From the NCBI RefSeq assembly GCF_040546585.1, contig NZ_JBEPOC010000001.1:2418001-2482000 (forward strand): a stretch of 64,000 nucleotides of DNA, read 5' to 3'. Below, in pieces: positions 1-64,000 of this stretch. The number at the start of each line of letters is the position of its first letter. Position 1 is the first letter of the stretch. Position numbers and translations under genes: made by a program. Under the pieces are notes generated by a model, which did not search any database, had not been told where the DNA came from, and saw only the letters and a program-made list of their open reading frames with translations. This DNA comes from Marmoricola sp. OAE513. GTDB lineage: Bacteria > Actinomycetota > Actinomycetes > Propionibacteriales > Nocardioidaceae.

Positions 1-1
1 C

Positions 2-385
2 GATGCGCTGGCAGCCGACTGGCATCAGCTGATGGGTCGGTACCAGCGGCTGATGTGCGCGCTCGACCGCGAGCTCAGCGCCGGTCACGACCTGACGGCC
101 AGCGAGTTCGAGGTGCTCCAGCAGCTGGAGCAGTCCGACCAGTGCAGCCTGCGAATGGCTGTGCTCGCCGAGAGCGCCCACCTGACGCAGAGTGCCTTGT
201 CGCGGTTGGTGTCGCGTCTAGAGCGCGACGGACTGGTCACCCGTGAGACCTGCTCCACCGACCGTCGTTCGCTGTTCGTGAAGCTGACCAGCGAGGGGCG
301 CGCGCGCTACGCCGAGGCCCGCCCCACCCAGCGCCGTGTCCTGCGCGAGGACGGCGGCGGGTGCCTGGAGCCGGCCCGCTCCTGA
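2..385 (+). CDS. MarR-family transcriptional regulator, 5' partial
   Basis: The frame is open from base 2, so the true start lies upstream of the window. The translation holds a winged-helix core typical of MarR regulators: a helix around ASEFEVLQQLE, a recognition helix in TQSALSRLVSRLERDGLV, and the wing sequence CSTDRRSLFVKLT. Such dimers repress nearby efflux or detoxification genes in response to small phenolic ligands. About 127 residues are visible, and the C-terminus ends abruptly in a glycine-rich tail (REDGGGCLEPARS) instead of the usual final helix. It may therefore be slightly truncated or frameshifted near 350. The regulated gene is not visible. The family call is confident; target and completeness are unknown. 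Confidence 0.75.
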   Translation, partial: DALAADWHQLMGRYQRLMCALDRELSAGHDLTASEFEVLQQLEQSDQCSLRMAVLAESAHLTQSALSRLVSRLERDGLVTRETCSTDRRSLFVKLTSEGRARYAEARPTQRRVLREDGGGCLEPARS

Positions 386-482
386 CGAGTTCCGCCTGGG
401 GTCTGGCGCCCGAGGGTCTGCGCCGCCTAGGTTGCAAGGTGAGCGGACGGCATCGGGTCGCCCGCTCGTCTCGGAGGTAACC

Positions 483-2231
483 ATGCGTAGAAGTCATGTC
501 TCGGCGGCCGTCACCACGGCCGCCGTCCTGCTCGTCGCGACCGTCTCAGGAACAACCTGGACGTCGACCGCGAGCCCCTCGGCGGCCAGCTCGGCCGGCC
601 GGACCGCCACGACGTCGTACGTCGTGCTGGCGAAGGAAGGCTCGTCGGCGACAGCGCTCGCCAAGCGCCTCGAGGCCGCGGGTGGCAAGGTCAGCTCGGT
701 CAACAGCGCGATCGGCCTGGTCTCGGTGTCCTCCTCGGACGCCGCCTTCAAGGGACGCGCGTCCAAGGTCGCCGGCGCGGAGGGTGTCGCGACGGACCGG
801 ACCATCGGCTACGCGCCGACGCGTCGCCCGCAGGCCGTGGAGCAGGAGAACCTGCGGTCCACGAAGGCGCGCAACGCCAAGGTCGCCCAGCGGCCGAAGG
901 CCGGGAAGAAGCCCAAGAAGTCGACTTCCGACCCGCTCGACTCCCAGCTGTGGGGCATGCGGATGATCGGCGCCGACAAGGCGCACCAGTACACGCTCGG
1001 GAACAAGAAGGTCCGGGTCGGCGTGATCGACACCGGCGTCCAGGCCGACCACCCCGACATCCACCCGAACTTCGACTACAAGCTCTCGCGGAACTTCGTC
1101 ACCGACATCCCGGAGATCGACGGGCCGTGCGAGAGCGCGGGTTGCAAGGACCCTGTCGGCGAGGACGACGGCGGGCACGGCACGCATGTCGCCGGGACCA
1201 TCGGCGCCGCTCTCAACGGTCTCGGTGTCACGGGGGTCGCGCCCAAGGTCGACCTGGTCGAGGTGCGCGCCGGTCAGGACAGCGGCTACTTCTTCCTGCA
1301 GCCGGTCGTCGACGCGATCACCTACTCGGCGGACGCCGGTATCGACGTGGTGAACATGAGCTTCTACGTCGACCCCTGGCTCTACAACTGTGCCGGCGGT
1401 GCCCCGGAGGACACCCCGGAGCAGGCTGCCGAGCAGGGCGTGATCATCTCCGCGATGAACCGCGCGCTCTCCTACGCCCACCACCGGAACGTCACGCTGG
1501 TGGCGGCGACGGGCAACAACAACGAGGACCTGGCGAACCCGCGGGTCGACACCTCGAGTCCCGACTACGGCGCCGAGCCGCACGACAGGACGATCGACAA
1601 CGCCAAGTGCCTCGACCTGCCGGTCGAAGGTCGTTACGTGATCGGGGTGAACGCGCTCGGGCCGTCGGGCAAGAAGTCGGACTTCTCGAACTACACCACC
1701 GACCTGCGTTCCGGTGAGGTCGAGGTCTCCGCGCCGGGTGGCTGGTTCCGGGACGGCTTCGGCACCCCGACGTTCCGGACCAACCAGAACATGATCCTCT
1801 CGACGGTCCCGCTCGTCTCGGTCCAGGAGACCGGTGAGGTGGACGCCGACGGGAACATCACCGAGCTCGGTGAGGAGTCCGGGGTGCAGAAGGTGTGCCA
1901 GGCCAAGCCGGCTCCGGGCACGGCGGCCTGCGGCTACTACGCCTTCTACCAGGGCACCTCCATGGCGAGTCCGCACGCCGCCGGGGTCGCGGCCCTCGCG
2001 GTCGGGGCGCACGGGCGGTCCAGCAGGCACGGCGGGTTCGGGCTGTCCCCGGTCATCGTTCGCGCGCTGCTGCTCGGCACGGCGACCGACCACGCGTGCC
2101 CGGCAGGCGGGGTGCAGTCCTACCTCGACGAGGGACGGGACGCGTCGTACACGGCGAAGTGCGTCGGTACGAAGTACTACAACGGGTTCTACGGTCACGG
2201 GATCGTGAACGCCCTCCGCGTCGTGCGCTGA
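483..2231 (+). CDS. Secreted S8 (subtilisin-like) serine protease
   Basis: A 582-residue exported subtilase. The N-terminus (MRRSHVS, then an Ala/Val-rich hydrophobic stretch to about residue 35) is a signal peptide. Residues of roughly 40-110 resemble an inhibitor-I9-type propeptide. The catalytic triad is visible: Asp183 in VIDTG, His232 in HGTHVAG, and Ser493 in GTSMASPHAAG. Cysteines in the second half suggest disulfides. The frame is open further upstream, but ATG 483 is preceded by GGAGGT at 473-478 and starts the signal peptide, so it is preferred. A strong terminator follows at 2251. It probably degrades extracellular protein; the substrate is unknown. Confidence 0.93.
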   Translation: MRRSHVSAAVTTAAVLLVATVSGTTWTSTASPSAASSAGRTATTSYVVLAKEGSSATALAKRLEAAGGKVSSVNSAIGLVSVSSSDAAFKGRASKVAGAEGVATDRTIGYAPTRRPQAVEQENLRSTKARNAKVAQRPKAGKKPKKSTSDPLDSQLWGMRMIGADKAHQYTLGNKKVRVGVIDTGVQADHPDIHPNFDYKLSRNFVTDIPEIDGPCESAGCKDPVGEDDGGHGTHVAGTIGAALNGLGVTGVAPKVDLVEVRAGQDSGYFFLQPVVDAITYSADAGIDVVNMSFYVDPWLYNCAGGAPEDTPEQAAEQGVIISAMNRALSYAHHRNVTLVAATGNNNEDLANPRVDTSSPDYGAEPHDRTIDNAKCLDLPVEGRYVIGVNALGPSGKKSDFSNYTTDLRSGEVEVSAPGGWFRDGFGTPTFRTNQNMILSTVPLVSVQETGEVDADGNITELGEESGVQKVCQAKPAPGTAACGYYAFYQGTSMASPHAAGVAALAVGAHGRSSRHGGFGLSPVIVRALLLGTATDHACPAGGVQSYLDEGRDASYTAKCVGTKYYNGFYGHGIVNALRVVR

Positions 2232-2250
2232 GCGCGACCGGCGATCAGCA

Positions 2251-2301
2251 GTCCGCCCCCGCCACGGAGAACGTGGCGGGGGCGGACTCGTTTATTCATT
2301 T
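2251..2301 (+). terminator. Intrinsic terminator after the subtilase gene
   Basis: A perfect 15-bp stem (2251-2265 with 2273-2287, 7-nt loop) is followed by a T-rich tract (TCGTTTATTCATTT). It lies 20 bp after the protease stop and insulates the protease from the TetR/ABC operon. Confidence 0.9.
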
Positions 2302-2328
2302 GTGAGTGAGTGCTCACTCACTTAGTCT
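2300..2328 (+). promoter_or_regulatory. Promoter and probable TetR operator; leaderless start
   Basis: TTGTGA (2300-2305), a 17-nt spacer and TAGTCT (2323-2328) fit a housekeeping promoter. The spacer region carries an inverted repeat, GTGAGTGAG-tg-CTCACTCAC (2302-2321), overlapping the -35. This is a typical TetR-family operator placement and suggests autorepression by the adjacent regulator. Counting about seven bases from the -10 puts the transcript start at the GTG at 2335, so the mRNA may be leaderless. Confidence 0.7.
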
Positions 2329-2334
2329 CGGAGG

Positions 2335-2931
2335 GTGACTCCTCGTGCTCCCGCGCTGCCGGCCGCCGAACGTCGCCTCGCCCTGATCGAGGCGACGCTC
2401 CCGTTGCTCCACGAGCACGGGCGCTCCGTGACCACCCGCCAGATCGCTGACGCGGCCGGTGTGGCCGAGGGCACGATCTTCCGGGTCTTCAACAGCAAGG
2501 ACGAGCTGGTCGACGAGGCGGTGCTGCACGCCTTCCGCTCCTCGACCTTCGTCACGCAGCTCGAGGACGTCGACCCCGCGCTCCCGCTGCGCGAGCGCCT
2601 GCTGGCGATCACCCGGCTGCTCCAGGAGCGGTACATCTCGACCTTCGGGCTGATCCGCGCGCTCGGAACGATGGGGCCGCCAGCGGTCGTGAAGGCCGAC
2701 CACGGTCGGCACGAGGACTGGCGCCGCCACGTCGACCTCGCGATGGTCCGCCTCGTCGAGCCGGATGCCGACCTGCTCCGGGTGCCAGCCGCGCGGCTGG
2801 TCAACACGCTGCGCCTGCTCACCCTCGGCGGCAGCAACGAGCACATGAACATGGGCGACCTGATGGCGCCCGAAGAGATCGTCGACACCGTTCTGGTCGG
2901 CCTGCTGGCCGACCCCCGAGGGAGTAGCTGA
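2335..2931 (+). CDS. TetR-family regulator of the downstream ABC exporter
   Basis: A 198-residue TetR regulator. The N-terminal helix-turn-helix is clear (TTRQIADAAGVAEGTIFRVFNSKDELV, read in two parts: recognition helix GVAEGTIFRVF). The C-terminal ligand-binding part is unassigned. It starts with GTG directly after the promoter and operator described at 2300-2328. Its stop overlaps the ATG of the first ABC gene by one base, so the three genes form one operon. By analogy with known TetR-exporter pairs, ligand binding would derepress export. The ligand is not predictable. Confidence 0.9.
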   Translation: MTPRAPALPAAERRLALIEATLPLLHEHGRSVTTRQIADAAGVAEGTIFRVFNSKDELVDEAVLHAFRSSTFVTQLEDVDPALPLRERLLAITRLLQERYISTFGLIRALGTMGPPAVVKADHGRHEDWRRHVDLAMVRLVEPDADLLRVPAARLVNTLRLLTLGGSNEHMNMGDLMAPEEIVDTVLVGLLADPRGSS

Positions 2932-4664
2932 TGCTCGTCCGTCTGGTCAGGGAGTACCTGGCGCCCTACAAGAAGCAGCTCGCGATCGTCGTGGCGCTGC
3001 AGTTCGTCGGCACGATGGTGATGCTCTACCTGCCGATCCTCAACGCCGACATCATCGACAAGGGCGTGGTCTTCGGCGACACCGGCTACATCGTCCGGCA
3101 CGGCGGCCTGATGCTGGCGGTCTCGCTGCTCCAGGTCGTCTGTTCCGTGACCGCGGTCTGGTTCTCCGCCCGTACGGCGATGTCGTTCGGCCGCGACGTG
3201 CGTGCGGGCCTGTTCCACCACGTCGGCAGCTTCTCTGCCCGCGAGGTCCAGCAGTTCGGTGCCCCGTCGCTGATCACCCGCGAGACCAACGACGTCCAGC
3301 AGGTGCAGATGCTCGTGCTCATGGGTGGGACGCTGATGGTCTCCGCGCCGATCATGATGGTCGGCGGCGTCGTCATGGCCGTGCACGTCAACGCGGGGTT
3401 GTCCTGGCTGGTGCTGCTCGTCGTGCCGACCCTGGGCGTCTCGATCGGGTTCATCGTCACCCGGATGGTGCCGAGCTTCGCGAAGATGCAGGAGCGCATC
3501 GACGAGGTGAACCGGTTGCTGCGCGAGCAGATCACCGGTGTCCGCGTGGTGCGCGCCTTCGTCCGCGAGCCTCACGAGACAGCGCGCTTCGCCGAGGCCA
3601 ACGAGGACCTCACCCAGGTCTCCATCCGGGCCGGACGGTGGCTGGCCGGGATGTTCCCGACGGTGATGCTGGTCGCGAACGTCGCCTCGGTCGCGGTGCT
3701 GTGGTTCGGCGGCCACCGTGTCGAGTCGGGCGCCATGGAGGTCGGCGAGCTCACGGCTTACCTCTCCTACCTGATGCAGATCGTCATGTCGGTGATGATG
3801 GCGACCTTCATGATGATGATGATCCCGCGCTCCACGGTGTGCGCGGACCGGATCACCGAGGTGCTCGACACCGCCACGTCGGTGGTCCCTCCTGCCGACC
3901 CGGTCACCGAGGTCACCGAGCGCGGGACGCTGCGGTTCGAGGGGGTCGAGTTCACCTACCCGGGCGCCGGGGTGCCGGTGGTGCGGAACGTGTCCTTCGA
4001 GGCGAGCCCCGGGCTGACGGTCGCCATCATCGGGTCGACCGGTGCCGGCAAGTCGACGATGGTGAACCTGGTGCCGCGGCTCTTCGACGCGACCGGCGGA
4101 CGGGTTGTCGTCGACGGCGTCGACGTGCGCGACCTCGAGCTGGAGCTGCTCTGGTCGAAGCTGGGTCTGGTGCCGCAGCGCGGTTTCCTGTTCTCCGGCA
4201 CGATCGCGGACAACCTGCGCTACGGGAAGGGTGACGCCACCGAGGACGAGATGTGGGCGGCGCTCGAGATCGCCCAGGCGCGCGAGTTCGTCGAGGCCAT
4301 GCCCGAGGGGCTGCAGGCGCCGATCGCGCAGGGCGGCACCAACGTCAGCGGCGGTCAGAGACAGCGGTTGGCGATCGCGAGAGCGGTCATCCGCAGACCC
4401 GAGATCTACCTGTTCGACGACGCGTTCTCGGCGCTCGACCTGGCCACCGACGCCCGGCTGCGCGCCGCGCTCAAGCCCGTGACGGCCGACGCGACGGTCG
4501 TGATCGTGGCTCAGCGCGTCTCGACGATCCGCGATGCCGACCTCATCCTCGTCGTCGAGGACGGCGAGGTCGTCGGCCGAGGTACCCACCACGACCTGCT
4601 GGCGTCGAACCAGACCTACCGGGAGATCGTCGCTTCGCAGCTGAGCGCGGAGGAGGCGGCATGA
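2931..4664 (+). CDS. ABC exporter half-transporter, subunit with degenerate catalytic Glu
   Basis: A 577-residue fusion of a six-helix type IV exporter membrane domain (about 1-310) and a nucleotide-binding domain. Walker A is GSTGAGKST with Lys374, and the signature SGGQRQRLAIARAV is canonical. Walker B is YLFDDAFSALD, with Asp497 where the catalytic glutamate normally sits. The next gene has the opposite pattern (intact Glu, altered signature). Together they make an asymmetric heterodimeric exporter of the TM287/288 or LmrCD type, with one hydrolytic site. The export substrate (drug, lipid or peptide) is unknown. Start and stop overlap both neighbours. Confidence 0.93.
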   Translation: MLVRLVREYLAPYKKQLAIVVALQFVGTMVMLYLPILNADIIDKGVVFGDTGYIVRHGGLMLAVSLLQVVCSVTAVWFSARTAMSFGRDVRAGLFHHVGSFSAREVQQFGAPSLITRETNDVQQVQMLVLMGGTLMVSAPIMMVGGVVMAVHVNAGLSWLVLLVVPTLGVSIGFIVTRMVPSFAKMQERIDEVNRLLREQITGVRVVRAFVREPHETARFAEANEDLTQVSIRAGRWLAGMFPTVMLVANVASVAVLWFGGHRVESGAMEVGELTAYLSYLMQIVMSVMMATFMMMMIPRSTVCADRITEVLDTATSVVPPADPVTEVTERGTLRFEGVEFTYPGAGVPVVRNVSFEASPGLTVAIIGSTGAGKSTMVNLVPRLFDATGGRVVVDGVDVRDLELELLWSKLGLVPQRGFLFSGTIADNLRYGKGDATEDEMWAALEIAQAREFVEAMPEGLQAPIAQGGTNVSGGQRQRLAIARAVIRRPEIYLFDDAFSALDLATDARLRAALKPVTADATVVIVAQRVSTIRDADLILVVEDGEVVGRGTHHDLLASNQTYREIVASQLSAEEAA

Positions 4665-6691
4665 GCGCGACCGAAGGGAGCGGGTCGAGCCCGGTCGAGA
4701 CCTCTGAGACCCCCGCCGGTGGTGGCCGGCTCAAGGAGACCGAGCGCGTCGTCGCCGGCCCCGGCCCGGGTCGCAGCCCGTTCGGGGGCGGCATCGTCGG
4801 GCAGAAGGCGTCGACCTTCAAACCGTCGGCGCTGCGCCTGCTGCGTCGGATGAGCCCGCAACGGTTCAAGCTCGGGGCGGTGCTCGTCCTGACCGTGGTC
4901 AGCGTCGGCCTGAGCGCTGTAGGTCCGCGCATCCTCGGAAGGGCGACGGACCTGATCTTCGCCGGCCTGCTCGGCGGTGACCCGAAGATCCCCTCCGACG
5001 TCACCAAGGAGCAGCTGGTCGAGAACCTGCGGGCGGCCGGCGAGGACAAGAAGGCCTCGCTGATCGCCTCGATGAAGGACTTCGTGCCCGGTCAGGGCGT
5101 CGACTTCGACAAGGTCGGCCACGTCCTCATGGTCGTGCTGGCGATCTACGTCCTGGGTTCGGTGCTCGCCTGGCTGGCCGGCTACCTGCTCAACGACGTC
5201 GTGCAGTCGACGATCCTGCGGATGCGCTCGGACGTCGAGGACAAGGTCAACGCGCTGCCGCTGAGCTACTTCGACAAGCAGCCGCGCGGCGAGCTGCTCT
5301 CGCGGGTCACCAACGACATCGACAACCTCGGGCAGTCCCTCCAGCAGACGCTGAGCCAGCTGCTCACCTCGGTGCTGACCGTCCTGGCCGTGCTCGGGAT
5401 GATGATCTGGATCTCGCCGCTGCTCGCGGTGATAGCGGTGGTCTCGGTCCCGATCTCCATGTTCATCACCGGTCGCGTGATGAAGCGGTCCCAGGGGATG
5501 TTCGTGCAGCAGTGGCGACGTACGGGCCGCCTCAACGGACACATCGAGGAGACCTTCTCCGGCCACACGCTGGTCAAGGTCTTCGGTCGCCAGGCCGAGT
5601 CCGAGCGGGTCTTCGCCGAGGAGAACGAAGAGCTCTACAAGGCGTCCTTCTCGGCGCAGTTCGTCAGCGGTCTGATCATGCCGATCATGATGTTCGTCGG
5701 GAACCTCAACTACGTCCTGGTCGCCGTGCTCGGCGGCTTGCGGGTGGCGAGCGGCTCGCTCTCGCTCGGTGAGGTGCAGGCCTTCATCCAGTACACGCGC
5801 CAGTTCACCCAACCGCTCTCGCAGGTGGCGTCCATGGCCAACCTGATGCAGTCCGGTGTCGCCTCGGCGGAGCGGGTCTTCGAGCTGCTCGACGCGCCCG
5901 AGGAGCCGGCCGACGGCACGGCAGCCGCGGCGCCCGAGGGCCAGCGCCGCGGGCTCGTGCGGTTCGAGAACGTGGCCTTCTCCTACGACCCGGAGAAGCC
6001 GCTGATCCGGGACCTGTCGCTGGTGGCCGAGCCAGGGCACACCGTGGCGATCGTCGGGCCGACCGGTGCCGGCAAGACGACGCTGGTCAACCTGGCGATG
6101 CGCTTCTACGACGTCGAGTCGGGGCAGATCACCCTGGACGGCGTTGACATCGCCGCCATGCCACGAGGCGAGCTGCGCGCCCAGACCGGCATGGTCCTGC
6201 AGGACACCTGGCTCTTCGAGGGGACGATCCGCGACAACATCGCCTACGGCAACCCGTCGGCGAGCGAGGCGCAGATCCTCCAGGCCGCCCAGGCCACCTT
6301 CGTCGACCGGTTCGTGCACTCGCTGCCCGACGGGTACGACACCGTCATCGACGAGGAGGGTTCGAACCTGTCGGCCGGTGAGCGCCAGCTGGTGACGATC
6401 GCCCGCGCGTTCGTCTCGGACCCGGCGCTGCTGATCCTCGACGAGGCGACCAGCTCGGTCGACACCCGGACCGAGCTCCTGCTGCAGAAGGCGATGGCGG
6501 CACTGCGGACAGACCGGACGTGCTTCGTGATCGCGCACCGGCTCTCCACGATCCGGGACGCCGACCTGATCCTGGTGATGGAGGACGGCGCGATCGTGGA
6601 GCAGGGCACGCACGACGAGTTGCTGGTCGCGGACGGCGCCTACGCGCGGCTCTACAACGCACAGTTCGCCGCCGCTGCTGCCTCGGGATAA
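4661..6691 (+). CDS. ABC exporter half-transporter, catalytically intact partner subunit
   Basis: A 676-residue partner of the preceding subunit, starting at ATG 4661 inside its stop (ATGA overlap, translational coupling). A charged N-terminal extension of about 60 residues precedes the membrane domain. That domain contains an extra extracytoplasmic-looking insert (about 100-150, many Lys/Asp) between the first two helices. The nucleotide-binding domain has Walker A GPTGAGKTT, Walker B LLILDEATSSVD with the catalytic Glu, and a non-canonical signature LSAGERQLVTIARAF. The frame is open upstream of 4661, but that stretch is a shadow of the preceding gene. Confidence 0.93.
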   Translation: MSATEGSGSSPVETSETPAGGGRLKETERVVAGPGPGRSPFGGGIVGQKASTFKPSALRLLRRMSPQRFKLGAVLVLTVVSVGLSAVGPRILGRATDLIFAGLLGGDPKIPSDVTKEQLVENLRAAGEDKKASLIASMKDFVPGQGVDFDKVGHVLMVVLAIYVLGSVLAWLAGYLLNDVVQSTILRMRSDVEDKVNALPLSYFDKQPRGELLSRVTNDIDNLGQSLQQTLSQLLTSVLTVLAVLGMMIWISPLLAVIAVVSVPISMFITGRVMKRSQGMFVQQWRRTGRLNGHIEETFSGHTLVKVFGRQAESERVFAEENEELYKASFSAQFVSGLIMPIMMFVGNLNYVLVAVLGGLRVASGSLSLGEVQAFIQYTRQFTQPLSQVASMANLMQSGVASAERVFELLDAPEEPADGTAAAAPEGQRRGLVRFENVAFSYDPEKPLIRDLSLVAEPGHTVAIVGPTGAGKTTLVNLAMRFYDVESGQITLDGVDIAAMPRGELRAQTGMVLQDTWLFEGTIRDNIAYGNPSASEAQILQAAQATFVDRFVHSLPDGYDTVIDEEGSNLSAGERQLVTIARAFVSDPALLILDEATSSVDTRTELLLQKAMAALRTDRTCFVIAHRLSTIRDADLILVMEDGAIVEQGTHDELLVADGAYARLYNAQFAAAAASG

Positions 6692-6697
6692 ACCCCG

Positions 6698-6726
6698 TTG
6701 TCCAGGAGTGACCTCCGACGTAATCT
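6698..6726 (+). promoter_or_regulatory. Housekeeping-type promoter of a short transcript
   Basis: TTGTCC (6698-6703), a 17-nt spacer and TAATCT (6721-6726). The predicted start near 6733 lies just before an unusually long Shine-Dalgarno sequence, so the leader before the mini-ORF is only about 25 nt. Confidence 0.5.
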
Positions 6727-6757
6727 CGAAGCACACGGAAAGGAGGTGGTCCCAGTA

Positions 6758-6796
6758 ATGCATTCTTCTAGGACAAGTGAGGTGGCTGCTCGCTAG
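6758..6796 (+). CDS. 12-residue mini-ORF MHSSRTSEVAAR
   Basis: ATG 6758 to TAG 6794-6796 encodes MHSSRTSEVAAR. The start lies 4-5 nt after an extended Shine-Dalgarno that is complementary to about 14-16 bases of the 16S rRNA tail, far more than any other gene in the window. Such complementarity is hard to explain unless translation is real. From memory, similar short ORFs ending in a V-A-A-R-like motif after an AGGAGGTGGTCC sequence recur in actinobacteria, but I cannot verify this or name a family. No function is proposed. Confidence 0.5.
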   Translation: MHSSRTSEVAAR

Positions 6797-6857
6797 CAGC
6801 GCCCGGTCCCTCGGGACCAACCCGTCGGCGCTGCCGACGAATACCAAGCAGTCACCC

Positions 6858-6916
6858 GACCCGCAGGCGAACCGGTGGTCCACCGGCCAGAACCGTCAGG
6901 TTCACGCCTGCGGGTC
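6858..6916 (+). terminator. Large terminator-like hairpin of the short transcript
   Basis: GACCCGCAGGCG (6858-6869) pairs perfectly with CGCCTGCGGGTC (6905-6916). The enclosed loop contains a CCGGTG/CACCGG hairpin and AACC/GGTT pairing. The following T-content is modest, so termination may be partial or the structure may have another role. Confidence 0.5.
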
Positions 6917-6951
6917 GCTGCTTTCGTGACGTCCTTCACAAAGGTTGCGCC

Positions 6952-6980
6952 TAGCAACTAAATAGTTGCAGAATGCAACT
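6952..6980 (+). promoter_or_regulatory. MarR-type operator with three half-sites
   Basis: Three alternating half-sites, GCAACT (6954-6959), AGTTGCA (6964-6970) and TGCAACT (6974-6980), form two overlapping inverted repeats that end directly at the ATG of the efflux gene. AGTTGCA/TGCAACT is typical of actinobacterial MarR operators. The MarR gene at 8555 is the obvious ligand. A weak promoter (TTCACA 6935-6940, TAAATA 6959-6964) would place the operator over the -10 and transcript start. Confidence 0.65.
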
Positions 6981-8555
6981 ATGACTTCTGAATCCACCCC
7001 GGCTGCCACCACCGCGCAGCCCGGCCAGATGACGCACCGGGAGATCCTCGAAGCGTTGTCCGGCCTCCTCCTCGCCATGTTCGTGGCGATGCTGTCGAGC
7101 ACCGTCGTGTCCAACGCGCTCCCGCGCATCGTCACCGACCTCGAGGGGAGCCAGTCCGGCTACACCTGGGTCGTCGTGGCCACCCTGCTCACCATGACCG
7201 CGTCCACCCCGATCTGGGGCAAGCTCGCCGACCTCTTCAACAAGAAGGTCCTCGTGCAGAGCGCGCTGGTCATCTACGTCATCGGGTCGCTGATCGCCGC
7301 GACGGCTCCCTCCATGGGGGTGCTCATCGGCGCTCGTGCGTTCCAGGGCCTCGGCGTCGGCGGCCTGACCGCGCTGGTCCAGGTCGTGATCGCCTCGATG
7401 GTCCCGCCGCGCGAGCGCGGTCGCTACTCCGGCTACATCGGCGCGACCTTCGCGATCGCCACGGTCAGCGGCCCGTTGATCGGCGGCCTGCTCGTCGACG
7501 CGCCGGGCCTCGGCTGGCGCTCCTGCTTCTACGTCGGCATCCCGATCGCCGCGATCGCCTTCGTGGTGCTGCAGAAGACCCTGCATCTCCCCGTCGTACG
7601 TCGTCAGGTCAGCATCGACTACCTCGGCGCCGGACTGATCGTCGGCGGCGTCTCGACACTGCTGATCTGGGTCTCGCTCGCCGGCAACGACTTCGGTTGG
7701 GGGTCGAGCACGAGCTACCTGCTGGTCGCGCTCGGCCTGGTCCTGCTCGCTGCCGCGGTGTACGTCGAGGCACGTGTCGCCAAGGAGCCGATCATCCCGG
7801 TGCACCTCTTCGCTGACCGGACGACGAGCCTGGCCGTCATCGCCAGCGTCTTCGTCGGGGTCGCGATGTTCGGCGCCACCGTCTACCTCTCGCAGTACTT
7901 CCAGATCGCCCGGGGGATGAGTCCCACCCACGCCGGCCTGATGTCGATCGCGATGGTCGGCGGCCTGATGGTCTCCAGCATCGTCAGCGGCCGGGTGATC
8001 ACCGCGACCGGCCGGTGGAAGCGGTTCCTGGTCGGCGGCATGGTCCTGGTGGTCGCCGGTCTGGGCCTGCTCAGCACCATCGACGAGACGACCCCGCTGG
8101 TCGTGGTCGGCCTGTTCATGGCCGTCGTCGGTGTCGGTCTCGGGTCGACGATGCAGAACCTGGTGCTCGCCGTCCAGAACAACGCCTCCGAGTCCGACAT
8201 CGGTTCGGCCAGCGCCGTGGTCACGTTCTTCCGCTCCATGGGTGGGTCCATCGGCGTCTCGGCCCTCGGTGCGCTCCTCAGCGCCCAGGTCGCCGAGAAG
8301 GTCACCTCCGGTCTTGGTGCACTCGGCATCCCGACCTCGGGGCACGCCAGTCACGAGATCCCCGATCTCTCTGCTCTGCCCGGGCCGGTGCGCGCCGTCT
8401 TCGAGCACGCCTTCGGCTCGGCCACCGGTGAGCTGTTCCTGGTCGCCACCCCGTTCGCGCTGCTCGCGCTGATCGCGGTGCTGTTCATCAAGGAGGTTCC
8501 GCTGCGGACCACCCTGGCCTCGGAGCCGCGCGAGGAGCCGGAGCTGGTGGGCTGA
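6981..8555 (+). CDS. MFS drug efflux transporter, DHA2 (EmrB/QacA-like) family
   Basis: A 524-residue, probably 14-helix proton-coupled exporter. The first helix region contains the family pattern LLLAMFVAMLSSTVVSNALP. It is followed by GYTWVVVATLLTMTASTPIWGKLADLF (motif A region, in two parts) and motif C-like GPLIGGLLVD. ATG 6981 follows the MarR operator with no clear Shine-Dalgarno, so the mRNA may be leaderless; an upstream in-frame TTG at 6966 lies inside the operator and is rejected. The stop overlaps the ATG of the MarR gene. It is likely induced by the compound it exports, which is unknown. Confidence 0.92.
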   Translation: MTSESTPAATTAQPGQMTHREILEALSGLLLAMFVAMLSSTVVSNALPRIVTDLEGSQSGYTWVVVATLLTMTASTPIWGKLADLFNKKVLVQSALVIYVIGSLIAATAPSMGVLIGARAFQGLGVGGLTALVQVVIASMVPPRERGRYSGYIGATFAIATVSGPLIGGLLVDAPGLGWRSCFYVGIPIAAIAFVVLQKTLHLPVVRRQVSIDYLGAGLIVGGVSTLLIWVSLAGNDFGWGSSTSYLLVALGLVLLAAAVYVEARVAKEPIIPVHLFADRTTSLAVIASVFVGVAMFGATVYLSQYFQIARGMSPTHAGLMSIAMVGGLMVSSIVSGRVITATGRWKRFLVGGMVLVVAGLGLLSTIDETTPLVVVGLFMAVVGVGLGSTMQNLVLAVQNNASESDIGSASAVVTFFRSMGGSIGVSALGALLSAQVAEKVTSGLGALGIPTSGHASHEIPDLSALPGPVRAVFEHAFGSATGELFLVATPFALLALIAVLFIKEVPLRTTLASEPREEPELVG

Positions 8556-9007
8556 TGGCCCCGCGGGACGCGCGCCGCGACGAGGCGATCAGCGGGCTCG
8601 AGCACGAGATCGGCCTGCTGCTGCGCCGGATCCGACGGGGGACGGCGGAACGGGCAGCGCAGGTCGACCCCGCGCTCAGCGCCACGGCGTACCCGTTGCT
8701 GGTCACCTTGCACGCCTTCGGTCCGCACCGGGCCGCGGACCTGGCCGACCTCTTCGCCCTCGACAAGGGGGCGGTGAGCCGGGCTGTCCACCAGCTCCTC
8801 GAGCTCGGGCTCATCGAGCGCACCCCCGATCCGGCCGACGGTCGGGCCTCGATCCTCAGCGTGACCCCGTACGCTGAGGAGCGGATGGCGGTCGTCGTGG
8901 AGGCGCGGCGCGAGGCGGTGGGCGAGAAGCTCGCCGACTGGGACCCCGAGTCGATCGCCGGACTGGCCGCCGGGCTCGCCCGGTTCAATGCCGCGATATC
9001 GGAATAA
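8555..9007 (+). CDS. MarR-family regulator of the efflux operon
   Basis: A 150-residue winged-helix protein. Helix-turn-helix residues lie around HRAADLADLFALDKGAVSRAVHQL, and the wing follows in TPDPADGRASILSVT. It overlaps the efflux gene by one base, so both are made from one mRNA. The operator at 6952-6980 suggests negative autoregulation of the pair. The ligand is unknown. Confidence 0.9.
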   Translation: MAPRDARRDEAISGLEHEIGLLLRRIRRGTAERAAQVDPALSATAYPLLVTLHAFGPHRAADLADLFALDKGAVSRAVHQLLELGLIERTPDPADGRASILSVTPYAEERMAVVVEARREAVGEKLADWDPESIAGLAAGLARFNAAISE

Positions 9008-9044
9008 CTCGCCATACGCGACCAAACGGACATAGCCTGATCTG

Positions 9045-10637
9045 ATGCAACGGGGCACGGGGGCGGCAGGGCGCAACGACATCACGAGCCTTCTCGATGC
9101 CGTCCTGCTCATGTCCTCGGACCTCGACCTGCGCGGCGCGCTGGACCGGCTGGTCCGCGCGGCGTGCTCGCTGACCGGCGCCCGGTACGGGTTTCTCGCG
9201 CTGATCGACGAGCGCGGCGCGATGGCCGACTACGTGGTGCACGGCATGGACGACGCGACCAAGGCGAAGATCCCGACGCTGCCGACCCTGCACGGGGTAC
9301 TCGGTCTGCTGGTCGAGGACACCGCCCGGCCGATCAGGCTGGACAAGATCGGCAGCCACCCCCGGGCCATGGGCTTCCCGCAGAACCACCCCCCGATGGA
9401 GACGTTCCTCGGGGTTCCGGTCCGCGTCGACGGCGAGGTCTACGGCAACCTCTACCTCGCCGAGAAGGTCGGCGGTCAGCTCTTCACCGACGACGACGAG
9501 CGGGTCCTGGACGAGTTCTCCCAGATCGCCGGACTCGTGCTCACCAACGCACGCACGTTCGCGAACGTCGAGACCCGGCACCGCTGGCTGCAGGCGAGCA
9601 TCGCGATGTCCCACGAGCTGGAGGGGTCGGCCAGCCCGTCCTCCGCCCTGTCCGCCGTCGTCTACCACCTGCGCGAGGTCGCCAACGCGTACGGCGTCGG
9701 GGTGGTCCGCGACCACGAGGAAGGCCTCGAGCTGGTCGCAGCGATCCGCGCCGACGGTGAGGATCCCGACGACCGCGACCTCACCGAGCTGTGGGGCAAG
9801 GCGATCGCCGCGGCGAGCGTCGAGGAGCGGGCTGTCGTGGCCGGCCCGGTCGACGGGCGCGAGGACGGCCTGACCCGGATCGTGATCCCGCTGTCGTCCC
9901 GGCTCCTGCGCGGCCACTTCCTGCTGGTCGCGCTCGAGCAGTCCACCCTGGGCGTCGCCGGACCGAACATCGACCAGTTCTCCGAGTTCGCGGGTCAGGC
10001 CTCGCTGGTGCTCGACCGCACCCAGGCGCTCGCCGAGCGACAGGAGCACATGCTCGTCGCGGACCGCGACCGGATCGCCCGCGACCTGCACGACACCGTC
10101 ATCCAGCGGCTCTTCGCCACCGGACTCCAGCTCCAGGGCTTGCGGCGTGCCGTCCTGCTCGACGAGGTCAAGGTCCGGCTCGACGAGTCCGTCGAGGAGC
10201 TCAACACCACGATCCGCGACATCCGCACGACGATCTTCGAGCTGCGTCGCAAGAACGACAGCTCGCTCGGCACGCAGATCCGCGGGCTCGCCCAGGAGTA
10301 CGTCCCGGTGCTCGGGTTCACGCCCTTCGTCCGGCTGCGCGGACCGATCGACAACGTCGTCCCGGTGCAGACCGCGGAGCAGCTGATCGCCACCCTGCGC
10401 GAGGCGCTCTCCAACGTGGCCCGTCACGCCGAGGCGGACGCCTGCATCGTGGAGGTCGAGGTGTTCGCGGACCGGTTGGTGCTGCGCGTGTCCGACAACG
10501 GTCGCGGCATCGGGCCCGAGGTCTCCGAGAGCGGCCTGCGCAACGTGCGCCGGCGCGCGTTCGACCGCGGCGGTGTCATGCGAATCGGCCCCGAGGAGCC
10601 GCACGGAACGCTACTAGAGTGGGAAGTCCCTCTCTGA
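9045..10637 (+). CDS. Orphan GAF-domain histidine kinase, DevS/DosS-like
   Basis: A 530-residue cytoplasmic sensor kinase with two GAF domains (about 20-165 and 180-320), a HisKA_3 dimerisation domain with phospho-acceptor His349 (RDLHDTVIQ), and a HATPase domain (LREALSNVARHAEAD; DNGRGIG). GAF-1 contains FPQNHPPMETFLGVPVR, close to the stretch that holds the haem-ligating histidine of mycobacterial DosS/DevS, so haem-based O2/NO/redox sensing is plausible. No response regulator is encoded nearby, so the partner must be elsewhere. The C-terminal gene end abuts a dispersed repeat. The kinase call is firm; haem binding is inference. Confidence 0.9.
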   Translation: MQRGTGAAGRNDITSLLDAVLLMSSDLDLRGALDRLVRAACSLTGARYGFLALIDERGAMADYVVHGMDDATKAKIPTLPTLHGVLGLLVEDTARPIRLDKIGSHPRAMGFPQNHPPMETFLGVPVRVDGEVYGNLYLAEKVGGQLFTDDDERVLDEFSQIAGLVLTNARTFANVETRHRWLQASIAMSHELEGSASPSSALSAVVYHLREVANAYGVGVVRDHEEGLELVAAIRADGEDPDDRDLTELWGKAIAAASVEERAVVAGPVDGREDGLTRIVIPLSSRLLRGHFLLVALEQSTLGVAGPNIDQFSEFAGQASLVLDRTQALAERQEHMLVADRDRIARDLHDTVIQRLFATGLQLQGLRRAVLLDEVKVRLDESVEELNTTIRDIRTTIFELRRKNDSSLGTQIRGLAQEYVPVLGFTPFVRLRGPIDNVVPVQTAEQLIATLREALSNVARHAEADACIVEVEVFADRLVLRVSDNGRGIGPEVSESGLRNVRRRAFDRGGVMRIGPEEPHGTLLEWEVPL

Positions 10638-10639
10638 GC

Positions 10640-10767
10640 CCTGAGCGTTGCCATGCGCGGCACCTGGCTGCGTTGTCGGCGCTTGAAGTCCGCTCCGCTG
10701 CGCTCCGCATGAGGACTCCTGCGCACCTCCGCCTTGCCATGCTCCACCACGCCTGACAACGCTCAGG
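10640..10767. repeat. Dispersed repeat copy 1, between convergent genes
   Basis: A roughly 128-bp element between the histidine kinase stop and the O-methyltransferase stop, bounded by perfect 11-bp inverted termini (CCTGAGCGTTG and CAACGCTCAGG). The core motifs GCGGCACCTGG, GTCCGCTCCGCTG and CCTCCGCCTTGCCATGC recur at 14203-14328 and, inverted, at 49701-49823. It probably acts as a bidirectional terminator. The terminal arms differ between copies but remain self-complementary. Confidence 0.8.
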
Positions 10768-10785
10768 ACCCAGAGTCCGTGAGAT

Positions 10786-11436
10786 TCAGGTCTCCGGGGT
10801 CCATTCCTTCTTGGCCACCAGCAGCCCGTCGCCGACGGGCAGCAGCACCGGCACCAGCGACTCGTGCTCGTTGACGACCCGGCAGAGCTCGCGGATCGCG
10901 ATGGTGTCAGGGTCGCGCTGGGCGGGGTCGGCGACCTTGTCGTGCCACAGGGCGTTGTCGAAGACGACCACGCCTCCGGGACGGAGCAGTCGAAGCGCCT
11001 CCGCGAGGTACTCGGGGTACTCCTGCTTGTCGCCGTCGGCGAAGACGAGGTCGTAGTGGCCGTCGGTCAACCGGGGGAGCACCTCGAGAGCAGCGCCGGG
11101 GATGAGCCGGGCGCGCTGCGAGGCGATGCCGGCCTCGGTGAACGTCTCCTTGGCGAGCCGCTGGTGCTCGGCCTCGGTGTCGACCGAGGTGAGCACGCCG
11201 TCGGGGCGCATGCCGCGCAGGATCCAGAGCCCCGAGACTCCCGTGCCGGTGCCGATCTCGACGGCCGCGCGGGCGTCGAGGACCGAGGCTAGGAAGCGCA
11301 GTGCAGCGCCGCCGCCGTGCCCGATCGCGGAAACGCCGACCTCGTCGGCGCGGGCGCGGGCGTTGGCCAGGACGGTGTCCTCGGCGACGTACTCCTCGGA
11401 GTAGGTCCAGCTCGCGGGCTTCGGTGCGGTGACGAT
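10786..11436 (-). CDS. SAM-dependent O-methyltransferase, non-canonical start
   Basis: A 216-residue class I methyltransferase resembling catechol/caffeoyl-CoA O-methyltransferases and the Rv1220c product that also sits beside sigE in M. tuberculosis. Motif I ([10 protein letters not shown]) and the acidic motif ([15 protein letters not shown]) are present. The first ATG in this frame is at 11211, which would delete motif I, so the real start must be upstream. No ATG, GTG or TTG exists there. A GAGGAG ribosome site lies 6 nt before an ATC at 11436, with an adjacent GTC at 11439, giving the expected N-terminus ([15 protein letters not shown]). An AUC start or a base error are both possible. 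Confidence 0.8.
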
Positions 11437-11532
11437 GACGGGCTCCTCTTCTCGACCTTGGTGGGACTGTACCGTCGCGCCGCTCCGACGTCGGGGACCT
11501 CGCCCGGGAACACCGGCGTGCCCCAGAGCGTT

Positions 11533-11559
11533 GGAACCATCGAGCTCGCCGGGCGTAGA
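11533..11559 (+). promoter_or_regulatory. Possible ECF (SigE-type) promoter upstream of sigE
   Basis: GGAACC (11533-11538), 15 nt, CGTAGA (11554-11559) approximates the GGAAC/CGTT consensus of actinobacterial SigE promoters and would allow autoregulation. The -10 match is imperfect. No other promoter was obvious between 11441 and 11674. Confidence 0.35.
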
Positions 11560-11674
11560 TTGCCGGGGGACCCTCAGTCCGGTCTCAGCCGGCTCTCAAG
11601 AACATTTCCTAGCGTGGAGGTCCCAGCACCCGATGGTCCGTCGTCTCGACACGAACCGCAGCAAGGAGCCCACC

Positions 11675-12262
11675 ATGAGCGCAACCTCCCGTGAGCCCCT
11701 GGACGCTGCGATCCCGTCCTGGGACGAGATCGTCGAGCAGCACTCCACCCGGGTCTACCGGCTGGCCTACCGCCTGACCGGCAACCCGTACGACGCCGAG
11801 GACCTCACCCAGGAGGTCTTCGTCCGCGTGTTCCGCTCGTTGCACACCTACACGCCCGGCACCTTCGAGGGCTGGTTGCACCGGATCACGACGAATCTGT
11901 TCCTCGACCAGGCTCGCCGCAAGAGCCGGATCCGCTTCGACGCCCTGCCCGAGGACGCCGACAACCGGCTGCCCAGTCCGGTGGCCACCCCGGACGTCGC
12001 GTACCTGAACCAGATGTTCGACGCCGACGTCGAGGCCGCCCTCGCGCAGCTGCCGCCGGACTTCCGCGCAGCGGTCGTGCTCTGCGACGTCGAGGGCCTC
12101 TCCTACGACGAGATCGCGGACGTCCTGGGCGTGAAGATGGGCACCGTCCGCTCCCGCATCCACCGCGGTCGGTCGATGCTGCGCAAGGCGCTGGCGCACC
12201 GCGCTCCCGCACCGGGTCGTGTCCGGGTCTCCGGGCCGCAGCTCGCAGGACGCGCCGGATGA
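11675..12262 (+). CDS. sigE: ECF RNA polymerase sigma factor, SigE type
   Basis: A 195-residue ECF sigma factor. Region 2 has the [17 protein letters not shown] and [19 protein letters not shown] motifs. Region 4 ends with [23 protein letters not shown]. It starts at ATG 11675 after AAGGAG; an extended upstream frame has no good ribosome site. The following genes are its zinc anti-sigma factor and an HtrA protease, the arrangement of mycobacterial and streptomycete SigE operons that respond to envelope stress. The symbol is based on this synteny and motif match. Confidence 0.9.
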
Positions 12263-12284
12263 TCCGCCCGGGGGCGGGATCCCG

Positions 12285-12755
12285 ATGATCCTCAAGTTGC
12301 ACGGCCACATCGGGTCGAACGCCTCTGCTCTCGTCGACGGCCAGCTCTCAAAGGCCGACGAGGAGCGGGCATGGAGCCACGTGCTGGGCTGCCAGGGCTG
12401 CCGTCGGCTCGTCGAGCGGGAGGGCTGGATCAAGCAGCGCCTCGCCGGTCTCGCCGCCCCCAGCCCGCTCTCGGCTCCGCCGAGCCTGCTCGGCAACCTG
12501 TACGACGTCGACGCCTGGGCGCAGGTCGACGAGATCGAACGTCGCTCCACCCGTCGCCGCGCGACCGTGGCGCTGGTCGGAGCCAGTTCCGTCGGCGTCG
12601 CCGTGCTCGCCCTGATGGCGGTCACCGCGCCGCCGGTCGGCCGCGGAGAGGTCCCCGGTCAGGGTCCCGCTCAGATCCGCAACGGGATCCCGCGCAACGA
12701 CCCGGGCACCGGGCTGACAGCGGACATCGAGAACGCGGCTTTCCGCGGTAGGTAA
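12285..12755 (+). CDS. rseA: Zinc-binding anti-sigma factor (RseA-like)
   Basis: A 156-residue protein with a ZAS motif (HVLGCQGC, that is H-x3-C-x2-C) near residues 30-38 and a hydrophobic helix at about 87-110 (ATVALVGASSVGVAVLALMA). It lies directly between sigE and htrA, so it should sequester SigE at the membrane until zinc-thiol oxidation, phosphorylation or proteolysis releases it. ATG 12285 is chosen because it gives the compact zinc-domain N-terminus. RseA in M. tuberculosis is the best-studied equivalent. Confidence 0.85.
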   Translation: MILKLHGHIGSNASALVDGQLSKADEERAWSHVLGCQGCRRLVEREGWIKQRLAGLAAPSPLSAPPSLLGNLYDVDAWAQVDEIERRSTRRRATVALVGASSVGVAVLALMAVTAPPVGRGEVPGQGPAQIRNGIPRNDPGTGLTADIENAAFRGR

Positions 12756-12765
12756 AGATAGGGGT

Positions 12766-14202
12766 GTGAGCGAGAGCGACATCCCGGGCAAGCCGGACGA
12801 GCAGGGTTCCTCCGACGACGAGGTCACCCAGCCGCTGGCCGAGCAGACTCCTACCGAGCCGACGACGCCGTACGAGGGTCTGCCCACCTACGCGCCCCCG
12901 GGATCGGACTTCCCGCTCCCCGCGACGCCGCCGGCTCCTGAGGAGCCGAAGGATGCCGCCCCACAGGCTTCGCCCGCCGTTCCGCCGCCGTACGAGTCGG
13001 CCTACGGGGCGCCGTACGGCACCCAGCCCACCGAGCAGCTCCCGCAGCCCGAGTACCTGTCGTTCCCGCCGCCGAACCCGTACGGCGGCGGCTACGACAG
13101 CACGCCGACGCACCGCGACACCAGGCCGGGCCTGCCCGGGTGGTTGTGGCCGCTGATCGCGGTCCTCTCCCTGGTCGTCGGCATCCTCGGCGGCGCCATC
13201 GGCGGGGCCCTGGTGGCCGACAACAAGAAGGACGACCCGGGTGTGCTCCAGGTGGAGCGCCGGACCGCGGCGCCGCTCGCCGACGACAACGCGAGCGTCC
13301 CCGCGGTTGCGCAGAAGCTGCTGCCGAGCACGGTCAAGATCGTCGCCGAGTACAAGGGTGAGGCCCAGGGGGCTGCCGGCTCCGGCTGGGTCTTCGACGA
13401 GGAGGGCCACGTCGTCACCAACAACCACGTGGTCGCCGAGGCCGCCGAGGACGACGGCCCGATCGACGTCATCGACCAGGCCGGCAAGCATCACAAGGCC
13501 ACGGTCGTCGGCCGCAGCCCGGTCTACGACCTCGCCGTCCTCAAGGTCGACGACGTCGCGGAGCTCCCGCCGGTCGCCCTCGGGTCCGCGGACCAGATGC
13601 GCGTCGGCGAGACGGTCATCGCCGTCGGGTCGCCGCTCGCGCTCTCGGCGTCGGTGACCAGCGGCATCATCAGCGCGCTGAACCGTCCGGTGACCACCGG
13701 CGACGGCGACGAGGCCTCGTTCATCAACGCGATCCAGACCGACGCGGCGATCAACCCGGGCAACTCCGGTGGCCCGCTGGCGAACTTGCAGGGTCAGGTG
13801 ATCGGCGTGAACTCGGCGATCGCGACCCTGGGCTCCAGCAGCCAGGAGGGCGGCAACCTCGGCATCGGCTTCGCGATCCCGATCGAGCAGGTCCAGGTGA
13901 CCGTCGACCAGATCCTGCGGACCGGCGAGGCCCAGTACCCGGTCATCGGTGTGACCGTGAAGGGCAACGCGAAGATCGATGGCGCCGAGGTCACCGAGAT
14001 CAACTCGGGGACGCCGGCGGCCGACTCCGACCTCAAGGTCGGCGACGTGATCACCGAGGTCGACGGCCGTCCGGTGACCGACCAGACTGACGTCGTCGTG
14101 GCGATCCGCTCGCACCGGGTCACCGACAAGGTGACGCTGACGATCATTCGTGACGGCGAGACGAAGAAGATAAAGGTCGGGTTGCTCGCCAAGACGGGCT
14201 AA
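12766..14202 (+). CDS. htrA: Membrane-anchored HtrA/DegP-like serine protease
   Basis: A 478-residue protein. It has a long Pro/Glu-rich cytoplasmic region (1-120), one transmembrane helix (about 126-150), a trypsin-like domain and a C-terminal PDZ domain (about 385-470). The triad is His221 (TNNHVV), Asp255 (YDLAVLKV) and Ser334 (GNSGGPL). It starts at GTG 12766, ten bases after rseA. It should degrade or refold misfolded envelope proteins as part of the SigE response. The stop codon touches a dispersed repeat that separates it from convergent tatB. Confidence 0.95.
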   Translation: MSESDIPGKPDEQGSSDDEVTQPLAEQTPTEPTTPYEGLPTYAPPGSDFPLPATPPAPEEPKDAAPQASPAVPPPYESAYGAPYGTQPTEQLPQPEYLSFPPPNPYGGGYDSTPTHRDTRPGLPGWLWPLIAVLSLVVGILGGAIGGALVADNKKDDPGVLQVERRTAAPLADDNASVPAVAQKLLPSTVKIVAEYKGEAQGAAGSGWVFDEEGHVVTNNHVVAEAAEDDGPIDVIDQAGKHHKATVVGRSPVYDLAVLKVDDVAELPPVALGSADQMRVGETVIAVGSPLALSASVTSGIISALNRPVTTGDGDEASFINAIQTDAAINPGNSGGPLANLQGQVIGVNSAIATLGSSSQEGGNLGIGFAIPIEQVQVTVDQILRTGEAQYPVIGVTVKGNAKIDGAEVTEINSGTPAADSDLKVGDVITEVDGRPVTDQTDVVVAIRSHRVTDKVTLTIIRDGETKKIKVGLLAKTG

Positions 14203-14328
14203 CCGCCGCGATACGCGGCACCTGGCCGCGCCCTCCCTGAATTCGGTGGCGTGCACGTGACGTCCGCTCCGCTGAAGGACGCCTGCGCTCCTCCGCCTTG
14301 CCATGCACCACGTCTCGCGACGGCTCAG
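14203..14328. repeat. Dispersed repeat copy 2, between htrA and tatB
   Basis: The same core as the 10640 element (GCGGCACCTGG, ACGTCCGCTCCGCTG, CCTCCGCCTTGCCATGCACCA) in the same orientation. The termini pair imperfectly (ACCGCCGCGA with TCGCGACGGCT) and differ in sequence from the other copies. The right end (CTCAG) contributes the tatB stop codon. Confidence 0.8.
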
Positions 14329-14672
14329 GTGGCCTCAAGGTCGTACGGCGGGCGCTCGCCGGGCTCCAGGTCGGGCCCGCCGGTCTTCGCCGCGAGCCGT
14401 GCCGCCTGCGCCTCGGCCAGGTCGTCGGCGTCCATCGCCTCGAGGATGTGCTTGCGGATCGCGACCCGGGGGTCGAGGTCGGTTAGCTTGAGGTCGGCGA
14501 ACTCGGGTCCGAGCTCGCTGCGCAGGTCGTTCTGCGCGGACTGCGCGAAATTCCGCAGCTGACGCAGCATCCGACCCGCTTGGCGGGCGTAGTCCGGAAG
14601 CTTGTCGGGGCCGAAAACGATCACCCCGACCAGCAGGATCACCGCCAGCTCAGGCAGTCCGACTCCGAACAT
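14325..14672 (-). CDS. tatB: Sec-independent translocase subunit TatB
   Basis: A 115-residue protein with the TatA/B family start: a single N-terminal helix ([20 protein letters not shown]), then an amphipathic helix ([15 protein letters not shown]) and a charged tail. The length and the LPELAVI...FGPDKLP pattern favour TatB over TatA. It works with TatA and TatC to export folded proteins. The placement beside htrA matches mycobacteria (Rv1224). It is convergent with htrA across repeat copy 2. Confidence 0.9.
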
Positions 14673-14688
14673 GCCGCGAGTCTACGGC

Positions 14689-15852
14689 TCAGAACTTGGA
14701 CGTCGGGGTCAGACCCAATTGCAGGCCGACCAGGTTCCGGCCGCGGCCGGAGAGCTTCGTCGCCAGCCCGGTGAGCGCCACGGCCGCTGGGGCGGTCGGG
14801 TCGGACTCGATGACCGGCTTGCCGACGTCGCCGCCCTCGCGCAAGGAGATGTCGAGGGGGACCTCGGCGAGGACCGGGACGTCGTACCCGAAACGCGCGC
14901 TCAGGGTCTCCGCGACCCGGGCGCCACCGCCGGAGCCGAACAGGTCGATCCGGTGCTCCTTGCCCTCGGCCGTGCAGTGCGGGCACGGCAGGTAGCTCAT
15001 GTTCTCGACGACACCGATGACGCGCTGGTGCATCATCGAGGCCATCGTGCCGGCGCGCTCGGCGACCTCGGCAGCAGCTTCCTGCGGAGTGGTCACGACG
15101 ATGACCTCGGCGCTGGGGAGGTGCTGTCCCAGGGAGATCGCAACGTCGCCGGTGCCCGGCGGAAGGTCCAGGACGAGGGCGTCCAGGTCTCCCCAGTAGA
15201 CGTCGGCGAGCATCTGGACCAGCGCGCGGTCAAGCATCGGACCACGCCAGGCGACGACCTGGTCGCGGCGCGGCTTCAGCATGCCGATCGAGATCACCGA
15301 GACGCCGCTGGCGGTGGGGACCGGCATGATCAGGTCCTCGACCTGGGTGGGACGGGTGTCGGCGATGCCGAACATGGCCGGGATCGAGTGGCCGTAGATG
15401 TCCGCGTCGATGACGCCGACCTTCAGGCCCTGCGCGGCGAGGCCGAGGGCCAGGTTCACGGTGACCGAGGACTTGCCGACGCCACCCTTGCCGGAGGCGA
15501 TCGCGTAGACCTTGGTGAGCGAGTCCGGCTTGCCGAACGGGATCTCGCGCTGCGCCTGGCCGCCGGCGAGGACCTCCTTGAGGCCGGCGCGCTGCTCGGC
15601 GGTCATCACGCCCAGCTCGAGGTCGACGCCGGTGACGCCGGCGACCGGGGAGACGGCGTTGGTCACGTCGCGCGTGATGGTGTCCTTGAGCGGACAACCG
15701 GCGACGGTGAGCAGGACCTTGATCGCGACCTTGCCGGTGTCGTCGATCTCGACCGAGTCGACCATTCCGAGCTCGGTGATCGGACGCTTGATCTCGGGGT
15801 CGTTCACGGTCGCCAGGGCAGCCTGGATCTGCTCAAGAACAGGGGATGACAT
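14689..15852 (-). CDS. mrp: Mrp/NBP35-type Fe-S carrier P-loop ATPase
   Basis: A 387-residue protein. The N-terminal MIP18/DUF59 domain (about 1-95) contains TVAGCPLKDTI. It is followed by a deviant Walker A (SGKGGVGKSS, near 122-131), the IDADIYGHSIP switch and a C-terminal CPHC pair that bridges a 4Fe-4S cluster at the dimer interface. The family delivers Fe-S clusters to apo-proteins. The run tatB-mrp-DUF1003-MgtE_N on one strand parallels mycobacterial synteny. Confidence 0.93.
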   Translation of the reverse strand: MSSPVLEQIQAALATVNDPEIKRPITELGMVDSVEIDDTGKVAIKVLLTVAGCPLKDTITRDVTNAVSPVAGVTGVDLELGVMTAEQRAGLKEVLAGGQAQREIPFGKPDSLTKVYAIASGKGGVGKSSVTVNLALGLAAQGLKVGVIDADIYGHSIPAMFGIADTRPTQVEDLIMPVPTASGVSVISIGMLKPRRDQVVAWRGPMLDRALVQMLADVYWGDLDALVLDLPPGTGDVAISLGQHLPSAEVIVVTTPQEAAAEVAERAGTMASMMHQRVIGVVENMSYLPCPHCTAEGKEHRIDLFGSGGGARVAETLSARFGYDVPVLAEVPLDISLREGGDVGKPVIESDPTAPAAVALTGLATKLSGRGRNLVGLQLGLTPTSKF

Positions 15853-15870
15853 GAGGACAAGCCTACGTCG

Positions 15871-16485
15871 TCAGGCGGAGGCTCCGTCCGGATCCGCGTC
15901 CCGCGGACCATGAACCTCGTCACCCTCGGTGTCCGGTGCCGCGTCGCGCTCCTCGAGGTCCGCGAGCAGCCCGCGCAGCTCCGAGCGCAGGAAGTCACGG
16001 GTGGCGACCTCACCGAGGGCCATCCGCAGGGCGGCCGTCTCGCGAGCGAGGTACTCCATGTCGGCTTGCTGCTTGGCGGCGCTGCTGCGGTCCTGCTCGG
16101 CGACCACCCGGTCGCGCGTCTCCTGGCGGTTCTGCGCGAGCAGGATGAGCGGGGCGGCGTACGAGGCCTGCAGGCTGAGCATCAGGGTCAGGAAGATGAA
16201 CGGGTAGTCGTCGAAGCGCCAGTCCTCCGGCGCGAGCGCGTTCCAGCCGATCCACACCAGGACGAACAGCGTCATGTAGATGAGGAACCGTGCGGTCCCC
16301 ATGAAACGGGCGAACTGCTCGGCGAAGCGGCCGAAGCGGTCGTCGTCGGAGGAGCGCCGCGAGACCGTGCGGCCGACGACGTTCCGGCGCAGCTCGCGGG
16401 GCTGGTCGAGCCGGGTGCGCGACCGGTCGTCGCCGGTCTTGTCGACCTTCTTCTCCGGCTTCTTCTCCGGGGTCACCGCGCTCAC
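15871..16485 (-). CDS. DUF1003 family membrane protein
   Basis: A 204-residue protein with two adjacent transmembrane helices (about 87-105, FLIYMTLFVLVWIGWNAL, and 115-135, PFIFLTLMLSLQASYAAPLIL) flanked by charged cytoplasmic ends. It matches DUF1003 proteins. The QASYAAPLILLAQNRQ stretch is characteristic of the family. Function is unknown. It overlaps the upstream MgtE_N/CBS gene by 4 bases, implying a coupled role, perhaps in divalent metal homeostasis (inference). Confidence 0.85.
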   Translation of the reverse strand: MSAVTPEKKPEKKVDKTGDDRSRTRLDQPRELRRNVVGRTVSRRSSDDDRFGRFAEQFARFMGTARFLIYMTLFVLVWIGWNALAPEDWRFDDYPFIFLTLMLSLQASYAAPLILLAQNRQETRDRVVAEQDRSSAAKQQADMEYLARETAALRMALGEVATRDFLRSELRGLLADLEERDAAPDTEGDEVHGPRDADPDGASA

Positions 16486-17729
16486 CCCCGCCCGATCTTG
16501 CGGTCGCGCCAGCCCTCGGGGAGCAGGTGGTCCAGGAGGTCGTCGACGGTCACGGTGCCGAGAAGCCTCCCCTCGTCGTCGACGACGGGAGCGGCGACCA
16601 GGTTGTAGGTCGCGAGGAAGATCGCGACGTCCTCCAACGTGGCGTCCGCGTGCAGGTAGTCCACGCCGGTGTCCAGGATTCCGGCGACGAGCTCGCTGGG
16701 GGGCTCGCGCAGCAGACGCTGGATGTGGGCGATGCCGAGCAGCTTGCCCGTCGGCGTCTCCAGAGGCGGACGGCAGACGTAGACGAGGGCCGCCAGCGAC
16801 GGCGTCAGGTCCTCGGCGCGCACCCGGGCAAGTGCCTCGGCCACGGTCGCGTCAGGGGAGAGGATGACCGGCTCGGGCGTCATCATGCCGCCGGCGGTCT
16901 GCTCGCCGTACGACATCAGTCGGCGGACGTCCTCGGCCTCCTCGGGCTCCATCAGCTCGAGTAGGTGCCGAGCGGTCTCCGGGGGCAGGTCGGCGATGAG
17001 GTCGGCGGCGTCGTCGGGAGACATCTCCTCGAGGACGTCGGCGGCGCGCTCGCGGTCGAGGTGCTCCAGGATCTCGACCTGGTCCTCCTCCGGCAGCTCC
17101 TCGAGGACCTCGGCAAGGCGCTCGTCGTCCATGGCCGCGACGACCTCGGTACGGCGCTCGGGCGGGAGCGCCTGGATCACGTTGGCCGCGTCAGCCGGCT
17201 TGAGGTCGGTCAGCGAGGCGATCAGGTGGGTGGCGCCCTGGTTGGCCTGGCGCTGGTGCAGCCCTTCGACGTCGTCCCACTCGACGACGTGAGTCTGGCT
17301 GCGGCGGCGGAAGCCTTTGGTCGGCTCCTGCAAGGCGACCCGGGACAAGACCCAGTCGCGGGTACGAGCCTGCTCCATCGCGACGTCGTAGACCACGCCG
17401 ACCACGCCGGTGCTCTTCACGGTGACCTGGCGGTCCAGCATCTGGCCGATCACCAGGGTCTCGGTGGTGCGCAGCTCGAAGCGACGCATGTTCAGCAGGC
17501 CGGTGGTGATGACCTGGCCGGAGTCGATGTTGGTGACCCGGGTCATCGGCGCGAACACCTGCCGCCGGCCGAAGACCTCGACGACGAGGCCGACCACGCG
17601 GGGCTGTCGCACGTCCGCGCGGAGCACGACGACGACGTCGCGGACCTTGCCCACCTGGTCGCCCTGGGGGTCGAACACCGGCAGCCCGGCGAGCCGGGCT
17701 GCGAAGACGCGGGTCGGTGCGGTGCTCAC
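16482..17729 (-). CDS. PRC-barrel, MgtE N-terminal and CBS domain protein without a channel domain
   Basis: A 415-residue soluble protein. It has PRC-barrel-like repeats (about 1-130), an MgtE_N superhelical domain (about 165-275; LKPADAANVIQALPPERRTEVV, EMSPDDAADLIADLP) and a CBS pair (about 285-410; MMTPEPVILSPDATVAEAL). MgtE magnesium channels use the same N and CBS regions as a Mg2+ sensor, but the five-helix pore is absent here. The small membrane protein of the overlapping DUF1003 gene could be its membrane partner (inference). Similar genes are annotated magnesium-transporter-like in mycobacteria. Confidence 0.85.
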   Translation of the reverse strand: MSTAPTRVFAARLAGLPVFDPQGDQVGKVRDVVVVLRADVRQPRVVGLVVEVFGRRQVFAPMTRVTNIDSGQVITTGLLNMRRFELRTTETLVIGQMLDRQVTVKSTGVVGVVYDVAMEQARTRDWVLSRVALQEPTKGFRRRSQTHVVEWDDVEGLHQRQANQGATHLIASLTDLKPADAANVIQALPPERRTEVVAAMDDERLAEVLEELPEEDQVEILEHLDRERAADVLEEMSPDDAADLIADLPPETARHLLELMEPEEAEDVRRLMSYGEQTAGGMMTPEPVILSPDATVAEALARVRAEDLTPSLAALVYVCRPPLETPTGKLLGIAHIQRLLREPPSELVAGILDTGVDYLHADATLEDVAIFLATYNLVAAPVVDDEGRLLGTVTVDDLLDHLLPEGWRDRKIGRG

Positions 17730-17818
17730 ACGCGGAGCCTACCGAGAGCCCGAGCTTGCTCGTGGCCGAGTAGTCGACAGCGTGTTGACGAGCGAAGCGA
17801 GGATCACGCGGAGCCTAC
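17729..17818. repeat. REP-like segment between 14-bp direct repeats
   Basis: CACGCGGAGCCTAC occurs at 17729-17742 and 17805-17818. The 62 bases between them contain inverted GAGCTTGCTCG / CGAGCGAAGCGAG-type sequence, like other REP-like stretches in the window. This looks like a small insertion with a target duplication, or a local duplication, in the divergent spacer before the PhzF gene. Confidence 0.45.
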
Positions 17819-17854
17819 GGGCTCGGAGCCACCCGGTAAGTGCAGGATGGGGGC

Positions 17855-18733
17855 ATGACCGGGACCTTTCTCGCCTACGACGTGGTCGACGTCTTCGCGG
17901 AGGCGCCGTTCGCGGGCAACCAGCTCGCGGTGGTGCACGGCGCCGCGGACCTGGACGACGCCGCGATGCTCGCGATCGCCCGCGAGTTCAACTACTCCGA
18001 GACCACCTTCCCGGTGCCGGTCGACGGCGGTCGCTACCGCGTCCGGATCTTCACCCTCGACGGGGAGGTTCCGTTCGCCGGCCACCCGACGCTGGGCACG
18101 GCCTGGGTGCTGCGCGAGCGCGGTGAGCTGCCGGAGGACGCCGTCGTCCAGGAGTGCGGGGCGGGCGACATCGGGGTGCAGTTCGCCCACGGCAACGTCG
18201 AGCTCACCGCCGCGCCCCGGGACCTGGCCGGGCCGCTGGCCGAAGACCTGGTCGACCCGCTGCTCGCCGAGCTCGGCCTGACGCACGAGGACCGGGTCGG
18301 GGACGCCTGGATCGCCGGCACCGGACTGACGTTCGTCCACCTCCCGGTCACTGATGCCGCGATCGCCCGCGCCCGGGTGGGCCGCACCCACGTGCGCGAG
18401 CTGGCGGACCTGCCGGCCACGACCGACCCGCTCGAGGGCATCAACCTCTACGCCGCCCGTACCTCCTCCGCAGGAGCCGACGTGCACAGCAGGGTGTTCG
18501 TCCTCGGCATCGAGGACCCGGCGACCGGGTCGGCGGCCGCCGGTCTCGGCATGGCGCTGGTCGCCCGGGGTCTGCTCGCCGACGGCGGGCGCTACCGGAT
18601 CCACCAGGGCGTCGAATTGGGGCGTCCCTCGGTGCTGCTCGGCAGTGCGGACGTCGTGGACGGGAGGGCCACCACGCTGCGCGTCGCGGGTCAGGTGCAC
18701 CACGTCGCCCGCGGAGAGATCCGACAGCCGTGA
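17855..18733 (+). CDS. PhzF-family isomerase-like protein
   Basis: A 292-residue protein of the PhzF/diaminopimelate-epimerase-like fold. The N-terminus AYDVVDVFAEAPFAGNQLAVV, FNYSETTF (with the conserved Glu proposed as general acid/base) and VPFAGHPTLGTA are diagnostic. The C-terminal half has DPATGSAAAGLG. The biochemical role outside phenazine pathways is usually unknown, and no phenazine genes are nearby. ATG 17855 is preferred to the in-frame GTG at 17840. The gene ends 10 bp before the transporter gene, suggesting an operon. Confidence 0.9.
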   Translation: MTGTFLAYDVVDVFAEAPFAGNQLAVVHGAADLDDAAMLAIAREFNYSETTFPVPVDGGRYRVRIFTLDGEVPFAGHPTLGTAWVLRERGELPEDAVVQECGAGDIGVQFAHGNVELTAAPRDLAGPLAEDLVDPLLAELGLTHEDRVGDAWIAGTGLTFVHLPVTDAAIARARVGRTHVRELADLPATTDPLEGINLYAARTSSAGADVHSRVFVLGIEDPATGSAAAGLGMALVARGLLADGGRYRIHQGVELGRPSVLLGSADVVDGRATTLRVAGQVHHVARGEIRQP

Positions 18734-18743
18734 GTCCCAGCGC

Positions 18744-19640
18744 GTGAACAACCGCATCACCGCGGGCACGATCGGGTTGCTCGCGGTCGGGGTCGCCGCG
18801 GTCTCGCTGGCGGCTCCTCTGATGGCGCAGCTGGTCGTCCCGGCACTCGCGATCGCGTTCTGGCGCAACGCCCTCTCGGCCGGGCTCATCGCCCCGGTGG
18901 TCGCGGCCGGGCGCCGTACCGAGGTCGCGGCGCTAGACCGCGGCCAGGTGATCGCGGTCCTGGTCGCCGGCGGTTGCCTCGCCGCGCACTTCGGCTTCTG
19001 GATCACCTCGTTGACGATGACGTCGGTCGCCTCCAGCACCGCGATCGTCTCGCTGCAGGTGATCTGGGTGGTCGGCTACGAGGTCGTCCGCGGAGCGCCG
19101 GTGCCGCGCCCGGTGATCCTCGGCGTCGCGGTCGCCACCGTCGGGGCTGTCGTCGTCTCGGGGGTCGACCTGTCGCTGTCCGGACGTGCGCTGGCCGGGG
19201 ACCTGCTGGCCCTGGTCGGGTCGGTGGCGGTCGCGGCGTACGCGGTGATCGGTGGTCGGGTCCGGCAGCGGATGAGCACGGCGACGTACACGCTCGGTGT
19301 CTACGGGGCCGCCGCGGTGATCCTGCTGGTCGCCGCGCTGGTCGCGGGCCAGGACCTCACCGGGTACGACGCGGAGCAGTGGGCCTGGCTGGTCCTGCTC
19401 GCCGTGACCGCGCAGCTGCTCGGCCACTCGGTCTTCAACCACCTGCTGGCCACCGTCACCCCGACGGTCGTCTCGCTGGCGCTGCTGCTCGAGATCCCCG
19501 GTGCCGCGCTGATCGCCGGCTTCTGGCTCGACCAGGTGCCTGGCGCCGGAGCCGTCGTGGGACTGGTGCTGATCCTGCTCGGGATGGTGCTCGTCGTGCG
19601 CAGCGGGCCTAGCGCCGAGCCGCCCACTGCTCCCGCGTGA
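18744..19640 (+). CDS. EamA/DMT-family transporter
   Basis: A 298-residue, ten-helix drug/metabolite transporter with two EamA halves (VSLAAPLMAQLVVPALAIAFWRN in the first; LLEIPGAALIAGFWLDQVP in the second). GTG 18744 follows the PhzF stop by 10 bp. The 3' end overlaps the convergent acetyltransferase gene by 32 bases. The substrate is unknown; amino acids or metabolites are typical. Confidence 0.88.
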   Translation: MNNRITAGTIGLLAVGVAAVSLAAPLMAQLVVPALAIAFWRNALSAGLIAPVVAAGRRTEVAALDRGQVIAVLVAGGCLAAHFGFWITSLTMTSVASSTAIVSLQVIWVVGYEVVRGAPVPRPVILGVAVATVGAVVVSGVDLSLSGRALAGDLLALVGSVAVAAYAVIGGRVRQRMSTATYTLGVYGAAAVILLVAALVAGQDLTGYDAEQWAWLVLLAVTAQLLGHSVFNHLLATVTPTVVSLALLLEIPGAALIAGFWLDQVPGAGAVVGLVLILLGMVLVVRSGPSAEPPTAPA

Positions 19641-20151
19641 TGACGAAGTACTGGGACGGGTCGTCGTACCAGGACGTCACGATGCCGCGGTGCTCCATTC
19701 CGATCTTGCGCGCCACCGACATCGACGCGTCGTTGGTGAGGTGCGTGACGGCGTGGATGTCGGGCAGGCCGCCCTCGAACCCGCGGTCCAGGATCACCCG
19801 TGCTGCCTCCGGCGCGTAGCCGTACCCCCACGCGTCGGGGTGCAGGTGCCAGCCGATCTCGATCTCGCCGTTCTCGTTGTTCGGCAGCGGGACCAGCAGC
19901 ACCGAACCGATCACCCGGCCGTCCAGCGGGCCGCCGTCGGCGACCTCGATCGCCCAGAACCCGCAGGGCGGGTCGTCGCGCACCAGCCAGGTGCCGATCC
20001 GTTCCCGGGCCTCGTCCAGGTCCTTCATCAGCTTCGGCTCGCCGTCGCCGAGCCACTTGACGACCTCGACGCGGCTGAGGATGTCGAGGGCCGTCGGTGC
20101 GTCGTCGATCGTCCAGTCGCGGATCAGCAGTCGATCGGTCGTCAGCTGCAT
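19609..20151 (-). CDS. GNAT-family N-acetyltransferase (RimJ/RimL-like)
   Basis: A 180-residue protein starting MQLTTDRLLIRDW, the usual opening of RimJ-type GNATs. The acetyl-CoA loop is around HLHPDAWGYGYAPEAARV, followed by AVTHLTNDASMSVARKIGMEHRG. ATG 20151 is chosen over upstream starts because the domain begins there. It may acetylate an amine or protein N-terminus; the substrate is unknown. Its 3' end overlaps the EamA gene, so the two convergent mRNAs are antisense over 32 bases. Confidence 0.88.
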   Translation of the reverse strand: MQLTTDRLLIRDWTIDDAPTALDILSRVEVVKWLGDGEPKLMKDLDEARERIGTWLVRDDPPCGFWAIEVADGGPLDGRVIGSVLLVPLPNNENGEIEIGWHLHPDAWGYGYAPEAARVILDRGFEGGLPDIHAVTHLTNDASMSVARKIGMEHRGIVTSWYDDPSQYFVITREQWAARR

Positions 20152-20284
20152 CGGGTCTCCTCGCTCACCGCTCCACTGTCGCACCGGCGTCCGGGCACGG
20201 CACCTGAAATACCCGGCCCAGGTCGTAGGATGGCGCGGTCCCGGCCCCGGGGCGGAGTCCCAGAACCCGAAGAGTGGAGCGCTC

Positions 20285-20983
20285 GTGGCCATCCAGGTCG
20301 TCATCCTCGCCGCTGGCCTCGGCACCCGGCTCGGCAAGCCGCACCCGAAGCCGCTGACCCCGCTGAGCTCGGGCGAGAGCATCATGCGCCGTGCCGTGAA
20401 CCTGCTGCGCGACGCGTACGGCGACGAGGTCTACGTGACGGCGGTCGTCGGCTTCAAGCTCGACCTGGTCATCGAGGCGATGTCGGACATCTCGTTCGTC
20501 TACAACGAGGTCTACGACTCCACGAACACCTCCAAGAGCCTGCACAAGGCCCTGACGCTGTCCCAGCCCGGCGGAGTCCTCTGGCTCAACGGTGACGTGG
20601 TCTTCGACCCGCGCGTCCTCGGCCTGATCCACGACAAGATCGAGGCCGGCAAGTCCTTCGTCTGCGTGAACACCGCCTCGGTCGCCGAGGAGGAGGTCAA
20701 GTACACCCTCGACGAGGACGGCTACATCGCCGAGCTCTCCAAGACCGTCGTCGGCGGACTCGGCGAGGCGGTCGGGATCAACTACATCTCCGCCGACGAG
20801 AAGGCCGCCTTCATCGCGCGTCTGGCCGAGGTGGACGACCAGGACTACTTCGAGCGCGGGCTGGAGCTGGCGATCGCCAACGACGGCATCAAGCTGGAGG
20901 CCGTCGACATCTCGCAGTGGGAGATCGTCGAGGTCGACTTCGAGGACGACCTGACCCGCGCCAACTCGTTCGTAGAAGGCTGA
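20285..20983 (+). CDS. Nucleotidyltransferase (LicC/sugar-phosphate NTP-transferase-like)
   Basis: A 232-residue Rossmann-like NTP transferase. The signature AAGLGTRLGKPHPKPLTPL lies at residues 9-27, and the metal-binding aspartate is in WLNGDVVFD. It resembles LicC-type cytidylyltransferases that activate phosphocholine or polyols for surface glycans, but no partner glycan gene is adjacent, so the substrate stays open. GTG 20285 is used, with GGAG six to nine bases upstream. The gene is flanked by short intergenic regions. Confidence 0.82.
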   Translation: MAIQVVILAAGLGTRLGKPHPKPLTPLSSGESIMRRAVNLLRDAYGDEVYVTAVVGFKLDLVIEAMSDISFVYNEVYDSTNTSKSLHKALTLSQPGGVLWLNGDVVFDPRVLGLIHDKIEAGKSFVCVNTASVAEEEVKYTLDEDGYIAELSKTVVGGLGEAVGINYISADEKAAFIARLAEVDDQDYFERGLELAIANDGIKLEAVDISQWEIVEVDFEDDLTRANSFVEG

Positions 20984-21125
20984 GCGTCGACGGCTGATGG
21001 ACTCGCCCCTCCGGGTGACCTGTGTCATGGTCGCAGAGGGTCGCCCGCCTCACTACTGACGGGTAATATCGATCGGGGCCCGAGCGCGAACGCCGGCCCA
21101 CCGTGACCGGAAGGACATCATCACC

Positions 21126-22325
21126 ATGGCTCGACTGGCCCAGACCGAGGGACTCAACGACATTCAGGAGGAGATCCTCAAGGCTGTCCGCGCGTTCACG
21201 AACGAGAAGATCATCCCGGTCGCCCAGGAGCTCGAGCACGCGGACGAGTACCCGACCGAGATCATCGAGGGACTCAAGGAGCTCGGTGTCTTCGGCCTGA
21301 TGATCCCCGAGGAGTACGGCGGACTGGGCGAGTCCCTGCTGACCTACGCGCTCTGCGTCGAGGAGATCGCGCGTGGATGGATGAGCGTCTCCGGCGTCAT
21401 CAACACGCACTTCATCGTGGCGTACATGGTGATGCAGCACGGCACCGAGGAGCAGAAGCAGAAGTACCTGCCGCAGATGGCCACCGGCGAGATGCGCGGC
21501 GCGTTCTCGATGTCCGAGCCGGGGCTCGGCTCCGACGTCGCTGCGGTCTCCACGAAGGCCGTCAAGCAGGACGACGGCAGCTACGAGATCACGGGCTCGA
21601 AGATGTGGCTGACCAACGGCGCCCAGTCGCGCCTGGTGGCGACGCTCTGCAAGACCGACGAGGGCGCCGACTCGGTCTACAAGAACATGACCACCTTCCT
21701 CATCGAGAAGGAAGCCGGCTTCGGCGAGACCGCTCCCGGTCTGACCATCCCCGGCAAGATCGACAAGATGGGTTACAAGGGCGTCGAGACCACCGAGATG
21801 ATCCTGGAGAAGCACGTCGTCCGTGCCGACCAGGTCCTCGGTGGCGAGACCGGCAAGGGCTTCTACCAGATGATGGACGGCGTCGAGGTCGGCCGCGTCA
21901 ACGTCGCCGCCCGCGCCTGCGGTCTGGCGATCCGTGGCTTCGAGCTCGGCGTCGCCTACAGCCAGCAGCGCGAGACGATGGGCAAGCCGATCGCGAAGCA
22001 CCAGGCGATCCTGTTCCGCATCGCCGAGATGGCCACCAAGGTCGAGGTCGCCCACACCATGATGGTGAAGGCGGCTCGCCTCAAGGACACCGGACAGCGG
22101 ATGGACGTCGAGGCCGGCATGGCCAAGATGATCGCGTCGGAGTACGCGCACGAGGTCGTCGAGGACTCCTTCCGGATCCACGGTGGCTACGGCTACTCCA
22201 AGGAGTACGAGATCGAGCGCCTCTACCGCGAGGTCGCCTTCATGCTCATCGGCGAGGGCACCACCGACATCCAGAAGATGATCATCGGCAACGCGATGCT
22301 GAAGGACTACCAGCTCAAGGGCTGA
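21126..22325 (+). CDS. Acyl-CoA dehydrogenase
   Basis: A 399-residue FAD flavoprotein of beta-oxidation or branched acyl-CoA catabolism. The N-terminal helical domain, the middle beta domain (AFSMSEPGLGSDVAAV; GSKMWLTNGAQS) and the C-terminal helical domain (RIHGGYGYSKEYEIERLYR) are all intact. The catalytic base is likely the glutamate in IGEGTTDIQK. The start is supported by GGAAGGA 12-18 nt upstream. The chain-length preference cannot be read. A 46-bp perfect palindrome follows the stop. Confidence 0.93.
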   Translation: MARLAQTEGLNDIQEEILKAVRAFTNEKIIPVAQELEHADEYPTEIIEGLKELGVFGLMIPEEYGGLGESLLTYALCVEEIARGWMSVSGVINTHFIVAYMVMQHGTEEQKQKYLPQMATGEMRGAFSMSEPGLGSDVAAVSTKAVKQDDGSYEITGSKMWLTNGAQSRLVATLCKTDEGADSVYKNMTTFLIEKEAGFGETAPGLTIPGKIDKMGYKGVETTEMILEKHVVRADQVLGGETGKGFYQMMDGVEVGRVNVAARACGLAIRGFELGVAYSQQRETMGKPIAKHQAILFRIAEMATKVEVAHTMMVKAARLKDTGQRMDVEAGMAKMIASEYAHEVVEDSFRIHGGYGYSKEYEIERLYREVAFMLIGEGTTDIQKMIIGNAMLKDYQLKG

Positions 22326-22337
22326 CGCCGAGAGGTC

Positions 22338-22432
22338 ACAGATGTCTCGCTGACAAGCGCTGAGAGGGCGCTGATGTCTCACCGCGGTGAGACATCAGCG
22401 CCCTCTCGACGTTGTCGGGCGGGACATGTCAG
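22338..22432. repeat. Long palindromic element with a 46-bp perfect core
   Basis: Bases 22362-22407 form a perfect palindrome (arm GAGAGGGCGCTGATGTCTCA plus CC, then GC, then the complementary arm). Outer arms (22341-22360 and 22408-22430) are imperfectly complementary, extending the potential hairpin to about 90 bp. It lies between the acyl-CoA dehydrogenase stop and the DUF5302 gene. It could terminate transcription in both directions or be a mobile REP-type palindrome. Confidence 0.8.
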
Positions 22433-22488
22433 CCCGGTCGGCGCATTACCTGCTCGACGCTGTTGCCCGGCGGTGGCAGGCTGGGGCC

Positions 22489-22671
22489 ATGGCAGACAAC
22501 GGAGTCAACGAGGACCTCAAGGCGAAGATGCGCGAGGCGCTGGACAAGAAGAAGTCCAAGGAGCGCGGCGGTTCGACGGGCGGCGGTGACACCGAGAAGG
22601 TGCACGGCTCCGAGGTCGTCGGCGGCGCCCCCAAGATGCACCGGCGCAAGGCGGGTGGCGGAGGCTCCTGA
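22489..22671 (+). CDS. DUF5302 family small protein
   Basis: A 60-residue, highly charged protein: an acidic/basic helix (NEDLKAKMREALDKKKSKE), a Gly-rich linker and a C-terminal KVHGSE...KMHRRKAGGG. This matches the small actinobacterial DUF5302 family as I recall it; function is unknown. The ATG at 22489 is chosen because upstream frame runs through the palindrome. The YbjQ-family gene begins two bases after the stop codon, so the two are probably co-transcribed. Confidence 0.75.
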   Translation: MADNGVNEDLKAKMREALDKKKSKERGGSTGGGDTEKVHGSEVVGGAPKMHRRKAGGGGS

Positions 22672-22672
22672 G

Positions 22673-23065
22673 GTGCTCGTCGTCACGATGAACGAGATCC
22701 CCGGGTGGGAGATCCAGCAGGTCTGCGGCGAGGTCTTCGGCCTCACGGTCCGGTCCCGCAACGCGTTCTCCCAGATCGGAGCCGGCTTCAAGTCGCTGGC
22801 CGGTGGCGAGCTCAAGGGCATGACGCTGAACCTGGTCAACAGTCGCAACGAGGTGATGGGCCGGATGCTCGAGGAGGCGCGCGCCCGCGGTGGCAACGCC
22901 GTCGTCGCGATGCGTTTCGACACCTCCGAGATGGGCGGCAACTGGACCGAGATCTGCGCCTACGGCACGGCAGTCGTCGCGATCCCGGTCACCGACGCCG
23001 CCAAGGAGATGGCGCACAAGCTCGGGTACGGCGCCCCGCCGCCGGAAGCCCCGCCGATGGCCTGA
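22673..23065 (+). CDS. YbjQ-family (heavy-metal-binding/DUF74-like) protein
   Basis: A 130-residue protein starting VLVVTMNEIPGWEIQQVCGEVFGLTV, the standard YbjQ opening, so GTG 22673 is favoured over ATG 22688. The core IGAGFKSLAGGELKGMT, RGGNAVVAMRF and AYGTAVVAIPV follow the family's pentameric fold. A C-terminal Pro-rich tail is extra. Its role is not established. It almost touches the convergent MFS gene (3-bp gap). Confidence 0.88.
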   Translation: MLVVTMNEIPGWEIQQVCGEVFGLTVRSRNAFSQIGAGFKSLAGGELKGMTLNLVNSRNEVMGRMLEEARARGGNAVVAMRFDTSEMGGNWTEICAYGTAVVAIPVTDAAKEMAHKLGYGAPPPEAPPMA

Positions 23066-23068
23066 GCG

Positions 23069-24259
23069 TCAGACGGCCGGTACCACCGGACGGGCGAAGG
23101 CCCGCGCCAGCGGGAGGATCCCGAGGATCAGCACCATCGGGACGGCGAACCCGTAGCGCAGGTCGTTGTTGCCGACCGCGCCCGTCAGCACGGAGCCGAG
23201 CAGCGCGCCGAGGTAGTTGAACTGGTTGAAGCGCGCGATGACGGCGTCCACACGCGCCTGTCGGATGACCGGATCCTCCTCGGCGGCGCCGGCGATCCGC
23301 GCCGCGGCCGAGAAGCTCAACGGTGCGATCACTCCGACCCCGGAGCCGAGGACGAGGAAGCCCAGGACGGCGATCTGCCAGGCAGGCGCGAACACCACGA
23401 TTGCCAGCGCCCCAGAGGCGATCAGGCCACCGACGCGCAGGATCACGACCTCGCCGTAGCGGGCCACCAGCGCGTCGCCGGCCAGTCGCATCCCGCCGCT
23501 GGAGAGCAGGTACGGGACCACGGCGAGGGCGAACAGGCCTGAGGGGGTGTCGTCGAAGATGTGCTCGAGGTAGAGCGGGCCCCAGGTGAACGCTGCCGTG
23601 TCGACCATGTAGAAAAGCACCATTCCGTGGCCGACCAGGACGATCGGTCGCCACGGCACCGAGACAGCTGGAGCAGCCGCCGTGGGGTCGCCGACGCGAC
23701 GGAGGAACGGTCGTGTCAGAGCCAGCAGCGGTACGACGGCCAGCGCCGCCCCGACGCCCAGGTCCGCGTGCGAGGTGGCCAGCGTGACACCGGCGCCGAG
23801 CAGCCCGCCGATCGTCCAGGCGCCGTGGAACGAGGGCAAGATCGGTCTGCCGTAGCGGTGCTCGAGCGCCACCGCTTGCATGTTGGTGGTCGCGTCGACC
23901 ATGCCGAGTGCGACGCCGTACACGGCCATCGCGATCCCGAAGAAGACGTACTCCGGTGCCAGCGCCATCAGCGGGACCGCGAAGACGATCAGCGCCAGGC
24001 CGACGCGGAGCAGGGAGGCTGAGTCGCGGGTCTTCGCCATCGTCTCGGCGACCACGGAGCCGGCGCCGGCGAGCAGCACCATCATCAGCAGGAGCAGGGT
24101 GAGCCTGTCGTCGGACAGGTTCCACGTGTCGGTGAAGTCCGGGAGCCGGGTGGTCAGGTTGATGAAGACCATGCCCTGGGTCGCGAACGCGCCGGCGACA
24201 GCGAGTCGGGAGCGGTGCAAGCCAGGGTCGGCTGCGGTCTCCGCCGCTGGACTTGTCAT
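23069..24259 (-). CDS. MFS transporter
   Basis: A 396-residue, 12-helix major facilitator protein. Features include AVYGVALGMVDATTNMQAVALEHRYGRP and FHGAWTIGGLLGAG, which recall the sugar/unknown MFS group related to YbjJ-like transporters. ATG 24259 gives a short cytoplasmic N-terminus (TSPAAETAAD); an earlier in-frame start would overlap the divergent phosphatase. The substrate is unknown. It is divergent from the histidine phosphatase with about 28 bp between them, so promoters must overlap. Confidence 0.87.
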   Translation of the reverse strand: MTSPAAETAADPGLHRSRLAVAGAFATQGMVFINLTTRLPDFTDTWNLSDDRLTLLLLMMVLLAGAGSVVAETMAKTRDSASLLRVGLALIVFAVPLMALAPEYVFFGIAMAVYGVALGMVDATTNMQAVALEHRYGRPILPSFHGAWTIGGLLGAGVTLATSHADLGVGAALAVVPLLALTRPFLRRVGDPTAAAPAVSVPWRPIVLVGHGMVLFYMVDTAAFTWGPLYLEHIFDDTPSGLFALAVVPYLLSSGGMRLAGDALVARYGEVVILRVGGLIASGALAIVVFAPAWQIAVLGFLVLGSGVGVIAPLSFSAAARIAGAAEEDPVIRQARVDAVIARFNQFNYLGALLGSVLTGAVGNNDLRYGFAVPMVLILGILPLARAFARPVVPAV

Positions 24260-24287
24260 CAGCCCATGATCACAGAAGGCTGGCGCC

Positions 24288-24860
24288 ATGAACGCTCACG
24301 ACCCGGCCGAGCTCTGGATCGTCCGGCACGGCGAGACCGAGTGGAGCGCCGCCGGTCGGCACACGTCGCGCACCGAGCTGCCGCTGACGGCTGTGGGGGA
24401 GGAGACGGCCCGCGGTCTGGCTGGTCGTCTCGCCGAGACGTCGTTCGACCTGGTCCTGGCCAGTCCTCGCGAGCGGGCCCGCCGTACGGCGGAGCTCGCA
24501 GGGTTCCCCGACGTCGAGGTCGATCCCGACCTGGCCGAGTGGGACTACGGCGACTACGAGGGCATCACCACGACCGAGATCCGGGCAACGGTCCCCGGGT
24601 GGACCGTCTGGTCGCACCCGTGTCCCGGCGGTGAGGACGCGGCGGCCGTGGGCGCCCGACTCGACCGGGTGGTCGCGCGAGCGCGGAAGCACGGCGGGCG
24701 GACTCTCGTCTTCGGGCACGGTCACGCCTCCCGGGCGCTGGCTGCCCGGTGGCTCGGGGAGCCGGTGGCCCAGGGACGGCTGTTCCGGTTGGACACCGCC
24801 ACCGTGTCGGTCCTCGGGTACGAGCGGGAGACACCCGTGGTCCTGCGCTGGAACGCCTGA
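24288..24860 (+). CDS. Histidine phosphatase (phosphoglycerate-mutase superfamily)
   Basis: A 190-residue branch of the histidine phosphatase superfamily. The phospho-acceptor motif LWIVRHGETEWS is at about 9-20, with ASPRERARRTAEL, the acid LAEWDYGDYEG, and the second catalytic His in VFGHGHASRALAARW. It lacks features of a dedicated glycolytic mutase and is likely a small-molecule phosphatase. It lies upstream of a REP-rich spacer. Confidence 0.88.
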   Translation: MNAHDPAELWIVRHGETEWSAAGRHTSRTELPLTAVGEETARGLAGRLAETSFDLVLASPRERARRTAELAGFPDVEVDPDLAEWDYGDYEGITTTEIRATVPGWTVWSHPCPGGEDAAAVGARLDRVVARARKHGGRTLVFGHGHASRALAARWLGEPVAQGRLFRLDTATVSVLGYERETPVVLRWNA

Positions 24861-24869
24861 GCTGCACCC

Positions 24870-25078
24870 CGTCGTCCAGCCTGCAGCCCGGTCGTCGAGC
24901 GTGCAGTCCGGTCGTCGAGCGTGCAGTCCGGTCGTCGAGCTTGCCGAGACGTGGTGAGCCGCGCGGTGACTCACCCCATCTCGGCAAGCTCGATGACCGG
25001 GGGTTTGGCGGGCTCGATGACCGGTGGCTCGGCAGGCTCGATGACCGGGGGTTTGCCGGCACGTTCGATGACCGGCTC
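24870..25078. repeat. Cluster of REP-like inverted units around a 71-bp palindrome
   Basis: The 240-bp spacer after the histidine phosphatase is repetitive. Three 20-bp head-to-tail units containing CGGTCGTCGAGC (24889-24940) are followed by a near-perfect palindrome at 24929-24999 (21-bp arms with one mismatch, inner GGTGAG/CTCACC). Mirror-image GCTCGATGACCGG units follow to 25078. No protein is supported here. Similar CGAGCTTGCCGAG-type arms occur in other spacers of the window. Confidence 0.75.
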
Positions 25079-25099
25079 GAAGCGCACTACTCTCGACTC

Positions 25100-25729
25100 G
25101 TGGTGCTCGCGGCTTCATGCCCCCGGTGCACGTCGACGATCACTGACGCCGGCGGTCTGTACGCCTGCTCGGTGCACGGCAGCATCCACCCGCTGTGGCG
25201 CCCCGAGGTCGCCGACTACGACACCTTCGCCGAGCTCGTCAGCCGCAGCGACCTGCCGACCTACCTGCCCTGGCCGATGAGCCCGGGCTGGTCGATCTCC
25301 GACTTCGGCTGCGTCGCCGGCGAGGGCAAGACCTCGGCAACCGTGACCACGACCGTGGGCACCAGCGACCTCGACGGACCGGTCGAGGTCACGGTGATCT
25401 CCGAGGACCCGGGCGTCGGCCTGGGCGCCCGCTGCGCCGGCACGGCGTACGACGACCCCGGCGAGCAGATCGGGGTCGGCCCGCACGCGATCAACGTCCG
25501 CGCCGCCGGACACTCGGTGCGGATGTGGGCGGTGGACTCCTCGCTCGAGGACGACCTGCTCGCCAAGGCGGTGTTCGCCGGCGAGGCCGACGGCCGTTGG
25601 CTCTGGTTGGTCATCCGACCGGCCTCGGCGGCCCTGTTGCTGCGCGACGAGTGGCTGCTCGCCGACGTCACCGGGTTCGGTCCCGAGGCGCTGGAGATGC
25701 CGTTCGGGGGCACCAAGCCCGGCTGGTAG
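25100..25729 (+). CDS. DUF6758-like zinc-ribbon protein
   Basis: A 209-residue protein with an N-terminal zinc ribbon (CPRC...YACSVHGSIHPLW), then YLPWPMSPGWSISDFGCVAGEG and EDPGVGLGARCAGTAYDDPG. These features match an actinobacterial family I recall as DUF6758; function is unknown. GTG 25100 or 25103 starts the protein; neither has a clear ribosome site, perhaps because the promoter lies in the upstream REP cluster. The C-terminal half is beta-rich. The stop is 6 bp before copy A of the marC-derived repeat. Confidence 0.7.
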   Translation: MVLAASCPRCTSTITDAGGLYACSVHGSIHPLWRPEVADYDTFAELVSRSDLPTYLPWPMSPGWSISDFGCVAGEGKTSATVTTTVGTSDLDGPVEVTVISEDPGVGLGARCAGTAYDDPGEQIGVGPHAINVRAAGHSVRMWAVDSSLEDDLLAKAVFAGEADGRWLWLVIRPASAALLLRDEWLLADVTGFGPEALEMPFGGTKPGW

Positions 25730-25734
25730 CGCAG

Positions 25735-25786
25735 GGGCCTCCGGGCACTAGTCCTGCCGGGAGGAATGAGTGCTGCTCACCGACGT
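25735..25786. repeat. Direct repeat A: degenerate copy of the marC 5' end
   Basis: Fifty-two bases match 27285-27336 at 47 positions (start GGGCCTCCGGGCACTAGTC, end GTGCTGCTCACCGA). The downstream copy spans the marC start codon and first codons; this copy has lost the ATG. With copy B it brackets the island. Confidence 0.85.
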
Positions 25787-25904
25787 GCATGCAACCAAAG
25801 GCGCCCCTCCATTCTAGCGGGGACACTTGCCTGCGGCGGGAGCGATGGAGAGCGCACTCAGCGGAACGCCTGACCTCGTCGGAGGTAGTCCTTTTGCTGT
25901 ACGA

Positions 25905-25942
25905 GAAACGCCCCGGCCTCCCTCAGCAGAGCCGGGCGTTTC
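25905..25942 (-). terminator. Terminator hairpin of the island genes
   Basis: GAAACGCCCCGGC (25905-25917) pairs with GCCGGGCGTTTC (25931-25942), one base bulged. On the minus strand it follows the stop of the 25962 gene by 20 bp and leads into GTTTCTCGT. Confidence 0.65.
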
Positions 25943-25961
25943 GCTCGATGAAGATGGGCAA

Positions 25962-26414
25962 TCAATCGCCCTTCTGGGCCGACTCAGCCCACCCAGCGAG
26001 GAACGTGCCGATCCTGGTTTTCCCGTCGGCCGCGTAGACGGGGACGATCAACTGTCCCTTGTCGTCGAGCAGGTCCCGCGTTCGTCGTGCTGCTTCTTCT
26101 GGGCTCGCCGCCGGTTCAGCAGGGCCTTCGAGGTCGCTTCGATAGATGTAACCACGTTTGCCGTTGTCGGCCGTTGCTGCGATCAGCGTCGGCGGCACCG
26201 TCCCGAGCCTCTGCTCGCCCAACGTGTCGCCTGATGCATTGGTTGGGTAGTCAGCGGGCGCCAAAGGCTGCTGGGCAGCCTGGGAAGTCGCGGCCGGGGC
26301 TGCTGTAACCGAGTCTCCGGACGCAAGGGCCCAAGCGCCCATGCCACACGCAACGCCCGTGGCACCAGCTATGGCGATCATGGTCAGGCTTCGCCGCTTC
26401 GAGATATTCGGCAT
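25962..26414 (-). CDS. Secreted protein of unknown function, island gene 2
   Basis: A 150-residue protein with a signal peptide (MPNISKRRSLTMIAIAGATGV, hydrophobic to about 32). The mature region contains YPTNASGDTLGEQ, LIAATADNGKRGYIYRSDLEG, SPEEAARRTRDLLDDKGQ and a C-terminal IPVYAADGKTRIGTFLAG-like strand (VPVYAADGKTRIGTFLAG). Proteins with this NGK-GY-(Y/V)...PVY-DG-T-IG pattern occur as secreted hypotheticals in streptomycetes, from memory; no function is known to me. Codon choice is less GC-biased than in neighbouring genes. It is 19 bp downstream of the other island gene. Confidence 0.7.
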   Translation of the reverse strand: MPNISKRRSLTMIAIAGATGVACGMGAWALASGDSVTAAPAATSQAAQQPLAPADYPTNASGDTLGEQRLGTVPPTLIAATADNGKRGYIYRSDLEGPAEPAASPEEAARRTRDLLDDKGQLIVPVYAADGKTRIGTFLAGWAESAQKGD

Positions 26415-26433
26415 GAGTCCAGCTCCTCTGGTG

Positions 26434-26928
26434 CTAGTTGAAGTTCAGGTTGGGCGACTGGGTCTGCGCCGCCATGTAAAGGGTGGTTGCGGGGTCGTAC
26501 TTCAGGTGCACGGAGTACGAGTACCAGGCGTCGCCGGAGCTCTTTCTGCAGTTCGTCGACGACAAGGCGGCGACGTGCCACCGCCAGTCGGCGGTAGTCG
26601 TAGTCGAGTAGATGTAGCCCGGGGTGTTGCCGCAGCCGTACCCGGTTGTCGCGTCCACGAGTGACAAACTCGCGGCCAAGCGGCCTTCGCCGACCGCATG
26701 ACTAGCATTTCCCACATTGCAGCCGCCAGAATCCGTGACGTTGTAAACCCTTGTTTCTCCGTCTTTCGCGGTGTTATCGATCGACGCTCGACCGTAGCCG
26801 CACGAGACTCCTGAGTGCCCGATGTACTTCCAATTGGCGAACGCGGTCGCGGCAAAGGCGGCCGGCGCTACGACGCCTCCGATGAAGAAGGCCAACACTG
26901 ACGCCAAGACAACGTTGCGTGGGGACAT
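26434..26928 (-). CDS. Secreted cysteine-containing protein of unknown function, island gene 1
   Basis: A 164-residue protein. The start at 26928 gives a clean signal peptide (MSPRNVVLASVLAFFIGG to AFA at about 27). The mature part has four cysteines (SCGYG, GCNVG, GCGNT, NCRKS) that could make two disulfides, many aromatic residues (DWRWHV, WYSYSVHLKY) and an Asn/Ser-rich tail. A longer frame upstream lacks a ribosome site. I do not recognise the family. A secreted bacteriocin-like or phage-related role is only speculation. It is probably co-transcribed with the 25962 gene. Confidence 0.6.
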   Translation of the reverse strand: MSPRNVVLASVLAFFIGGVVAPAAFAATAFANWKYIGHSGVSCGYGRASIDNTAKDGETRVYNVTDSGGCNVGNASHAVGEGRLAASLSLVDATTGYGCGNTPGYIYSTTTTADWRWHVAALSSTNCRKSSGDAWYSYSVHLKYDPATTLYMAAQTQSPNLNFN

Positions 26929-27114
26929 AGATTCAGGGAACCACCGGTCCTGAAAGTCCACCAGTCCCGTTGTGATCGGCTGTGGAAAACGCACCGGTAC
27001 GCTAATTCCGATGGGGAGCGGCCAGAGCCTCAGGCTCAGCAGCTGTCAGCCTGACCCGAGCCACAGGTTCACGGGTTGGGAACGAAACAGGTATGCAAGT
27101 GCCCACATTCTTAT

Positions 27115-27150
27115 GACTGCCTTGGGTGCCAATGTCACCCAAGGGCAGTC
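27115..27150. terminator. Hairpin near the marC-proximal edge of the island
   Basis: GACTGCCTTGGGTG pairs with CACCCAAGGGCAGTC with one bulge. It lies in the 350-bp gene-free stretch 26929-27284, where I otherwise see only possible promoter sequence for the minus-strand island genes. Confidence 0.5.
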
Positions 27151-27284
27151 GTCCTTCTGGGCGGAATCGTCGCGTGTCGGTCGCGCCCGTACCGTCCCGC
27201 AGCATGCGGAACCCCGCGCGACGACTCCGAGAGCTCGCAGACGTGAAGTTAGTCTGGCGCGAGCGCCGCCTACATCGAGTCCGC

Positions 27285-27336
27285 GGGCCTCCGGGCACTA
27301 GTCTTGCCGGATGGAATGGGTGCTGCTCACCGAGGT
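27285..27336. repeat. Direct repeat B: intact marC 5' end
   Basis: Partner of 25735-25786 (47 of 52 identical). It includes the 26 bases before the marC ATG and the first nine codons. Confidence 0.85.
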
Positions 27337-27916
27337 CTTCGTGACCTTGTTCGTGATCATGGACCCCGTCGGCATGGTGCCGATCTTCCTCTCGCTGACC
27401 GGCGGCCGTTCGCCGCAGATGGCACGGCGCCTGGCTGCTCAGGCCGTGCTCGTCTCGTTCGGCGTGATCAGCGCGTTCGCGTTCTTCGGCCAGCAGATCC
27501 TGGCCTACCTGCACATCTCCCTGCCCGCGTTGCAGGGCGCCGGCGGTCTGCTGCTGCTCCTGGTGGCGCTGGAGCTGCTGACCGGCAAGGAGAGCGAGCC
27601 GACTGCGGCGCTGGAGACCAACATCGCGCTGGTGCCGCTCGGTACGCCGCTGCTCGCCGGCCCCGGTGCCATCGTCGCCACGATGGTGTTCAGCAAGTCC
27701 GTCGACACCTGGGCGGACTTCGCCGCCGTGGCGCTCGGTGTGGTCGGGGTGCACGTCGCCATCTGGCTGGCGCTGCGCTACTCGCTGCCGATCCTGCGCC
27801 TGATCCGGGTCAGCGGCGTCATGCTCGTCACCCGGATCGCCGGCCTGCTGCTCTCGGCGATCGCGGTTCAGATGGTGGCCGACTCGGTGCGCGCCTTCAT
27901 CGAGGGCAAGGGCTGA
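27311..27916 (+). CDS. MarC-family integral membrane protein
   Basis: A 201-residue, six-helix protein. The MarC/UPF0056 hallmarks are FVIMDPVGMVPIFLSL near residues 14-29 and LVPLGTPLLAGPGAIVATMV around 106-125. Once linked to multiple antibiotic resistance, the family is now of unknown transport function. Its start region is the right-hand repeat of the island at 25735-27336, so its natural promoter has been displaced or replaced. The reading frame is intact. Confidence 0.9.
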   Translation: MEWVLLTEVFVTLFVIMDPVGMVPIFLSLTGGRSPQMARRLAAQAVLVSFGVISAFAFFGQQILAYLHISLPALQGAGGLLLLLVALELLTGKESEPTAALETNIALVPLGTPLLAGPGAIVATMVFSKSVDTWADFAAVALGVVGVHVAIWLALRYSLPILRLIRVSGVMLVTRIAGLLLSAIAVQMVADSVRAFIEGKG

Positions 27917-27952
27917 AGATTTCGAGGCAAGCGCTGCGCGCCTGCACCTCAA
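27917..27952. terminator. Bidirectional hairpin between marC and the SDR gene
   Basis: The 36-bp convergent spacer folds as GATTTCGAGGCAAGCG against CGCGCCTGCACCTCAATC, with a few mismatches. Placement between two convergent stops suggests a shared terminator. Confidence 0.5.
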
Positions 27953-28726
27953 TCAACGGCGGCCGAAGCTCTGGAACCGCTGCAGCAACCCGCTCGGCAC
28001 GTACTTCGCGCCGGTGACGATCGCCTTGTAGCGAAGCGTCGGGATACTGATCGCCTTGCCGGCGTCTAGGTCGGCCATCGCCGCGGTGACGAACTCCTCG
28101 ACGTCGAGCCAGAGGAAGTCGGGAGCCGAGTCGCGACCGACGTCCATCCGCTCGTGGAACTCGGTGCGCACGAAGCCCGGGCACAGCGCCATCACGTGCA
28201 CGCCCTGGGGGCCGTACTCGTTGTGCGCCCACTCGCTGAACTTGGTCACGTACGCCTTGGCGGCCGAGTACGTGCCGCGGGGCAGGTAGCCGGCCACCGA
28301 GGAGACGTTCACGATCTTGCCGAAGCCGCGCTCGACCATCGGGCCCAGGGCAGCGTGCGTCAGCCGCATCGGCGCGACCACGAGCACGTCGAGGTGGGCC
28401 TGCTCGGCCTCGAGGTCGTTGTCGAGGAACTTGCCCTTGAGACCGAACCCGGCGTTGTTGACCAGCAGGTCGATCGGGCGGGACCCGTCGGCCAGGCGGG
28501 CCTCGACGGCGGCGAGCGACTCCCGGTCGGTCAGGTCGGCGGCGATCACCTCGGTGCTGACGCCGTGGGCGGCGCTCAGCTCGTCGGCGACCTCCTTGAG
28601 GCGCACCTCGTTGCGGGCGACCAGGACCAGGTCCGTCCCGCGGGCGGCCAGCTGGCGGGCGATCTCGAGGCCGATCCCCGCGGAGGGGCCGGTGATCAGG
28701 GCGGAGGTGATCTGCTGCTGCGACAT
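27953..28726 (-). CDS. Short-chain dehydrogenase/reductase (SDR)
   Basis: A 257-residue classical SDR. The cofactor motif TGPSAGIGLEIA is at about 12-23, with LLVNNAGFG, and catalytic Ser/Tyr/Lys are in NVSSVAG...YSAAKAYV. The acidic residue after the second strand is missing (LVARNE), which suits NADP(H). ATG 28726 is preferred to 28738. The substrate is unknown. It is divergent from the ParA gene. Confidence 0.9.
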   Translation of the reverse strand: MSQQQITSALITGPSAGIGLEIARQLAARGTDLVLVARNEVRLKEVADELSAAHGVSTEVIAADLTDRESLAAVEARLADGSRPIDLLVNNAGFGLKGKFLDNDLEAEQAHLDVLVVAPMRLTHAALGPMVERGFGKIVNVSSVAGYLPRGTYSAAKAYVTKFSEWAHNEYGPQGVHVMALCPGFVRTEFHERMDVGRDSAPDFLWLDVEEFVTAAMADLDAGKAISIPTLRYKAIVTGAKYVPSGLLQRFQSFGRR

Positions 28727-28788
28727 ACGGCACAGCATTCACGGGCGATGTCGGCGCAGGCAAGGGGCGGCTGGCATGATGGACCGTG

Positions 28789-29553
28789 ATGTCCACGACC
28801 CGCGTGATCGCCGTTGCCAACCAGAAGGGTGGCGTGGCGAAGACGACCACAGTTGCCTCCCTGGGCACGGCCCTCGCCGAGCTCGGTCAGCGAGTGCTGC
28901 TCGTGGACCTGGACCCGCAGGCCTGCCTGACGTTCAGCCTCGGGATCGACCCGGAAGACCTGGAGCTCTCGGTCCACCACGTGATGACCAAGGGCGTGCC
29001 GGTCACCGAGGTCCTGGCCACCACCGAGGACGGCGTCGACCTGCTCCCCGCGACCATCGAGCTGGCCCGGGCCGAAGCCGACCTGCTGACCCGCACCGGC
29101 CGCGAGTACGTGATCCGCTCGGTCGTCGAGGAGCTCGACGGCGAGTACGACTGGGTCCTGCTGGACTGCCCGCCCTCGCTCGGCGTGCTGACCGTGGCGG
29201 CCCTGACGGCCGCGACCGGTGTCCTCATCCCGTTGCAGTGCGAGACGCTCTCGCACCGCGGCGTCGGTCAGCTGCTCGACACCGTCCACGACGTCCGTCG
29301 GTTCACCAACCGTGAGCTCGAGGTCTGGGGCGTCCTGCCCACGTTGTTCGACGGACGCACCACGCACGCGCGGGCGGTCCTGGAGAACATCGCCGAGGCC
29401 TACGACCTGACCGTCGTCGAACCGCCGATCCCCAAGTCGATCCGGTTCGCCGAGGCCCCCGCAGCAGGTCGTTCGATCCTCAGCACGGCGTCCGGCAACA
29501 AGGGTGCCGAGGCCTACCGAACGGTCGCAGCCAACCTGCTCGCGCGAGGCTGA
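28789..29553 (+). CDS. ParA/Soj-family ATPase
   Basis: A 254-residue P-loop ATPase with a deviant Walker A (NQKGGVAKTT, Lys13 and Lys18), Walker A' aspartate in VLLVDLDPQACLTF, and Walker B LLDCPPSLGVL. There is no parB or parS beside it, so it is an orphan ParA-like protein that may position some cargo other than the chromosome. A Soj-like gene occupies the same neighbourhood in mycobacteria (Rv3213c, from memory). ATG 28789 directly follows an in-frame GTG. It is followed 7 bp later by the L,D-transpeptidase. Confidence 0.9.
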   Translation: MSTTRVIAVANQKGGVAKTTTVASLGTALAELGQRVLLVDLDPQACLTFSLGIDPEDLELSVHHVMTKGVPVTEVLATTEDGVDLLPATIELARAEADLLTRTGREYVIRSVVEELDGEYDWVLLDCPPSLGVLTVAALTAATGVLIPLQCETLSHRGVGQLLDTVHDVRRFTNRELEVWGVLPTLFDGRTTHARAVLENIAEAYDLTVVEPPIPKSIRFAEAPAAGRSILSTASGNKGAEAYRTVAANLLARG

Positions 29554-29559
29554 TCGACG

Positions 29560-30279
29560 ATGTCCAAGCACCGCCTCGAGCCCCCGCCGCAGGTCCGCCC
29601 GCGGGTGGGCCGGATGGTGGCAGCGACGGTAGCGCTCGCCGTCACGGGGGTCGCCATGCTCAGCGGCATGGGGCTGATCAACCTCGACGGCGGGCCGGTG
29701 CAGGCGAATGCCGCCCGGGCTGCCGGCACTCCGACCAACCCGGCCAGCGGCATCGGGTCGGCGCCGGCCGAGGCCGACGCTGCGGCCCCGAAGGCTCCGG
29801 CCGTCCCGTCGAGCACGCCGCTGCCGTCGAGCACGCCGACCAAGGCGGCCAAGAAGGTTGAGGCGCCGTCGAGCACTGCCGTGCCGGTGTCGTCGGGGAA
29901 CGGTCGCCGGGTGGTGTTCTCGATCAGTGACCAGCGGGTGTGGTTGGTCAGCGCGAAGAACGCCACCGTCTCGACGTACCTGGTCTCCGGCAGCGTGACC
30001 GACAACCTCAAGCCCGGCCGGTACGACGTCTACTCCCGCTCACGCTGGGCGGTCGGCATCGACGACTCCGGCGTGATGCAGTACTTCGTCCGTTTCACCC
30101 ACGGCAAGAACGCCCCGATCGGCTTCCACAGCATCCCCACCAAGAACGGCAAGGCGCTGCAGACCGAGTCGCAGCTGGGTACTCCTCAGTCGCACGGGTG
30201 CATCCGCCAGCGCCTCCAGGACGCCGTACGGATGTGGGACTTCGCCCAGGAAGGCACCGACGTGGTCGTGGTCGCCTAG
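29560..30279 (+). CDS. Exported L,D-transpeptidase (YkuD domain)
   Basis: A 239-residue protein. It has an N-terminal membrane segment (about 23-42, MVAATVALAVTGVAMLSGMG), a low-complexity Ala/Pro/Ser linker with SSTP repeats, then a YkuD domain (about 112-239). The catalytic motif is SHGCIR with Cys214, and a conserved His is in IGFHSIP. It forms 3-3 peptidoglycan cross-links or attaches proteins to the wall. It is co-oriented with the ParA gene 7 bp upstream. Its stop directly abuts the convergent helicase stop. Confidence 0.92.
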   Translation: MSKHRLEPPPQVRPRVGRMVAATVALAVTGVAMLSGMGLINLDGGPVQANAARAAGTPTNPASGIGSAPAEADAAAPKAPAVPSSTPLPSSTPTKAAKKVEAPSSTAVPVSSGNGRRVVFSISDQRVWLVSAKNATVSTYLVSGSVTDNLKPGRYDVYSRSRWAVGIDDSGVMQYFVRFTHGKNAPIGFHSIPTKNGKALQTESQLGTPQSHGCIRQRLQDAVRMWDFAQEGTDVVVVA

Positions 30280-31809
30280 CTACTCGGCAGCGGCCGGAGC
30301 GGCCCCGCCGCCACCACCGCGGGTACGCCGACGGTTCCGGCTGCGACGCGGCTTGGCCTCGCCCTCGGCAGCGGGAGCAGCAGCACCCGCGGAACGGCCC
30401 TCGCCACGGGAGCGCCCGCGGTTCCCGCCGTCACGGCCACCCTCGCGACCGCCGCCGCTGCGACCCCGGCCGCCGCCACCGCGGTCGTCCTTGCGGGGCT
30501 GGCGCTCGATGACGACCTGGCCCTCGGGGATGACGCGACCCTTGGTGCCCGGCGCGATGCCCATGTCGTGGAAGAAGTGCTCGGAGCTGGAGTAGGTCTC
30601 GGCCGGCTCGTCGAACGGCAGGTCGAGCGCCTTGTTGATCATCTTCCAGCGGTGCAGGTCCGCCCAGTCGACGAGCGTGACCGCGACACCGGTGGCGCCG
30701 GCACGGCCGGTACGACCGATCCGGTGGACGTAGGTCTTCTCGTCCTCGGGGCAGGTGTAGTTGATGACGTGGGTGACGCCGGAGACATCAATACCCCGTG
30801 CCGCGACGTCCGTCGCGACCAGGACGCGGAGCTTGCCGTCACGGAACTTGGCGAGCGCCTTCTCGCGAGCGGCCTGCGCCATGTCACCGTGCAGCGGGCT
30901 GGAGTCGAAGCCGCGCTCGGTGAGGTCGTCGGCAACGCGCTGCGACTGCCGCTTCGTACGGGTGAAGATGATCGTCAGTCCGGCGTCCTCGGCCTGCAGG
31001 ATCCGGCCGATCATCTCGGGCTTGTCCAGGTCGTGTGCCTGGTAGATGAACTGCGCGGTCGCCGGCACGGTCTGGTTGTCGTACGACGACTCCGCACGGA
31101 TGTTCATCGGGTGCCGCATGTGCGTGCGCGCCAGCGCCACGATCGCGGACGGCATCGTCGCCGAGAACAGCATCGTCTGCCGGGTCTCGGGGGTCTTCGC
31201 GAGCAGCCGCTCGACGTCCGGCAGGAAGCCCAGGTCGAGCATCTCGTCGGCCTCGTCGAGGACGAGGCTCTTGACGTGCGAGATGTCGAGGGCCTTGCGG
31301 TTCATCAGGTCGATGAGACGACCCGGGGTACCGACGACCACCTCGACACCTGTCTCGAGCGCCTCGAGCTGCGGCTCGTAGGGGACACCGCCGTACACGG
31401 TGAGGACGCGGATGCCCCGGTCGGCGCCGGCCAGCGTCAGGTCGCTGGAGACCTGGAGCGCGAGCTCGCGGGTCGGCGCGACGATGAGGGCCTGGGGCTT
31501 GCCGGGGGCGACCAGCGCCTCGAAGTCGGGGTCGTGCGGCGCGACGGAGCGCTGCAGCACCGGGATGCCGAACGCCAGCGTCTTGCCGGTGCCCGTGCGG
31601 GCCTGGCCGATCAGGTCGGTACCCATCAGGGCGACCGACAGGGTCATCTCCTGGATGGCGAAGGGGGTGGTGATGCCGCCGCGCTCGAGGGCATCGCAAA
31701 TCTCGGGGAGTACCCCGAGCTCTCGGAAGGTAGTCAGGATCTTGCCGTTCTGTGAATGAAGCAGTGAAGGCGCGGCTGCCTCCCCGTTCGCCTGAGCGGT
31801 GTCGTCCAG
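30280..31809 (-). CDS. rhlE: DEAD-box RNA helicase (RhlE-like), non-canonical start
   Basis: A DEAD-box helicase with motif I ARTGTGKT (about 70-77), LDEADEMLD (about 187) and SATMP. Conserved C-terminal motifs include ARGIDVSG and HRIGRTGRAG, followed by a Gly/Arg-rich RNA-binding tail. The first ATG in frame (31647) would cut off the conserved N-terminal FRELGVLPEIC...PFAIQ Q-motif. Upstream to the in-frame TAG near 31869 there is no ATG, GTG or TTG. The candidates are CTG 31809 (GGGGA six bases upstream, used here, 509 residues) and CTG 31737. A sequencing error or a genuine CUG start would both explain this. It is divergent from the ferritin-like gene. Confidence 0.88.
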   Translation of the reverse strand: MDDTAQANGEAAAPSLLHSQNGKILTTFRELGVLPEICDALERGGITTPFAIQEMTLSVALMGTDLIGQARTGTGKTLAFGIPVLQRSVAPHDPDFEALVAPGKPQALIVAPTRELALQVSSDLTLAGADRGIRVLTVYGGVPYEPQLEALETGVEVVVGTPGRLIDLMNRKALDISHVKSLVLDEADEMLDLGFLPDVERLLAKTPETRQTMLFSATMPSAIVALARTHMRHPMNIRAESSYDNQTVPATAQFIYQAHDLDKPEMIGRILQAEDAGLTIIFTRTKRQSQRVADDLTERGFDSSPLHGDMAQAAREKALAKFRDGKLRVLVATDVAARGIDVSGVTHVINYTCPEDEKTYVHRIGRTGRAGATGVAVTLVDWADLHRWKMINKALDLPFDEPAETYSSSEHFFHDMGIAPGTKGRVIPEGQVVIERQPRKDDRGGGGRGRSGGGREGGRDGGNRGRSRGEGRSAGAAAPAAEGEAKPRRSRNRRRTRGGGGGAAPAAAE

Positions 31810-31882
31810 GTGTGTTCCCCGGTCGTGTCCGGGCGCTGACGGGGGCCGTCTGCCGGCTCCAGTCTATCGGTACCCTCGCCCT

Positions 31883-32605
31883 ATGACCGAAATTCCCGCT
31901 TCGAACGCCGTCGACGACCCCTCTGAAGGCCCGGTCGCCTTCCAGGACCCGGGTTACCGGGCCGCGGTCGTCGACCTGCTCGGCGCCATCGCGTACGGCG
32001 AGATCTCGGCCTTCGAGCGGCTCGCCGAGGATGCCAAGCTGGCACCGACCCTGGCCGACAAGCTGGCGCTGGCGAAGATGGCGACCATCCAGTTCGCCCA
32101 CGTCGAGCCGCTGATCGCGCGGATGGCCGAGCTCGGCTCCGAACCGATGGACGCGATGGCGCCGTTCGTGAAGCCGTTCGACAGCTTCCACGCGAAGACG
32201 GCGCCGAGCAACTGGCTCGAGGGGCTGATCAAGGCGTTCGTCGGCGACGGTCTCGCCTCGGACTTCTACCGCGAGGTCGCCGCGTTCCTGGACGCCGACA
32301 CCCGCACCCTGATCGTGACGTCGCTGTCGGACGCGGGACACTCCGACTTCGTCGTCGAGCGGGTGGGTCAGGCGATCGCCGAGGACCCGCGGGTCGCCGG
32401 TCCGCTCGCTCTGTGGGGTCGCCGCCTCATGGGTGAAGCGCTCAGCCAGGCGCAGCGCGTCGCCGCGGAGAGGGACTCGCTGGCGGCCCTGCTGGCCGGC
32501 GGCGTCGACCGCCCGGGCCTCGACCTGGTCGCCCTCGGTCGGATGTTCAACCGACTGACCGAGAACCACGCGGCCCGGATGGCCGAGCTGGGACTGGCGA
32601 GCTAG
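31883..32605 (+). CDS. Ferritin-like-fold protein
   Basis: A 240-residue helical protein that I place with the actinobacterial ferritin-like group (Rv3210c-type, always near rhlE). Glutamates and histidines in YGEISAFERLAED, KMATIQFAHVEPLI and SDAGHSDFVVERVG could form a di-iron site, as in tRNA-(ms2io6A) hydroxylase relatives. No direct evidence on the reaction. Its TAG and the TAG of the convergent gene share the palindrome CTAG at 32602-32605. Confidence 0.8.
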   Translation: MTEIPASNAVDDPSEGPVAFQDPGYRAAVVDLLGAIAYGEISAFERLAEDAKLAPTLADKLALAKMATIQFAHVEPLIARMAELGSEPMDAMAPFVKPFDSFHAKTAPSNWLEGLIKAFVGDGLASDFYREVAAFLDADTRTLIVTSLSDAGHSDFVVERVGQAIAEDPRVAGPLALWGRRLMGEALSQAQRVAAERDSLAALLAGGVDRPGLDLVALGRMFNRLTENHAARMAELGLAS

Positions 32606-32892
32606 CGGCGGGCGCGGCTGCGACCGGTCAGGGTCGCGGCAGCGACGACCAGCAGGGCCGCGACGCCGACCTGCCACACGTGACGCCACCAGTCGACGCC
32701 CTTGGTGCAGTTGTCCATGTCGGAGCAGTCGAAGATAGCGGCGTACAGGTAGCTGCCGAGCAGGCAGCCGCCGATGCCGCAGAGGATCGTGAGCCAGAGC
32801 GGGATGTTGTCCCGGTCGCCCGGGGCGACGGCCTTGCCGAGAAGTCCGACGACGGTGCCGGCAACGAGGGTGACGATGATCGTCCAGAGCAC
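32602..32892 (-). CDS. GlsB/YeaQ/YmgE-like membrane protein
   Basis: A 96-residue protein with three hydrophobic helices (about 3-20, 32-54 and 73-90). The Gly-rich pattern GTVVGLLGKAVAPGDRDNIPLWLTILCGIGGCLLGSYL is typical of the GlsB/YeaQ/YmgE stress-associated membrane family (transglycosylase-associated). Two Cys sit in a loop (FDCSDMDNCTKG). Function is unknown. The gene ends overlap with the ferritin-like gene by four bases. Confidence 0.8.
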   Translation of the reverse strand: MLWTIIVTLVAGTVVGLLGKAVAPGDRDNIPLWLTILCGIGGCLLGSYLYAAIFDCSDMDNCTKGVDWWRHVWQVGVAALLVVAAATLTGRSRARR

Positions 32893-32957
32893 GGGGAACC
32901 TCCAGGTGAGCGGGTCAGTGCTCTCTCCCTACCCGGAGGCACCGGGTGCAACCGGTC

Positions 32958-33179
32958 CTAGGACTTGAAGCCGACCTTGCCGACCGTGCTGACCGAGACC
33001 TCGACGTACGCGACCTTGTTGCCCGGCACGACCACGTGCCGGCCCTTGGTGTCGGTGAGGCTCAGCACGCCGCCCTCGACCAGCGCTGCGCGGACGTGCT
33101 CCTCGACGCCGGCGGCGTCCAGGTCGGTCTCGACGACGAGCTCGCGGGGGGCGTGGGTGACGCCGATCTTGACCTCCAT
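32958..33179 (-). CDS. DUF3107 family protein
   Basis: A 73-residue protein (MEVKIGVTHAPRELVVE, ending VGKVGFKS) matching the small DUF3107/TB9.4 family found next to TetR and MoeZ genes in mycobacteria. It is compact and predicted beta-alpha; function is unknown. The ribosome site AGGAGG is immediately upstream. It probably forms a short operon with the TetR gene 53 bp upstream. Confidence 0.88.
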   Translation of the reverse strand: MEVKIGVTHAPRELVVETDLDAAGVEEHVRAALVEGGVLSLTDTKGRHVVVPGNKVAYVEVSVSTVGKVGFKS

Positions 33180-33232
33180 GCGGAGGACCTCCTGTGTTCG
33201 TGGTTGCGGGGGACTGAAGCTCGGGTGGGGCG

Positions 33233-33892
33233 TCAGGCCGGATCGTCGGACCGCGGGTAGCCGCGGATCCCGCGCCAGGCGAGACCGGCGACCAGGCTCG
33301 CTGCGTCGCCCTGCTCGATCGTGTCACTGCCGGCCAAACGGTCCTGGAGCCAGAACCGGGCACTGACCTGGCCCATTCCCACCAGCGCGACGGCGAGCAG
33401 CTGGGACGCCTCGTCCGGCAGCCCGGTGTCGTCGTGGATCACGTGCGCGATCAGGTTCGAGCACTCCCGGGTGACCCGGTCGATGCGCTCGCGCACCGCG
33501 GGCTCGTTGGTCAGGTCGGACTCGAAGACCAGCCGGAACTCGCCCTGCTCGCTGGCGACGTAGGAGAAGAACGCGTGCATCGTCGCGGCGACGCGCTGCT
33601 TGTTGTCCTCGGTCGACTCCAGCGCCTCGCGGGTCCCGGTGATGACCTTGTCGACGGCTTGGTCCAGCAGAGCCAGGTACAGGTCGAGCTTGCCGGGGAA
33701 GTGCTGGTAGAGCACCGGCTTGGAGACACCGGCGTTCTCGGCGATGTCGTCCATCGCCGCGGCGTGGTAGCCCTGCGCGACGAACACCTCGAGGGCGGAC
33801 TCGAGCAGCTGGGCACGCCGGGCGCGCCGGGGCAGGCGGGCACCCTTGACGGGCGGTTCGCCGCTGGCGGAGCGGGTCGACGGGCTGGTCAC
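33233..33892 (-). CDS. TetR-family regulator
   Basis: A 219-residue TetR regulator starting at GTG 33892 (GGAAGG 8 bases upstream). The helix-turn-helix is AMDDIAENAGVSKPVLYQHFPGK and the C-terminal domain matches the Rv3208-type group. It is divergent from moeZ with about 160 bp between them, so it may regulate itself, DUF3107 and moeZ. No clear operator palindrome was found. Confidence 0.9.
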   Translation of the reverse strand: MTSPSTRSASGEPPVKGARLPRRARRAQLLESALEVFVAQGYHAAAMDDIAENAGVSKPVLYQHFPGKLDLYLALLDQAVDKVITGTREALESTEDNKQRVAATMHAFFSYVASEQGEFRLVFESDLTNEPAVRERIDRVTRECSNLIAHVIHDDTGLPDEASQLLAVALVGMGQVSARFWLQDRLAGSDTIEQGDAASLVAGLAWRGIRGYPRSDDPA

Positions 33893-34051
33893 GGGCGGTG
33901 CCTTCCGGAGTGGGAGCAGCGCGAGCCTACTCTCTGGCGGGTTCCAGATGGCGGACCCGGGTCGGAGGTCGTGCACCACCGGGGAACACTGGAGGAACCG
34001 GTGGCGTTACCGCCCTACCGAGCACAAAAGCAACGAGGAGCCGAGGAAACC

Positions 34052-35251
34052 GTGTCCCTGCCCGCACTGGTCGAGCCAGCCGACGAGCTGACCATCGACG
34101 AAGTACGTCGTTACAGTCGCCACCTGATCATCCCCGACGTCGGGATGACCGGGCAGAAGCGGCTCAAGAACGCCAAGGTCCTCGTGATCGGCGCAGGCGG
34201 GCTCGGCAGCCCCGCGCTCCTCTACCTGGCAGCTGCCGGCGTCGGCACGCTCGGCATCGCCGAGTTCGACACCGTCGACGAGTCGAACCTGCAGCGCCAG
34301 GTCATCCACGGCGTCAGCGACATCGACAAGCCGAAGGGCCTCTCGGCCAAGGAGTCGATCGCCGAGATCAACCCGTACGTGAAGGTGATCCTGCACGAGG
34401 AGCGCCTCGACAACGACAACGTGTTCGAGGTCTTCAAGGGTTATGACCTGATCGTCGACGGCACGGACAACTTCGCGACCCGTTACATGGTCAACGACGC
34501 GGCGTACTTCTTGGGGATCCCGTACGTGTGGGGCTCGATCTACCGGTTCGACGGCCAGGCCAGCGTCTTCGCGCCGAACCTCGTCGAGGGCGCCCCCTGC
34601 TACCGCTGCCTGTACCCGGAGCCGCCCCCGCCGGGGATGGTCCCGAGCTGCGCCGAGGGCGGCGTTCTCGGTGTCCTGTGCGCGAGCATCGGCTCGATCC
34701 AGGTCAACGAGGCCATCAAGCTGCTCACCGGCATCGGTGACCCGCTGGTCGGCAAGCTGATGATCTACGACGCACTCGAGATGGAGTACCGCAAGCTGAA
34801 GGTTCGCAAGGACCCGAACTGCGCGCTCTGCGGCGAGCACGCCACGGTCACCGAGCTGATCGACTACGAGACGTTCTGCGGTGCGATCTCCGAGGACGCG
34901 GCCGACGCCGCGGCGGACGCCACCATCTCGGTCGTGACCCTGGAGCACATGCTCAAGGAGCGCGAGGAGGGCACCCGCGACTTCGTCCTCATCGACGTCC
35001 GCGAGCCCAACGAGTACGAGATCAACAAGATTCCGGGTTCGGTGCTGATCCCCAAGGGAGACTTCCTGAACGGGTCCGCGCTCGAGCAGCTCCCGAGCGA
35101 CAAGCCGGTCGTCCTGCACTGCAAGTCGGGCGTCCGCTCTGCCGAGTGCCTCGCGATCGTGAAGGGTGCCGGGTACGCCGACGCCGTGCACGTCGGCGGT
35201 GGCGTGGTGGCCTGGGTCAACCAGATCGACCCCAGCCAGCCGACGTACTGA
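34052..35251 (+). CDS. moeZ: MoeZ: adenylyltransferase-sulfurtransferase
   Basis: A 399-residue fusion of a ThiF/MoeB E1-like domain (about 20-260) and a rhodanese domain (about 290-395). The ATP loop is GAGGLGSPALLYLA, zinc pairs are CYRC and CALC, and the rhodanese active-site loop HCKSGVRSAE has Cys357. It adenylates and sulfurates C-terminal Gly-Gly carrier proteins (for cysteine, molybdopterin or thioquinolobactin-type pathways). GTG 34052 is preceded by GAGG. It is consistent with Rv3206c synteny. The moaE gene lies elsewhere in the window at 61249. Confidence 0.93.
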   Translation: MSLPALVEPADELTIDEVRRYSRHLIIPDVGMTGQKRLKNAKVLVIGAGGLGSPALLYLAAAGVGTLGIAEFDTVDESNLQRQVIHGVSDIDKPKGLSAKESIAEINPYVKVILHEERLDNDNVFEVFKGYDLIVDGTDNFATRYMVNDAAYFLGIPYVWGSIYRFDGQASVFAPNLVEGAPCYRCLYPEPPPPGMVPSCAEGGVLGVLCASIGSIQVNEAIKLLTGIGDPLVGKLMIYDALEMEYRKLKVRKDPNCALCGEHATVTELIDYETFCGAISEDAADAAADATISVVTLEHMLKEREEGTRDFVLIDVREPNEYEINKIPGSVLIPKGDFLNGSALEQLPSDKPVVLHCKSGVRSAECLAIVKGAGYADAVHVGGGVVAWVNQIDPSQPTY

Positions 35252-35294
35252 CGGCCCGCTGACGGTCTGGACCGCCTCACACTCAGCAACTTCT

Positions 35295-35335
35295 CAGTGC
35301 CCGCCCTCGTGACCGAGGGCGGGCACTGTCGTTGT
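35295..35335 (+). terminator. Terminator after moeZ
   Basis: A perfect 15-bp stem (35295-35309 with 35314-35328, loop TGAC) followed by TCGTTGTTCAGTTCT. Confidence 0.88.
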
Positions 35336-35369
35336 TCAGTTCTCACCACATTCCACGGGGGTCCCAGAC

Positions 35370-36233
35370 ATGCTCGCTGTCCGCAAACGTTTGCTCGCCG
35401 CTGCGCTCGCCGTCGTCCCGGTGGCCGCCGCGCTCGTCGCCGTGTCGCCCACCGCCGACGCCCGCACGTCCTGGGCGTCCGAGAGCGCCGCCACGATCAA
35501 GCCTGGCGTGCAGATGTACACCAAGGGTGCGCAGTGCACCGCGAACTTCGTCTTCAGGGACAAGGCCGGCAACGTGTATGTCGGGTACGCCGCTCACTGC
35601 GCGGGCCTGGGGGAGTCGAGCGACACCAACGGCTGCACGACCAAGTCCCTCCCGCTCGGTACCCCGGTCCAGTTCGTCACCGGCGGCAACTTCTTCAGCT
35701 CCGGCAAGACCGTCGGGACGGGCAAGCTCGCCTACAGCTCGTGGGCCTCGATGGCGAAGCTCAAGACCAAGGACGGGGCGCGCTGCGCCTACAACGACTT
35801 CGCCCTGGTGAAGGTCGACTCCGGCAGCGTGAAGAACGTGAACCCGACGGTCCCCGGCTTCGGCGGACCGACCGGCCTGGCGGCCCCGCCGCTGGCCGCG
35901 AAGGCGCCGATCTACACGATCGGCAACTCGTCGCTGCGCACCGGCAACGCCTCGAAGAAGACCGGCAAGGTCCTCAACCGGGTCGCCGGCACGCCGGTGC
36001 TCGCCTACGACATCCAGACCGGCAGCCCGGGGATCCCCGGCGACTCCGGGAGCGGGTTCATGGACGGCGCCGGTCGCGCGGCAGGCGTGCTCTCGACACT
36101 CAGCGTCGGCATCAGCCTGACGCCGGTGACCAACACGATGGGCAACATCGTCTACGAGCTGGCCTGGGCGCAGAAGTACTCGGGCATCAAGGGCCTGGTG
36201 CTCGTGAACGGCACCCGCGGCTTCAAGAAGTAG
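35370..36233 (+). CDS. Secreted trypsin-like (S1 family) serine protease
   Basis: A 287-residue exported protease. The signal peptide (MLAVRKRLLAAALAVVPVAA) ends near residue 32 (ADA). The triad is His76 (AAHC), Asp143 (YNDFALV) and Ser226 (GDSGSGF). A second cysteine pair (CTANF with AHC; NGC with ARC) is likely disulfide-bonded. The arrangement resembles actinobacterial chymotrypsin-like exoproteases with no C-terminal extra domain. The target is unknown. It follows the moeZ terminator and has its own start with only a weak ribosome site. Confidence 0.88.
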   Translation: MLAVRKRLLAAALAVVPVAAALVAVSPTADARTSWASESAATIKPGVQMYTKGAQCTANFVFRDKAGNVYVGYAAHCAGLGESSDTNGCTTKSLPLGTPVQFVTGGNFFSSGKTVGTGKLAYSSWASMAKLKTKDGARCAYNDFALVKVDSGSVKNVNPTVPGFGGPTGLAAPPLAAKAPIYTIGNSSLRTGNASKKTGKVLNRVAGTPVLAYDIQTGSPGIPGDSGSGFMDGAGRAAGVLSTLSVGISLTPVTNTMGNIVYELAWAQKYSGIKGLVLVNGTRGFKK

Positions 36234-36263
36234 GACGTCGGCGCTCCTGGTTAGCCTCCTCCC

Positions 36264-36593
36264 ATGGCTGAGGAGGAGTACGGCGAGGCCGTCCTCGCGA
36301 TCGTCGACCTGGTCCCCGAGGGCCGGGCGACGACGTACGGGCTGATCGCGGAGGTGCTGCACGAGCAGCTCGGTCGCGGGGGCCCGCGCAACGTCGCTGC
36401 GGTGATGGCAGGGCACGGGTCGTTGGTGACGTGGTGGCGAGTCGTGCGTGCCGACGGGACGCTGCCGGCCCACCTCGCCGACGAGGCTCGACAGGCGTAC
36501 CTCGGCGAGGGCACGCCACTGCGCCCGACGGGTGCGGTCGACCTCGCCAAGGCCGTCTGGCTACCTCCCGATATCCACAGCTCGACACCGTGA
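36264..36593 (+). CDS. Alkyltransferase-like (ATL/MGMT) DNA-binding protein
   Basis: A 109-residue protein with the MGMT DNA-binding fold (VPEGRATTYGLIAEVL; RNVAAVMAGHG). The PCHR active-site region is WWRVVRADG, with no cysteine, so it cannot transfer alkyl groups itself. ATL proteins flag O6-alkylguanine for nucleotide-excision repair. A related gene (Rv3204) sits near adnAB in mycobacteria, from memory. It lies just upstream of the small-RNA candidate and adnB. Confidence 0.88.
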   Translation: MAEEEYGEAVLAIVDLVPEGRATTYGLIAEVLHEQLGRGGPRNVAAVMAGHGSLVTWWRVVRADGTLPAHLADEARQAYLGEGTPLRPTGAVDLAKAVWLPPDIHSSTP

Positions 36594-36690
36594 GCGGTGG
36601 ACAACGCAGCCGATCTGTGGACAACCGGTCCGCTTCTGTGGACGACACGCCGAGGGGCGAGAATTCCCCGAAATACTTGAGGAAAACCCC

Positions 36691-36720
36691 TTGCGCAGGG
36701 GTCGAGACCGGACGTAGAAA
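36691..36720 (+). promoter_or_regulatory. Possible promoter of a small RNA or adnAB leader
   Basis: TTGCGC (36691-36696), 18 nt, TAGAAA (36715-36720) resembles a weak housekeeping promoter upstream of structured sequence. Confidence 0.35.
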
Positions 36721-36726
36721 TCTCTC

Positions 36727-36915
36727 ACGCGAAACCCTTCGGGGCTAGCGGATCAGCTCGGAGAAGAGGTTCCACCCGACGAGGCAACTCGTCGCCGCGG
36801 CGGTGATGCGCAGCGGGGGACCGCGAGGAAGAGCTGGTGGTCGACGGCATCATCCGACGATCAACCTGAAGGGCCCGTGCAACTCATACTTGGACGGGCC
36901 CTTCGCCTATTTTCG
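36727..36915 (+). ncRNA. Candidate small RNA or leader between the ATL gene and adnB
   Basis: The 365-bp gap 36594-36958 has no convincing protein. It contains three repeated CTGTGGACAA-like words (36600-36650), a possible promoter, and a hairpin with a GCAA tetraloop (CGACGAG/CTCGTCG at 36777-36794). A terminator-like hairpin follows (AAGGGCCCGT 36869-36878 with ACGGGCCCTT 36894-36903, then CGCCTATTTT). A transcript of about 180 nt ending before adnB is plausible. Alternatively this is an attenuating leader of adnAB. Confidence 0.4.
36869..36913 (+). terminator. Intrinsic terminator upstream of adnB
   Basis: A ten-bp perfect stem (36869-36878 with 36894-36903), a 15-nt loop, then a T-rich tail ending TATTTT. 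Confidence 0.7.
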
Positions 36916-36967
36916 AGAACTCCCACCCGCCGTCACCGTGTCGGGGGCGGGTGGTTGAGTGGCCCTC

Positions 36968-39268
36968 GTGACCAGCCCGACGTACCGACTCGTCCGCCCG
37001 CGGGGCGGCGTCGGAGCGCCGACCTTGGACGAGCACCAGCAGGCCGTCGTCGAGCACCCCGGCGGCCCGCTGCTGGTCCTGGCAGGTCCGGGCACGGGCA
37101 AGACGACGACCCTGGTCGAAGCGATCGTCGACCGGGTCGAGGGCCGGGGGGCAGCCGCCGACGCCGTGCTCGCCCTGACCTTCGGTCGCAAGGCCGCCGA
37201 GCAGCTGCGCGACCGGGTGACCGGACGACTCGGTCGCACCACCAGCGGCGCCGTGTGCTCGACGTTCCACTCCTTCGCCTACGGGCTGGTCCGGCAGTAC
37301 TCGCCAGCCGATCTCTACATCGGTCCGCTCCGCCTGCTCTCGGCCCCCGAGCAGGACGTCATGCTGCGCGAGCTGCTCCGCGACTCCCCGGAGTCGGTGG
37401 CCTGGCCGCCGGCGCTGCAGCACGCGTTGGACACCCGAGGGTTCGCGCGCGAGGTCCAGGCCGTTCTCGGCCGCGCCCGGGACTCCGGTCTCGACCCGGA
37501 CTCGCTGCGCAGGCTGGGGGAGACCGCCGATGCACCGGAGCTGGTCGCCGCCGGGCTGTTCCTCGAGCAGTACCTGACCAACCTCGACGACCACGGCGCG
37601 ACCGACTACCCGGACCTGATCCGCCGGGCCGTGATCGAGGCGCACGCGAACGCCGATGAGCTGCGAGCGCGGTTCCAGCACGTGTTCGTCGACGAGTACC
37701 AGGACACCGACCCGGGTCAGGTGGCGCTGCTGCAAGCCCTGGCGGGCGACGGGCGGAACCTGATCGCGGTCGGCGATCCGCACCAGTCGATCTACGGCTT
37801 CCGGGGCGCCGACGTCCGCGGCATCCTGGATTTCCCGGACCAGTTCCGGACGCGGGACGGTGCGCCCGCCGACATCGCGGTGCTGCGCCGGACGCGTCGC
37901 TTCGGGACCAGGATCGCCCTGGCCTCGCAGCGGATCTCGGGCCAGCTGACGTGGAGCGGATCGATCCCGGCGCCGGCCCGCACGGCCTTCGCCTCGCCCG
38001 AGGTCGACCGGTCGACCGGGGAGGGACGCGTGCAGGTGGTCACCTTCGACACCGACCGCGCGGAGGCAGAGCACTTGGCCGACCTGCTGCGCCGTGCCCA
38101 CCTCGAGGACGGGATCCCCTGGCACGAGATGGCCGTCCTGGTCCGCTCCGGCCGGTCGGCGATCCCCGGTCTGCGGCGGGCGCTCGGGGCAGCCGGGGTG
38201 CCGGTCGAGGTCGCCGCGGACGACCTGCCCCTGGTCTCGGACCCGGCAGTCGGACCGCTCCTGGAGGCGCTCCGCGCCGCTCTCAACCTGGACAACGAGG
38301 ACCCCGAGCACGTCGACCACATCGACGCCGGTCGGGCCGAGGAGCTGCTGACCGGACCGCTGGTCGGCCTCACCGCGGGAGACGTACGCCGCCTCGGTCG
38401 CCTGCTGCGCGCCCGCGACCGGGAGCGTGACCGTCCGGAGGCCGAACGCCCCTCGACCTCGCGCGAGCTGCTCCGGCGGGCGGTGCTCGAGGCGGGCTTC
38501 CTCGACGGTGTCGACAGCGCCGAGGCCGATCGTGCCCGCAGACTCAACGAGCTGCTGACGGCCGCTTCCGCCGCGGTGCAGGCGGGCCGCACCGCCGAGG
38601 AGGTGCTCTGGCTGCTGTGGTCCGGCACGAGCTGGCCCGACCGGCTGCGTCGAGCAGCGGAGTCCGGAGGGGGAGCGGCGTCCCGTGCCAACCGAGACCT
38701 CGACTCGCTCTGCGCTTTGTTCGAGACGGCCGCTCGGGTCGAGGAGCGCCGCGACCACGGCGGTGTGCCGAACTTCCTGGCGTCGTTGCGAGCCCAGCGC
38801 ATCCCCGCTGACACCCTCGCCGAGCAGGGCGTCCGGGGCTCGGCGGTACGACTGCTCACCGCACACCGGTCGAAGGGTCTGGAGTGGGAGCTGGTCGTGG
38901 TGGCGCACGTGCAGGCGGGCGGATGGCCGGATCTACGTCGTCGCTCCACCCTGCTGCAGGCTGATCGGGTCGGCTCCGCGCCGTACGGATCGGCGGTACT
39001 GCTCCCGCCGGTCACACCCCAGCACCTGCTCGCCGAGGAACGTCGCCTCTTCTACGTCGCGTGCACGCGAGCGCGACGGCGCCTGATCGTCACGGCCGTG
39101 GCGTCGCCCGACGACGACGGTGACCAGCCCTCACGGTTCCTCGAGGAGCTGGACCTGACCGTCCTGCCGGTGGTCGGTAGGCCGGAGCGTCCGCTGTCGT
39201 TGGCCGGCCTGGTGGCCGAGCTGCGGCGTACGGTCGCCGACCCGGTACACGACCCCGGGGCTGCGTGA
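36968..39268 (+). CDS. adnB: AdnB helicase-nuclease, N-terminal motor part (frameshifted gene)
   Basis: The UvrD-like SF1A motor of AdnB. Walker A is AGPGTGKTTT, with FGRKAAEQLRDRV, the Walker B-type VDEYQDTDPGQV, GDPHQSIYGFRGAD and TAHRSKGLEWELVVV. GTG 36968 gives the usual N-terminus TSPTYRLVRP; GTG 36959 is the alternative. The frame stops at 39268, but the adnB reading continues one frame over from 39261 with sequence expected of the family. The gene is therefore interrupted by one extra base in CCCCGGGG (39253-39260). With AdnA it would form the mycobacterial-type double-strand-break end-resection machine. Confidence 0.88.
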   Translation: MTSPTYRLVRPRGGVGAPTLDEHQQAVVEHPGGPLLVLAGPGTGKTTTLVEAIVDRVEGRGAAADAVLALTFGRKAAEQLRDRVTGRLGRTTSGAVCSTFHSFAYGLVRQYSPADLYIGPLRLLSAPEQDVMLRELLRDSPESVAWPPALQHALDTRGFAREVQAVLGRARDSGLDPDSLRRLGETADAPELVAAGLFLEQYLTNLDDHGATDYPDLIRRAVIEAHANADELRARFQHVFVDEYQDTDPGQVALLQALAGDGRNLIAVGDPHQSIYGFRGADVRGILDFPDQFRTRDGAPADIAVLRRTRRFGTRIALASQRISGQLTWSGSIPAPARTAFASPEVDRSTGEGRVQVVTFDTDRAEAEHLADLLRRAHLEDGIPWHEMAVLVRSGRSAIPGLRRALGAAGVPVEVAADDLPLVSDPAVGPLLEALRAALNLDNEDPEHVDHIDAGRAEELLTGPLVGLTAGDVRRLGRLLRARDRERDRPEAERPSTSRELLRRAVLEAGFLDGVDSAEADRARRLNELLTAASAAVQAGRTAEEVLWLLWSGTSWPDRLRRAAESGGGAASRANRDLDSLCALFETAARVEERRDHGGVPNFLASLRAQRIPADTLAEQGVRGSAVRLLTAHRSKGLEWELVVVAHVQAGGWPDLRRRSTLLQADRVGSAPYGSAVLLPPVTPQHLLAEERRLFYVACTRARRRLIVTAVASPDDDGDQPSRFLEELDLTVLPVVGRPERPLSLAGLVAELRRTVADPVHDPGAA

Positions 39269-40229
39269 CGCCGCTGCGCGCCGTCTGGCCCGACTCGCGG
39301 GCGAGCGGGCCGGCCAGCGTGCCTTGGTACCGCAGGCGGATCCCGGGACCTGGTGGGGCACCCGCGCGGCGAGCTGGTCCGAGGAACCAGTGCGTCCGGT
39401 CGACCGACCGGTGTCCATCTCGGCGAGCACGCTGGAGTCGTTGTCGGTCTGCCCGACGCAGTGGTTCCTCAGCCGTGAGGCGGGCGGGGTCACTGCCTCG
39501 CACCAGGCCGCCAACCTCGGCAACCTGGTGCACGCCCTGGCAGAACGGGTGGCGATCGGTGAGATCGAGGCGGGACCTGACGACGTGGACGTCCTGATGG
39601 ACCACGTCGAGCAGGTGTGGGACCGGTTGCAGTTTCGGACGCCCTGGTCGCGAGCGCGTGAGCACGCCCGCGTCCGCGCGGCGCTCGCCCGGTTCCTGAG
39701 GTGGCACCACGAGAACCCGCGGCGCCTCGTCGGGGTCGAGCAGCGGTTCACCGCCGAGGTCGAGCTGGCCGACGGTGTCCGCGTCGTCCTGCACGGGTAC
39801 GCCGACCGCCTGGAGCTCGATGCGGAGGGCAACGTCGTGGTGGTCGACCTGAAGACCGGGCGGGGGATGCCCTCCAAGCCGCAGGTGGCGGGCAACCAGC
39901 AGCTCGCCCTCTACCAGTACGCCGTCGACAGCGGCGCGGTCGACGTGTCGGTCGCCGACGCCCTCGGGGTGCCGCCCGTCGCCCTGCGCAGCGGGGGTGC
40001 CGAGCTCCTCCAGCTCGGGCAGGAGGACGAGGCCACCACCCCGGTCGTGCAGCCGCAGGAGGTCGCCGACCCCGAGGGCCAGGGTCGGGCCGACCTGCGT
40101 GCGGGCCTCGCCCGTACGGCGGCGCTGATCAGAGCCGAGTCGTTCCCGGCTGTTGCCGGACCGCACTGCGAGCACTGCGACTTCGTCGCGGTGTGCCCTG
40201 CCAAGAGCGCCGGGCCGGTGGTCGGATGA
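39261..40229 (+). CDS. adnB: AdnB C-terminal RecB-like Fe-S nuclease part (other frame)
   Basis: The continuation of adnB in the shifted frame, open from CTG 39261 (LRDAAARRLARLAGERAG). The nuclease domain carries the first Fe-S cysteine in LSVCPTQWFLSR and the last three in CEHCDFVAVC, with PD-(D/E)XK residues in GYADRLELD...VVVDLKTGRG. If translated alone the first usable start is TTG 39324. The stop overlaps ATG 40226 of adnA (ATGA), so the operon structure is intact even though the frame is broken. Confidence 0.85.
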   Translation: MRDAAARRLARLAGERAGQRALVPQADPGTWWGTRAASWSEEPVRPVDRPVSISASTLESLSVCPTQWFLSREAGGVTASHQAANLGNLVHALAERVAIGEIEAGPDDVDVLMDHVEQVWDRLQFRTPWSRAREHARVRAALARFLRWHHENPRRLVGVEQRFTAEVELADGVRVVLHGYADRLELDAEGNVVVVDLKTGRGMPSKPQVAGNQQLALYQYAVDSGAVDVSVADALGVPPVALRSGGAELLQLGQEDEATTPVVQPQEVADPEGQGRADLRAGLARTAALIRAESFPAVAGPHCEHCDFVAVCPAKSAGPVVG

Positions 40230-43200
40230 GCACCCCTGCTCAGGTCCCCGTGGACATCCGGACCCCTGAGGACCTGCAGCGAGCGATGCAGGCCGACTTC
40301 GCTCCGAGCCCCCAGCAGTGGGCTGCGATCTCAGCGCCGCTCGAGCCTGCCGTCGTGATCGCCGGCGCCGGTTCGGGCAAGACGACCCTGATGGCGGCGC
40401 GGGTGGTGTACCTGGTGCTCACGGGGCAGGTCCGTCCCGAGGAGGTTCTCGGCCTCACGTTCACGACGAAGGCCGCCGCCGAGCTGCGGGAGCGGATCCG
40501 GCAAGCGCTGGTGAAGTCCGGTGGGCTGCCGCGGGCCACGGCGGACGGCGACGAGGTCCTCGAACCGACCGTGATCACCTACAACGCCTACGCAGCGACG
40601 CTCCTGACCGACCACGGCCTGCGGATCGGTCATGAGCCCGACACCCGGGTCATCACCGACGCGTCCCGGTTCCAGCTCGGGGCGCGGGCGGTGGACCGCT
40701 TCACCGGAGACGTCTCGCACCTGTCCGACCATCCGCCGACGGTCATCCAGAACCTGCTCGCGCTGGAGTCCGCGATGAGCGAGCACCTCGTCGAGGAGGA
40801 CGACGTCCGCCGGGTCGACAGCGAGGCTCTTGCCGGGTTCACGGCCGAGATCGCTGCCGAGGTTGCGGGGAAGGCGCGGAAGACCTACCTGAGCGAGATG
40901 CAGAAGGCCGTGCACGCGATCAACCGGCGGACCGAGCTGCTCGGGCTGGTGGCGGCGTACAGGAGGCTCAAGGCGGACCTCGGCCTGATGGACTTCTCCG
41001 ACCAGATCGCGCTGGGTGCGCGTCTCGCAGCTGAGCAGCCGGAGGTCGGTGCTCTCGAACGGGGCAGGTTCAAGGTCGTGATGCTCGACGAGTACCAGGA
41101 CACCTCGGTCGCCCAGGCCACCATGCTCGCGCGCTTGTTCTCCGGCGCCGACGTGGCGAGTGGACGCGGCCACGCGGTGACGGCCGTCGGCGATCCCAAC
41201 CAGGCGATCTACGGGTGGCGCGGTGCCTCGGTCTCGAACATCCTCAACTTCGCCGACACCTTCCCCGCGGCCGACGGGGGCGAGGTCCCCGTGCTGCCGC
41301 TGACCGTGAACAGGCGGTCGGACTCCAAGATCCTCGACGTCGCGAACGTTCTCGCGCGGCCGCTGTACGACGCGCTGCCGCAGGTGCTGCCGCTCGAACC
41401 GAAACCGGGCGCCGCCGAGGGGAGGGTCGGCGTCGACGTCTTCACCACGCACGCCGAGGAGCTCGACTGGTTGGTGGGGGAGGTCCGGTCCTCCCACGAC
41501 GGAGCCTGGTCCGACATCGGCGTCCTCACCCGCGACAACAGCCACGCCGAGCAGGTCTTCGACGCGCTCACCGCGGCCGGGATCCCGGTCGAGATCGTCG
41601 GCCTGTCAGGGCTGCTGCGGCTCCCGGAGATCGCCGAGGTCGTCGCAGTACTGCACCTGCTCCACGACGTGACGGCGAATGCCGCGATGCTCACCCTCCT
41701 CACCGGTCCGAGGTGGGCCATCGGACTGCGGGACCTGCGCCTGCTGGCGACCCGCGCGGGCCAGATCGCTGGTCGCTCCGGCCGGTCCGGCCCCGAACAG
41801 ACCATCCTCGACCAGCTCGGCGAGATCGCTGACGGCGTCGACCCGGCCGAGCTGCCGGCACTGTCGGATGCGCTGGAGGACCCGGGCGACCTCGCCTACT
41901 CCGACCAGGCACGGGTCCGGTTCGACCTTCTCGCCGCGGAGCTGCGGATGCTTCGTCGAGCTGTCGGCGAACCGTTGCTGGACGTGGTTCGTCGGATCAT
42001 CGACGTCACGGGGGTCGACGTCGAGCTGGCTTCCTCAACGAGTCCTGCTGCCGCGGCACGCCGCGACAACCTCGACCTGTTCGTCAAGGGTGTCGCCGAG
42101 TTCCAGTCGGTCGACGGCGGCGTCACCCTGCCCGCGCTGCTCGCCTACCTGACGGCCGAGGACGATCAGGGCAACGGCCTCGACATCGCGACGCCGACGC
42201 TTGCGGACTCCGTGAAGCTGCTGACCGTGCACCGGTCGAAAGGCCTGGAGTGGGCGAGCGTCTTCCTGGTCGGCGTGTGCGAGACGCGCTTCCCCTCGAA
42301 CAGGTCGCGGACCCTGTGGACCTCCTCGCCGGCGGTGCTCCCGGGTCCGCTCCGTGGTGATGCCGCGGACCTGCCGCAGCTGAACGGTTACGACAAGGCG
42401 GCGCTCGACGCGTACCGGCAGGACACGCGCGACCACGGGCAGACCGAGGAGCTGCGGCTCGGGTACGTGGCGTTCACCCGCGCGGCCCACCGGCTGAGCG
42501 TGTCGTCGTACCTGTGGACGTCCCGGGCGACGGCGTTCGGACCCTCGGCGTACCAGGTGGTCGTGAAGGAGTACCTGGAGCGTCGCGGCGAGGTCGTGGA
42601 CCGCTGGTTGGAGAAACCGGAGAAGGGCAGCCCCAACCCGTACGGCGACGTCGACACCTCGCGTCCGTGGCCCCCCTCGGGCCCCGGAGAGGAGGTGCGC
42701 CGACGCTTGGACGCAGCTGCGCGCGTGCACGCCGCCGACCCCACCGCACCCGACGAGGACCTCGACATGGTCGAGGCTGCGAGGGTTGCCGACTGGGACG
42801 CCGAGATCGACCGGTTGGTCGAGGAAGCGCGGACCGAGGTCGCCGACGTGATCGACGTCCCGCTCCCAGCGAGCCTGTCTGCGACTGCGTTCGCCCGACT
42901 GCGGCAGGACGAGTCCGGTTACCTGCGTGACCTGGCTCGCCCGATGCCGCGTCAGCCGTCACCGGCTGCACGGTTCGGGACTCGGTTCCATGCCTGGGTC
43001 GAGTCGCGTTTCGGCCAGCAAGGTCTGCTCGACCCTGACGAGCTCGCCGACCGCGGGGACACCGGCATCGAGGACGACGGCGATCTCGCCGAGGTCGTCG
43101 AAGCCTTCGAGGCCGGCCCGTTCGCGGACCGCGTCCCGCATGCGGTCGAGGCACCGTTCGCCCTCGTCCTGGACGGCCAGGTCATCCGAGGTCGCATCGA

Positions 43201-43447
43201 CGCCGTGTTCGCCGAGCCGGACGGACGTTGGCTGGTGGTCGACTGGAAGACCAGCCGAGCAGCAACTGCCGACCCTCTCCAGCTCGCGGTCTACCGGGTC
43301 GCGTGGGCTGACCTGATGGGTGTCGCCGTCGACCGGGTGCAGGCCGCTTTCGTGTTCGTCAGGACCGGCCGCATCGTCGTGCCAGAGGGACTTCCCGGGC
43401 GCAAGGAGCTGACTCGTCTGCTGCGCTCCGGCGTGGAGGAGGACTGA
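40226..43447 (+). CDS. adnA: AdnA helicase-nuclease subunit
   Basis: A 1073-residue protein with an N-terminal UvrD-like motor (Walker A AGAGSGKTT near 50; DEYQDTSVAQ; GDPNQAIYGWRGASVSN; TVHRSKGLEWASVFL) and a C-terminal RecB-family nuclease (GTRFHAWVESRF; IRGRIDAVFAEPDGRWLVVDWKTSRA). AdnAB processes double-strand breaks in actinobacteria and replaces RecBCD. Start ATG 40226 overlaps the adnB stop; upstream frame is adnB shadow. No Chi-like element was sought. It is convergent with deoD after a 76-bp spacer. Confidence 0.93.
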   Translation: MSTPAQVPVDIRTPEDLQRAMQADFAPSPQQWAAISAPLEPAVVIAGAGSGKTTLMAARVVYLVLTGQVRPEEVLGLTFTTKAAAELRERIRQALVKSGGLPRATADGDEVLEPTVITYNAYAATLLTDHGLRIGHEPDTRVITDASRFQLGARAVDRFTGDVSHLSDHPPTVIQNLLALESAMSEHLVEEDDVRRVDSEALAGFTAEIAAEVAGKARKTYLSEMQKAVHAINRRTELLGLVAAYRRLKADLGLMDFSDQIALGARLAAEQPEVGALERGRFKVVMLDEYQDTSVAQATMLARLFSGADVASGRGHAVTAVGDPNQAIYGWRGASVSNILNFADTFPAADGGEVPVLPLTVNRRSDSKILDVANVLARPLYDALPQVLPLEPKPGAAEGRVGVDVFTTHAEELDWLVGEVRSSHDGAWSDIGVLTRDNSHAEQVFDALTAAGIPVEIVGLSGLLRLPEIAEVVAVLHLLHDVTANAAMLTLLTGPRWAIGLRDLRLLATRAGQIAGRSGRSGPEQTILDQLGEIADGVDPAELPALSDALEDPGDLAYSDQARVRFDLLAAELRMLRRAVGEPLLDVVRRIIDVTGVDVELASSTSPAAAARRDNLDLFVKGVAEFQSVDGGVTLPALLAYLTAEDDQGNGLDIATPTLADSVKLLTVHRSKGLEWASVFLVGVCETRFPSNRSRTLWTSSPAVLPGPLRGDAADLPQLNGYDKAALDAYRQDTRDHGQTEELRLGYVAFTRAAHRLSVSSYLWTSRATAFGPSAYQVVVKEYLERRGEVVDRWLEKPEKGSPNPYGDVDTSRPWPPSGPGEEVRRRLDAAARVHAADPTAPDEDLDMVEAARVADWDAEIDRLVEEARTEVADVIDVPLPASLSATAFARLRQDESGYLRDLARPMPRQPSPAARFGTRFHAWVESRFGQQGLLDPDELADRGDTGIEDDGDLAEVVEAFEAGPFADRVPHAVEAPFALVLDGQVIRGRIDAVFAEPDGRWLVVDWKTSRAATADPLQLAVYRVAWADLMGVAVDRVQAAFVFVRTGRIVVPEGLPGRKELTRLLRSGVEED

Positions 43448-43523
43448 TCAGTGCTCGCCGCGCAGGACCGAATCACCGAGGAGCTCGTCGGCAGGGCCGA
43501 CTCCTTCGTCCTGCCGCACGCAG

Positions 43524-44234
43524 TCACCCCAGCGCGGCCGCCAGGGCGATCTCGACCATCGCACCGAACGTCTCCTGCCGCTCGACGGCCGTGGTCTCCT
43601 CGCCGGTGACGATGTGGTCGGACACGGTGCAGATAGCCAGCGCCTTGCGCTTGTACGACGCCGCCAGCGTGTACAGCGAGGACGCCTCCATCTCGACCGC
43701 GAGGACTCCGTGGTCGACAAGCGGTTTCCCGAGCTCCGCGGCCCGCGGGTTGTAGAACGAGTCCGAGGAGTAGATCAGACCGACGTGGCTCGTCACGTCG
43801 GGCCGCGCCTCGGCGGCTGCTGCAGCCGCGCGCAGCAGTCCGAAGTCCGCCACCGGTGCGTAGTCGAGGCCGAGGAAGCGATGCCGGTTCATGGACGAGT
43901 CGGTGCACGCGCCCGAGGCCAGCACGACGTCCCGGATCGCCACGTCCGTGGTCAGCGCCCCGCACGAGCCGACGCGGACTACCTGCCGCACGTCGTACTC
44001 GGCGAAGAGCTCGTTGACGTAGATCGCCATCGAGGGTTGACCCATCCCCGAGCCCTGCACCGACACCGGGGCGCCGTTCCAGGTACCGGTGAAGCCGTAC
44101 ATGCCGCGCACCTCGGAGTAGCACACCGCATCCTCGAGAAAGGTCTCAGCGATCCACTTCGCGCGCAGCGGGTCTCCGGGCAGCAGGACGGTCGGAGCGA
44201 TCTGGCCGGAGGCGGCGCCGATGTGCGTGCTCAT
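43524..44234 (-). CDS. deoD: Purine-nucleoside phosphorylase, DeoD type
   Basis: A 236-residue hexameric-type PNP. It opens [33 protein letters not shown], with the phosphate-loop arginines and [20 protein letters not shown] is the ribose-binding Glu region, and SDHIVTGEE carries the purine-binding Asp. It cleaves purine (deoxy)nucleosides with phosphate. It stands alone on the minus strand. Confidence 0.93.
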
Positions 44235-44448
44235 GGAGGAAACCTAGCGCTGGCCGCACACGGACCACCGCCCCGAGGTGGGTTGGCACTCGTTCCGCGT
44301 GCGGACCGTCGGCCGACGGCCGCGGTCCTCGCGTCCACACCCGGACCCCGACGCGAACCGTCCACAGTTCGCCGGGGCGGGTGAGGCCCTGACGTCCCGG
44401 AGCGCCCACTCTCAACACTCCATTTCTTGAGCGTTGGGGAGGGCCTCT

Positions 44449-46209
44449 GTGGTCGCCGTCGGAAGATCCTTGTTCGTCTTGACCGTCCTGGTCGGTGCAC
44501 TGCTGCTGGGCGTCGTACCGAAGGTGCCGCTTCCGTCAGCGGGCGCGGCCACTGTCGTCGGAGACAGCACCTGTCGGCGCTACGACCCAAACCTGGTCAA
44601 GGGCGCCTGCCTGCGCTACACGGCTAAGGGACGGACGGCGTACACCTGGATCGGCAGCTACCGGGCCAGCAACGGGCGGGTCTTCTTCTGCGTGGACTAC
44701 CTCTACGACTCCCGGATCTCGGGCAAGCCGAGCATCAGGACGACCCAGGGGATGGTCAACCAGCTGGGCCGCAAGGTCGGCGCGCGTGAGATCGCCGCGC
44801 TGAACTACATCGTCTCGACCTGGGCGCCGAAGGGTTCCACCGGCAGCGGCACCAAGGACGCGGCCATCGCGCTGATCATCCGCGAGCTGATGTCCGACGG
44901 CATCCGGCCCGACGGGACGGTGGTGTACCCGCGCGGGCTCGATGTCGGCGAGACGGTCAAGGAACCCATCGGCGGGCTGAAGGGCCCGATCATGACGACC
45001 GCCCGGCGCATGTGGTCCGAGGCATCGCGCTACTACGGTGGGTACCGGCTGCAGCTGACCACACGTCAGTCCGGCAGCCTCGAGCTCGGGACGTCCCGCG
45101 CCTACAGCCTCTCCGTGCGCTCCGCCGCGGGGTACCTCGTGCCGGGCGTCGTGGTCCGCTTCAGCTGTACCGGACCGGTCTCGTGCCCGGCACCGGTGAC
45201 CAGCCGCGCCACCCCGGTGGCCGTCGTGCTCACTCCTCGGGCCGTGGGCGCGTCCACCCTGCGAGCGGCCGCGAGCGGTCCGGCGGCGAACGGTCGTATC
45301 TACCGGGTCGGGGGGTGGCACTCGCACGGTGGCAGCACGGCTGCCAACCGCGGGGTGCAGCGCGGCTGGATCGCGGAGCGTAGCGTCGTGACGGCCGAGG
45401 CACGGGTGACTGCGGCGATCGTGAAGGGCACGCCGGAGGTGGTGACCCGGGCCTCTTCGGCGACGGCGGTCCCTGGGTCCGCGCTCACTGATCTCGTCAC
45501 CGTGGCCCAGCTGCCGGCCGGGTACCGGCAGACCGTGGCGGCGCACCTCTACGGCCCGTTCGCCCAGCGGCCGTCGGCGACGTCGTGCACCCAGCAGGTG
45601 CTCGCCGGAACGGTCTCGTTCGTGGTCGACCGGAACGGGACCTTCACCACGCCGGCGGTCAAGGTCACCGAGCCCGGCTACTACGTCTGGACGGAGTCGT
45701 TCCCGGGCGACACCCGTACGAATGCTGTCACCACGCCGTGCGGTGTTGCGGAGGAGACGACCCTGGTCACGGCTCGCGTCCTGCCCCGGGTCCAGCCGAC
45801 GCTGCGCACCCGCGCCTCCGTCCAGCGCGCCGAAGTCGGAGCGGAGGTCCACGACACGGTGGTGGTGACGGGGCTCGGGCAGGGTCGGGCGACGGTGCGT
45901 TGGTCCCTGCTCGGGCCGCTCGCTCCGCGCGGCAGCTCGTGCAGGGACCTCGACTGGGGCGGTGCCCCGACCATCGCCAGCGGCACGTTTGCCGCCACCG
46001 GCGACGGAACCTACCGAACGCCGAGCACGGTGCTCCACGAGCCCGGCTGCGTCACGTACGCCGAGAAGATCCCGGCGACGTCGACGAACCAGGCCGTCGC
46101 CTCACCTCCGGGACTACCGGCCGAGACGCTGCTGGTGACCCGGCCGGTCATCCCGCTGGTCCCGGAGATCCCGTCCGGTCCGGTGGTCGGGCGCGGTGCC
46201 CGGTGGTGA
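44449..46209 (+). CDS. Surface protein with thioester-like domain and two repeat modules
   Basis: A 586-residue secreted protein. GTG 44449 follows GGGGAGGG, and the signal peptide runs to about residue 34 (SAGAAT). The N-terminal domain (about 35-190) looks like a TQXA/thioester adhesin domain: Cys81 lies in FFCVDY, and the position of the TQ motif is AlaAla preceded by Lys136-Asp137 (KDAAIALI). The thioester glutamine is thus missing. Two homologous beta-sandwich modules follow (about 320-450 and 450-575), each with LxGP, paired Cys, GT(F/Y)xTP and ETxLVT. No LPXTG, hydrophobic helix or charged tail is present at the C-terminus. Its stop overlaps the sortase start. Confidence 0.7.
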   Translation: MVAVGRSLFVLTVLVGALLLGVVPKVPLPSAGAATVVGDSTCRRYDPNLVKGACLRYTAKGRTAYTWIGSYRASNGRVFFCVDYLYDSRISGKPSIRTTQGMVNQLGRKVGAREIAALNYIVSTWAPKGSTGSGTKDAAIALIIRELMSDGIRPDGTVVYPRGLDVGETVKEPIGGLKGPIMTTARRMWSEASRYYGGYRLQLTTRQSGSLELGTSRAYSLSVRSAAGYLVPGVVVRFSCTGPVSCPAPVTSRATPVAVVLTPRAVGASTLRAAASGPAANGRIYRVGGWHSHGGSTAANRGVQRGWIAERSVVTAEARVTAAIVKGTPEVVTRASSATAVPGSALTDLVTVAQLPAGYRQTVAAHLYGPFAQRPSATSCTQQVLAGTVSFVVDRNGTFTTPAVKVTEPGYYVWTESFPGDTRTNAVTTPCGVAEETTLVTARVLPRVQPTLRTRASVQRAEVGAEVHDTVVVTGLGQGRATVRWSLLGPLAPRGSSCRDLDWGGAPTIASGTFAATGDGTYRTPSTVLHEPGCVTYAEKIPATSTNQAVASPPGLPAETLLVTRPVIPLVPEIPSGPVVGRGARW

Positions 46210-46862
46210 TCCGCGCGGTCGTCCTGCTGGTGATGGCCACGACCACGGCCTGCGGTGCCGGCGCCGGTCCGGCGCACGCCCCGGCGCCGGCCACGACGCC
46301 GGACAAGGTCGTGATGGCGCCGGAACCCGTCGCGGTCCAGCCGACCCTGCGCCCGAGCCCGAGGCACCTGGACCGCAGCTACCGAGCCGAACCGGACCTG
46401 GTCGACCCCGGGGCGGGAGGGGTCCTGCGTATCAAGAGCCTGGGCATCCGTGCACCGGTCGACGCCGTCGGACTGGACGGCTCGGCGATGGCCGTCCCGG
46501 ACGACCCGGGGCGCGTGGGCTGGCTGCAGTCGACGGCTCAGGTGGACGACAGTTCGGGAGCGAGCGTGCTCTCCGGTCACGTCTCGGACGAGCGGGACGT
46601 CCCCGGCGCGCTCTCCCGGTTGAACGAGGTGCGTCGCGGAGCGGTCATCACGTGGGCGCCACCGGGGGGTCGGAGGTACAGGTTCGAGGTCGTCGACCTG
46701 CACACCTACCCGCGGGCCACGGGGGTGCCGGCCGAGCTGTTCAGGGTCGACGGTCGACATGTCCTGCACCTGGTCACCTGTGCCCGCCGGGTGAGCACGG
46801 CGGGCGGCGGCTTCCACTACACCGCCAACCTCGTGGTCACTGCCCGGGCGGTCCCCGGCTAG
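46206..46862 (+). CDS. Class F (SrtE/F-like) sortase
   Basis: A 218-residue sortase with an N-terminal hydrophobic segment (about 1-15) and a Pro-rich linker. Catalytic His125 (LSGHVSD) and Cys192 (LVTCARR) are visible. The usual Arg before the final strand (pattern YRxN) is Thr here (HYTANLVV), so the catalytic Arg is absent or displaced. GTG 46203 or 46206 is the start; both overlap the surface-protein stop, implying translational coupling. Cys near the N-terminus (TTACG) could be a lipobox variant. It would attach a substrate to the wall; the substrate is likely the adjacent protein. Confidence 0.82.
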   Translation: MIRAVVLLVMATTTACGAGAGPAHAPAPATTPDKVVMAPEPVAVQPTLRPSPRHLDRSYRAEPDLVDPGAGGVLRIKSLGIRAPVDAVGLDGSAMAVPDDPGRVGWLQSTAQVDDSSGASVLSGHVSDERDVPGALSRLNEVRRGAVITWAPPGGRRYRFEVVDLHTYPRATGVPAELFRVDGRHVLHLVTCARRVSTAGGGFHYTANLVVTARAVPG

Positions 46863-46871
46863 CCTCGCTCC

Positions 46872-48779
46872 ATGACGTCGCTGGAGCTGCTGTCCCTGCC
46901 CACGCGTTCCGAGGACTGGGCCGACTGGCTCACCGAGCGTGGGCGCGGGTCGCTGCGCACGGCTGCCGACCACGTCGCGGCCCTCAAGGAGGCTCCCTCC
47001 GGCAGCACCGCGATCCTGCAGCTGTGGAACGACGCATCGATCTCGGTCGCGAACGCCTCGGCGGTGACGAGCCTGCTGTCCTCGGTGCATCCCGACGCCG
47101 TCGTCGTCGAGCTGGCCGAGGAGATCGAGGTCGAGGTCCGCCGCTTCTCCAGCGACCTGCTGCTCGATGCCGACGTCTTCGCCCAGCTGTCCTCGGTGCG
47201 GCAGGACCCGCTCGACGACGGTGCTCTGCGGGTGCTGACCGACGCCCTGCGTTCCTTCCGCCGCGCCGGCGTCGACCGCGACGAGGAGATCCGGGTCGCG
47301 GTCCGCGAGCTCAACGAGCGTGAGACCGCGCTGAGCCAGGCCTTCTCCAGGAACATCCGCGACGGTCGTCGCACGGCGACGGTGCCGGCCTCCGCGCTCG
47401 AGGGCCTGCCCGCCGACTTCGTCGCGGACCACCCGGCCGATGGCGACGGCAACGTGGCGATCACGACTGAGTACCCCGACGTCCATCCGTTCCTGACCTA
47501 CAGCCGGGACGCCGACGCGCGCCGCGCCGTTGCCACGGAGTTCCTCAACCTCGGCTGGCCGGAGAACGACGCCGTGCTGACCGATCTGCTGCGACTGCGT
47601 CAGGAGAAGGCCCGCCTGCTCGGGTACTCCGACTGGCCGGACTTCGACGCCGAGGTGAAGATGATCAGGCGCGGCGACGCGATCGCCGAGTTCATCGACA
47701 AGATCGCCGAGGACTCCCTGGCTGCGGGCGAGCGCGACCTCCAGGTACTGCTGGCGCGAGGTGCTCAGGACGGCATCACCACCATCGACGCCTCGAACTG
47801 GCGCTACTGCTTCGAGGCGGTCAAGCGCGACCAGTACGGCGTCGACGCCCAGGAGGTACGGCGCTACTTCGAGTTCTCCCGGGTCCGGCAGGGCCTGCTC
47901 GACGTCACCGCCCGGCTGTTCGGACTCGAGTACGTGCCCGTCGACGCTCCCACCTGGCACGAGGACGTCACCTCCTTCGACGTTCGTCTCGACGGCGAGC
48001 TGCTCGGCCGGATCCACCTCGACCTGCACCCGCGGGAGCGGAAGTACAACCACGCCGCGCAGTTCGACCTGGTGCCCGGCGTCCGCGAGCGCCAGCTGGC
48101 GGAGGGCGTCCTGGTCTGCAACTTCACCCGAGGCCTGATGGACCACGACGAGGTCGTCACGCTGTTCCACGAGTTCGGCCACCTGATGCACCACGTGCTC
48201 GCGGGCCGGCACGAGTGGGTCCGGTTCTCCGGGGTCGCCACCGAGTGGGACTTCGTCGAGGCACCGTCGCAGATGCTCGAGGAGTGGGCCTGGGACGCCG
48301 GCGTGCTGCAGGTGTTCGCCACCGACGAGGCCGGTACGCCGATCCCCGCCGACCTGGTGGACCGGATGCGCGCGGCCGACGAGTTCTGCAAGGGACTGCT
48401 GGCGCGGACCCAGATGTTCTACGCCGCGGTGTCCTACCGCTTTCACCTCGAGGTGCCCGAGGACCTGACGGCTCGGTTGTTCGAGCTCTACCCGCAGTAC
48501 AGCCTGATCGAGCCGCTGGAGGGCACCCACTTCCACGCGGGGTTCGGCCACCTCGACGGGTACACGTCCGCCTACTACACCTACTTCTGGTCCCTGGTGA
48601 TCGCGAAGGACATGTTCAGCGCGTTCGACCCCGACGACCTCTTCGACCCGGGACAGGCCACCCGGTACCGCGACGTCGTCCTCGCGGCCGGTGGATCGCA
48701 CGACGCGGCAGTCCTGGTCGCTGAGTTCCTGGGGCGCCCGTACAACACCGACGCCTTCACTGCTTGGCTGGACCGATGA
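46872..48779 (+). CDS. M3-family oligoendopeptidase/thimet-like metallopeptidase
   Basis: A 635-residue zinc peptidase. The HEFGH motif places zinc ligands His433 and His437 with catalytic Glu434, and the third ligand Glu is in EAPSQMLEEWAWD. The rest of the channel-forming helical fold is present (ITTEYPDVHPFLTYS; FHAGFGHLDGYTSAYYTYFWS). It degrades short peptides inside the cell. ATG 46872 is 10 bp after the sortase stop. The stop overlaps the nudC start. Confidence 0.93.
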   Translation: MTSLELLSLPTRSEDWADWLTERGRGSLRTAADHVAALKEAPSGSTAILQLWNDASISVANASAVTSLLSSVHPDAVVVELAEEIEVEVRRFSSDLLLDADVFAQLSSVRQDPLDDGALRVLTDALRSFRRAGVDRDEEIRVAVRELNERETALSQAFSRNIRDGRRTATVPASALEGLPADFVADHPADGDGNVAITTEYPDVHPFLTYSRDADARRAVATEFLNLGWPENDAVLTDLLRLRQEKARLLGYSDWPDFDAEVKMIRRGDAIAEFIDKIAEDSLAAGERDLQVLLARGAQDGITTIDASNWRYCFEAVKRDQYGVDAQEVRRYFEFSRVRQGLLDVTARLFGLEYVPVDAPTWHEDVTSFDVRLDGELLGRIHLDLHPRERKYNHAAQFDLVPGVRERQLAEGVLVCNFTRGLMDHDEVVTLFHEFGHLMHHVLAGRHEWVRFSGVATEWDFVEAPSQMLEEWAWDAGVLQVFATDEAGTPIPADLVDRMRAADEFCKGLLARTQMFYAAVSYRFHLEVPEDLTARLFELYPQYSLIEPLEGTHFHAGFGHLDGYTSAYYTYFWSLVIAKDMFSAFDPDDLFDPGQATRYRDVVLAAGGSHDAAVLVAEFLGRPYNTDAFTAWLDR

Positions 48780-49690
48780 CCACCCCGTCCACCCCGCCGA
48801 CCGCTCCGATCGCCCTCTCGAACCGACCGCACGACCGGATCGGTCATCGGCGTACCGACGAGGACTGGCTCGCCGAGGTGTGGGCCGATCCGGCCACGCG
48901 CGTGCTCGTGATCGCCGGCACCCGGGTGCAGCTGGTCGACGGCGCCCTCTCCTGGTTGTCTCCGGCCGAGGCGCCCGAGGGGACCCGGCTGCTTCTGGGG
49001 GAGCGCGACGGTGTCGTCTCGTTCGCCGTGATCATCGACGGTTCCGCGGCGGATGCCGGGTGGATGCCGTTGCGCGGGCTGGTCCCGGCACTCGCCGATG
49101 ATCCGGACGACCAAGCCGCGCTGCTGGTGCACGCGATCGGGATCGCCGAGTGGATCTGGGCCACCCGGCACTGCATCCGCTGCGGCGGCACCTACGAGGT
49201 GATGCAGCTCGGGCACGTCCTGCGCTGCACCGACTGCGGGCGCGAGGAGTTCCCGCGCACCGACCCGGCCGTGATCATGGTGGTCACCGACGGCGAGGCC
49301 CCGGACGACCGCTGCCTGCTGGGCCGGCACCCGTCGTGGCCGGCGGGCCGCTACTCGACCCTGGCCGGTTTCGTGGAGCCCGGCGAGTCCATCGAGCAGG
49401 CCGTACGCCGCGAGGTGCTCGAGGAGTCGGGCATCGAGGTCGGTGCGGTGACCTACTTCGGCTCGCAGCCGTGGCCGCTCCCGCGCAGCCTGATGATCGG
49501 CTGCCTGGCGCACGCGACGTCGACCGACATCTCCGTGGACGGCGAGGAGATCGAGGACGCGCGCTGGTTCACCCGCGAGCAGATGAGGACCGAGGCCGAG
49601 GCCGGGACGCTCGTCCTGCCCGGGGGCATCTCGATCTCCCGGTCGCTGATCGAGCACTGGTACGGCGGGACGCTGCCGGGTCAGTGGTGA
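48776..49690 (+). CDS. nudC: NAD(H) diphosphatase NudC
   Basis: A 304-residue Nudix hydrolase with a zinc ribbon (HCIRCG...LRCTDCG), a Nudix box (GFVEPGESIEQAVRREVLEESGIE, in parts: GFVEPGESIEQAV and REVLEESG) and the NADH-pyrophosphatase motif SQPWPLPRS. It cleaves NAD(H) and probably removes NAD caps from RNA. ATG 48776 overlaps the peptidase stop. It is convergent with mycoredoxin across repeat copy 3. Confidence 0.94.
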   Translation: MTTPSTPPTAPIALSNRPHDRIGHRRTDEDWLAEVWADPATRVLVIAGTRVQLVDGALSWLSPAEAPEGTRLLLGERDGVVSFAVIIDGSAADAGWMPLRGLVPALADDPDDQAALLVHAIGIAEWIWATRHCIRCGGTYEVMQLGHVLRCTDCGREEFPRTDPAVIMVVTDGEAPDDRCLLGRHPSWPAGRYSTLAGFVEPGESIEQAVRREVLEESGIEVGAVTYFGSQPWPLPRSLMIGCLAHATSTDISVDGEEIEDARWFTREQMRTEAEAGTLVLPGGISISRSLIEHWYGGTLPGQW

Positions 49691-49700
49691 TGGAGACTCT

Positions 49701-49823
49701 GTGAGCGTGCCCAGAAGTGGTGCATCGCAAGGCGGTGGAGGGAAGGCGTCCTTCAGCGCAGCGCAGCGGAGCGGACGTCGACCGACGACAACGCGGCGAG
49801 GTGCCGCTTGTGGGTGCGCTCAG
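49701..49823. repeat. Dispersed repeat copy 3, inverted, between nudC and mrx1
   Basis: The reverse complement matches the copies at 10640 and 14203 (shared AGCGGCACCTCGCCGCGTTG, GACGTCCGCTCCGCTGCGC, GCGATGCACCA). The termini TGAGCGTGCCCA and TGGGTGCGCTCA pair at 11 of 12 positions and differ from the arms of the other copies. The right end supplies the mrx1 stop codon. Confidence 0.8.
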
Positions 49824-50083
49824 CCAGCCAAGGAAGCGAGCTTCGCCTTTACCTGCGCGACCGACGGGTTGGTCTGCGCGGTGCCGTCGGAGTAGATGAG
49901 CGTCGGCACCGTCTGGTTGCCGTTGTTCACCTGCATCACCAGGTCCGCAGCCGACGGATCCTGCTCGATGTCCACAGTGATGAACTCGATGCCCTCACGG
50001 TTCAGCTGGCTCTTGAGACGGTGGCAGTACCCGCACCACGGGGTGGAGTACATCGTGAACGTGCTGGCGTTCTGGTCTGACAT
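49820..50083 (-). CDS. mrx1: Mycoredoxin (glutaredoxin-fold, mycothiol-dependent)
   Basis: An 87-residue protein with the active site TPWCGYC near residues 14-20 and the glutaredoxin cis-proline segment NGNQTVPTLIYSDGT. In actinobacteria such proteins reduce mycothiol mixed disulfides. It starts at ATG 50083; earlier in-frame codons add a non-conserved tail. It is divergent from uvrD2 by about 67 bp. The last codon lies in repeat copy 3. Confidence 0.92.
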   Translation of the reverse strand: MSDQNASTFTMYSTPWCGYCHRLKSQLNREGIEFITVDIEQDPSAADLVMQVNNGNQTVPTLIYSDGTAQTNPSVAQVKAKLASLAG

Positions 50084-50150
50084 GTCGGCTTGTCCGTTCT
50101 CGCAACTAGGCTTCACCTCATCCAACCAGGACCCGAGGTGAAACCTTCCC

Positions 50151-52229
50151 GTGACTGCCGATCGACTGCTCAGCGAGCGCCTTCTCGACGCTCTGGACCC
50201 TGAGCAGCGCCAGGTGGCCGAGGCCCTCCGCGGCCCGGTCCGCGTGCTCGCCGGTGCGGGCACGGGCAAGACCAGGGCCATCACCCACCGGATCGCCTAC
50301 GGCGTGGCCAGCGGTGTCTACAACCCGGCAGAGGTGCTGGCCGTCACCTTCACCACCCGCGCGGCCGGGGAGATGCGCACCCGGCTGCGCGCACTCGGCG
50401 CTCCCGGGGTGCAGGCCCGCACGTTCCACTCCGCGGCGTTGCGCCAGGTGCGCTACTTCTGGCCCAAGGTCTACGGCGGCGAGCCACCCGAGCTCACCGC
50501 GTCGAAGATCCCGGTCGTCGCCGCAGCAGCCCGCCGCAACGGCCTGCAGGTCGACCAGGCCCGGTTGCGCGACCTCGCCAGCGAGATCGAGTGGTCGAAG
50601 GTCACCAACGTCCGTCCCGCCGAGTACGCCGAGATCGCCCCCCGCTTCAACCGCGCCGTCAGCGACCTCGACCCCGCCACGGTCGGGCACGTCTTCTCCA
50701 CCTACGAGGACCTCAAGCGCGAGCAGGGGCGGATGGACATGGAGGACGTCCTGCTCATCGGCGCGGCGCTGCTCAGCGAGGACGAGCGGGTGGCCGCCTC
50801 GGTCCGAGCGCAGTACAAGTGGTTCGTCGTCGACGAGTTCCAGGACGTCAGCCCGATCCAGGCGGCGCTGCTGGACCTCTGGCTGGGTGGGCGCAACGAG
50901 CTGTGCGTGGTCGGTGACCCGGCGCAGACGATCTACTCCTTCGCCGGTGCGCGAGCTTCCTACCTGACCGATTTCGCCAAGAAGTACCCCGGCACCACCA
51001 ACATCGAGCTGGTTCGCAACTACCGCTCGACGCCGCAGGTCATCGCGGCCGCGAACTCGTTGCTCTCCGGCACCCGGACAAGCTCGGTCCAGCTCCGCGC
51101 GCAGCAGCCGTCGGGCGCCGAGCTCACCTGGCGCGAGGCCCCCGACGAGGTCGCCGAGGCGGACGCGGTGGCCGACGAGATCGCTCGGTTGCAGGCCTCG
51201 GGTGTGCCCCTGCGCGAGATGGCGGTCCTGTTCCGGATCAACGCGCAGTCGGAGAACTTCGAGGAGGCCCTGACCTCGCGGAAGATCCCCTACCTGGTGC
51301 GCGGTGCCGCTCGCTTCTTCGAACGTCCCGAGGTCCGGCAGGCCCTCGCGCTGCTGCGGGCGAGTGCACGAGCCGGCGAGGCCCCCCGGGACGAGCTCGT
51401 CGAGCACGTCTCGGCGGTGCTGGCGGGTATGGGGTGGTCCACCGAGGCGCCGGCCGCGCGCGGTCAGGCGCGGGACCGGTGGGAGTCGCTGACCGCCGTG
51501 GTCTCCCAGGCCGAGGAGTACGCGACGGTCGAGCTCGCACCCACGCTGGAGGGTTTCGTCGCCGAGCTCGACCGGAGGGCGAACGAGCAGCACGAGCCGG
51601 TCGCCGACGGGGTCACCCTGGCCACCCTGCACACCGCCAAGGGCCTGGAGTGGGACGCGGTCTTCCTCGCAGGGCTCCAGGAGGGATCGATGCCGATCGT
51701 CTACGCGACCAAGCCGGAGGAGGTCGAGGAGGAGCGCCGGCTCCTGTACGTCGGCATCACCCGGGCGCGTCAGCACCTGATGCTGTCCTGGTCGCTGGCG
51801 CGCAACCCCGGCGGGCAGGCGCGGCGCAAGCCGTCCCGGTTCCTCACCGGCCTGCGTCCGGCCTCGATCCTCGACACCCCGGCGGGTGCTCGCACCGAGA
51901 AGGGCTCGAAGCGCCGCAAGGCCGCGACCTGCAAGGTCTGCCAGCAGCCGCTGGGCACCTCGAGGGAGCGCAACCGCGGCTTCTGCAGCACCTGCCCGAT
52001 CCCGTACGACGAGGAGCTGTTCGAGTCGTTGCGCGCCTGGCGCAAGGAGCGCAGCGAGGCCGACGAGGTGCCGGCGTACGTGGTGTTCTCGGACGCCGTG
52101 CTCGAGGCGCTCGCCGAGGTGCGTCCGAGCAGCCTGGGATCACTCACCGGAATCAAGGGAATCGGCCCGTCGAAGGTCGAGAAATACGGCCCGGAGCTTC
52201 TTGCCGTGCTCGCCGGAAAAGATTCTTGA
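50151..52229 (+). CDS. uvrD2: UvrD2 DNA helicase
   Basis: A 692-residue SF1A helicase (Walker A GAGTGKTR; VVDEFQDVSPIQ; GDPAQTIYSFAGA; LHTAKGLEWDAVF). It has a tetracysteine zinc knuckle (CKVCQQPLG...CSTCP) and a C-terminal HRDC domain (about 610-690), the architecture of mycobacterial UvrD2 rather than UvrD1. GTG 50151 is used. The terminal codons run into the A/T-rich whiB7 promoter. Confidence 0.93.
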   Translation: MTADRLLSERLLDALDPEQRQVAEALRGPVRVLAGAGTGKTRAITHRIAYGVASGVYNPAEVLAVTFTTRAAGEMRTRLRALGAPGVQARTFHSAALRQVRYFWPKVYGGEPPELTASKIPVVAAAARRNGLQVDQARLRDLASEIEWSKVTNVRPAEYAEIAPRFNRAVSDLDPATVGHVFSTYEDLKREQGRMDMEDVLLIGAALLSEDERVAASVRAQYKWFVVDEFQDVSPIQAALLDLWLGGRNELCVVGDPAQTIYSFAGARASYLTDFAKKYPGTTNIELVRNYRSTPQVIAAANSLLSGTRTSSVQLRAQQPSGAELTWREAPDEVAEADAVADEIARLQASGVPLREMAVLFRINAQSENFEEALTSRKIPYLVRGAARFFERPEVRQALALLRASARAGEAPRDELVEHVSAVLAGMGWSTEAPAARGQARDRWESLTAVVSQAEEYATVELAPTLEGFVAELDRRANEQHEPVADGVTLATLHTAKGLEWDAVFLAGLQEGSMPIVYATKPEEVEEERRLLYVGITRARQHLMLSWSLARNPGGQARRKPSRFLTGLRPASILDTPAGARTEKGSKRRKAATCKVCQQPLGTSRERNRGFCSTCPIPYDEELFESLRAWRKERSEADEVPAYVVFSDAVLEALAEVRPSSLGSLTGIKGIGPSKVEKYGPELLAVLAGKDS

Positions 52230-52268
52230 ATAAATGATTTGCGCCCTCAGAGAACGCGGGCGTACCTT
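52221..52268 (+). promoter_or_regulatory. WhiB7-type autoregulated promoter of whiB7
   Basis: TTGCGC (52239-52244), 18 nt, TACCTT (52263-52268). Immediately upstream is an A/T-rich block (GATTCTTGAATAAATGA), rare in this genome, as required by the WhiB7 AT-hook together with SigA. The end of uvrD2 overlaps it. Confidence 0.75.
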
Positions 52269-52344
52269 GTCCCTGCCCACAAGATTGCGCACACACAGCT
52301 CTGACAACGCTGGCGCCCGAAGCTCCGAAGGAGGTGCACGACCC

Positions 52345-52557
52345 ATGAACGTAAATCTGTCCTGGCTTTCCACGACCGTGACGCGGTCGACTTCCGTCGT
52401 GCCCGTCTACGGCTTTGGCATGGGTGACGTGCGCCCGCAGACGACCCGCCCGCAGTTCATGGACCGCGCCGCTGGCACGTCCGCGAACAAGCGTCACGCC
52501 GATGCCGCGAAGGCAATCCTCTGGGACCGCCAGCCTTGGAGTCCACCTGTCACATGA
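52345..52557 (+). CDS. whiB7 leader peptide (uORF)
   Basis: Seventy codons from ATG 52345 (start MNVNLSWLSTTVTRST), 15 bases after GAAGGAGG. It ends 25 bases before the terminator stem. The peptide itself is probably irrelevant; ribosome position decides antitermination. Sequence conservation is usually low at the protein level, so identification rests on position. Confidence 0.7.
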   Translation: MNVNLSWLSTTVTRSTSVVPVYGFGMGDVRPQTTRPQFMDRAAGTSANKRHADAAKAILWDRQPWSPPVT

Positions 52558-52582
52558 GCCCAGCTCATCGACCGGCACCTCC

Positions 52583-52626
52583 AAGGCCGCGGAATCCCAG
52601 ACAAGGGATCCGCGGCCTTTGTGTTT
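52583..52626 (+). terminator. Attenuator terminator of whiB7
   Basis: A fifteen-bp stem with one bulged A, six-base loop AGACAA, T-rich tail TTTGTGTTT. It is placed between the uORF stop and the whiB7 ribosome site. Confidence 0.85.
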
Positions 52627-52693
52627 CCCCACGAAGTTGAACCGCACCACCACGAAGTTTCAGCGATCGAAGTAGAGAAGAAAGAGGTGAAAC

Positions 52694-52969
52694 ATGAGCA
52701 TCAGCGTTCTCGACCAGACGGGTGTCGACGAAGAACTGTTGCCGTGTCGGGTGAACAAGGCGGAGCTTTTCTTCGCCGAGTCGCCCAGTGATGTGGAGCT
52801 GGCCAAGAGCTTGTGCCAGGCCTGTCCGGTTCGCGTCGAGTGCCTTGCAGGCGCACTCGAGCGGCGCGAGCCCTGGGGTGTGTGGGGCGGTGAGCTGTTC
52901 CTGTCCGGAGTGGTCATCCCCCGCAAGCGCCCCCGTGGCCGTCCGCGCAAGAACCCGGTCGCAGCATGA
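52694..52969 (+). CDS. whiB7: WhiB7 Fe-S transcriptional regulator
   Basis: A 91-residue Wbl protein. Cluster ligands are Cys18, Cys41, Cys44 and Cys50. The GVWGG turn is at 62-66 and an AT-hook RGRPR at 81-85 distinguishes WhiB7 from other Wbl proteins. It activates intrinsic antibiotic-resistance genes with SigA. The ribosome site AGAGGTG precedes ATG 52694. The stop overlaps a possible ATG at 52966 of the following small ORF. Confidence 0.95.
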   Translation: MSISVLDQTGVDEELLPCRVNKAELFFAESPSDVELAKSLCQACPVRVECLAGALERREPWGVWGGELFLSGVVIPRKRPRGRPRKNPVAA

Positions 52970-53037
52970 CCGGCCGACGCAGCACCGCAACACAGGAACT
53001 ACAGACCTTGAACCAGATCTTTGAATGGAGCACGACC

Positions 53038-53202
53038 ATGAACCTCATGTCAGAAGAACTCGCGCGAGCGCATATGCGGTCGCGCCTGGAGCAGGCGCAG
53101 AAGGAGCGGTTGGGGTACAACCTCGCCGCAGCCCGGCGCCTGTCTCGCAAAGCCGAGCGCGCCGCTGCCCAGGCGCGTCTGGCTCTCGCCCGCGTGATCT
53201 GA
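53038..53202 (+). CDS. Small helical protein downstream of whiB7
   Basis: Fifty-four residues, MNLMSEELARAHMRSRLEQA onwards, a single charged Ala/Arg-rich amphipathic helix. GGAG lies nine bases before ATG 53038. The frame is also open from ATG 52966, which overlaps the whiB7 stop (78 residues), but that start has no ribosome site. Similar short proteins beginning MNL..EELARAH occur in actinobacteria, in my recollection; function is unknown. A strong terminator follows. Confidence 0.6.
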   Translation: MNLMSEELARAHMRSRLEQAQKERLGYNLAAARRLSRKAERAAAQARLALARVI

Positions 53203-53241
53203 GCACCACTGACTTCTCGTCGATCGCGGGAAACAAACCAG

Positions 53242-53290
53242 GCCGGGTTGCCGACGGACAGTTCCGTCGGCAACCCGGCTTTGTCATGCC
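53242..53290 (+). terminator. Terminator of the whiB7 transcript
   Basis: A perfect 17-bp stem (53242-53258 with 53263-53279, loop CAGT) then TTTGTC. A 15-bp unit (CCGGCTTTGTCATGC) is repeated twice in tandem after it. Confidence 0.9.
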
Positions 53291-53342
53291 CGGCTTTGTC
53301 ATGCCCGGCTCGCCGTCCTCCGATGTGGCCTAGGTTGCTGCC

Positions 53343-53744
53343 ATGCGCCTCGTCCTGATCGCCGCGGCCCTGAGCGTGGTCGCCGGGTGTTCCGGCTCGA
53401 CCCAGGGGGACGCCGCCGACGGGTCTGCGGGTCCGTCCTCCGCCGGGACCGTCGCACTGCGGGTGCTATGCCCGGAGGTGCACACCGCCGTCGACGGACT
53501 GGTCGCCTCCAGCCCCGCCTCCCAGCACGCGTTCGTCGAGGCGCTGGAACGCCTCTCGTCCGCCGGCACCGCAGAGGCGCGACAGACGCTCACGCCCCTG
53601 GTGGACGCGGCCGAGGCGCTCGAGGAAGCGGGCGTGGGCCCGGACTTCTACGCAGCCCGGGACGGCATCCACCCCGCGGTGCAGCGCGTCGACTCAGCGT
53701 GCGTCGCGGTCGGGTCGCCGATCCTGCACGCTGGCCCGCACTGA
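53343..53744 (+). CDS. Lipoprotein of unknown function
   Basis: A 133-residue protein with a signal peptide and lipobox VVAGC (Cys16). The mature part is helical (HTAVDGLVASSPASQHAFVEAL; ARQTLTPLVDAAEALEEAG) with two further cysteines (LCPEV, SACVA) likely bonded. No family recognised. It is convergent with the ABC1 kinase gene after 18 bp. Confidence 0.7.
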   Translation: MRLVLIAAALSVVAGCSGSTQGDAADGSAGPSSAGTVALRVLCPEVHTAVDGLVASSPASQHAFVEALERLSSAGTAEARQTLTPLVDAAEALEEAGVGPDFYAARDGIHPAVQRVDSACVAVGSPILHAGPH

Positions 53745-53762
53745 CCTCAGGTCGGCCGGCCC

Positions 53763-55091
53763 TCAGGCCTCGGCGAACCCCGGCAGCGTCTCGGTGAGGA
53801 TCTGACGCAGGCGCACGGTGGCGCCGAGCTGGCTCAGCACACCGCCGGCGCCGACCCAGGTGCGGTGGATGAGCAGGTACGCCGGCGGCAGGTTGAGCCG
53901 CAGCATCACCGAGTACGCGTCGCTGCGCGGGTCGTTGATGCGGGCGAACTGCTCCTGGATCCAGGCGCGGGAGAAGGTGAACTCCTCGACACGGCCAGGC
54001 TCGATCAGGGGTGCCAGGTAGGACCGGAGCTTGTCCGGGTCCACCTGGATCTTGTCGCGGATGAACCCCTCGTCACGCAACGCGTCGACGAGGGCGTCGT
54101 AGTCGTCGTTGCACGCGATCCCGAGGATCGTTCCCAGGCTGCGGGGCAGCTCCCGCTCGGGCAGCCGCGCGACGGCGCCGTAGTCCAGCACGCCGAGCTT
54201 GCCGGGAGAGCCGTCCGGCTCCGGGATCAGCCGGAAGTTGCCGGGGTGCGGGTCCGCGTGCAGCAGACCCGTACGGGCGGGGGCGCCGAACAGGAAGCGC
54301 GCGAACCGCTCGCCGTAGTGGTTCCGCTCGGCCTCGGAGCCGTCTCGGATGACCGAGGCCAGCGAGGCAGTGCTCTCCAACCAGGAGGTCACCAGCACCC
54401 GCTCGGTCCCGGCCAGCACCTCCGGCACCGCGATGTCCGGGTCGTCGGCGTACGCGGCGGCGAAGATCCGCTGCGACTCCGCCTCGAGGCGGTAGTCGAG
54501 CTCCTCCTCGGCACGCTCCTGGAGCTCGGCGATCAGCGGTTTCACGTCGATGCCCGGGAAGACCGGCCCCAGCGTCCGGGCCACCCGCGCGAGCTGGCGC
54601 AGGTCGCTGCGCAGCGCGTCGCCGGCGCCGGGGTACTGGACCTTGACCGCGACGTCGCGGCCGTCCCAGCGGGCGCGGTGCACCTGGCCGATCGACGCGG
54701 CCGCAGCCGGATCGCCGTCGAGGTGGGTGAGCCGTTCGAAGTCCGCGCCGAGCTCCTCGGCAAGGATCTTGCGGACGGTGATCGTGGGCATCGGGGGCGC
54801 GGAGTCCTGGAGCTTGGTGAGCTGCTCGCGGTAGGGCGCCGAGACGTCCTCGGGAAGCGCTGCCTCGAAGATCGACATCGCCTGACCGAACTTCATCGCT
54901 CCACCCTTGAGCTCGCCCAGGGTCTTGAACAGCTGTTCGGCGGTGCGCTGCTGGAGCTCGGTCATCACGGTGTCAGCGGGCTTCCCGCCCAGCCTCTTGC
55001 CTAGCCCGATCGCGCTGCGTCCGGCGTACCCGAGGGGCAGCGCTGCGAGCTTCGCGGTGCGGCGTACGGCCTTCCTCGGGAGCTCCGTCAT
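53763..55091 (-). CDS. ABC1/AarF-family atypical kinase
   Basis: A 442-residue UbiB-like protein kinase-like protein. The KxGQ motif is in GAMKFGQAMS, with AAASIGQVHRARW (Ala-rich loop), VAVKVQYPG, LHADPHPGNF and LDYGAVARL. Such proteins are ATPases linked to lipid/quinone metabolism. The equivalent in mycobacteria (Rv3197) sits next to whiB7 and has been tied to macrolide resistance, from memory. ATG 55091 overlaps the stop of the next gene, so the two are coupled. Confidence 0.9.
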   Translation of the reverse strand: MTELPRKAVRRTAKLAALPLGYAGRSAIGLGKRLGGKPADTVMTELQQRTAEQLFKTLGELKGGAMKFGQAMSIFEAALPEDVSAPYREQLTKLQDSAPPMPTITVRKILAEELGADFERLTHLDGDPAAAASIGQVHRARWDGRDVAVKVQYPGAGDALRSDLRQLARVARTLGPVFPGIDVKPLIAELQERAEEELDYRLEAESQRIFAAAYADDPDIAVPEVLAGTERVLVTSWLESTASLASVIRDGSEAERNHYGERFARFLFGAPARTGLLHADPHPGNFRLIPEPDGSPGKLGVLDYGAVARLPERELPRSLGTILGIACNDDYDALVDALRDEGFIRDKIQVDPDKLRSYLAPLIEPGRVEEFTFSRAWIQEQFARINDPRSDAYSVMLRLNLPPAYLLIHRTWVGAGGVLSQLGATVRLRQILTETLPGFAEA

Positions 55092-55996
55092 ACCTCCATT
55101 GTCACTGATCCGTCCCAACCGCCGCTCATCGCCGTCCAGGTGCAGCTGCAGTCGGGGTGCGGACGCTGGTGCTCGGTGCCTACCGGCCCCGGCGAACCGT
55201 CGAGCCGGACCGTGGCGGACCAGGTCGACGGCCGCTCGCCCTCGGCGTACCGAACGAGGTCGGTGACCGCCCAACCGAGCGCGACCCAGGCGAGCGCGGC
55301 GTCGACAGGCTCGACGACCCCGTCGTGACGGTCCGCCCGGAGCCGGGCGCCGAGCAAGGATCCGTACGACGGTTCGGCAGTGGTGCGGTGCAGGTCCAGG
55401 CACCTCACGCACGAGGTCGTGCCGGGTACGACGAACGGCCCGACGACGATCTCGGACTCCACCGCCCGGACCAGCAGGTGCGGGATCGCGCGGGCCGAGA
55501 GCACGTCCAGCTCGTCACGGTCGGCCTCGCCGCGGCTCAGCAGCAGGACTGCGGACGGCGGGGTGGCCGAAGCAGAGCCGGCCTTGTCGTCGGTCCTCCC
55601 GAGCCCGACCGCTGCGACCAGCGCGGCGACGTCCGGTCCCAGTGATCCGCGGACCTCGATGCGCGCGTCCTGGCGGGCCGCCAGCCGGGCGGCAGCGCTG
55701 AGCGGATGGCGCAGCGTCACCGCGGCGACCTCGGCCGGGTCGACCCCTGGTCGCACCAGGGTGTCGCCGTCGCGCAGGACCGGTGCCAGCAGCCGTCGGG
55801 CCGTGCGGATCTCCGGAACGTCCGGGAGGGCCTCGCCCCGGCCGAGGATCTCGAGCACCCGGCGTACGGCGGGGGTGTTGGGGACCCGGTGACGGTGTGG
55901 GGGCTCGAGCCCGAACTGCACCTGACCCGACGGGTCCTCCAACGGGTGCAGGCCAGGGGCGAGGACGGGTCTGCCTGGAGTGACGGTCTCTGTCAT
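55088..55996 (-). CDS. TOMM cyclodehydratase-like (leader-peptide-binding type) protein
   Basis: A 302-residue protein. The N-terminal LAPGLHPLEDPSGQVQFGLEPPHRH resembles the leader-recognition winged-helix of azole/TOMM cyclodehydratases. The central and C-terminal parts recall ThiF/E1-like folds, with zinc pairs in TSCVRCLDLH and HPDCSC. No YcaO, precursor peptide or dehydrogenase gene lies within the window, so its role differs from a standard biosynthetic cluster. Its stop overlaps the ABC1 kinase start (ATGA). Rv3196 occupies a comparable position in mycobacteria, from memory. Confidence 0.6.
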   Translation of the reverse strand: MTETVTPGRPVLAPGLHPLEDPSGQVQFGLEPPHRHRVPNTPAVRRVLEILGRGEALPDVPEIRTARRLLAPVLRDGDTLVRPGVDPAEVAAVTLRHPLSAAARLAARQDARIEVRGSLGPDVAALVAAVGLGRTDDKAGSASATPPSAVLLLSRGEADRDELDVLSARAIPHLLVRAVESEIVVGPFVVPGTTSCVRCLDLHRTTAEPSYGSLLGARLRADRHDGVVEPVDAALAWVALGWAVTDLVRYAEGERPSTWSATVRLDGSPGPVGTEHQRPHPDCSCTWTAMSGGWDGSVTMEV

Positions 55997-56079
55997 GCCG
56001 CCGGAGCGTAGGTAACTCGACCGCGACCGACAGGCGGGAGCCCACAGCCGGGCAGGGCGCTGCGGACACCTGGGAACAG

Positions 56080-56121
56080 CAGACGGCGGGGCCCACCCGG
56101 AGGTGGGGCTCCCGCCGCCTT
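56080..56121 (-). terminator. Terminator of the DUF5679 gene
   Basis: The hairpin (GACGGCGGGGCCCACC against GGTGGGGCTCCCGCCGCC, one bulge) lies between the minus-strand DUF5679 gene and the cyclodehydratase-like gene. The spacer 55997-56169 has no other feature besides the promoter region for the latter. Confidence 0.55.
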
Positions 56122-56169
56122 GCTTGAAAAGCCTGTGTTCTGCTTCCCGGGTCCTGCTGAGGTGGTGCC

Positions 56170-56328
56170 TCAGGCGCGACCGAGGATTCGGTTCAGCTTG
56201 GTGCTGCACACGGGGCAGGTGGCCTTGGCCATCTTGGTGCCCTTCTCGTTGACCTCGATGTGGCCTTCGGCCTCACGCTTGGCCTTGCACTTCACGCAGT
56301 AGAACTCGCCGCTCCAGCTCTCCGCCAT
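56170..56328 (-). CDS. DUF5679 small zinc-ribbon protein
   Basis: Fifty-two residues with two CxxC pairs (YCVKCKAK; TCPVCSTK), a single zinc ribbon. Matches the short DUF5679 family of actinobacteria. AGGAGG is five bases before ATG 56328. Function is unknown. It is divergent from the enoyl-CoA hydratase gene with a 238-bp spacer holding no other recognisable feature. Confidence 0.85.
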   Translation of the reverse strand: MAESWSGEFYCVKCKAKREAEGHIEVNEKGTKMAKATCPVCSTKLNRILGRA

Positions 56329-56566
56329 GACGGCCTCCTTGATCATGTTGCTCTGGTCGTCGCGGCGGGAGTCCGGGGAAGACCCGCCGGGGTCCGTTGA
56401 GGACCAATTCGACCCTAGACCACGAATACGGCCGATGGTGGTACCGGGTGTGCCTGGTGGAGCGTGTCCTGACTCGTGGAATCCGGACATTTCGACCCCA
56501 CTCGAGCACGTGTGACCTCGCTCGCGGAGTGCGTTCCGGTACCGGTTGCGGCGGTACTCTCCGGCC

Positions 56567-57373
56567 ATGTCCTCTGAAGATCTGGCCCTCACCGACCTGC
56601 GCCTCGAGCGACCGTCCTCCGGCGTCGTCCGCCTGGTGCTCGACAACCCCGCCCAGCGCAACGCGATGTCCGACGCGATGACCGAGTCGTGGGGTCGTGC
56701 GATCGACGCGATCGCGGCGGACGCCAGCGTGCGGGTGGTCGTGGTGACGGGCGAGGGCAGCGCCTTCTGCTCGGGCGGCAACCCGGCGTGGATCGCGGGG
56801 GAGCCGGACGCCGAGGTCGACTACCTGCGCACCCGGATGATCGCGTTCTACCGCGCCTGGTTGGCGATCCGGAAGCTCGAGGTACCGACCATCGCCGCGC
56901 TGAACGGCCCCGCCGTCGGCGCCGGCCTGTGCATGGCGCTGGCGTGCGACCTGCGGTACTCCGCAGTCGGGGCGAAGCTGAGCGTGCCGTTCGTCAAGCT
57001 CGGCATGAACCCGGGCATGGGTGGCACCTACCTGCTCCCGAACGTGGTCGGGCCGGTGCACGCCCGGGACCTGTTGCTGACCGGTCGCGCCGTGGAGGGT
57101 GACGAGGCGCTCCGGATGGGCCTGGTCAACGGCGTCTTCGAGGCCGACGACTTCGCGACCAAGGTCCAGGAGATCGCCGAGGGCATCGCTGCCACCGCCC
57201 CGATCGCCAGTCGGTACACCAAGATCGCCCTGCGCGACGGCGGCCACGAGAACTTCGAGTCCGCGATCCAGTGGGAGGCGTTGGCGCAGCCGATCACCCT
57301 GGCCACCGCGGACCTGCAGGAAGGCGTTCTCGCCGCCCGCGAGAAGCGGAAGCCGGACTTCAAGGGCGTCTGA
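56567..57373 (+). CDS. Enoyl-CoA hydratase/isomerase family protein
   Basis: A 268-residue crotonase-fold protein. The oxyanion-hole segments are SAFCSGGN and NGPAVGAGLCMALACDLR; LGMNPGMGG holds the region of the first catalytic Glu, which is Asn here, so it may not be a standard hydratase. It could act as an isomerase or hydrolase on an acyl-CoA. ATG 56567 is chosen. No acyl-CoA gene is adjacent. Confidence 0.87.
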   Translation: MSSEDLALTDLRLERPSSGVVRLVLDNPAQRNAMSDAMTESWGRAIDAIAADASVRVVVVTGEGSAFCSGGNPAWIAGEPDAEVDYLRTRMIAFYRAWLAIRKLEVPTIAALNGPAVGAGLCMALACDLRYSAVGAKLSVPFVKLGMNPGMGGTYLLPNVVGPVHARDLLLTGRAVEGDEALRMGLVNGVFEADDFATKVQEIAEGIAATAPIASRYTKIALRDGGHENFESAIQWEALAQPITLATADLQEGVLAAREKRKPDFKGV

Positions 57374-57699
57374 TCACCGAGCGTGTCGAGATGTGGACGT
57401 GGGCACCGAGCCCACCACGCGCAGAGAGGCCCCCGGTCAGGCGCCGGTGGTGTTTGCCTTCCCCTTGCGAACACTGCCCGGCGTTGATCGAGGGCCTCTT
57501 CCGGCGTCACGCTAGGGGAGTGCCAGGGCCGGGTCAATGCAGGAATCGGACACCTTCTCCACCGCCTGTGGATAACCCTGTGGAAGGTGTGTGGAAAGAC
57601 CGCGGTGTGCTGTGGATCACGTTCTAGAACGCTCAGGTCTGCGGTGGTCGGGCCGACGAGAACGGGTCCGTAGTGGGTCGCGGAGGCCACAATGAGGTC
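57374..57699. other. Gene-free spacer with a single DnaA-box-like word
   Basis: No convincing protein. It contains TGTGGATAA (57567-57575, the exact complement of TTATCCACA) near CTGTGGAA and GTGTGGAA words, and the spacer presumably holds the promoter for the PHP protein. One box is not an origin; there is no dnaA nearby. A role in DnaA-responsive control is possible but unsupported. Confidence 0.35.
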
Positions 57700-58782
57700 A
57701 TGGCACCGGCCGGCAGCACCCGAGCAGACGACCCGTACGACGACGGGCCCGTGGCCGCGCTGCGGCGGATAGCGTTCCTGCTCGAGCGCAGTCGCGCGGA
57801 GACGTACAAGGTCAAGGCCTTCCGCGCCGCTGCCGCCACGATCCTGCCGCTGGACCCCGACGAGGTCCGGACCCGGGCCGAACGAGGCACGCTCCGTGAG
57901 CTCGACGGGATCGGGGCCTCGACCGCCGAGGTGATCGCCGCGGCCTCTTCCGGACGCATGCCCGAGCGGCTGGCCAGATTGGAGAACGACGAGGGTGGAC
58001 CGCTGGTGAGCGGAGGCACCGAGATCCGCGCAGCGCTGCGCGGTGACCTGCACAGCCACAGCGATTGGTCCGACGGTGGGTCGCCGATCGAGGAGATGGC
58101 GTTCACCGCGATCGAGCTCGGACACGAGTACTTGGTCCTGACCGACCACTCGCCGCGGCTCCGGATCGCCAACGGGTTGTCGGTGACCCGGCTGACCCGT
58201 CAGCTGGAGGTGGTCGAGGCGATCAACGAGCACCTCTCCCCGGGCGGTGGCGACGGCTTCCGGCTGCTCAAGGGCATCGAGGTGGACATCCTGGACGACG
58301 GCGAGCTCGACCAGACCGACGAGATGCTCGGTCGTCTCGATCTCCGGGTGGCTTCCGTGCACTCCAAGCTCGCGATGGACTCGCGCGCGATGACCCGGCG
58401 GATGGTCACCGCGGTCAAGAACCCGTTCACCAACGTCCTCGGTCACTGCACCGGACGGTTGGTCACCGGCAACCGGGGCACGCGCGGTCAGTCGGAGTTC
58501 GACGCCGAGGCCGTCTTCGCGGCGTGCATCGAGAACGACGTCGCCGTCGAGATCAACGCACGCCCCGAACGCCGGGATCCGCCGCGGGACCTGCTGACGA
58601 AGGCCATCGAGATGGGGTGCCTGTTCTCGATCGACTCCGACGCGCACGCTCCGGGCCAGCTCGACTTCCAGATCTTCGGCTGCGCCCGGGCCGAGGAGCT
58701 CGGACTGGACCCGGACCGGATCGTCAACACGTGGCCGGTTGACCGGCTTTTGTCCTGGGCTGGCGATACCGTCTCGACATGA
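57700..58782 (+). CDS. PHP-domain phosphoesterase with N-terminal HhH region
   Basis: A 360-residue protein. The first 90 residues resemble the helix-hairpin-helix 8-kDa-like region of family X polymerases (VAALRRIAFLLE; LRELDGIGASTAEVIAA). The rest is a PHP phosphoesterase domain (DLHSHSDWSDGGS; LVLTDHSPRL; GIEVDIL; SVHSKL; GHCTGR; IDSDAHAPGQL). It looks like PolX without the polymerase catalytic domain. Probably an exonuclease or nucleotide phosphoesterase in DNA repair; not proven. The stop overlaps the next ATG. Confidence 0.87.
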   Translation: MAPAGSTRADDPYDDGPVAALRRIAFLLERSRAETYKVKAFRAAAATILPLDPDEVRTRAERGTLRELDGIGASTAEVIAAASSGRMPERLARLENDEGGPLVSGGTEIRAALRGDLHSHSDWSDGGSPIEEMAFTAIELGHEYLVLTDHSPRLRIANGLSVTRLTRQLEVVEAINEHLSPGGGDGFRLLKGIEVDILDDGELDQTDEMLGRLDLRVASVHSKLAMDSRAMTRRMVTAVKNPFTNVLGHCTGRLVTGNRGTRGQSEFDAEAVFAACIENDVAVEINARPERRDPPRDLLTKAIEMGCLFSIDSDAHAPGQLDFQIFGCARAEELGLDPDRIVNTWPVDRLLSWAGDTVST

Positions 58783-59294
58783 AGCCGGAAGTGGAGGTTC
58801 GGCGTTCCGCGCGTCGCACCAGGACGGTCTCCGCCTACCGTAAGGACGGCAAGGTGATCGTGATGATTCCCGCGCGCTTCACCCGCGCCGAGGAGACCGA
58901 GTGGGTCGACGCCATGCTGAGCAAGCTGGAGCGCTCCCCGGCACGCGGCCGGCAGACGGAGGCGCAGCTGATGAAGCGCGCCGCCGAGCTCAGCAAGGAG
59001 TACCTGAACAACCAGGCGCGACCGTCCTCGGTCCGCTGGGTCGACAACATGACCACGCGGTGGGCGTCCTGCACGACGGGTGAGGGCACCATCCGGCTCT
59101 CCGACAGGTTGCAGTCGATGCCGGTCTGGGTCATCGACTACGTGCTCGTCCACGAGCTGGCCCACCTGCTCGAGCCGAGTCACAACAAGCGGTTCTGGCA
59201 CTGGGTGGACAAGTTCCCGAAGGCGGAGCGGGCGAAGGGCTACCTCGAGGGTGTCGCCTCGGCGGCGAACCTGGAGCTCGACACCTGCGACTGA
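58779..59294 (+). CDS. YgjP/DUF45-like M48-type metallopeptidase
   Basis: A 171-residue zinc peptidase-like protein. VHELAHLLEPSHNKRFW holds HExxH and the downstream His/Trp of the YgjP family (WVDNMTTRWASCTTGEGTIRLSDRLQ precedes it, read in parts). It overlaps the PHP gene by four bases. Family members are soluble peptidases of uncertain target. It is convergent with the Nudix gene by four bases of space. Confidence 0.85.
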   Translation: MKPEVEVRRSARRTRTVSAYRKDGKVIVMIPARFTRAEETEWVDAMLSKLERSPARGRQTEAQLMKRAAELSKEYLNNQARPSSVRWVDNMTTRWASCTTGEGTIRLSDRLQSMPVWVIDYVLVHELAHLLEPSHNKRFWHWVDKFPKAERAKGYLEGVASAANLELDTCD

Positions 59295-59298
59295 AGGC

Positions 59299-59847
59299 CT
59301 AGCCGCGCAGCCGGTCGCCGGCCAGCCGGATCAGGTCGAGCATGTCCTGCTCGTCGGTCGGGAGGTCGTCGACGTCGAACCAGCGCACGTCGATCGACTC
59401 GTCGCTGACGACCGGTTCCTCGGTCGTGCTCGGACGAGCCAGGAACCGGACGTCGAGGTGCCGCACCGGGCCGCGCGGATTGCAGAAGTCCACGGTGTGC
59501 AGCGAGAGGTGCACCGGGACCGGGTCGAGGACCAGGTCGTCGATGCCGGACTCCTCGGTCGCCTCGCGGAGCGCGGCGCCGGCCAACGTGCTGTCCTCGG
59601 GCTCGAGGTGGCCCCCGAAGGCGAACCAGCGCTGAGCCTTGCCGTGCAGGTTGAGCAGCACCCGGGAGCCGTCGTGGTTCAGCACCAGCGCCCCGGCGGT
59701 GAGGTGGTCGGGGAAGCAGGCCTTCGCGAGTCCGTCCGGCCGGGACCGCAGGTGCTCGACGTACTCGAGGCGCCAGAGCTCCTGCTCACCGTCGGGCGCG
59801 GTCCAGCTCTCCAACGCGGCCAGGGCGTCCGCGTGCAGCGTGCTCAC
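59299..59847 (-). CDS. NUDIX hydrolase
   Basis: A 182-residue protein. The Nudix box GGHLEPEDSTLAGAALREATEESG (in parts) has one extra residue before the REATEE core compared with MutT, a common actinobacterial variant. It likely hydrolyses a nucleoside diphosphate derivative or a cap; substrate is unknown. ATG 59847 overlaps the stop of the DUF2342 gene upstream, so they are co-transcribed. Confidence 0.87.
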   Translation of the reverse strand: MSTLHADALAALESWTAPDGEQELWRLEYVEHLRSRPDGLAKACFPDHLTAGALVLNHDGSRVLLNLHGKAQRWFAFGGHLEPEDSTLAGAALREATEESGIDDLVLDPVPVHLSLHTVDFCNPRGPVRHLDVRFLARPSTTEEPVVSDESIDVRWFDVDDLPTDEQDMLDLIRLAGDRLRG

Positions 59848-61202
59848 GCCTGCGGGCCCTCCGGGTCCTTCGGGCCGTTCGGGTCCTCGGAGTCGAGCAG
59901 GTCGGCGAGCGCCTGGTCGAAGTCCGCATCGCTGAGCGACTCGACCTCGCCGAGGTCCTCGCGGAAGCCGAGCGGGTCGTCAAGGTCCTCGGCGCTGGGC
60001 AGCAGGTCCGGGTGCGCCCAGACGGCGTCGCGAGCATCGATGCCCTGCCGGGAGCGCAGTGATCCCCACAGGGTGGAGGCGTCCCGGAGCCGGCGCGGGC
60101 GCAGCTCGAGCCCGACCAGGGCAGCGAAGGTCTCCTCGGCGGGACCGCCGGCGGCCCGGCGACGGCGGATCGCCTCCTGGAGCTTGGCGGCCGACGGCAT
60201 CCGCTCGTGGGTCGCCAGACCGACGACCTCGTCGACCCAGCCCTCCACCAGCGCGAGAGTCGTCTCCAGGCGGGCGAGCGCCGCCGTCTGCGAGGGCTGC
60301 TGCTTGGGCTCGAAGAGGCCGGAGCTGATCGCCTCGTTGATCGCCTCCGGGTTGCTGGGGTCGAGTCCCGACAGCGACTCCTCGATCCCGCTGATGTCGA
60401 TGGTGACACCCCGGCCGAAGTCCTCGACCGCAGCGATGAGGTGCGCGCGCAGCCACGGGACGTGCGCGAACAGGCGCTGGTGGGCGGCCTCGCGCAGCGC
60501 CAGGTAGAGCAGCACGTCGTCCTCGGAGACGTCGAGTCCCTTCGCGAACTCGGCCACGTTGTGCGGGACGAGGGCTGCCTTGCCGGCCGGTCCGAGCGGA
60601 AGTCCGATGTCGGAGGCGGTCAGCACGTCGGCCGACAGCCCGCCGAGGGCCTGGCCGACCTGGGAGCCGAACATCGCCCCGCCGGCCTTGCCGATGATGC
60701 CGATCAGCGGGCCGGCCATCGCCCGTGCCTCCTCGGGGATCGCGTTGCCCATGGCGCCGACGATGTGCTCCGCGACGGGCTCGACCAGCACGCGCCAGAC
60801 ACTGGTGGTCTCCTCGATCCACTCCGCCCGGCTCCACGCCGCGGTGGTGGTGATACCCGAGGGGAGGGAGGTGGTCTCGTCGAGCCAGTGGTCGGCGAGC
60901 CGGAGGGCGTCGGCAACCCGCGTACCGGCTGCGTGGTCCTGGCTCGGGTCGGGCTCGGCGGCTGCGGTACGGCGGGCGATGTCGGTGGCGAGCTGCCAGT
61001 TGACCGGGCCGTCGTACGGCTGCATCAACGACTGCATCTGTCCCATCAGCGCGTTCAGGTCGATCCCGTTCAGGTTCGGGACGCCACCGCCCGCGCCGAA
61101 GGAGTTGAACACGGCCTCGAAAGGCGTGCCCTTGAAGGGGTTCGCACTGTTGTCGGGCTCTTCGGGGTTGCCGCCGCTGCCCGTCCCGGCGTCGTCGCTC
61201 AT
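59844..61202 (-). CDS. DUF2342/zinc-dependent metalloprotease-family protein
   Basis: A 452-residue protein. The region AAWSRAEWIEETTSVWR...LPHNVAEFAKGLDVSEDDVLLYLALREAAHQRLFAHVPWL, given in parts, matches the DUF2342 family (Rv3195-like), which is annotated zinc-dependent metalloprotease from a conserved His/Glu-rich helix (REAAHQRLF). Gly/Asn-rich N-terminus, long helical core, acidic C-terminus. The catalytic claim is family inference. It is divergent from moaE. Confidence 0.82.
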   Translation of the reverse strand: MSDDAGTGSGGNPEEPDNSANPFKGTPFEAVFNSFGAGGGVPNLNGIDLNALMGQMQSLMQPYDGPVNWQLATDIARRTAAAEPDPSQDHAAGTRVADALRLADHWLDETTSLPSGITTTAAWSRAEWIEETTSVWRVLVEPVAEHIVGAMGNAIPEEARAMAGPLIGIIGKAGGAMFGSQVGQALGGLSADVLTASDIGLPLGPAGKAALVPHNVAEFAKGLDVSEDDVLLYLALREAAHQRLFAHVPWLRAHLIAAVEDFGRGVTIDISGIEESLSGLDPSNPEAINEAISSGLFEPKQQPSQTAALARLETTLALVEGWVDEVVGLATHERMPSAAKLQEAIRRRRAAGGPAEETFAALVGLELRPRRLRDASTLWGSLRSRQGIDARDAVWAHPDLLPSAEDLDDPLGFREDLGEVESLSDADFDQALADLLDSEDPNGPKDPEGPQA

Positions 61203-61248
61203 GCCTCCAAGTTACCGGGCACACCCCCGGCGCCCTAGAGTTGCACGT

Positions 61249-61701
61249 GTGACCTCCGCATCCGTCCGCACCGGGAACGTCGTGCGCCTGCTCGACGTTC
61301 GCGACGTCGCGCTCGACGTCGACGAGGTGCTCGCGGCGGTCAGCGACCGCACGGCCGGCGGGATCGACCTCTTCGTGGGCGCGGTGCGCGACCACGACCA
61401 CGGCAGCGCGGTGACCCGGCTGGAGTACTCCGCCCACCCGACGGCGCTCGAGCGGCTCCGGGAGGTCGCCGACGAGGTGGCCGCCGAGTTCGACGTCATC
61501 GCCCTCGCGGCTGTGCACCGCCTGGGCGTGCTGGAGGTCGGCGACCTCGCCGTCCTGACCGCAGCGTCCGCAGCGCACCGCAACGAAGCGTTCGCCGCGT
61601 CCCGCGCGCTGATCGACCGGCTCAAGCTGCGGGTGCCGATCTGGAAGCACCAGGTGTTCGCCGACGGGTCGGACGAGTGGGTGGACCCGACCGGCTGTTA
61701 G
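61249..61701 (+). CDS. moaE: Molybdopterin synthase catalytic subunit MoaE
   Basis: A 150-residue MoaE with FVGAVRDHDHG, LEYSAHPTALERL, AVHRLGVLEVGDLAV and the signature RVPIWKHQVFADGSDEWV, whose Lys binds the substrate. It transfers sulfur from MoaD-thiocarboxylate to make molybdopterin. GTG 61249 start. MoaD is not in the window; MoeZ at 34052 may charge it. It is convergent with flagellar genes. Confidence 0.92.
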   Translation: MTSASVRTGNVVRLLDVRDVALDVDEVLAAVSDRTAGGIDLFVGAVRDHDHGSAVTRLEYSAHPTALERLREVADEVAAEFDVIALAAVHRLGVLEVGDLAVLTAASAAHRNEAFAASRALIDRLKLRVPIWKHQVFADGSDEWVDPTGC

Positions 61702-61725
61702 CTCGCCACTGCGCGCACGTCACCA

Positions 61726-61790
61726 GGTCTCGACACGCTCGGTCCGTGGCTTCGCAGGCTCAGCCACGGCTCGCTGCTCGACCACCGACG
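61726..61790. repeat. REP-like hairpin between moaE and flagellar genes
   Basis: GGTCTCGACACG...CCGTGGC pairs with GCCACGG...CTGCTCGACC around a 12-nt loop. It belongs to the same GGTC-TCGA type of imperfect palindromes as at 24870 and may terminate both convergent transcripts. Confidence 0.55.
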
Positions 61791-61815
61791 ATCTAGGCCG
61801 CTGACGCGTCCTTGA

Positions 61816-62139
61816 TCATGCCTGGGCGTCGAAGTAGATCGGCTCGGGCATGCGTCCGGTGATGTCGATGACACGGCCGGCGTAAGAGACCTGCTTCTGG
61901 GCTTTCTGCAGCGCAGCGGTGAGCGCCTGGGAGGCAGTGCGCTGCCGGGCCAGCAAGTCCTGGGCACGCGCGGCGAGGTCGACGGGCAGGGACCCGAGCA
62001 CCGCCGGCGGGTTCCAGGGTTCGATCGGCGCGGCCTCGAGGCCGCGGATCAGCCGCTCGACCGAGATCACCTCGAGCTCGAGGCGCTCGAGCTCGGTCTC
62101 CCAGACGGCGCGGATCCGGTCGTCCTTCACGGTGCTCAC
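61816..62139 (-). CDS. Small flagellar-operon protein, FliT-like position
   Basis: A 107-residue protein, mostly helical with charged heptads (IRAVWETELERLELEVISVERLI; AARAQDLLARQRTASQALTAALQ). Its GTG overlaps the fliS stop, and the position after fliD-fliS is that of FliT chaperones or actinobacterial flagellar accessory proteins. No diagnostic motif. A chaperone role is inference. Confidence 0.6.
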   Translation of the reverse strand: MSTVKDDRIRAVWETELERLELEVISVERLIRGLEAAPIEPWNPPAVLGSLPVDLAARAQDLLARQRTASQALTAALQKAQKQVSYAGRVIDITGRMPEPIYFDAQA

Positions 62140-62522
62140 GCTCCCTTCGCCATCGTCGACTCGAGGGCGGCCTGCCGCCAGGTGTCGCACAGGTCGGTGA
62201 CGATCCGCAGGCACTCGCGGGTGATCCCGACGTCCTTGCGCATGTTGGCCAGCACCAGCTGCTGGTGCAGGTAGCCGTAGAGGGCGGCCAACTCCCCGGC
62301 GCCCTTGAAGCCGTCGGTCCGCAGGCTGCTGTGCAGCTCCATCACGATGTCTTGGGCGTGGGTCAGCTGGCGGTGGGTCTCCTCGACCCGACCCTGCTCC
62401 TGCGCGTCGAGTCCGCGCTGCACGTCGAGCACGAGCCGCTCGTAGAGCATCACGAGCAGCCGCGCCGGGCTGGCGGTCGCGATCGACGCATCGAGGTACG
62501 TCGCGCGGGCGTTCATCATCAT
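62136..62522 (-). CDS. fliS: Flagellar export chaperone FliS
   Basis: A 128-residue four-helix FliS (YLDASIATASPARLLVMLYERLVLDVQRG). It binds the flagellin C-terminus and prevents premature polymerisation. Three consecutive ATG codons start the gene (62522, 62519, 62516), with AAGGAAGG upstream of the first. The stop overlaps the next gene by four bases. A longer open frame upstream overlaps fliD and is rejected. Confidence 0.9.
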   Translation of the reverse strand: MMMNARATYLDASIATASPARLLVMLYERLVLDVQRGLDAQEQGRVEETHRQLTHAQDIVMELHSSLRTDGFKGAGELAALYGYLHQQLVLANMRKDVGITRECLRIVTDLCDTWRQAALESTMAKGA

Positions 62523-62545
62523 GGTTAGTGCCTTCCTTGGCGTTT

Positions 62546-63880
62546 CTACGATGAGTTGGAGAGCGAGCCGAGCTGCGAGGTGAGCCAGCTGGATTGCGCG
62601 TTCATCTGCTGGAGAGCCGACTCCATCGCGGTGAACTGCTTGGTCAGCGTGTCCTGGCGCAGCGCGAGGCGGGTGTCCCAGTCGTCGATGCTGTCCTGCA
62701 TGCGCCTGATCGAGGTGTTGCGTCCGCTGATCGAGGTGGTGATGCTGCCGTCGACCGAGTCGCTGGCTCCCTTGGCCACCGCCTGGACCCGGGCCGCGAA
62801 CCCGGTGGTCGGGCTGCCGGTGGTGAACCGGGCGGCCACCGCGCTGGGATCGGCGGCGTACGCGGCGGTGAACTTGTCGGCGTCGAAGACGAGCTTGCCG
62901 TAGCGGTCGAGCTGGATGCCGACGCCGACCATCGAGCTGCCGTCGGCGGGGTAGATCGCGTTGAGGAGGCTGTTGCGCAGCGCCCGGACCGAGCCGTCGC
63001 CGGCCAGGGCTCCGGAGGTCTTCGTGGTGGCGTTGTAGCCGGTCAGCGCGTCGATCTTGGACAGCGCTGCGTTGATCGAGTCGACGATCGACTTCACCTT
63101 CGCGGTCATCCCGGCGGTGTCCTGGGTGACGTCGAGGTCGACAGTGGTGCCGTCCGCCACGGTCGCGGCCAACGTGATGCTCAGGCCGTTGGCCACGTCG
63201 GTGAAGGTGTTCGTGGCGGAGTGCACCGTGTCGGCGCCGATCGTGATCTCGGCGTCCCGGCCGGCCCGGACCGTCGCGCCGCCCAGCAGGTCGGAGCCGT
63301 CGAGGTTGGTGAGGGTGAAGTCGGCGTCCTCGCCGGTCGCGGTGGAGACGACCTGCAGTCGGTAGCTGCCGTCGTCGAGCCGCACGGTGCTGGCCTTGAG
63401 TCCGGTCCCGGACGCGTTGATGCCCCGGACCAACCCGGCCAGGGTGCCGTCGCCGGTGTCGATGTCCTGCGTCGTGCCGTCGAGGTGGTCGATCCGCACC
63501 GAGTTCGACCCGGTGGTGACCGGAGCCGTGAGCGCCGCGGTGCCGGCGAAGGTGAGCCGGTGCGACAGGGCGGTGTGACCGACCGTGAGGTTCAGCGGCC
63601 CGGGCACCGCGCTGGTGCCGGCGGTGGCCGTGACCAGGGTGCTCGAGCTGGTGACCTTGACCGGGTTCCAGGCGGTGGCCTTGGCCAGGTCGGCGGCGCT
63701 GGTGGCGAGGGCGGCGAACGCGGTGTTGAGGTCCTGAAGGGACTTCACGTTCGACTGCTCGCCGGCGAGCTTCGCCTTGATGTTGGTCTGGGTCTGCGCC
63801 TCGACCTTCATCAGCTGGGAGATGATCGTGCTCGTGTCCAGGCCGCTGGCCAGGCCGCTCACGCTGGCTGTCGATGCCAT
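62546..63880 (-). CDS. fliD: Flagellar filament cap protein FliD
   Basis: A 444-residue FliD with the N-terminal motif VSGLASGLDTSTIISQLMKVE, a central domain rich in Thr/Ala/Gly strands and a C-terminal helical part. It caps the filament and promotes flagellin assembly. It is short compared with enteric FliD, common in actinobacteria. It is followed 23 bp later by fliS. Confidence 0.92.
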   Translation of the reverse strand: MASTASVSGLASGLDTSTIISQLMKVEAQTQTNIKAKLAGEQSNVKSLQDLNTAFAALATSAADLAKATAWNPVKVTSSSTLVTATAGTSAVPGPLNLTVGHTALSHRLTFAGTAALTAPVTTGSNSVRIDHLDGTTQDIDTGDGTLAGLVRGINASGTGLKASTVRLDDGSYRLQVVSTATGEDADFTLTNLDGSDLLGGATVRAGRDAEITIGADTVHSATNTFTDVANGLSITLAATVADGTTVDLDVTQDTAGMTAKVKSIVDSINAALSKIDALTGYNATTKTSGALAGDGSVRALRNSLLNAIYPADGSSMVGVGIQLDRYGKLVFDADKFTAAYAADPSAVAARFTTGSPTTGFAARVQAVAKGASDSVDGSITTSISGRNTSIRRMQDSIDDWDTRLALRQDTLTKQFTAMESALQQMNAQSSWLTSQLGSLSNSS

Positions 63881-63912
63881 TGCTCATCTCCTCGTGTCTC
63901 GGTGGAACAACA

Positions 63913-63949
63913 GATCCGGGCGAGGGGCGAGTCGCCCCTCGCCCGGATC
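63913..63949 (-). terminator. Terminator between flagellin and fliD
   Basis: A perfect 17-bp stem (63913-63929 with 63933-63949, loop AGT). It lies downstream of the partial flagellin gene on the minus strand and would let flagellin be expressed more strongly than the cap operon. Confidence 0.85.
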
Positions 63950-63980
63950 GTGGTTGCTGTCGTTCCTGCGCCGCCGTGGA

Positions 63981-64000
63981 TCAGCGGAGCAGCTGCAGGA
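63981..64000 (-). CDS. fliC: Flagellin C-terminus, 3' partial
   Basis: Only the last codons are in the window: LQLLR followed by a stop, the usual C-terminal end of flagellin. The position upstream of fliD supports this. Nothing more can be said from 20 bases. Confidence 0.6.

Follow-up and report, generated by a model that had tools for sequence, protein, structure and literature searches.

The closest described relative of the element reported here is Ms_IGR-5, which we take to have been first catalogued as a mycobacterial small RNA (sRNA) in a source of 2010 and which Rfam holds as RF02471 (Ms_IGR-5, "Actinobacteria sRNA"). In the available extracts of the published work, an Ms_IGR-5 RNA with RNA-seq support appears in a re-annotation of S. 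lividans (PMC8079986), Ms_IGR-5 is among the sRNA transcription units mapped in S. avermitilis (PMC8780764), and cold-stress RNA-seq of M. smegmatis overlaps IGR-5 (PMC10454040). A Ribo-seq study of M. abscessus has, in its available text, ribosome-protected reads on Ms_IGR-5 in both M. abscessus and M. smegmatis, together with the caution that true non-coding RNAs also yield protected reads (PMC4974804). The S. coelicolor RNA scr4389 is in Rfam and is a candidate only for identity with Ms_IGR-5. In the available extracts of the open-licence PMC literature (subscription papers and supplements lie outside it), no conserved ORF, second Shine-Dalgarno sequence (SD) or non-actinobacterial members are described for Ms_IGR-5, and we found there neither RNA-level conservation of an ORF, the helix called P1 below or non-leader status, nor a known role. 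The family is thus already known; to it the sequence comparisons presented here would add the geometry of an ORF, a second SD, P1, members beyond the Actinobacteria and non-leader status.

The window, that is, the whole 64-kb stretch of DNA that was analyzed, contains a single Rfam match above the cut-off. This is RF02471 at 6733-6923 (+), matched over model positions 1-184 with 111.6 bits (E value of 2.6e-24), where the gathering score that serves as the Rfam cut-off is 45. The genome (one contig, 3.89 Mb) holds 1 copy, which lies between two genes and has a conserved promoter motif and a terminator hairpin. Its features are as follows.

6698..6726, + strand: promoter (TTGTCC at 6698-6703, 17 nt, TAATCT at 6721-6726)
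6733..6923, + strand: whole RNA, a member of RF02471 Ms_IGR-5 (cmscan, 111.6 bits)
6739..6752, + strand: first SD (SD1), AAAGGAGGTGGTCC (site GGAAAGGAGGTGGTCC, ending at 6752), complementary to nearly the whole 16S 3' tail with one G-U pair
6758..6796, + strand: 12-codon ORF MHSSRTSEVAAR, from ATG at 6758 to the stop TAG at 6794-6796; the start/stop layout is kept in relatives
6779..6785, + strand: second SD (SD2), GAGGTGG, within the ORF; the G of GAG is 15 nt 5' of the stop codon
6781..6790, + strand: 5' arm of P1, GGTGGCTGCT (GGUGGCUGCU), from the last base of codon 8 to the first base of codon 12; from the minimum free energy (MFE) fold and covariation
6796..6834, + strand: P2 hairpin, GCAGCGCC (6796-6803) with GGCGCTGC (6827-6834) and an inner hairpin at 6805-6818; from the centroid fold
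6840..6845, + strand: AATACC, unpaired; corresponds to the AAUCC/AAUCCCAA motif that relatives have 5' of the P1 3' arm
6847..6856, + strand: 3' arm of P1, AGCAGTCACC (AGCAGUCACC), directly 5' of the terminator and similar to the 16S anti-SD
6857..6917, + strand: terminator-like hairpin with a 13-bp outer stem (6857-6869/6905-6917); predicted fold
6878-6881, + strand: GTCC in the inner loop of the terminator, which might form a pseudoknot with the complementary GGAC of codons 5-6

The promoter, long SD, 12-codon ORF, TAG and hairpin starting from the last base of the stop codon that made up the original prediction were all found in place. Its terminator-like stem was there too, one base pair longer than the 12 bp it had been given. 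We infer a transcript start at about 6733. The folding energy of the 198-nt RNA has a z score of -6.0, and 0/200 shuffled sequences folded equally well; around P2 the MFE fold differs from the centroid fold. The terminator-like hairpin has no real U-tract, and a simple consensus scanner detected neither a promoter nor a terminator at the locus.

One 16S 3' end of the same genome reads GGATCACCTCCTTTCT. The duplex of SD1 with this tail is calculated at -28.2 kcal/mol, compared with -28.4 kcal/mol for a perfect complement, and SD1 is the strongest 16S-tail complement among the 33,998 16-mers scored, which were those on either strand of the window that contain GGAG, GAGG, AGGT or GGTG. The exact 13-mer AAGGAGGTGRTCC occurs 3 times in the 3.89-Mb genome: at the RF02471 locus, apparently antisense to a coding frame, and antisense to the 16S end. 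Its rarity, the rank of SD1 as a 16S complement and the conserved ORF geometry described below led us to reject a chance origin of the locus. The GGAGG core of SD1 (6742-6746) is 11 nt from the start codon. For SD2, the duplex with the 16S tail is -11.3 kcal/mol, and the GAGG core (6779-6782) and the last sense codon (6791-6793) are 8 nt apart. Because 8 nt is the usual spacing between an SD and the P-site codon, SD2 should be reachable by the anti-SD of a ribosome that has the stop codon in its A site. The 15-nt distance from GAG to stop was constant in every member read, and from the spacing we infer that 11 to 12 codons provide room for one terminating and one initiating ribosome in file. 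In some actinobacterial loci (L044, L047-L050, L052, L053, L055, and L058), GGTGGTTC or GGTGTTCC replaces the GGTGGTCC of SD1.

A near-maximal duplex with the 16S tail and the presence of two SDs could also mean that SD1 (and SD2) titrates 30S subunits through extended pairing, with no need for a switch, and the ribosome-associated reads from mycobacteria in the available text of the Ribo-seq study agree with this. Titration, however, calls for neither a start codon, nor an in-frame stop at a fixed distance, nor a covarying P1 (see below), and a single chromosomal copy would have to be transcribed at a very high level, so we regard it as improbable. The original prediction had named an sRNA or a ribosome-capturing RNA among its readings; these are compatible with the data in general, but in place of a plain ribosome trap the evidence favors folding that is gated by translation.

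Relatives of the element were collected with the Rfam model, with sequence patterns and with R1, a sequence-only model of the 5' part from SD1 to the stop. The Rfam-model loci (L001-L059, 57 unique) all have GAGGTG and were counted apart. L060-L195 come from patterns containing SD1 and GTGAGGTGGC, and in these loci the letters of both, including the GT of codon 7, are no evidence because they were built into the search. R1, some of whose weaker matches are partial, contributed its best-scoring loci (the best 20 of 46 for the Zixibacteria phylum). Together with the window's own locus there are 208 unique members: 178 actinobacterial, 19 from the Zixibacteria phylum, 8 from the 'Nitrospirae' phylum and 3 from the Acidobacteria phylum. 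This set leaves out L086 (a coding frame that matches the pattern), L196-L198, duplicates, L215 (runs of N), and L199-L204 and L225-L242, which repeat loci already included. The phylum labels of the non-actinobacterial groups derive from the names of the seed metagenome-assembled genomes (MAGs), and we take Bryobacterales (L083) to be Acidobacteria. The expected conservation of the ORF and ribosome site was borne out, and the first reading of this DNA was right to suppose that there are similar short actinobacterial ORFs. A promoter motif, TTGNNN-16..19-TANNNT, stands upstream of 153/178 actinobacterial members, 141 of them having it at one of two adjacent distances, and of 12/19 Zixibacteria-phylum, 2/3 Acidobacteria-phylum and 1/8 'Nitrospirae'-phylum members; when the upstream regions of all 208 members were shuffled by mononucleotide, the motif turned up in 91/4160.

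In each of the 57 unique Rfam-model members, an in-frame GAG-GTG is followed by a stop at a distance of exactly five codons, and each has a start codon (ATG in 40, TTG in 13, GTG in 4). For the wider set, in which the R1 match with a stop at +5 was chosen if there was more than one candidate, the stop is at +5 codons in 208/208. ATG, GTG, or TTG opens the frame in 201/208 (TTG 106, ATG 69, GTG 26), and the others (L179, L193, L217, L244, L245, L252, and L254) have CTG, TTA, TTT, TCG or no recognizable start. TAG, TGA, and TAA stops all occur among the 208 members, and the ORF is 12 codons long in 165/178 actinobacterial members and 11 to 17 codons long over all. Start codons and the three stop codons thus interchange with the geometry kept, a pattern expected of a frame that is translated. 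If the element were a purely non-coding, trans-acting sRNA and the ORF a by-product of conserved pairing sequences, its cataloguing as an sRNA and the 7/208 members without a standard start would be expected, and RNA structure does account for most of the conserved bases. Pairing does not explain, however, why three stops and ATG, GTG and TTG starts substitute for one another or why the frame is kept at lengths of 11 to 17, and we consider this explanation unlikely.

Codons 2 to 5 vary freely, as in MHSSR, MISHR, LYSNR, and LIDLW, or VGSTNPTA in another phylum. In the 57 Rfam-model members, E is encoded by GAG and V by GTG without exception. Codon 7 is CGT in 36, TGT in 13, AGT in 5 and another codon in 3, its last two bases being kept in 54/57, and codon 10 is GCT in 47, ACT in 6, GCG in 2, ACC in 1, and TCG in 1, which changes A to T or S in 8. 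The residue at codon 7 shifts while the last two bases are fixed, and therefore the constraint appears to act on the RNA. A functional 12-residue product (xxxxRT-R/C/S-EVA-A/V-R), with the RNA as its mRNA, would fit the conserved start, stop and length and the nearly invariant EVA. Against it, EVA lies exactly under SD2 and P1, where nucleotide constraint would explain the conserved peptide end, and for several of the changes at codon 10 (8/57) the partner strand has changed to match. Such a micropeptide gene is unlikely, and the dedicated peptide gene of the original prediction is not supported, given that the first residues are not conserved. Judging from the sequences compared, what is conserved is the RNA, including GAGGUG (SD2), and not the peptide, which is probably a by-product. 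Two of the loci with a divergent SD1, L053 and L058, also depart from NGT at codon 7 (GAA and TAC, respectively); all nine of these loci keep GAGGTG and its spacing from the stop. A type I toxin is not supported, as MHSSRTSEVAAR and the peptides of relatives that were viewed are short and largely polar and lack the character of a hydrophobic membrane peptide.

In the MFE fold of the window's RNA, P1 pairs codons 8 to 11, SD2 included, with the anti-SD-like segment just 5' of the terminator. P1 was evaluated in a thinned set of 106 actinobacterial sequences, with the 3' arm placed by a sequence anchor and not by pairing. In the 87 members that could be anchored (19 could not), 739/783 cells were paired, compared with 703.5 ± 3.3 (maximum of 716) in 2000 shuffles that ignore relatedness, and 29 cells had double changes, compared with 5.8 ± 2.1 (maximum of 14). 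A first, unthinned count gave 1260/1320 paired cells in 132 actinobacterial sequences, 48/187 sequences not being anchored. The helix examples viewed first were chosen by best pairing; anchor-placed arms that change together include GGTGGCTGAG/CTCAGTCACC, GGTGGCGGCG/CGCCGCCACC, GGTGGCTACC/GGTAGCCACC, and GGTGACTGCC/GGCAGTCACC. The evidence from sequence for covariation of P1 in Actinobacteria is strong. P1 was present in the MFE folds of 138/172 actinobacterial RNAs, compared with 94/172 when the tail was shuffled. Outside the Actinobacteria, a simple 10-mer anchor gave a weak result (43/70 cells, n = 7), and the MFE folds of real and shuffled tails were not separated (11/19 versus 7 in the Zixibacteria phylum, 4/8 versus 4 in the 'Nitrospirae' set, and 1/3 versus 1 in the Acidobacteria phylum). 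By eye, GGUGGCG/CGCCACC and GGUGGCC/GGCCACC pair at the place of P1 in the 'Nitrospirae' set.

In the first helix of the Rfam RF02471 consensus, part of SD1 is joined to bases of the codons that follow EV, whereas P1 pairs those codons with the pre-terminator segment. As P1 uses the codons of Rfam's first helix and covaries, the family structure may need to be rebuilt. An AAUCC(CAA) motif is bulged just 5' of the P1 3' arm, and in its strict form, AAUCCA/AAUCCCA, is found in 60/178 actinobacterial, 19/19 Zixibacteria-phylum, 1/8 'Nitrospirae'-phylum, and 1/3 Acidobacteria-phylum members. GTCC occurs within 60 nt after the P1 3' arm in 160/171 unique actinobacterial sequences, 153 of these 160 having the GGAC core. 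A pseudoknot between GGAC (codons 5-6) and GUCC in the terminator loop is a suggestion from these sequences: with the 67 unique pairs, 25 and 29 flanking pairs were observed against 21.6 and 27.0 expected, and the test fails. With all 160 sequences and G-U allowed, the flanking pairs numbered 71 and 97 against maxima of 70 and 88 in 2000 shuffles, and with Watson-Crick pairs only, they numbered 55 (maximum of 58) and 82 (maximum of 65), one of the two exceeding its maximum.

A start codon, a fixed distance from SD2 to the stop and a covarying P1 together have a translation-gated RNA as their simplest account. We propose, with a probability of roughly 0.55, that the locus encodes a free-standing Ms_IGR-5 small RNA that is also a mini-mRNA, with translation of the mini-ORF acting as its gate. 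The end of the tiny frame doubles as an RNA stem, and so the RNA probably changes shape when it is translated. SD1 would bring 30S subunits efficiently to a start codon that is frequently weak (TTG in 106/208), and the ribosome would then travel 11 to 12 codons, melting P1 and P2. At the stop codon, the ribosomal anti-SD may take SD2 and displace the 3' arm of P1. Since the ribosome would both melt P1 and P2 and capture SD2, the RNA would alternate between a folded state without translation, with P1 closed, and a ribosome-held state, with P1 open and the anti-SD-like 3' arm and the AAUCC motif exposed. Translation or termination activity could in this way set the fold of the RNA, its stability or its ability to pair in trans. 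In its exposed or closed form, the RNA might then pair with mRNAs, be stabilized or retain a ribosome.

The genes around the element vary. In the window, two ABC exporter genes are found upstream, and an MFS gene and a MarR gene lie downstream on the same strand; the neighbors of mycobacterial and other loci differ from these. Those of L064, L104, L142, L151, and others resemble genes for a fatty-acid-binding/nitrobindin-like protein, a YgfZ-like protein, and a sulfurtransferase. Such nitrobindin-like, YgfZ-like and sulfurtransferase-type surroundings, seen at mycobacterial and other actinobacterial loci, contrast with the efflux genes of the window. In the window, the palindrome GCAACTAAATAGTTGC (6954-6969), followed by GAATGCAACTATG (to 6983), is located at the start of the MFS gene, and the MarR gene comes directly after the MFS gene. 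Similar GTTGC/GCAAC repeats adjoin the RNA in the same-genus loci L010, L011, L016, L020, and L021.

The layout of ORF, competing helix and terminator, with P1 covering codons 8 to 11 and covarying, is that of a leader-peptide attenuator, which here would control the MFS transporter gene through terminator read-through. The MFS and MarR genes next on the same strand, the ABC exporter genes before the RNA and the 13 loci whose first downstream gene, on the same strand, is of MFS type and belongs to the same cluster are all in keeping with such control. A leader should lie upstream of its target and be co-transcribed with it across the family. According to a simple, composition-based and therefore crude ORF caller, however, the next downstream gene is on the same strand at 90 and on the opposite strand at 68 of 158 loci (L001-L179 with called neighbors, without L086 and duplicates; 68/161 before their removal). 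When first downstream genes are clustered, the largest group (22 loci) lies on the opposite strand, followed by the 13 same-strand loci of MFS type and by clusters of 12 on each strand, so that no same-strand cluster exceeds 13 loci, and the MFS gene has its own palindrome beside its start. On the strength of the opposite-strand genes and the small same-strand clusters, we rejected an MFS-gene leader, and attenuation of a downstream gene is very unlikely. Instead, the varied neighbors and strands and the conserved promoter motif make the unit look free-standing in Actinobacteria, in agreement with the original prediction that it is not tied to a downstream gene.

RF02471 was found in genomes sampled from the window's genus, order and phylum. 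The Rfam model was positive in 35/39 near genomes and, across the phylum, in 70/396 genomes at an E value of ≤0.001, the family cut-off being exceeded in 35 (own genome included in both the 39 and the 396). A pattern scan of named genomes yielded at least 120 loci. Among the 120 listed, 115 are actinobacterial, including Nocardioides, Mycobacterium, Amycolatopsis, Micromonospora, Geodermatophilus, and Cellulomonas, and the other five are MAGs of Bryobacterales (L083), Zixibacteria (L092), and Nitrospirae (L101, L132, and L159). In the phyla of L083, L132, and L092, the pattern was present in 3/297, 6/198, and 5/132 genomes (seeds included), and a reversed control pattern had 0 matches. R1 matched 6/196 'Nitrospirae'-phylum, 46/129 Zixibacteria-phylum, and 99/296 window-phylum genomes, with one match per genome except for two in G262. 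The listed contamination of G262 is 7.

Outside the Actinobacteria, the Rfam model scored above its cut-off for two Zixibacteria-phylum loci (58.0 and 50.2; L195 and L207) and two 'Nitrospirae'-phylum loci (54.6 and 45.8; L188 and L189). It scored below the cut-off for L191 (28.6) and L186 (26.1) and had no match at an E value of ≤0.05 in L185 and L180. Because of these low or absent scores, it is on pattern and layout that the assignment of the 'Nitrospirae' subgroup of L191 and of the three members from the Acidobacteria phylum is based. Actinobacterial contamination is unlikely for the Zixibacteria-phylum set, as more than one-third of the genomes are positive, the matches of L195, L209, L212, L214, and L219 are on contigs of 2.6 to 3.6 Mb, five loci measured have 43 to 56% G+C, and the loci read share a clade-specific form (11 to 12 codons, AAAUCCCAACAG). 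A search of viral contigs, made with the exact pattern only, returned 0 matches, and a phage origin is not supported. A broader reading, which we hold as tentative and on balance doubtful, is that RF02471 is of ancient origin, stands free of other genes and senses translation termination or ribosome recycling in three, perhaps four phylum-level groups. In such a sensor, a strong SD would load ribosomes on a minimal ORF that fits one terminating and one initiating ribosome, SD2, optimally distant from the last sense codon, would hold the terminating or post-termination ribosome, and the released anti-SD-like arm would be the output. We know of no free-standing RNA in which an SD anchors the stop codon.

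An RNA that catalogues list as non-coding throughout the Actinobacteria thus has an ORF geometry that is kept in several phyla. Its start, SD2 and stop are spaced to suit a ribosome and not a peptide, and in Actinobacteria the bases that code also make up a covarying helix. If the translation-gated reading is correct, a stand-alone RNA reads out translation status, which would provide a handle on the function of Ms_IGR-5 and a warning against calling such RNAs non-coding. The Rfam entry describes an actinobacterial sRNA, whereas a conserved ORF and above-cut-off loci in the Zixibacteria and 'Nitrospirae' phyla are found here. Dual-function sRNAs of the SgrS/SgrT type likewise combine an ORF and conserved RNA elements in one small RNA; in Ms_IGR-5, by contrast, the coding and structural parts overlap, making use of the same bases, and the peptide is for the most part not conserved. 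In regulatory upstream ORFs and leader peptides, as the available text on the E. coli topAI upstream ORF describes them (PMC12121999), translation of a short ORF decides RNA structure, and the same may apply to Ms_IGR-5, which differs in having a promoter and a terminator of its own, in lacking a shared target gene that is co-transcribed with it and in carrying a second SD at a fixed distance before the stop. Pairing beyond the usual 4 to 7 bases, as in SD1, is found at the extended Shine-Dalgarno start sites of S. aureus, according to the available part of that report (PMC13009471), but there it is a general feature of start sites, whereas in Ms_IGR-5 it is joined to a 12-codon ORF and a second SD at the stop.
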